A stretch of 11,450 nucleotides of DNA from Candidatus Omnitrophota bacterium (GTDB taxonomy: Bacteria > Omnitrophota > Koll11 > Gygaellales > Profunditerraquicolaceae): positions 1-11,450 of the forward strand of contig JAPLLP010000089.1 of the NCBI GenBank assembly GCA_026387515.1, written 5' to 3'. Below the pieces are notes generated by a model. The model worked only from the letters and a program-made list of their open reading frames with translations, was not told the DNA's origin and did not search any database. Position 1 is the stretch's first letter; each line of letters opens with the position of its first letter. Both the position numbers and the translations under genes were made by a program. Shown one piece after another: positions 1-11,450 of this stretch.

Positions 1-251
1 GTACCATAAACTTCGGAGGTCCCGGTTTCAACCGAAACCTTATCGTATGTCCAAACCTCATTACCGCTCTTGTTCTTGGTTATTATATTGGGCGGGCCGA
101 AAATCTCCAAAATATCATTTTGCGAAGTCTGGTTTTTGATTATTTTGCTTTTAGCCATGCCCGGAGTGAGATTGCTCTTTTGAACAGGTTGGACGCTGGC
201 GCAACCCAGCAAAAATAAACTGATCATCGGTAATATTAACCATTTATTCAT
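1..251 (-). CDS. Small lipoprotein, OmlA/SmpA-like (partial, runs off left edge)
   Basis: ATG at 251 opens a frame that stays open to the window edge, giving the first 83 codons. Residues 1-16 form a lipoprotein signal peptide (MNK, then a hydrophobic core) with lipobox L14-L15-G16 before C17, so the mature protein is probably lipid-anchored through C17. Residues 47-70 include an EIFGPPN motif and a later GNEVWTYDK stretch, as in small SmpA/OmlA/BamE-like lipoproteins, where a short helical region precedes a beta-sheet beginning near a W-x-Y. The start is supported by an AAGGAGG ribosome site at 258-264, 6 nt upstream. It lies 104 nt beyond dgkA, separated by hairpins, so it is likely its own transcription unit or only loosely coupled. 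Its role is not known; outer-membrane assembly or scaffolding is only suggested by the family resemblance. Confidence 0.8.
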   Translation of the reverse strand, partial: MNKWLILPMISLFLLGCASVQPVQKSNLTPGMAKSKIIKNQTSQNDILEIFGPPNIITKNKSGNEVWTYDKVSVETGTSEVYG

Positions 252-262
252 ATGTAGCCTCC

Positions 263-304
263 TTCGCAGTAGCGAATGCCGGCCGATCCGATAAAGCCGG
301 GCAT
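263..304 (-). repeat. Two adjacent small hairpins upstream of the lipoprotein gene
   Basis: A 5-bp perfect stem (263-267 with 272-276, 4-nt loop) is followed by a second stem: 276-283 pairs with 296-304, 8 bp with one bulged G at 299 and a 12-nt loop. The first stem overlaps two bases of the lipoprotein ribosome site (258-264), so it could affect its translation. No U-tract follows either stem on either strand, so a terminator is not supported. Confidence 0.45.
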
Positions 305-314
305 AATGTATTTA

Positions 315-346
315 TGGCGGAGAGAGGATTTAAACCTACTCCGCCA
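315..346 (-). repeat. Inverted repeat resembling a tRNA-Ser 3' end
   Basis: An 8-bp perfect inverted repeat (315-322 with 339-346, TGGCGGAG/CTCCGCCA) encloses AGG..CCT and the palindrome TTTAAA. On the minus strand the right part reads like the T-loop, acceptor strand, discriminator G and CCA of a bacterial tRNA-Ser: a GGTTTAAATCC T-loop-like run, then TCTCTCCGCCA. No D-arm, anticodon arm or long variable arm is present, and dgkA coding sequence occupies the place where they would be. It is therefore not a tRNA gene. It may be a tRNA remnant, the scar of an element that used a tRNA end, or a small dispersed repeat. Confidence 0.5.
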
Positions 347-355
347 AAATCCCCC

Positions 356-766
356 CTATTGGATAGGGACGTGTCTTAAAAATAGAATAATACCTACGGC
401 AATTGAGTTCAGGCACGCTAACACCACCACTCCGGCAGCGATATCTTTGACTATCTGTATCCTGCGGTCGTACTGGTCAGTGTGCATGTCGATCATCAAC
501 TCGATCGCGGTATTGAATATCTCCGTCAAAAAAACGATCGTAATTGTAACACAAAGTATGGTTAATTCAATCCCTTTTAACTTCAGGTATAAGCCCGCGC
601 AAAAAGCCGCAATGCCGGCGATAAAGATGATACGCATATTGCGGTGAAAGAAAAAAAGGTAGAATATTCCGCGTAGGGCTACCCTTAAACTTCCCGGAAA
701 TCCTCCTAGGCTTAAAAGGTTACGAATAAATTTCTGGCGTTCTTCCTTATTTTTTTCTGTAGGCAT
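356..766 (-). CDS. dgkA: Diacylglycerol kinase / undecaprenol kinase (DagK family)
   Basis: A 136-aa integral membrane lipid kinase that phosphorylates diacylglycerol or undecaprenol with ATP at the inner membrane. The family signature EIFNTAIE...D is at residues 82-93 (conserved E, N and E of the active site), followed by KDIAAG at about 107-112. Three hydrophobic segments (about 44-64, 67-85, 111-131) match the three-helix fold, and the length is near the usual 120-130 aa with a slightly longer N-terminus. A TTG at 769 is in frame, but ATG at 766 is preferred; neither has a clear ribosome site. The start lies inside the 3' end of acsE (20-nt overlap), so translation is probably coupled to acsE. 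No functional link to the Wood-Ljungdahl genes is evident. The substrate cannot be decided from sequence alone. Confidence 0.9.
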   Translation of the reverse strand: MPTEKNKEERQKFIRNLLSLGGFPGSLRVALRGIFYLFFFHRNMRIIFIAGIAAFCAGLYLKLKGIELTILCVTITIVFLTEIFNTAIELMIDMHTDQYDRRIQIVKDIAAGVVVLACLNSIAVGIILFLRHVPIQ

Positions 767-1535
767 CAAGGTATTTATCGCAGTATATCTGTTTGTTTAA
801 GATTAATTCCGCCGTAATCAGCGCATCCATAAGGTCAATATCCTTGGGGTCTAATATAGCGCCGTCTAAACCATGCGCCACTGCCATGGTCACGAATGTC
901 CGGTTGACCAGGCTGCGTACGCAGGTGCCCTGGGAGACGTTGCTTAGGCCCACGATTGTTTTTAGGCTGGGATCAGAGATGATCTTGAACTCGCGTATGG
1001 ATTCCAGGATATCTTTCATCTGCGCCTGGGCGACATTTACCGGCATCACGATCGGGTCCAGGTATAAGTCTTCAATAGGAAAATCCTGTTCCGAACAGTA
1101 AGCTACTATTGTGGCCGCCAGTTCCATGCGTTGGTCTTTGTTCTGAGGTATGCCCTTAGCGCTGATGCATAGCCCGATAAGCTTGGCTTGGTAATCTTTA
1201 GCCATTGGCACCAGGATGCTCAGTTTTTCGCTATCCGCGGTGGTGGAATTTATGACCGCCTTATTTTTTAATACCTTTAACCCAGCTTCGATCACCTTGG
1301 GCTTACTGGAATCCAGCGCCAGAGGTTTATCGGTCACCTCTTGAATTACTCCTACCAGCCAAGCCATATCGGTGACAGGATCGCGCGAACCAGGGCCGCA
1401 ATTCACATCCAGGGCATCAGCTCCGGACTCGATCTGCTCCCGGGCGCATTTTTGGATCACCGCCTTATCTTTTTCTTTTAAGGCCTTGGAGATGTTTTGA
1501 TACATCCCGTTTATCAACTCGCCTATAATAAACAT
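747..1535 (-). CDS. acsE: Methyltetrahydrofolate:corrinoid/iron-sulfur protein methyltransferase
   Basis: AcsE (MeTr) transfers the methyl group of 5-methyl-tetrahydrofolate to the Co(I) corrinoid of CoFeSP, joining the methyl branch of the Wood-Ljungdahl pathway to acetyl-CoA synthesis. The 262-aa protein is a single pterin-binding TIM barrel of the expected size (also related to the MetH methyl-folate domain). Motifs are DVNCGP at 43-48, LDSSKP at 74-79, INSTT at 95-99, LDPIVMP at 159-165 and GLSNVSQG at 196-203. D75, N96, D160 and N199 fall at the same numbers as the pterin-binding and catalytic residues described for the Moorella thermoacetica enzyme, so it should be active. The ATG at 1535 follows an AGGAAGGGAAG ribosome site and lies 9 nt after acsD. 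Cytoplasmic. Confidence 0.96.
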   Translation of the reverse strand: MFIIGELINGMYQNISKALKEKDKAVIQKCAREQIESGADALDVNCGPGSRDPVTDMAWLVGVIQEVTDKPLALDSSKPKVIEAGLKVLKNKAVINSTTADSEKLSILVPMAKDYQAKLIGLCISAKGIPQNKDQRMELAATIVAYCSEQDFPIEDLYLDPIVMPVNVAQAQMKDILESIREFKIISDPSLKTIVGLSNVSQGTCVRSLVNRTFVTMAVAHGLDGAILDPKDIDLMDALITAELILNKQIYCDKYLDAYRKK

Positions 1536-1544
1536 CTTCCCTTC

Positions 1545-2507
1545 CTACTTTTTATAGAGATTATCCATGTATTTATTGATTTTTTCTATTGCTTCGGGGT
1601 GGCGCATCACCAGGATGTCGGCACCTGCCTGTAACAGCGCCGTAGCGGTTATAACTTCCCAGATAATACCTCTGTTTTGTTCCGCTCCCCACTCCGGGAA
1701 TTCCTGTCCTGTTGCCCTGGCCTCTTTTGCCCTCCAGGCCTCCTGTCCTACAAAACAGATAAAAGGGGAAGCAACAGTTTTATCTCCTGCCAGGGCTGCC
1801 AAGCGGCAGCGCTCCATGATAGAATAGGCGTATTCTAGGCCATAACCTAAGGCGCCGATAGTGGGATTTATCACGATCCTCTCCAGGGGTAATCCCATAT
1901 CCGATATAAGGATATTCAGTTGTTTGGCTATATTTATATCTATGGGCGATTCGGCAATAAGGTTATGTCCGTCTGCCAATAGCGCTACTGTGAGTGTTTT
2001 ATAGCTGTCTTGCACTGCGTCGCCGATCAGACACCTCTCTCCCTTACTCGCCTGCGAACAGGCCGGGAGCACGGCATTATCTTTAGCATCGTCGCCGCAG
2101 CCGAGGATTATTAAGGGCACATCGACCTTCTTTAATATATCCACGATGAGCTTTGCCTCTTGTTCGGGAGACTTATTTCCAAAATCAGGGTGCGCCCCCT
2201 GCAGCCTCAAACAGATTAATTGCGCCTTAAAATCTTTCACGCATTTCTCGGCCCATCTAAGCGGGTCTTTTAGGCAATCTCCGTATGCGTCAGTGAGGTG
2301 TTTTGGCCAATCAAGCGGCGGAGTATCCCAGACCTCAAAGGCGACTATGCTTTTTTGCGGTAGCGCCCCTTCAGCAAATAAGAAAGGTAGGGTTTTTTGG
2401 CCCCCCACCTTGATAACCCGGCTTCTTGTGCCACCTTCTTCTTTGGTCGCTCCGATACTGACCGTGTTGATCGTGCCTGACCATTTTTCGAACATTAACT
2501 CTGCCAT
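1545..2507 (-). CDS. acsD: CoFeSP small subunit (CODH/ACS delta subunit)
   Basis: The small subunit of the corrinoid iron-sulfur protein. It pairs with the AcsC large subunit, and the heterodimer carries the methyl-cobamide from AcsE to the A-cluster of acetyl-CoA synthase. At 320 aa it matches bacterial AcsD and is a TIM barrel with a C-terminal cap. Recognisable stretches are VGGQKTLPFLFAEG (34-47), GCGDDAKDNAVLPAC (136-150), NPTIGALGYGLEYAYS (214-229), and MRHPEA (301-306) near the C-terminus. It has no Fe-S cysteine motif, as expected, since the cluster sits in AcsC. The ATG at 2507 overlaps the end of the cooC gene by 13 nt and has a GGGAGA site just upstream, so translation is likely coupled. 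The archaeal homologue is CdhD. Confidence 0.95.
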   Translation of the reverse strand: MAELMFEKWSGTINTVSIGATKEEGGTRSRVIKVGGQKTLPFLFAEGALPQKSIVAFEVWDTPPLDWPKHLTDAYGDCLKDPLRWAEKCVKDFKAQLICLRLQGAHPDFGNKSPEQEAKLIVDILKKVDVPLIILGCGDDAKDNAVLPACSQASKGERCLIGDAVQDSYKTLTVALLADGHNLIAESPIDINIAKQLNILISDMGLPLERIVINPTIGALGYGLEYAYSIMERCRLAALAGDKTVASPFICFVGQEAWRAKEARATGQEFPEWGAEQNRGIIWEVITATALLQAGADILVMRHPEAIEKINKYMDNLYKK

Positions 2508-3244
2508 AGCTTGTCTCCCAGGGTTCTCAATTTCACCAAGAGCGGTGCGTCATTATTCAGTTCCAGCACTGAATTGCCGTTCAGGCTTATCTCTGCGAGT
2601 TGTTCATCAACCGGGAGCTGGCCGATTAAGTCGAGCCCGGTACTTTTTATTTTTTCTTTTTCCAAGCCCCTTTCAAAACGGTTAACCAATAGCAGCCTGT
2701 TTCTTATGTCGATTTTAAGCTCTTGTGCCAATTCGTTAATGCGCCCGGCAGCCTTTAATCCTACGGGCGTGGCATCCGATATTACCAGTAGAGTATCTGC
2801 CTGGCGGGTAGTACGCCTGGACAGGTGCTCCAGGCCCGCCTCGTTATCTATTATTACATACTTATAGTCTTTAATCAACCTTGACATGACATTACGCAAT
2901 ACGTTGTTTACATAGCAATAACAGCCGGGGCCTTCGGGTTTACCCATGGTCAGCAGGTCAAAGCCCTCTGCTTCATAGACCGCTGATTGTACCTTATATT
3001 CGATGAATCTATCTTTAGTCATGCCGGCAGGGATATCCTGCGGGCGCGAGGCGACCTCATCTAGAATAGTGCCGATAGTCTCGGGAACCTTTATTCCCAA
3101 CACCTCGCCGAGATTGTTATTCGGGTCAGCGTCAATAGCCAGAATAGAGTTAACCTTTCGCTCTTTGAGCATCCGTACCAGGAGTCCGGCAATAGTAGTT
3201 TTACCTGTTCCTCCTTTTCCCGCCAAACAAATAGTATAACCCAT
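2495..3244 (-). CDS. CODH/ACS nickel-site maturation ATPase (CooC/AcsF type)
   Basis: A 249-aa MinD/NifH-like (SIMIBI) ATPase that helps insert nickel into CODH or acetyl-CoA synthase. The deviant Walker A motif KGGTGKTT is at 10-17, with the signature lysine K10. DADPNNNLG (38-46) forms switch I, and IIDNEAGLEHLSR (131-143) contains the Walker B aspartate. The PEGPGCYCYVNN segment (103-114) holds the CxC pair C108/C110 that binds metal across the dimer in CooC proteins and is typical of the AcsF-like branch found in acs clusters. The start codon overlaps the acsV stop by one base (TAATG), and acsD overlaps its end. CooC and AcsF cannot be separated by motif alone, so no symbol is given; the placement next to acsD and acsV fits either. 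Confidence 0.93.
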   Translation of the reverse strand: MGYTICLAGKGGTGKTTIAGLLVRMLKERKVNSILAIDADPNNNLGEVLGIKVPETIGTILDEVASRPQDIPAGMTKDRFIEYKVQSAVYEAEGFDLLTMGKPEGPGCYCYVNNVLRNVMSRLIKDYKYVIIDNEAGLEHLSRRTTRQADTLLVISDATPVGLKAAGRINELAQELKIDIRNRLLLVNRFERGLEKEKIKSTGLDLIGQLPVDEQLAEISLNGNSVLELNNDAPLLVKLRTLGDKLWQS

Positions 3245-5169
3245 TATTTTCCTATATTAGGGAACAGGGATAGATCCGTATGCGGGAAGAACAACGCCGC
3301 CATATATTCGTCCATGTATCCCGGTTCAGTGGATAGTTCAAGATAAGCCATTTTGCGCGCCACTTCATCGGCTTTCTCACGCGCCTCTTCTGACAGAAGG
3401 GCTTCCCGTGCCCCTGCCAAGGAACTATTCCCTATAAATTCAAACTTTTTCTTATTCATATCCGGTAATAGCCCGATCGAGATTGCCTTTTCCATGTCTA
3501 GATAAGTGCCAAACCCTCCGGCGATAAAGATCTTTTTTATATCGTTAAAGCTAAAGCCCATATGTTTGATCAGGATGGAAAGCGCTGAATATATCGCTGC
3601 CTTGGCCCGCTTTAGGTTTTCAATATCAGCTTCGTTGATCACAATGGGTTCTCCTGTGCCGGATTTTTCTTTGGGTACTACTATGAATTCTCGGACATTA
3701 TCCCTCTGGCGGATAAGGGCGCATTTAGAGTCTTTTATTTCCCCTCCCTTGTCTAAAATACCTGCTTTGAGCATTTCGGAAAGCAGATCAATATACCCGG
3801 AGCCGCAGATCCCTAACGGTTTAGTGTTACCGATAACCGAATAAGAGCTTTCCAGGGACCCGGGAGAAATCCGTATTTTTTGGATCGCCCCGTTTGACGC
3901 GCGCATGCCCGCGGATACCCCGCTTCCCTCAAATGCCGGGCCGGCAGAAGCCGCGCAAGAGATCAGAAATTCCTTGTTCCCTATGACGATTTCTCCGTTG
4001 GTGCCGATATCGATCAAGACAGAAAGCTCTTCCTGTTTATATAGCCCACTGGCAATTACCCCCGCGGTGACATCGCCTCCCACATAACTGGCCACTCCCG
4101 GCAGGCAAGTTAATAGCCCGCGGGGATTGATATGCAATTCAACTTCAGACGCGCGTAACACCGGAACAAAATTTAAGGTAGGCACATAGGGTTCGCGGCG
4201 GATATAAGTCGGATCAACGCGGAGCAATAAATGGATCATGGTGGTATTTCCGGCGCAGGCCACGCAGGTCACATCGTTTAGGTCGATGCCTTGTTCTTCG
4301 ACTAGGGATTTGATCATTTGGTTCATATCGTCTATTACTGCCTGATGTAATTCCTGTAACCCATCGCTATTCTTGGCATAGACAATACGGGTGATCACAT
4401 CACTGCCGAATGCCGCCTGTTTGTTGTAGGTGGCTTTGGTGCCCAGGATCTTGCCGGAAATCAAATTTACCAATTGCCCGCTTACGGTGGTGGTGCCGAT
4501 ATCGAATACAAAACCAAAATTCCTGGCAGATGTGTCTTGGGGTTCTATAAGCATGATTTCTGCCGTATCGTTCTTTTTCCCCACGGTAACCGTAATCTTC
4601 CAATCCGAAGAGCGCAATAGTTCGCTCAGATTTTTAATGCTGGTAAGGCTGGTATGGCTCACCAAAAGCCCGCTCTGGTCATTCAATTTACGCTCCAGCC
4701 GGTCAAGGTCGCTCAATTTATCTTCCAGGGTCGGCGCGGGCAGTTCCAGATAAAACTTGCGGGTAAAGGCGAGATGTTTAAATTTAGGGTTTTCATGTAT
4801 GTTTATCTCTTCGATATCTTCAGGCTCGGTATAATCTTTTTTGAGCCGTTGGCTTACTTCTTCTTGGGTTAATCCTTCGAGATTAAGGCGCGACTGTTGG
4901 GGAATCTGGACCTCCAGGTCGCTAAGCACCTCGCTTACGCAGGCCAGGTATATATTTTGACCTTTTTCTTCCTGGCTAATGTGGCCGGATGACTGCGTTA
5001 ATACCTGTCCCTTTTTTACGATTACCTTGCATCTGCCGCAGACCCCGTCGCCTCCACAGGAAGAGTTGATATAGATCCCGGCGGAAATCGCCGCGGTGAG
5101 GATAGTCGCATCTTTGGCCACTATTACCGTTTTATCATCCGGGTAAAAATGAACTCTGAATTTTTCCAT
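3244..5169 (-). CDS. acsV: Reductive activator of the corrinoid iron-sulfur protein (RACo)
   Basis: RACo uses ATP to drive reduction of accidentally oxidised Co(II)-CoFeSP back to the active Co(I) form. The 641-aa protein has the full domain order. An N-terminal plant-type [2Fe-2S] ferredoxin domain has ligands C38, C44, C47 and C77. A linker and small middle domain span about 90-215. A C-terminal ASKHA ATPase of about 420 residues has the phosphate motifs FDIGTTT (222-228) and IDIGTNGE (386-393) and the adenosine motif IAGGFGTY (549-556). Length and layout match the DUF4445 ASKHA proteins of bacterial acs clusters. The ATG at 5169 directly abuts the stop of the upstream unknown gene, and the stop overlaps the next start. 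Methyltransferase activators (RamA) are distant alternatives, but context favours CoFeSP as the partner. Cytoplasmic. Confidence 0.94.
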   Translation of the reverse strand: MEKFRVHFYPDDKTVIVAKDATILTAAISAGIYINSSCGGDGVCGRCKVIVKKGQVLTQSSGHISQEEKGQNIYLACVSEVLSDLEVQIPQQSRLNLEGLTQEEVSQRLKKDYTEPEDIEEINIHENPKFKHLAFTRKFYLELPAPTLEDKLSDLDRLERKLNDQSGLLVSHTSLTSIKNLSELLRSSDWKITVTVGKKNDTAEIMLIEPQDTSARNFGFVFDIGTTTVSGQLVNLISGKILGTKATYNKQAAFGSDVITRIVYAKNSDGLQELHQAVIDDMNQMIKSLVEEQGIDLNDVTCVACAGNTTMIHLLLRVDPTYIRREPYVPTLNFVPVLRASEVELHINPRGLLTCLPGVASYVGGDVTAGVIASGLYKQEELSVLIDIGTNGEIVIGNKEFLISCAASAGPAFEGSGVSAGMRASNGAIQKIRISPGSLESSYSVIGNTKPLGICGSGYIDLLSEMLKAGILDKGGEIKDSKCALIRQRDNVREFIVVPKEKSGTGEPIVINEADIENLKRAKAAIYSALSILIKHMGFSFNDIKKIFIAGGFGTYLDMEKAISIGLLPDMNKKKFEFIGNSSLAGAREALLSEEAREKADEVARKMAYLELSTEPGYMDEYMAALFFPHTDLSLFPNIGK

Positions 5170-5871
5170 TTATGCTAAATTAGGATTATTAAGCAGGGGG
5201 ATAAAGCAGGATAATCCGTGGTTTAAAAGATCGAGGTTCTCCTTTTCGTTTAAACGCCGGATCACCGGCTCAACCAGTGCCAGTTCCGATACAGCCTTAA
5301 ATTCATCTTCGGTCATGAAGTTACTGAAAATTTTCAAGCCGAAATTGAACTGGCTGTAACGAATAGGGATAATCGCGTAGCAGAAATTTATGATATCTTT
5401 CACGCATACCCTATCTCGTGCCTGCATTGTTCGCCGTAACTCTTCCTCATTTTCAAGGAAATATATGTAGTATGAATCCTGGTGATATTTAGGGCTGATA
5501 GGTATGAATCTGAGCATCTGGTCCCTGTTAGTAAAGATAAAATAAAACGGATACGAAAAATCCGGGTTAGAGAATAATTTTCTAAAGGAGATAGAAAGAA
5601 TGTCCTTTTTGGTTGCGCTGATGATTTTCTTGCCCACGTATTCCATAAAAAACGACGCGCTTTTGAAGTCATTGTTTTTGACCAAATCCATGTATTCATC
5701 CGCGACGAGAGAACCTTCTACTATCAATCCTTTTGGGGGGTGGACCAGATCCAGGAGTATGTTTCTGGCGATGTATTTGTCTTCAATTTTTAACTCCTTA
5801 GAGGTGGCTAGGTAACCATTATTTTCTCCGGATAAGACAATATAGTTATCTTTGAGTATTTGAGTAAGCAT
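5170..5871 (-). CDS. Uncharacterised 233-aa protein inside the acs cluster
   Basis: I do not recognise this protein. It is soluble-looking (no signal peptide or convincing membrane span), mixed alpha/beta, and aromatic-rich, with many Y and F in 105-140 and 164-185. It has three cysteines (C156, C164, C222) but no CxxC or other metal-cluster spacing. LVHPPKGLIVEG at 42-53 looks like a turn and strand, and EDEFKAVSELALVEPVIRRLNEKENLDLLN at about 188-217 is probably helical. The ATG at 5871 has an AAGGA ribosome site 9 nt upstream of it and lies 9 nt after the acsC fusion gene; its stop abuts the acsV start. This tight spacing between two CoFeSP-related genes suggests a role in CoFeSP assembly, activation or regulation, but that is inference from position only. 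Confidence 0.85.
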   Translation of the reverse strand: MLTQILKDNYIVLSGENNGYLATSKELKIEDKYIARNILLDLVHPPKGLIVEGSLVADEYMDLVKNNDFKSASFFMEYVGKKIISATKKDILSISFRKLFSNPDFSYPFYFIFTNRDQMLRFIPISPKYHQDSYYIYFLENEEELRRTMQARDRVCVKDIINFCYAIIPIRYSQFNFGLKIFSNFMTEDEFKAVSELALVEPVIRRLNEKENLDLLNHGLSCFIPLLNNPNLA

Positions 5872-5880
5872 GGAAGATCC

Positions 5881-7590
5881 TTATTGTAGGTTTTTCAGGA
5901 ATCCGGGAATACCTGCGGCCTCTTTCGGGCCAACGATTACTTCCCATCCGGATTGTTCCTGTAGGTCTCCGCTTAAAACCGCCACATATCCGGGGATGAT
6001 TACGCGTTTATGCGACACCGCATCAGAGACAGCGCATTTTTTCATCGCCGCGTTGATTTTTTCCGCATTAAATTTTTCCGCCGCCCAGGCAGTCAAAACC
6101 GACATCCCTTCGGTATCTACGCTCAAGATATAGGAAGGGATCTTACTTGCTTCTACTTCTCCCAGGACCGTGTAATAGGAAAGGGAGAAATTCGTGGTGA
6201 CTAAGAGCGGGGATTTTTCGCTGGCCTGGCCGATGGGGTAGAGCTTTGGCTCTATCTGTAAGGGTTTTTGCGGGTCGGTATAGATATTCTGCCGCAGGGT
6301 CAACAATGATAACGCAGACCAGGAGGAAATATTCTTAATTAGAACAATCCCGGCATATTTCGATATATAAGTAGCTGCTTCAATTGTCTCTTGGTAAGGG
6401 TCGCTGTTCTCTGTCACGGCAATAACCGGGAACCCCAGGCTGCGCATGGATTTTTTTAAGGCCTGGCGCCTTATTTGGGTCAGGTCCCAGATCTTATCGG
6501 CCACCGGCTTATCTTCTGTATTCAGGATTAAGTCCGTGACGCCGCGCTTATTTAATTCTATGGTCAACCGGGAAAGTTCATCCAATCCTTTGGCGCTCGC
6601 CACCAGCGGGCATTTGCTATCTTGAGCGACCTTGGCAATCTCGTCGATATTATCAAAGGTTAAAGGAAATAATAGCGGTTTTTTATTCTGCGATATCTTA
6701 GCCGCCTGGCCTAATGATTGATGGTCTTGACTCATAAGTACAAGGCCGAGGTTCGTATTCTCTAAGACTACCCCTAAGGCTTTTAGAAATCTGTCTTTAT
6801 CCTTTTTCTGTTTTATTGCTATCAGGTTGACGCTTAATTTTTGTCCCACCCGCTCGAAAGAAAATTTATTGATCTGGAGCACGTTTCTCTTTATTGTATT
6901 ATCGTCAAGGTCGTCTTCAATGATAAAGCCAATTGCGCAAGGGCGGTGGAATTTTTCTTCATGCCTGAATAATACGGTTTCATTTCCTATCTCTAATTTA
7001 TTTTCGCCTTCCCCGATCGATATTAGCTTAATCGGCGGTTGAGACGAGGCCTCAAGCGCCTTCTTAGCCTCCGGACTTAAAAAAGGGCACTTGTCTATGC
7101 TGACGGATTTTTTCGCCAACTGCATGGCAAAGGCGAGGCATGTGGAGAATCCGCATTGGCGGCAGTTAGTTTTGGGAAGCAGTTTATAAATATCAAGATT
7201 AAGCGCGTTAGTCCTAAACAATCTTCTCGCTAAAATTTCGGAATCGCTGTGGCCTTTTAAAGCGCCAAGGTTATTAATCAAGTTCTCTTTTAGGGTAAAC
7301 TCGGCCTTAGCATCATTTTTTTTATTGCGGAAAAGAATCCTTATATTATTCGCCGGCAACTTCTCTATATTTCCCTTGCCATAGGTAGAGCCGGTAGCCA
7401 ACTGTAATCCGTCGATCAGGCAGGATTTTGGTTTTTTGTCCGCGCCCCAGACCTTGACCTCCAAGCCAAAATATTTTTTCGCCTTGAGTTTCTCCAATGC
7501 CAGTTCTCCGGCCAGGACCCCAAGCACTAAATATGGCCCCAGATGGCCATGGAATTTTACCGCTTCTCTTAAATTTATTTTTTTAGGCAC
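5881..7590 (-). CDS. acsC: FmdE-like domain fused to CoFeSP large subunit AcsC
   Basis: A 569-aa fusion. Residues 1-126 resemble an FmdE domain (formylmethanofuran dehydrogenase subunit E family): FHGHLGPYLVLG at 13-24 and SCLIDGLQLATGSTYGKGN at 56-74. Compared with the usual FmdE motifs, the Cys after HGH is replaced by Gly (G18) and the GCT Cys by Ser (S68), while H14, H16 and C57 remain. Residues 127-569 are a full-length AcsC. The [4Fe-4S] ligands C143, C146, C151 and C168 have the spacing known for Moorella AcsC (17, 20, 25, 42), here offset by 126. A TIM barrel follows, then the corrinoid-binding C-terminus with SYYTVLGEVE (471-480) and DTEGMSVLTAWAA (492-504). AcsC holds the cobamide and low-potential cluster used in methyl transfer. 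The start is GTG at 7590, 6 nt after larB, without a strong ribosome site; no internal start near residue 127 is seen. The archaeal counterpart is CdhE. Confidence 0.92.
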   Translation of the reverse strand: MPKKINLREAVKFHGHLGPYLVLGVLAGELALEKLKAKKYFGLEVKVWGADKKPKSCLIDGLQLATGSTYGKGNIEKLPANNIRILFRNKKNDAKAEFTLKENLINNLGALKGHSDSEILARRLFRTNALNLDIYKLLPKTNCRQCGFSTCLAFAMQLAKKSVSIDKCPFLSPEAKKALEASSQPPIKLISIGEGENKLEIGNETVLFRHEEKFHRPCAIGFIIEDDLDDNTIKRNVLQINKFSFERVGQKLSVNLIAIKQKKDKDRFLKALGVVLENTNLGLVLMSQDHQSLGQAAKISQNKKPLLFPLTFDNIDEIAKVAQDSKCPLVASAKGLDELSRLTIELNKRGVTDLILNTEDKPVADKIWDLTQIRRQALKKSMRSLGFPVIAVTENSDPYQETIEAATYISKYAGIVLIKNISSWSALSLLTLRQNIYTDPQKPLQIEPKLYPIGQASEKSPLLVTTNFSLSYYTVLGEVEASKIPSYILSVDTEGMSVLTAWAAEKFNAEKINAAMKKCAVSDAVSHKRVIIPGYVAVLSGDLQEQSGWEVIVGPKEAAGIPGFLKNLQ

Positions 7591-7596
7591 AGATTA

Positions 7597-8265
7597 TTAT
7601 TTGTTTATTAAAGACGCAAAATACCCGGCACCGAAACCATTATCGATATTTACTACCGTCACTCCGGGGGAACAACAGTTAAGCATACTCAGTAATGCCG
7701 ACAGGCCTTGGAAATTTGCCCCGTATCCGCAGCTTGTGGGTACGGCAATAACCGGAGAGCTCACCAATCCGCTTACTAAGCTAGCCAGCGCGCCCTCCAT
7801 CCCCGCGACCACGATGATTACTTTGGCCTTTTGAATGTCTTTCAGGTTACGCATCAGCCGGTGCACTCCGGCAACTCCCACATCATAGAGCCTGCTTACG
7901 CAATTACCCATTACTTCCAAGGTAACAGCTGCTTCTTCAGCTACCGGGATATCCGAGGTCCCTGCTGAAATAACTAATACCGAACCCTTTTTGAAGGTAT
8001 TTTTACCGGGCCTCCAATAAGCTAACTTGGCCCGGGGGTTGTATTTTAGCGCGGGAAAATAAGTCTTGAGCCAGCGGTAGGTTTTTTCGTCTAATTTGGT
8101 TAAAAGTATCTCTTGTTTCTGCTTGAGTAGTTCCCGTACAATCTTTTTTAATTGTGTTTTTGTCTTTCCGGGGCAAAAGATGGCTTCAGAGTACCCCCGG
8201 CGCTTTGGCCGGTCCACGTCTAATTTGGCGAAGCCTAAGTCTTGGTAGCCACAAGGAAAAACCAT
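7597..8265 (-). CDS. larB: Pyridinium-3,5-biscarboxylic acid mononucleotide synthase (LarB)
   Basis: LarB carboxylates the pyridine ring of nicotinic acid adenine dinucleotide and cleaves off AMP. This is the first step to the nickel-pincer cofactor (NPN) of lactate racemase-type enzymes. The 222-aa protein has the expected PurE/AIR-carboxylase-like C-terminal domain: SAGTSDIPVAEEAA (100-113), DVGVAGVHRL (128-137), VVAGMEGAL (152-160) and VPTSCGYGA (175-183). C179 corresponds to the catalytic cysteine reported for Lactobacillus LarB, and NIDNGFGAG (206-214) is near the end. The N-terminal GFAKLDVDRPKRRGYSEAIF (11-30) is the family's lead-in. The ATG at 8265 abuts the previous stop (TAAATG) with AAGGA just upstream. 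larC, larE and larA are not in the window, so the final product cannot be inferred. It belongs to the acs gene train by spacing. Confidence 0.93.
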   Translation of the reverse strand: MVFPCGYQDLGFAKLDVDRPKRRGYSEAIFCPGKTKTQLKKIVRELLKQKQEILLTKLDEKTYRWLKTYFPALKYNPRAKLAYWRPGKNTFKKGSVLVISAGTSDIPVAEEAAVTLEVMGNCVSRLYDVGVAGVHRLMRNLKDIQKAKVIIVVAGMEGALASLVSGLVSSPVIAVPTSCGYGANFQGLSALLSMLNCCSPGVTVVNIDNGFGAGYFASLINK

Positions 8266-8574
8266 TTAATCCTTCAGTATTACCGTAATTATCAGCCCGA
8301 TGAGAATGAACGCCAGGATATAGAAATCGTTGAAATAGAAAAAATCGCTTAATCTGTCACCAAAAGTGTATCTATCTTTCGTCGACTCTTTATGTTGTTG
8401 CGGCCTGACCTTTTTTCTATGGGCTTCTATCTCCTGCCGTTTAAAGCGTAAATACACTCCGCCTATTTTGTATGCGGGTATGGCCCCGGAATCAGCCAGG
8501 TTCATTACATCTTTTTCGGATATCCCCAATAGCCCAGAAACTTCTCTTATGGTCAATAATTTCTCTTCAGACAT
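8266..8574 (-). CDS. Membrane-anchored excisionase-type HTH protein
   Basis: A 102-aa protein. Residues 5-55 are a winged helix-turn-helix of the excisionase/MerR-like (HTH_17) type: LLTIREVSGLLGISEKDVMNLADSG, then the wing IPAYKIGGVYLRFKRQEIEAH. A charged linker (56-80) and one hydrophobic segment (about 84-100, ending in KD) follow, which suggests a C-terminal tail anchor with the HTH in the cytoplasm. It may recruit DNA or another protein to the membrane, or act as a membrane-bound regulator; its target is unknown. It sits 7 nt after the bactofilin-HTH gene, whose C-terminal domain has the same HTH type, and directly before larB. The ATG at 8574 has no strong ribosome site, so translation may be coupled to the gene before it. 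Confidence 0.85.
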   Translation of the reverse strand: MSEEKLLTIREVSGLLGISEKDVMNLADSGAIPAYKIGGVYLRFKRQEIEAHRKKVRPQQHKESTKDRYTFGDRLSDFFYFNDFYILAFILIGLIITVILKD

Positions 8575-8581
8575 GGTTATT

Positions 8582-9088
8582 TTACTTTCTTACCTCTCCG
8601 GAGGCAACCCAGGTGTCTATGGCCTTTCGCTCGAATTTCCAGTTTTCTCCCTCTTTGATCGCCGGGATCTTCCCTGAATTTGCCCATTCCATGATCGAAT
8701 TCAGGTCTAGTTCCAGATAGCGAGAGAGTTCATCGGTGTTAAGGAAATCGCGCAGCATAAAACACTGACCCTCAAGTATCGCCCCTTCTGCAATATTTAA
8801 TTTTGCCGGGTAGATTTTCCCTTCTACGATCGCGCTAGGCAGAAGTGTCAGGCGATGCCTGGCAGTAATGGTTCCTTTTATCCTACCTCCTACTATGATG
8901 TTGTCTCCGATGATATCCGCGAATACTACTGCTGTTGGCCCGATCGTAAGATTCCCTTTAGTATCCAGATTTCCCTCAAATTTACCATTGATGCGTAAGT
9001 TTACCGAGTCCTTGAAACTTAGAGTTCCCTGCATTGCAGCATCAACATCCAACGTCTTTTCTTCGGTTTTTTTCCTGTTAAATGCCAT
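8582..9088 (-). CDS. Bactofilin with C-terminal HTH domain
   Basis: A 168-aa protein. Residues 16-110 are a bactofilin (DUF583) right-handed beta-helix with repeating strands such as GNLTIGPTAVVFADI (45-59) and KLNIAEGAILEGQ (96-108). Bactofilins polymerise without nucleotides into scaffolds, often at the membrane. Residues 115-163 are an excisionase-type HTH, beginning FLNTDELSRYLELDLNSIMEW. This domain may act in protein contacts rather than DNA binding. A longer frame exists upstream (to 9157), but ATG at 9088 is chosen because of the strong AAGGAGGG site at 9094-9101, 5 nt away, and because the extra 23 residues have no bactofilin character. Two overlapping hairpins lie just upstream. It is first in the close-packed gene train that continues to dgkA. 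Confidence 0.9.
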   Translation of the reverse strand: MAFNRKKTEEKTLDVDAAMQGTLSFKDSVNLRINGKFEGNLDTKGNLTIGPTAVVFADIIGDNIIVGGRIKGTITARHRLTLLPSAIVEGKIYPAKLNIAEGAILEGQCFMLRDFLNTDELSRYLELDLNSIMEWANSGKIPAIKEGENWKFERKAIDTWVASGEVRK

Positions 9089-9093
9089 TTTAG

Positions 9094-9101
9094 CCCTCCT
9101 T
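9094..9101 (-). promoter_or_regulatory. Strong ribosome site that fixes the bactofilin start
   Basis: AAGGAGGG lies 5 nt upstream of ATG 9088. Its first two bases are shared with the right arm of the upstream 12-bp inverted repeat (9100-9111), so formation of that hairpin would partly bury the site. Confidence 0.8.
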
Positions 9102-9145
9102 ATTTTATCCCACATCCGTGCTCGGGATAAAATAACCCCGAGCAC
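9100..9145 (-). promoter_or_regulatory. Two overlapping, mutually exclusive hairpins in the bactofilin leader
   Basis: In the minus-strand transcript the first stem is 9 bp, GTGCTCGGG-type (arms 9137-9145 and 9118-9126, 10-nt loop). The second is 12 bp and perfect (arms 9124-9135 and 9100-9111, 12-nt loop). The second uses the loop and three bases of the first, so the two full stems cannot coexist; a pseudoknot of the first stem with loop-to-downstream pairing is also possible. The second stem ends at the ribosome site at 9094-9101. The first might also act as the mgtC terminator, but no U-run follows it. A regulatory switch is inference from structure alone. Confidence 0.55.
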
Positions 9146-9171
9146 TGCGAGGGGCAAGGATTGTTTGTAGT

Positions 9172-9615
9172 CTAACCTTTATCCGTCCGGTTAAACAAAA
9201 ATCCCTCAAAAACCCTTAAGAAGAAAAGCACGATTAACGCCAGTACCGCGGTAAAAACCCCGGCTATATAAAATCCGCATCCAATCGCCATCCCCATACC
9301 GGCAACTACCCAGAGGCTGGCAGCGGTGGTAAGCCCTATAACTCTTTCCTTTTCACGGATGATCGCCCCTGCCCCCAGAAAACCTATGCCGGTGATTACC
9401 CCGGCTGCGATGCGGGTAGGATCTACTGTCGCTGTCTTATTATATATATCAAAAACATACATAGATGTCAACATGATAAGACATGAGCCTAAGGATACCA
9501 GGATATGCGTGCGCAGGCCGGCGCTACGCTGGTGTACCTGTCTTTCCAGCCCAACCAGGCCGCCTAAAATTGTTGATACCATTAATCGGGTAACTATCTG
9601 ATAATCTCCAAGCAT
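9172..9615 (-). CDS. MgtC/SapB family inner-membrane protein
   Basis: A 147-aa protein of the MgtC/SapB N-terminal membrane domain, which in characterised members is linked to magnesium limitation and, in pathogens, F-ATPase control. Conserved motifs: GGLVGLERQ (18-26), SAGLRTH (31-37), GVITGIGFLGAGAI (72-85) and GLTTAASLWVVAGMGMAIGCG (94-114). Four to five hydrophobic segments fill the chain (about 8-24, 36-56, 68-86, 95-113, 114-134). It lacks the C-terminal soluble domain of Salmonella MgtC and resembles the shorter SapB/YhiD forms. The ATG at 9615 has a GAAGGAGGT ribosome site at 9619-9627. It lies after the hairpin that follows tsaD and 83 nt before the bactofilin start, so it is weakly tied to both neighbours. 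Its substrate or role in this organism is unknown. Confidence 0.92.
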   Translation of the reverse strand: MLGDYQIVTRLMVSTILGGLVGLERQVHQRSAGLRTHILVSLGSCLIMLTSMYVFDIYNKTATVDPTRIAAGVITGIGFLGAGAIIREKERVIGLTTAASLWVVAGMGMAIGCGFYIAGVFTAVLALIVLFFLRVFEGFLFNRTDKG

Positions 9616-9638
9616 ATTACCTCCTTCTGTAGAAGACA

Positions 9639-9674
9639 GAACACCGGCCCAATTCCTATCTGGGCCGGGTGTTC
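9639..9674 (-). terminator. GC-rich hairpin after tsaD, probable terminator
   Basis: A long inverted repeat pairs 9639-9651 (GAACACCGGCCCA) with 9661-9674 (TGGGCCGGGTGTTC) with one bulged base and a 9-nt loop. It begins 2 nt after the tsaD stop. In the minus-strand RNA it is followed by UGUCUUCU, a broken U-run, so intrinsic termination is plausible but perhaps leaky, leaving mgtC partly readable from upstream. Confidence 0.6.
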
Positions 9675-9676
9675 GC

Positions 9677-10642
9677 TTAGCGCGGGGTGTAAAGTTGATA
9701 TCCTAATCCCGCGACCATGGCCGCGTTATCCATGCAAAGCTCACGGGAAGGAAAATATACGGTTACCCCCTGTTCGTTTGAGGCGCGCGAGAATCTTTCT
9801 CTTAGCCTGCCATTTGCGGCAACTCCGCCTCCCACCACCAATCTTTTTGATTTTTGCTTCTTGCAAGCCAAAAATGATTTTTGGATCAAGATATCTATTA
9901 CCGTTTCCTGAAATGCCGCCGAAATATCTTCAATCTGTTGTTTGAAGAGCTTTCCGTTTTGCCTTTTTTTCAACTTGCTTACATGATAAAGCACGGCAGT
10001 TTTTATCCCGCTAAAACTAAAACCTAAAATGTGCTTAGCGGCTGAGCAATTAAATTTTATGTCAGCGTGATTTCCCTTTCTTGCCAGGCGTTCTATTATA
10101 GGGCCTCCGGGATAACCTAATCCCATGATCTTTGCTACCTTGTCAAAGGCCTCGCCGCAGGCATCGTCTTGAGTTGCTCCTAGGGATTTTATCCTATGAA
10201 AATCCTCAAGATAAAAAAGGCTGGTGTGTCCTCCGGATACGATCAGGGCTACGAAAGGCAGAGGCATCTTTTTGAGGCCAAAGAGGCTGGCATAGATGTG
10301 GCTGTGAAGATGATTAGTCTCTAAAAAAGGTAAATCGCGGCTCAGGGATAGCGCCCTGGCAAAAGCTGTGCCTACAAATAATGAACCTAATAATCCCGGT
10401 TCCTTGGTTACGCTTACCAGATCAATATCCTTAAGTGAGATTCCGGCCTCTTTTATCGCGGAGTCAGTCACTTGAGTGATAGTTTCTAGCTGTTTTCTAA
10501 AAGCAATCTCCGGCACTATGCCGCCATATTTTTTATGAAAAGTCAGGCTTGAGGCCACAATGTTGGAAAGTATCCTTTTGCCGTCTTTAACTACCGCGGC
10601 AGAAGTCTCATCGCACGACGTCTCTATACCCAATATCAGCAT
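9677..10642 (-). CDS. tsaD: tRNA N6-adenosine threonylcarbamoyltransferase
   Basis: TsaD transfers the threonylcarbamoyl group from TC-AMP to A37 of ANN-decoding tRNAs (t6A), working with TsaB and TsaE in bacteria. The 321-aa protein is an ASKHA-fold enzyme of slightly less than the usual length. Motifs: GIETSCDETSAA (5-16), EIAFRKQ (45-51), metal-binding H111 and H115 in NHLHSHIYA (110-118), VSGGHTS (135-141), GEAFDKVAK (163-171), GGGVAANGRLRE (271-282) and the metal ligand D305 in MDNAAM (304-309). H111 and H115 have the same numbers as in E. coli. The usual glycine in the HxxGH motif is a serine here. The ATG at 10642 lies 1 nt after the upstream stop. A housekeeping gene in an operon with the deacetylase-family gene before it. 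Confidence 0.97.
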   Translation of the reverse strand: MLILGIETSCDETSAAVVKDGKRILSNIVASSLTFHKKYGGIVPEIAFRKQLETITQVTDSAIKEAGISLKDIDLVSVTKEPGLLGSLFVGTAFARALSLSRDLPFLETNHLHSHIYASLFGLKKMPLPFVALIVSGGHTSLFYLEDFHRIKSLGATQDDACGEAFDKVAKIMGLGYPGGPIIERLARKGNHADIKFNCSAAKHILGFSFSGIKTAVLYHVSKLKKRQNGKLFKQQIEDISAAFQETVIDILIQKSFLACKKQKSKRLVVGGGVAANGRLRERFSRASNEQGVTVYFPSRELCMDNAAMVAGLGYQLYTPR

Positions 10643-10643
10643 T

Positions 10644-11420
10644 TTATTTAACTAATTCCGAAACAAATACGAATTTATAGCCTTCTTTTTCCAATATCGG
10701 CATCATTTCTTTTAGGACTTCCAGGGTATTTTTTTTGTCGTGGCCGATACCGATTGCTTCCCCTTTACCTAGAGCCCTTAGTTTCAATTTGTAAATTTGT
10801 TGGCGTATATAGGCAGGGTCTTCGCTGTTATCCAAAAACACATCACGGCGCGCCGTCTTTAATTTCATCTCGTGCGCCAGTAACGGAGAAACGATGCTAT
10901 AAGAAACAAAACTGTCTAAAAAATAAATGTGCCTAAGTTTAAGTTCTTTGAATACTGTTCGCATAACCCGGATATCTGTGGTAGCTAGCGAGCCCATATG
11001 ATTTGAAGCTCCCTTGGCATAGATAATATCATCCAGGTCTTGATTTACTATCGAGCCTATTACTTTGTCGTCCATGGAGACCAGTATGGTATTACGTTCA
11101 AGCCTGACATTCTCCTTTGGTTGCATAGGTAGATGCAATATGACTTCAAAACCCCTGGAATGCGCGGCTTCCGCTATTTTTCGCGAGAATGGCAAATTAG
11201 GCAAGATAGACAAAGTCAACGGAGACCCAATCTCTTCCAGGGTAGCGAGATTATTCAAATTGTATCCCCAGTCATCCAGAACAATAGCGATCTTTCCTCT
11301 AATGGCCTTAGGCGGTTTTTTTATTACCTTTGCCCGGCCGAGCCAAACCCATAAGAGCAGGACAGTTTCTATGGCTAAGAGGCAGGATATAATAATAATC
11401 GCCAACTTTTGCTTCTTCAT
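10644..11420 (-). CDS. Divergent polysaccharide deacetylase family protein (YibQ/DUF610)
   Basis: A 258-aa protein with an N-terminal membrane anchor or uncleaved signal (about 7-27), then a divergent polysaccharide deacetylase (NodB-like) TIM-barrel domain from about 42 to the end, likely in the periplasm. Family motifs: IAIVLDDWGYN (44-54), LTLSILPNLPFS (68-79), VILHLPMQP (93-101), NHMGS (140-144), FLDS (167-170), RDVFLDN (192-198) and GIGHDK (224-229). D49/D50, H141 and H227 are the likely metal-site residues. Substrate is unknown; peptidoglycan-linked or capsule glycans are possible. The ATG at 11420 has only a weak purine-rich site and overlaps the stop of a possible upstream gene (ATGA). 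The gene is followed after 1 nt by tsaD. This family often sits next to a periplasmic S41 protease and a murein hydrolase activator, but none is visible here. Confidence 0.9.
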   Translation of the reverse strand: MKKQKLAIIIISCLLAIETVLLLWVWLGRAKVIKKPPKAIRGKIAIVLDDWGYNLNNLATLEEIGSPLTLSILPNLPFSRKIAEAAHSRGFEVILHLPMQPKENVRLERNTILVSMDDKVIGSIVNQDLDDIIYAKGASNHMGSLATTDIRVMRTVFKELKLRHIYFLDSFVSYSIVSPLLAHEMKLKTARRDVFLDNSEDPAYIRQQIYKLKLRALGKGEAIGIGHDKKNTLEVLKEMMPILEKEGYKFVFVSELVK

Positions 11421-11450
11421 AATTTCTTTAGTTTATTAAAAATATCAATT
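11417..11450 (-). CDS. C-terminal end of an upstream gene (partial, uncertain)
   Basis: One minus-strand frame entering from the right edge is open and ends IDIFNKLKKL-stop, with TGA at 11417-11419 overlapping the deacetylase-family ATG (ATGA). This arrangement is typical of coupled genes, but ten codons are too few for identification and the frame could be chance. Of the other two frames, one stops almost at once and one after six codons. Confidence 0.4.
   Translation of the reverse strand, partial: IDIFNKLKKL

Follow-up and report, generated by a model that had tools for sequence, protein, structure and literature searches.

FmdE-type domains (PF02663) are represented by three solved members. 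According to PMC2954224, their core binds Zn or mixed Zn/Ni through His15, His17, Cys19, and Cys55 (2glz numbering), metal is absent from the core site in one of the three, and the dimer interface involves an Asp, a Gln, and a Thr; the same paper reports that most PF02663 genes adjoin metal transporters. AcsC, the large subunit of CFeSP (or CoFeSP), also has a solved structure (2h9a), which served as the reference for aligning its Fe-S cysteines. Omnitrophota, to which the DNA analyzed here belongs, has been described as a phylum without an isolate (PMC10066038). In that paper's main text, the terms acsC, CODH, lactate racemase, and formylmethanofuran were not found; acsABCDE appears in a figure legend. 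No description of a LarB and FmdE-like arrangement in a CODH/ACS operon was found in the open-licence literature searched.

The joined reading frame and its operon

The window, a stretch of 11,450 nucleotides (contig JAPLLP010000089.1), carries a CODH/ACS accessory operon on its minus strand. The gene order starts with genes for a polysaccharide deacetylase-like protein, TsaD, an MgtC-like protein, a bactofilin with HTH_17, a second HTH_17 protein, LarB, and the joined FmdE-AcsC protein, and continues with a 233-aa protein, AcsV, a CooC-like ATPase, AcsD, AcsE, and a DgkA-like protein. Nine of these proteins were scanned against Pfam and seven against NCBIfam; the deacetylase, TsaD, MgtC, DgkA, and CooC names are those that we presume from the look of the sequences. 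LarB (positions 7597 to 8265, minus strand, 222 aa) lies directly upstream of the joined frame and matches NF033503 at 295.4 bits (cut-off, 175). Downstream on the same strand are AcsV, a RACo-type corrinoid activator (3244 to 5169; RACo_C_ter, 3.9e-103; AcsV model, 701.5 bits, below its cut-off of 800), a CooC-like P-loop ATPase (2495 to 3244; profiles AAA_31, CbiA, and Fer4_NifH), the CFeSP small subunit AcsD (1545 to 2507; NF003376, 423.8 bits; cut-off, 280), and an AcsE-like methyltransferase (747 to 1535; NF005719, 302.2 bits; cut-off, 259). Together, these genes would supply the methyl-transfer section of the acetyl-CoA pathway along with the proteins that maintain it.

The 233-aa protein between AcsC and AcsV (5170 to 5871, minus strand) had no Pfam or NCBIfam match above cut-off and was absent from the neighborhoods of the 80 related loci described below; a search of 384 genomes also returned no match, in a search that lacked a positive, so that its empty answer carries no weight. 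The G+C content of this gene, 0.393, was the lowest among the 14 genes measured. At 8266 to 9157 (minus strand), a bactofilin with HTH_17 on its C-terminal side stands beside the second, short HTH_17 protein, and most of the 80 loci keep this pair in the same place ahead of LarB.

The joined frame (5881 to 7590, minus strand) encodes 569 aa from a GTG start and was confirmed as a real open reading frame in which an FmdE domain is followed by a nearly whole AcsC. Pfam placed FmdE (PF02663) at residues 13 to 103 (6.1e-16; 59.1 bits against a gathering cut-off of 22.9), FeS at 138 to 170 (3.8e-14), and CdhD at 190 to 564 (5.3e-98), and the AcsC/CdhE model NF003195 of NCBIfam scored 560.6 bits against a curated cut-off of 306. 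The profile check proposed in an earlier note on this DNA thus gave matches above cut-off to both families, and the FmdE motifs it had named (HGH at 14 to 16, C57, and GKGN at 71 to 74) are present. Its further statement that four Fe-S cysteines keep the known spacing at an offset of 126 agrees with our alignment, in which cysteines 143, 146, 151, and 168 correspond to 17, 20, 25, and 42 of 2h9a.

The domain boundary, which the note had set at residue 126, lies instead between residues 132 and 133, since a separate short protein, P0152, is identical to the frame over residues 1 to 132. The FmdE-like part therefore spans 7195 to 7590 (residues 1 to 132, with H14, H16, C57, and Gly18), as defined by PF02663, identity to P0152, and fold, and the AcsC part spans 5881 to 7194 (residues 133 to 569, AcsC residue 7 onward, plus the stop), as defined by NF003195 and the 2h9a alignment, both on the minus strand. 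Comparison with P0152 and relatives puts the junction at the codons CTT (Leu132) and GAT (Asp133), 7192 to 7197, minus strand. Among the 80 related loci, the AcsC N terminus reads MALSGL in 62 and a close variant in 15 and does not match the pattern in 3, one of which may be a locus whose start reads N (L018). In the joined frame, FmdE residues stand where AcsC normally has its start codon and first six residues: residue 132 runs straight into AcsC residue 7, so that the MALSGL|DIYK of the relatives becomes TNALNL followed by DIYKLLPK. TNALNL and MALSGL match without a gap at the junction, and there is no linker between the two parts. The full-length AcsC of the earlier note is consequently whole only from residue 7. 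Both halves look intact.

Separate genes in relatives and the origin of the joining

Relatives were collected by scanning genome contigs with the fusion as query; 96 were found and the best 80 loci kept, 77 of them titled Omnitrophota or Omnitrophica, two (L029 and L042) "bacterium," and one (L061) Pacebacteria. An FmdE-like gene directly precedes acsC in 38 of the 80 loci and is a separate frame in all 38. On a quick, midpoint-rooted AcsC tree, the window pairs with locus L001 at support 100; the spacer between the two genes in that locus is 15 nt. A further 33 regions (32 fetched plus L081) gave the same picture: FmdE and AcsC are separate and in that order in 33/33, and LarB precedes FmdE in 30/33. 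Twenty of the 33 are new in a comparison made against the first 38. In L081 (G347:C21, approximately 5044 to 6345), acsC occupies two frames after a normal FmdE gene, which reflects either a broken gene or a sequence error.

Broader searches gave no second joined frame. An FmdE profile matched 75 of 384 genomes of the phylum, and the longest frame with a match was one of 369 aa with an internal stop (G347), in which the FmdE gene is itself a 134-aa frame. Searching the FmdE part against proteins of 313 to 996 aa gave 31 matches among 1307 candidates, every one a nucleoside hydrolase joined to FmdE and none an AcsC fusion. With residues 40 to 260 as the query, in a search that detects only relatives sharing exact words, 6920 of 7999 scored candidates matched, and the best 120 cover the AcsC side only (58 to 59%); a second fusion should have outranked these. 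Thus, the joined frame was seen in no second genome (0/38 loci, 0/33 regions, and none among the protein matches listed). Within this coverage the joined state is private, in keeping with the earlier note's remark that no standard AcsC with such an extension was known to it, and a fusion family was rejected as a candidate on the same searches and the 384 genomes.

The FmdE part alone gave 903 matches among 962 candidates, of which the best 120 were examined. The top match among those listed was P0152, a 136-aa protein on a 1977-base contig that is 100% identical to residues 1 to 132; the next relatives listed are 71 to 73% identical. P0152 is probably from the same species as the window, judging from this identity. 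After residue 132 it ends in FNLC and has no AcsC part. That end may be a contig end; the sequence still departs from the window after residue 132. As to the earlier note's proviso that homologs might prove to be two genes joined here by an error, the genes are indeed separate in relatives (38/38 and 33/33, with P0152 unfused), but a frame error in this contig is only one possible cause. The tie between the FmdE-like protein and AcsC holds as one of conserved neighboring genes.

We consider it probable that separate fmdE-like and acsC genes were joined here by a private, recent, in-frame loss and that the FmdE-like protein of the conserved pair is a metal-handling accessory of the CODH/ACS operon. 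Because the spacer in the 38 loci ranges from 0 to 138 nt, and because in 9 of the 38 pairs both genes lie in the same frame and are parted by a stop, a small deletion is able to fuse them. We infer such an event from the comparison of sequences: a strain-level loss of a few dozen bases would have taken the FmdE end, the stop, the spacer, and the acsC start, giving FmdE residues 1 to 132 followed by AcsC from residue 7, and it would amount to 48 nt if the spacer was as in L001. A single missed stop was rejected as a full explanation, because the acsC start is lost as well, and so is the end of FmdE. It is possible, though unlikely, that the organism has two separate genes and that the contig skips a few dozen bases between their alike ends (RTNALNL and MALSGL) through an assembly or sequencing artifact. 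The unfused P0152 with its identical FmdE part and the absence of fused relatives (0/38 loci, 0/33 regions) would fit such an error. However, a frame-keeping loss of this size is generally an unusual assembly error, and the similar stretch would be short relative to the word length of assemblers. A true deletion is favored over an artifact, given that the reading frame stays open through both genes and that the adjoining operon genes are whole by profile match.

If the joining is real, the large subunit of the cell's CoFeSP would carry an FmdE domain, riding without a linker on the N-terminal Fe-S domain of AcsC, and the cell would probably tolerate it. With the usual AcsC start absent, AcsC would have to be translated from the start of FmdE, unless initiation took place at an internal TTG (for example, codon 124). 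That the FmdE tether was selected, giving this lineage metal delivery or a contact to the Fe-S domain on CoFeSP, is very improbable. The frame is retained with both halves intact, the two genes are conserved operon neighbors, and FmdE domains are fused elsewhere, in the 31 nucleoside hydrolases and in archaeal cases described in PMC11237513; yet the arrangement does not recur in the loci, regions, 384 genomes, or listed protein matches, the FmdE-like protein P0152, probably from the same species, is not fused, and the joined frame lacks a linker and has lost the conserved AcsC start. The suggestion that the fusion adds a function to CoFeSP as an evolved device is therefore unsupported, with the genes separate in 38/38 loci and 33/33 regions and in P0152. 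Under the favored reading of a private loss, the fusion alone says little, because it appears private and recent; the conserved neighbor gene is the part worth study.

Putative metal site of the FmdE-like subfamily and its place beside LarB

The FmdE-like proteins at these loci form a subfamily with a distinctive putative metal site. Three of the four metal ligands are kept (H14, H16, and C57), and the fourth, the Cys of FHGHxC, is Gly18; residues 18 and 57 here are equivalent to Cys19 and Cys55 of the solved structures (PMC2954224). In the alignment including the window, Gly18 is found in all 38 rows with a letter there, whereas position 68 varies over 39 rows (A, 32; C, 4; S, 3). Across 50 rows, H14, H16, C57, D60, Q63, T69, and Gly18 are invariant. 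The earlier note had seen cysteines replaced at both 18 and 68: G18 does replace a true metal ligand, but the equivalent of residue 68 is not among the ligands described for the solved FmdE structures in PMC2954224. The altered metal site it pointed to is real but subfamily-wide, and hence no hallmark of the fusion, and decay of one copy was rejected as the reason for the lost cysteines, given that Gly18 is general and residue 68 is rarely Cys. From the alignment, the site appears to be a three-ligand variant common to the subfamily. The predicted structure of residues 1 to 132 (pLDDT, 92.6; pTM, 0.88; 50 rows) had three PDB fold matches below 0.001, all of them FmdE (2gvi and 2glz chains A and B), and the model recovers the FmdE core fold with values of 1.0e-6 for 2gvi and 1.1e-5 for 2glz and TM-scores of 0.66 to 0.74 on the query. 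When FmdE-only and AcsC-only rows were aligned together, the FmdE rows were misplaced (23 to 33% identity).

The gene order LarB, FmdE-like, AcsC is conserved inside the CODH/ACS operon of many Omnitrophota. In the slot before AcsC, the 80 loci show FmdE (38), LarC (3), or neither (39), and on the AcsC tree of 81 rows (quick tree, midpoint root), these three states need 10 changes versus 29.0 with shuffled labels. LarB directly precedes FmdE in 36 of the 38 loci; the exceptions are L044, which starts inside FmdE, and L077, which has no LarB in the locus. In the genomes of L077 (G135) and L104 (G260), FmdE is present and LarB lies elsewhere. In three divergent loci (L074:8799-10001, L076:8775-10004, and L080:8805-10004), the gene that separates LarB from AcsC encodes LarC (PF01969), the nickel insertion protein. 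In seven of the 39 loci with neither gene (L048, L053, L058, L059, L063, L067, and L068), LarB was not seen either, and a candidate LarB-AcsC join in L018 was rejected because a run of N separates the two genes. Since 39 of the 80 loci, including L018 with its N run, show neither FmdE nor LarC in the slot, the FmdE-like protein is dispensable for many.

Partner genes were surveyed in 35 genomes, 20 with FmdE at the locus and 15 without. The FmdE profile matched 20/20 of the former versus 0/15 of the latter, and CdhC was found in 34/35. LarB was above cut-off in 34/35 and in 19/19 further FmdE genomes, that is, in 39/39 FmdE genomes tested overall; LarE was above cut-off in 18/20 FmdE genomes and 12/15 FmdE-free ones (30/35). 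LarC1 was found in 2/35 (G033 and G034), both FmdE-free, and the LarA-type Lar_N domain was above cut-off in 4/35, strongly so in two (G019, whose match has one internal stop, and G020). Such counts (LarB, 34; LarE, 30; Lar_N, 4; LarC1, 2 of 35) point to a gapped nickel-pincer pathway or to LarB and LarE being used otherwise. One of the two genomes with a strong Lar_N match (G020; L082:1800-6217) also has a second AcsB-type gene; a long but weak match to FmdE (8e-5) and a Cys/Met PLP enzyme lie immediately upstream of it.

These patterns bear on the idea that the FmdE-like protein stands in for LarC by inserting nickel into the LarB/LarE product, which we regard as improbable. LarC takes the same slot in the three divergent loci, LarB and LarE accompany FmdE in 39/39 and 18/20 genomes, the two genomes with strong LarA matches have LarB and LarE and no LarC, and an FmdE relative has been described with partial Ni (PMC2954224). 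Among the 384 genomes, LarC was found in 0/50 with short FmdE versus 87/334 others (Fisher, 1.8e-6, uncorrected for kinship), and in 12/21 genomes with the long FmdE type. The 50 were hand-picked and comprise genomes with a frame of 133 to 166 aa whose match begins at profile position 1, together with G347 and its internal stop; the 21 include G283 (168 aa), G342, and others with long, weak matches; and edge, partial, or weak cases (G167, G131, G187, G091, and a small hit, G118:C3) are in neither set. Against the idea, 13 of the 15 FmdE-free genomes also lack LarC, so that LarC can be lost without FmdE, and shared ancestry is able to account for the lack of overlap; in addition, the LarC genomes G033 and G034 have no LarA match, LarA is above cut-off in only 4/35, and genomes may be incomplete. 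The case for FmdE as a general replacement of LarC is weak on the same count of 13/15. The co-occurrence pattern would allow a LarC-like role for FmdE; many genomes have neither.

Proposed role and comparison with known systems

Function most plausibly lies in the conserved gene pair and not in the fusion. A metal-handling role for the FmdE-like protein is likely, as we infer from its family and neighbors: it would most likely be a small, probably dimeric, metal-binding CODH/ACS accessory, holding Zn or Ni through H14, H16, and C57 and acting in nickel or cofactor handling beside LarB, and such a protein next to LarB and a CooC-like ATPase would fit the supply of nickel or cofactor. The counterpoint is that one of the four ligands is missing. 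The more specific proposal that HGHLGP-type FmdE is a nickel-handling LarB partner replacing LarC in the CODH/ACS operon of many Omnitrophota, which would link nickel-pincer-type chemistry to the acetyl-CoA pathway and would here be fused to CoFeSP, is quite improbable. If the FmdE-like protein does handle nickel, HGHLGP-type FmdE would gain a testable function that could help account for LarB in LarC-free genomes.

Among known systems, AcsC/CdhE proteins (NF003195; 2h9a, 4c1n, and 4djd) share with the joined frame the Fe-S cysteine pattern and the whole length from residue 7; here, the FmdE domain takes the place of their start codon and six N-terminal residues. The FmdE-like part agrees with FmdE proteins (PF02663; 2glz, 2gvi, and 3d00) in profile and fold, in three metal-site residues (two His, one Cys), and in the Asp/Gln/Thr dimer motif, but it has Gly18 for the Cys of FHGHxC and no zinc finger, and its context is LarB and AcsC rather than formylmethanofuran dehydrogenase. 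The closest FmdE domains found in long proteins, in the search of those of 313 to 996 aa, are those of the nucleoside hydrolase-FmdE proteins (PF01156 plus PF02663; P0001 to P0031), which share the HGHLGP motif (31/31) but have another partner, carry FmdE on the C-terminal side, and have Cys at the position equivalent to residue 68. With such domains paired elsewhere with LarB, an N-riboside link is conceivable. LarC (PF01969) sits at the same place in three loci, after LarB and ahead of AcsC, but has no sequence family in common with FmdE, the FmdE parts having no PF01969 match. In the archaeal fusions described in PMC11237513, an FmdE domain is likewise occasionally fused, but to a tRNA methyltransferase domain or a regulator and in 3 to 7 assemblies.
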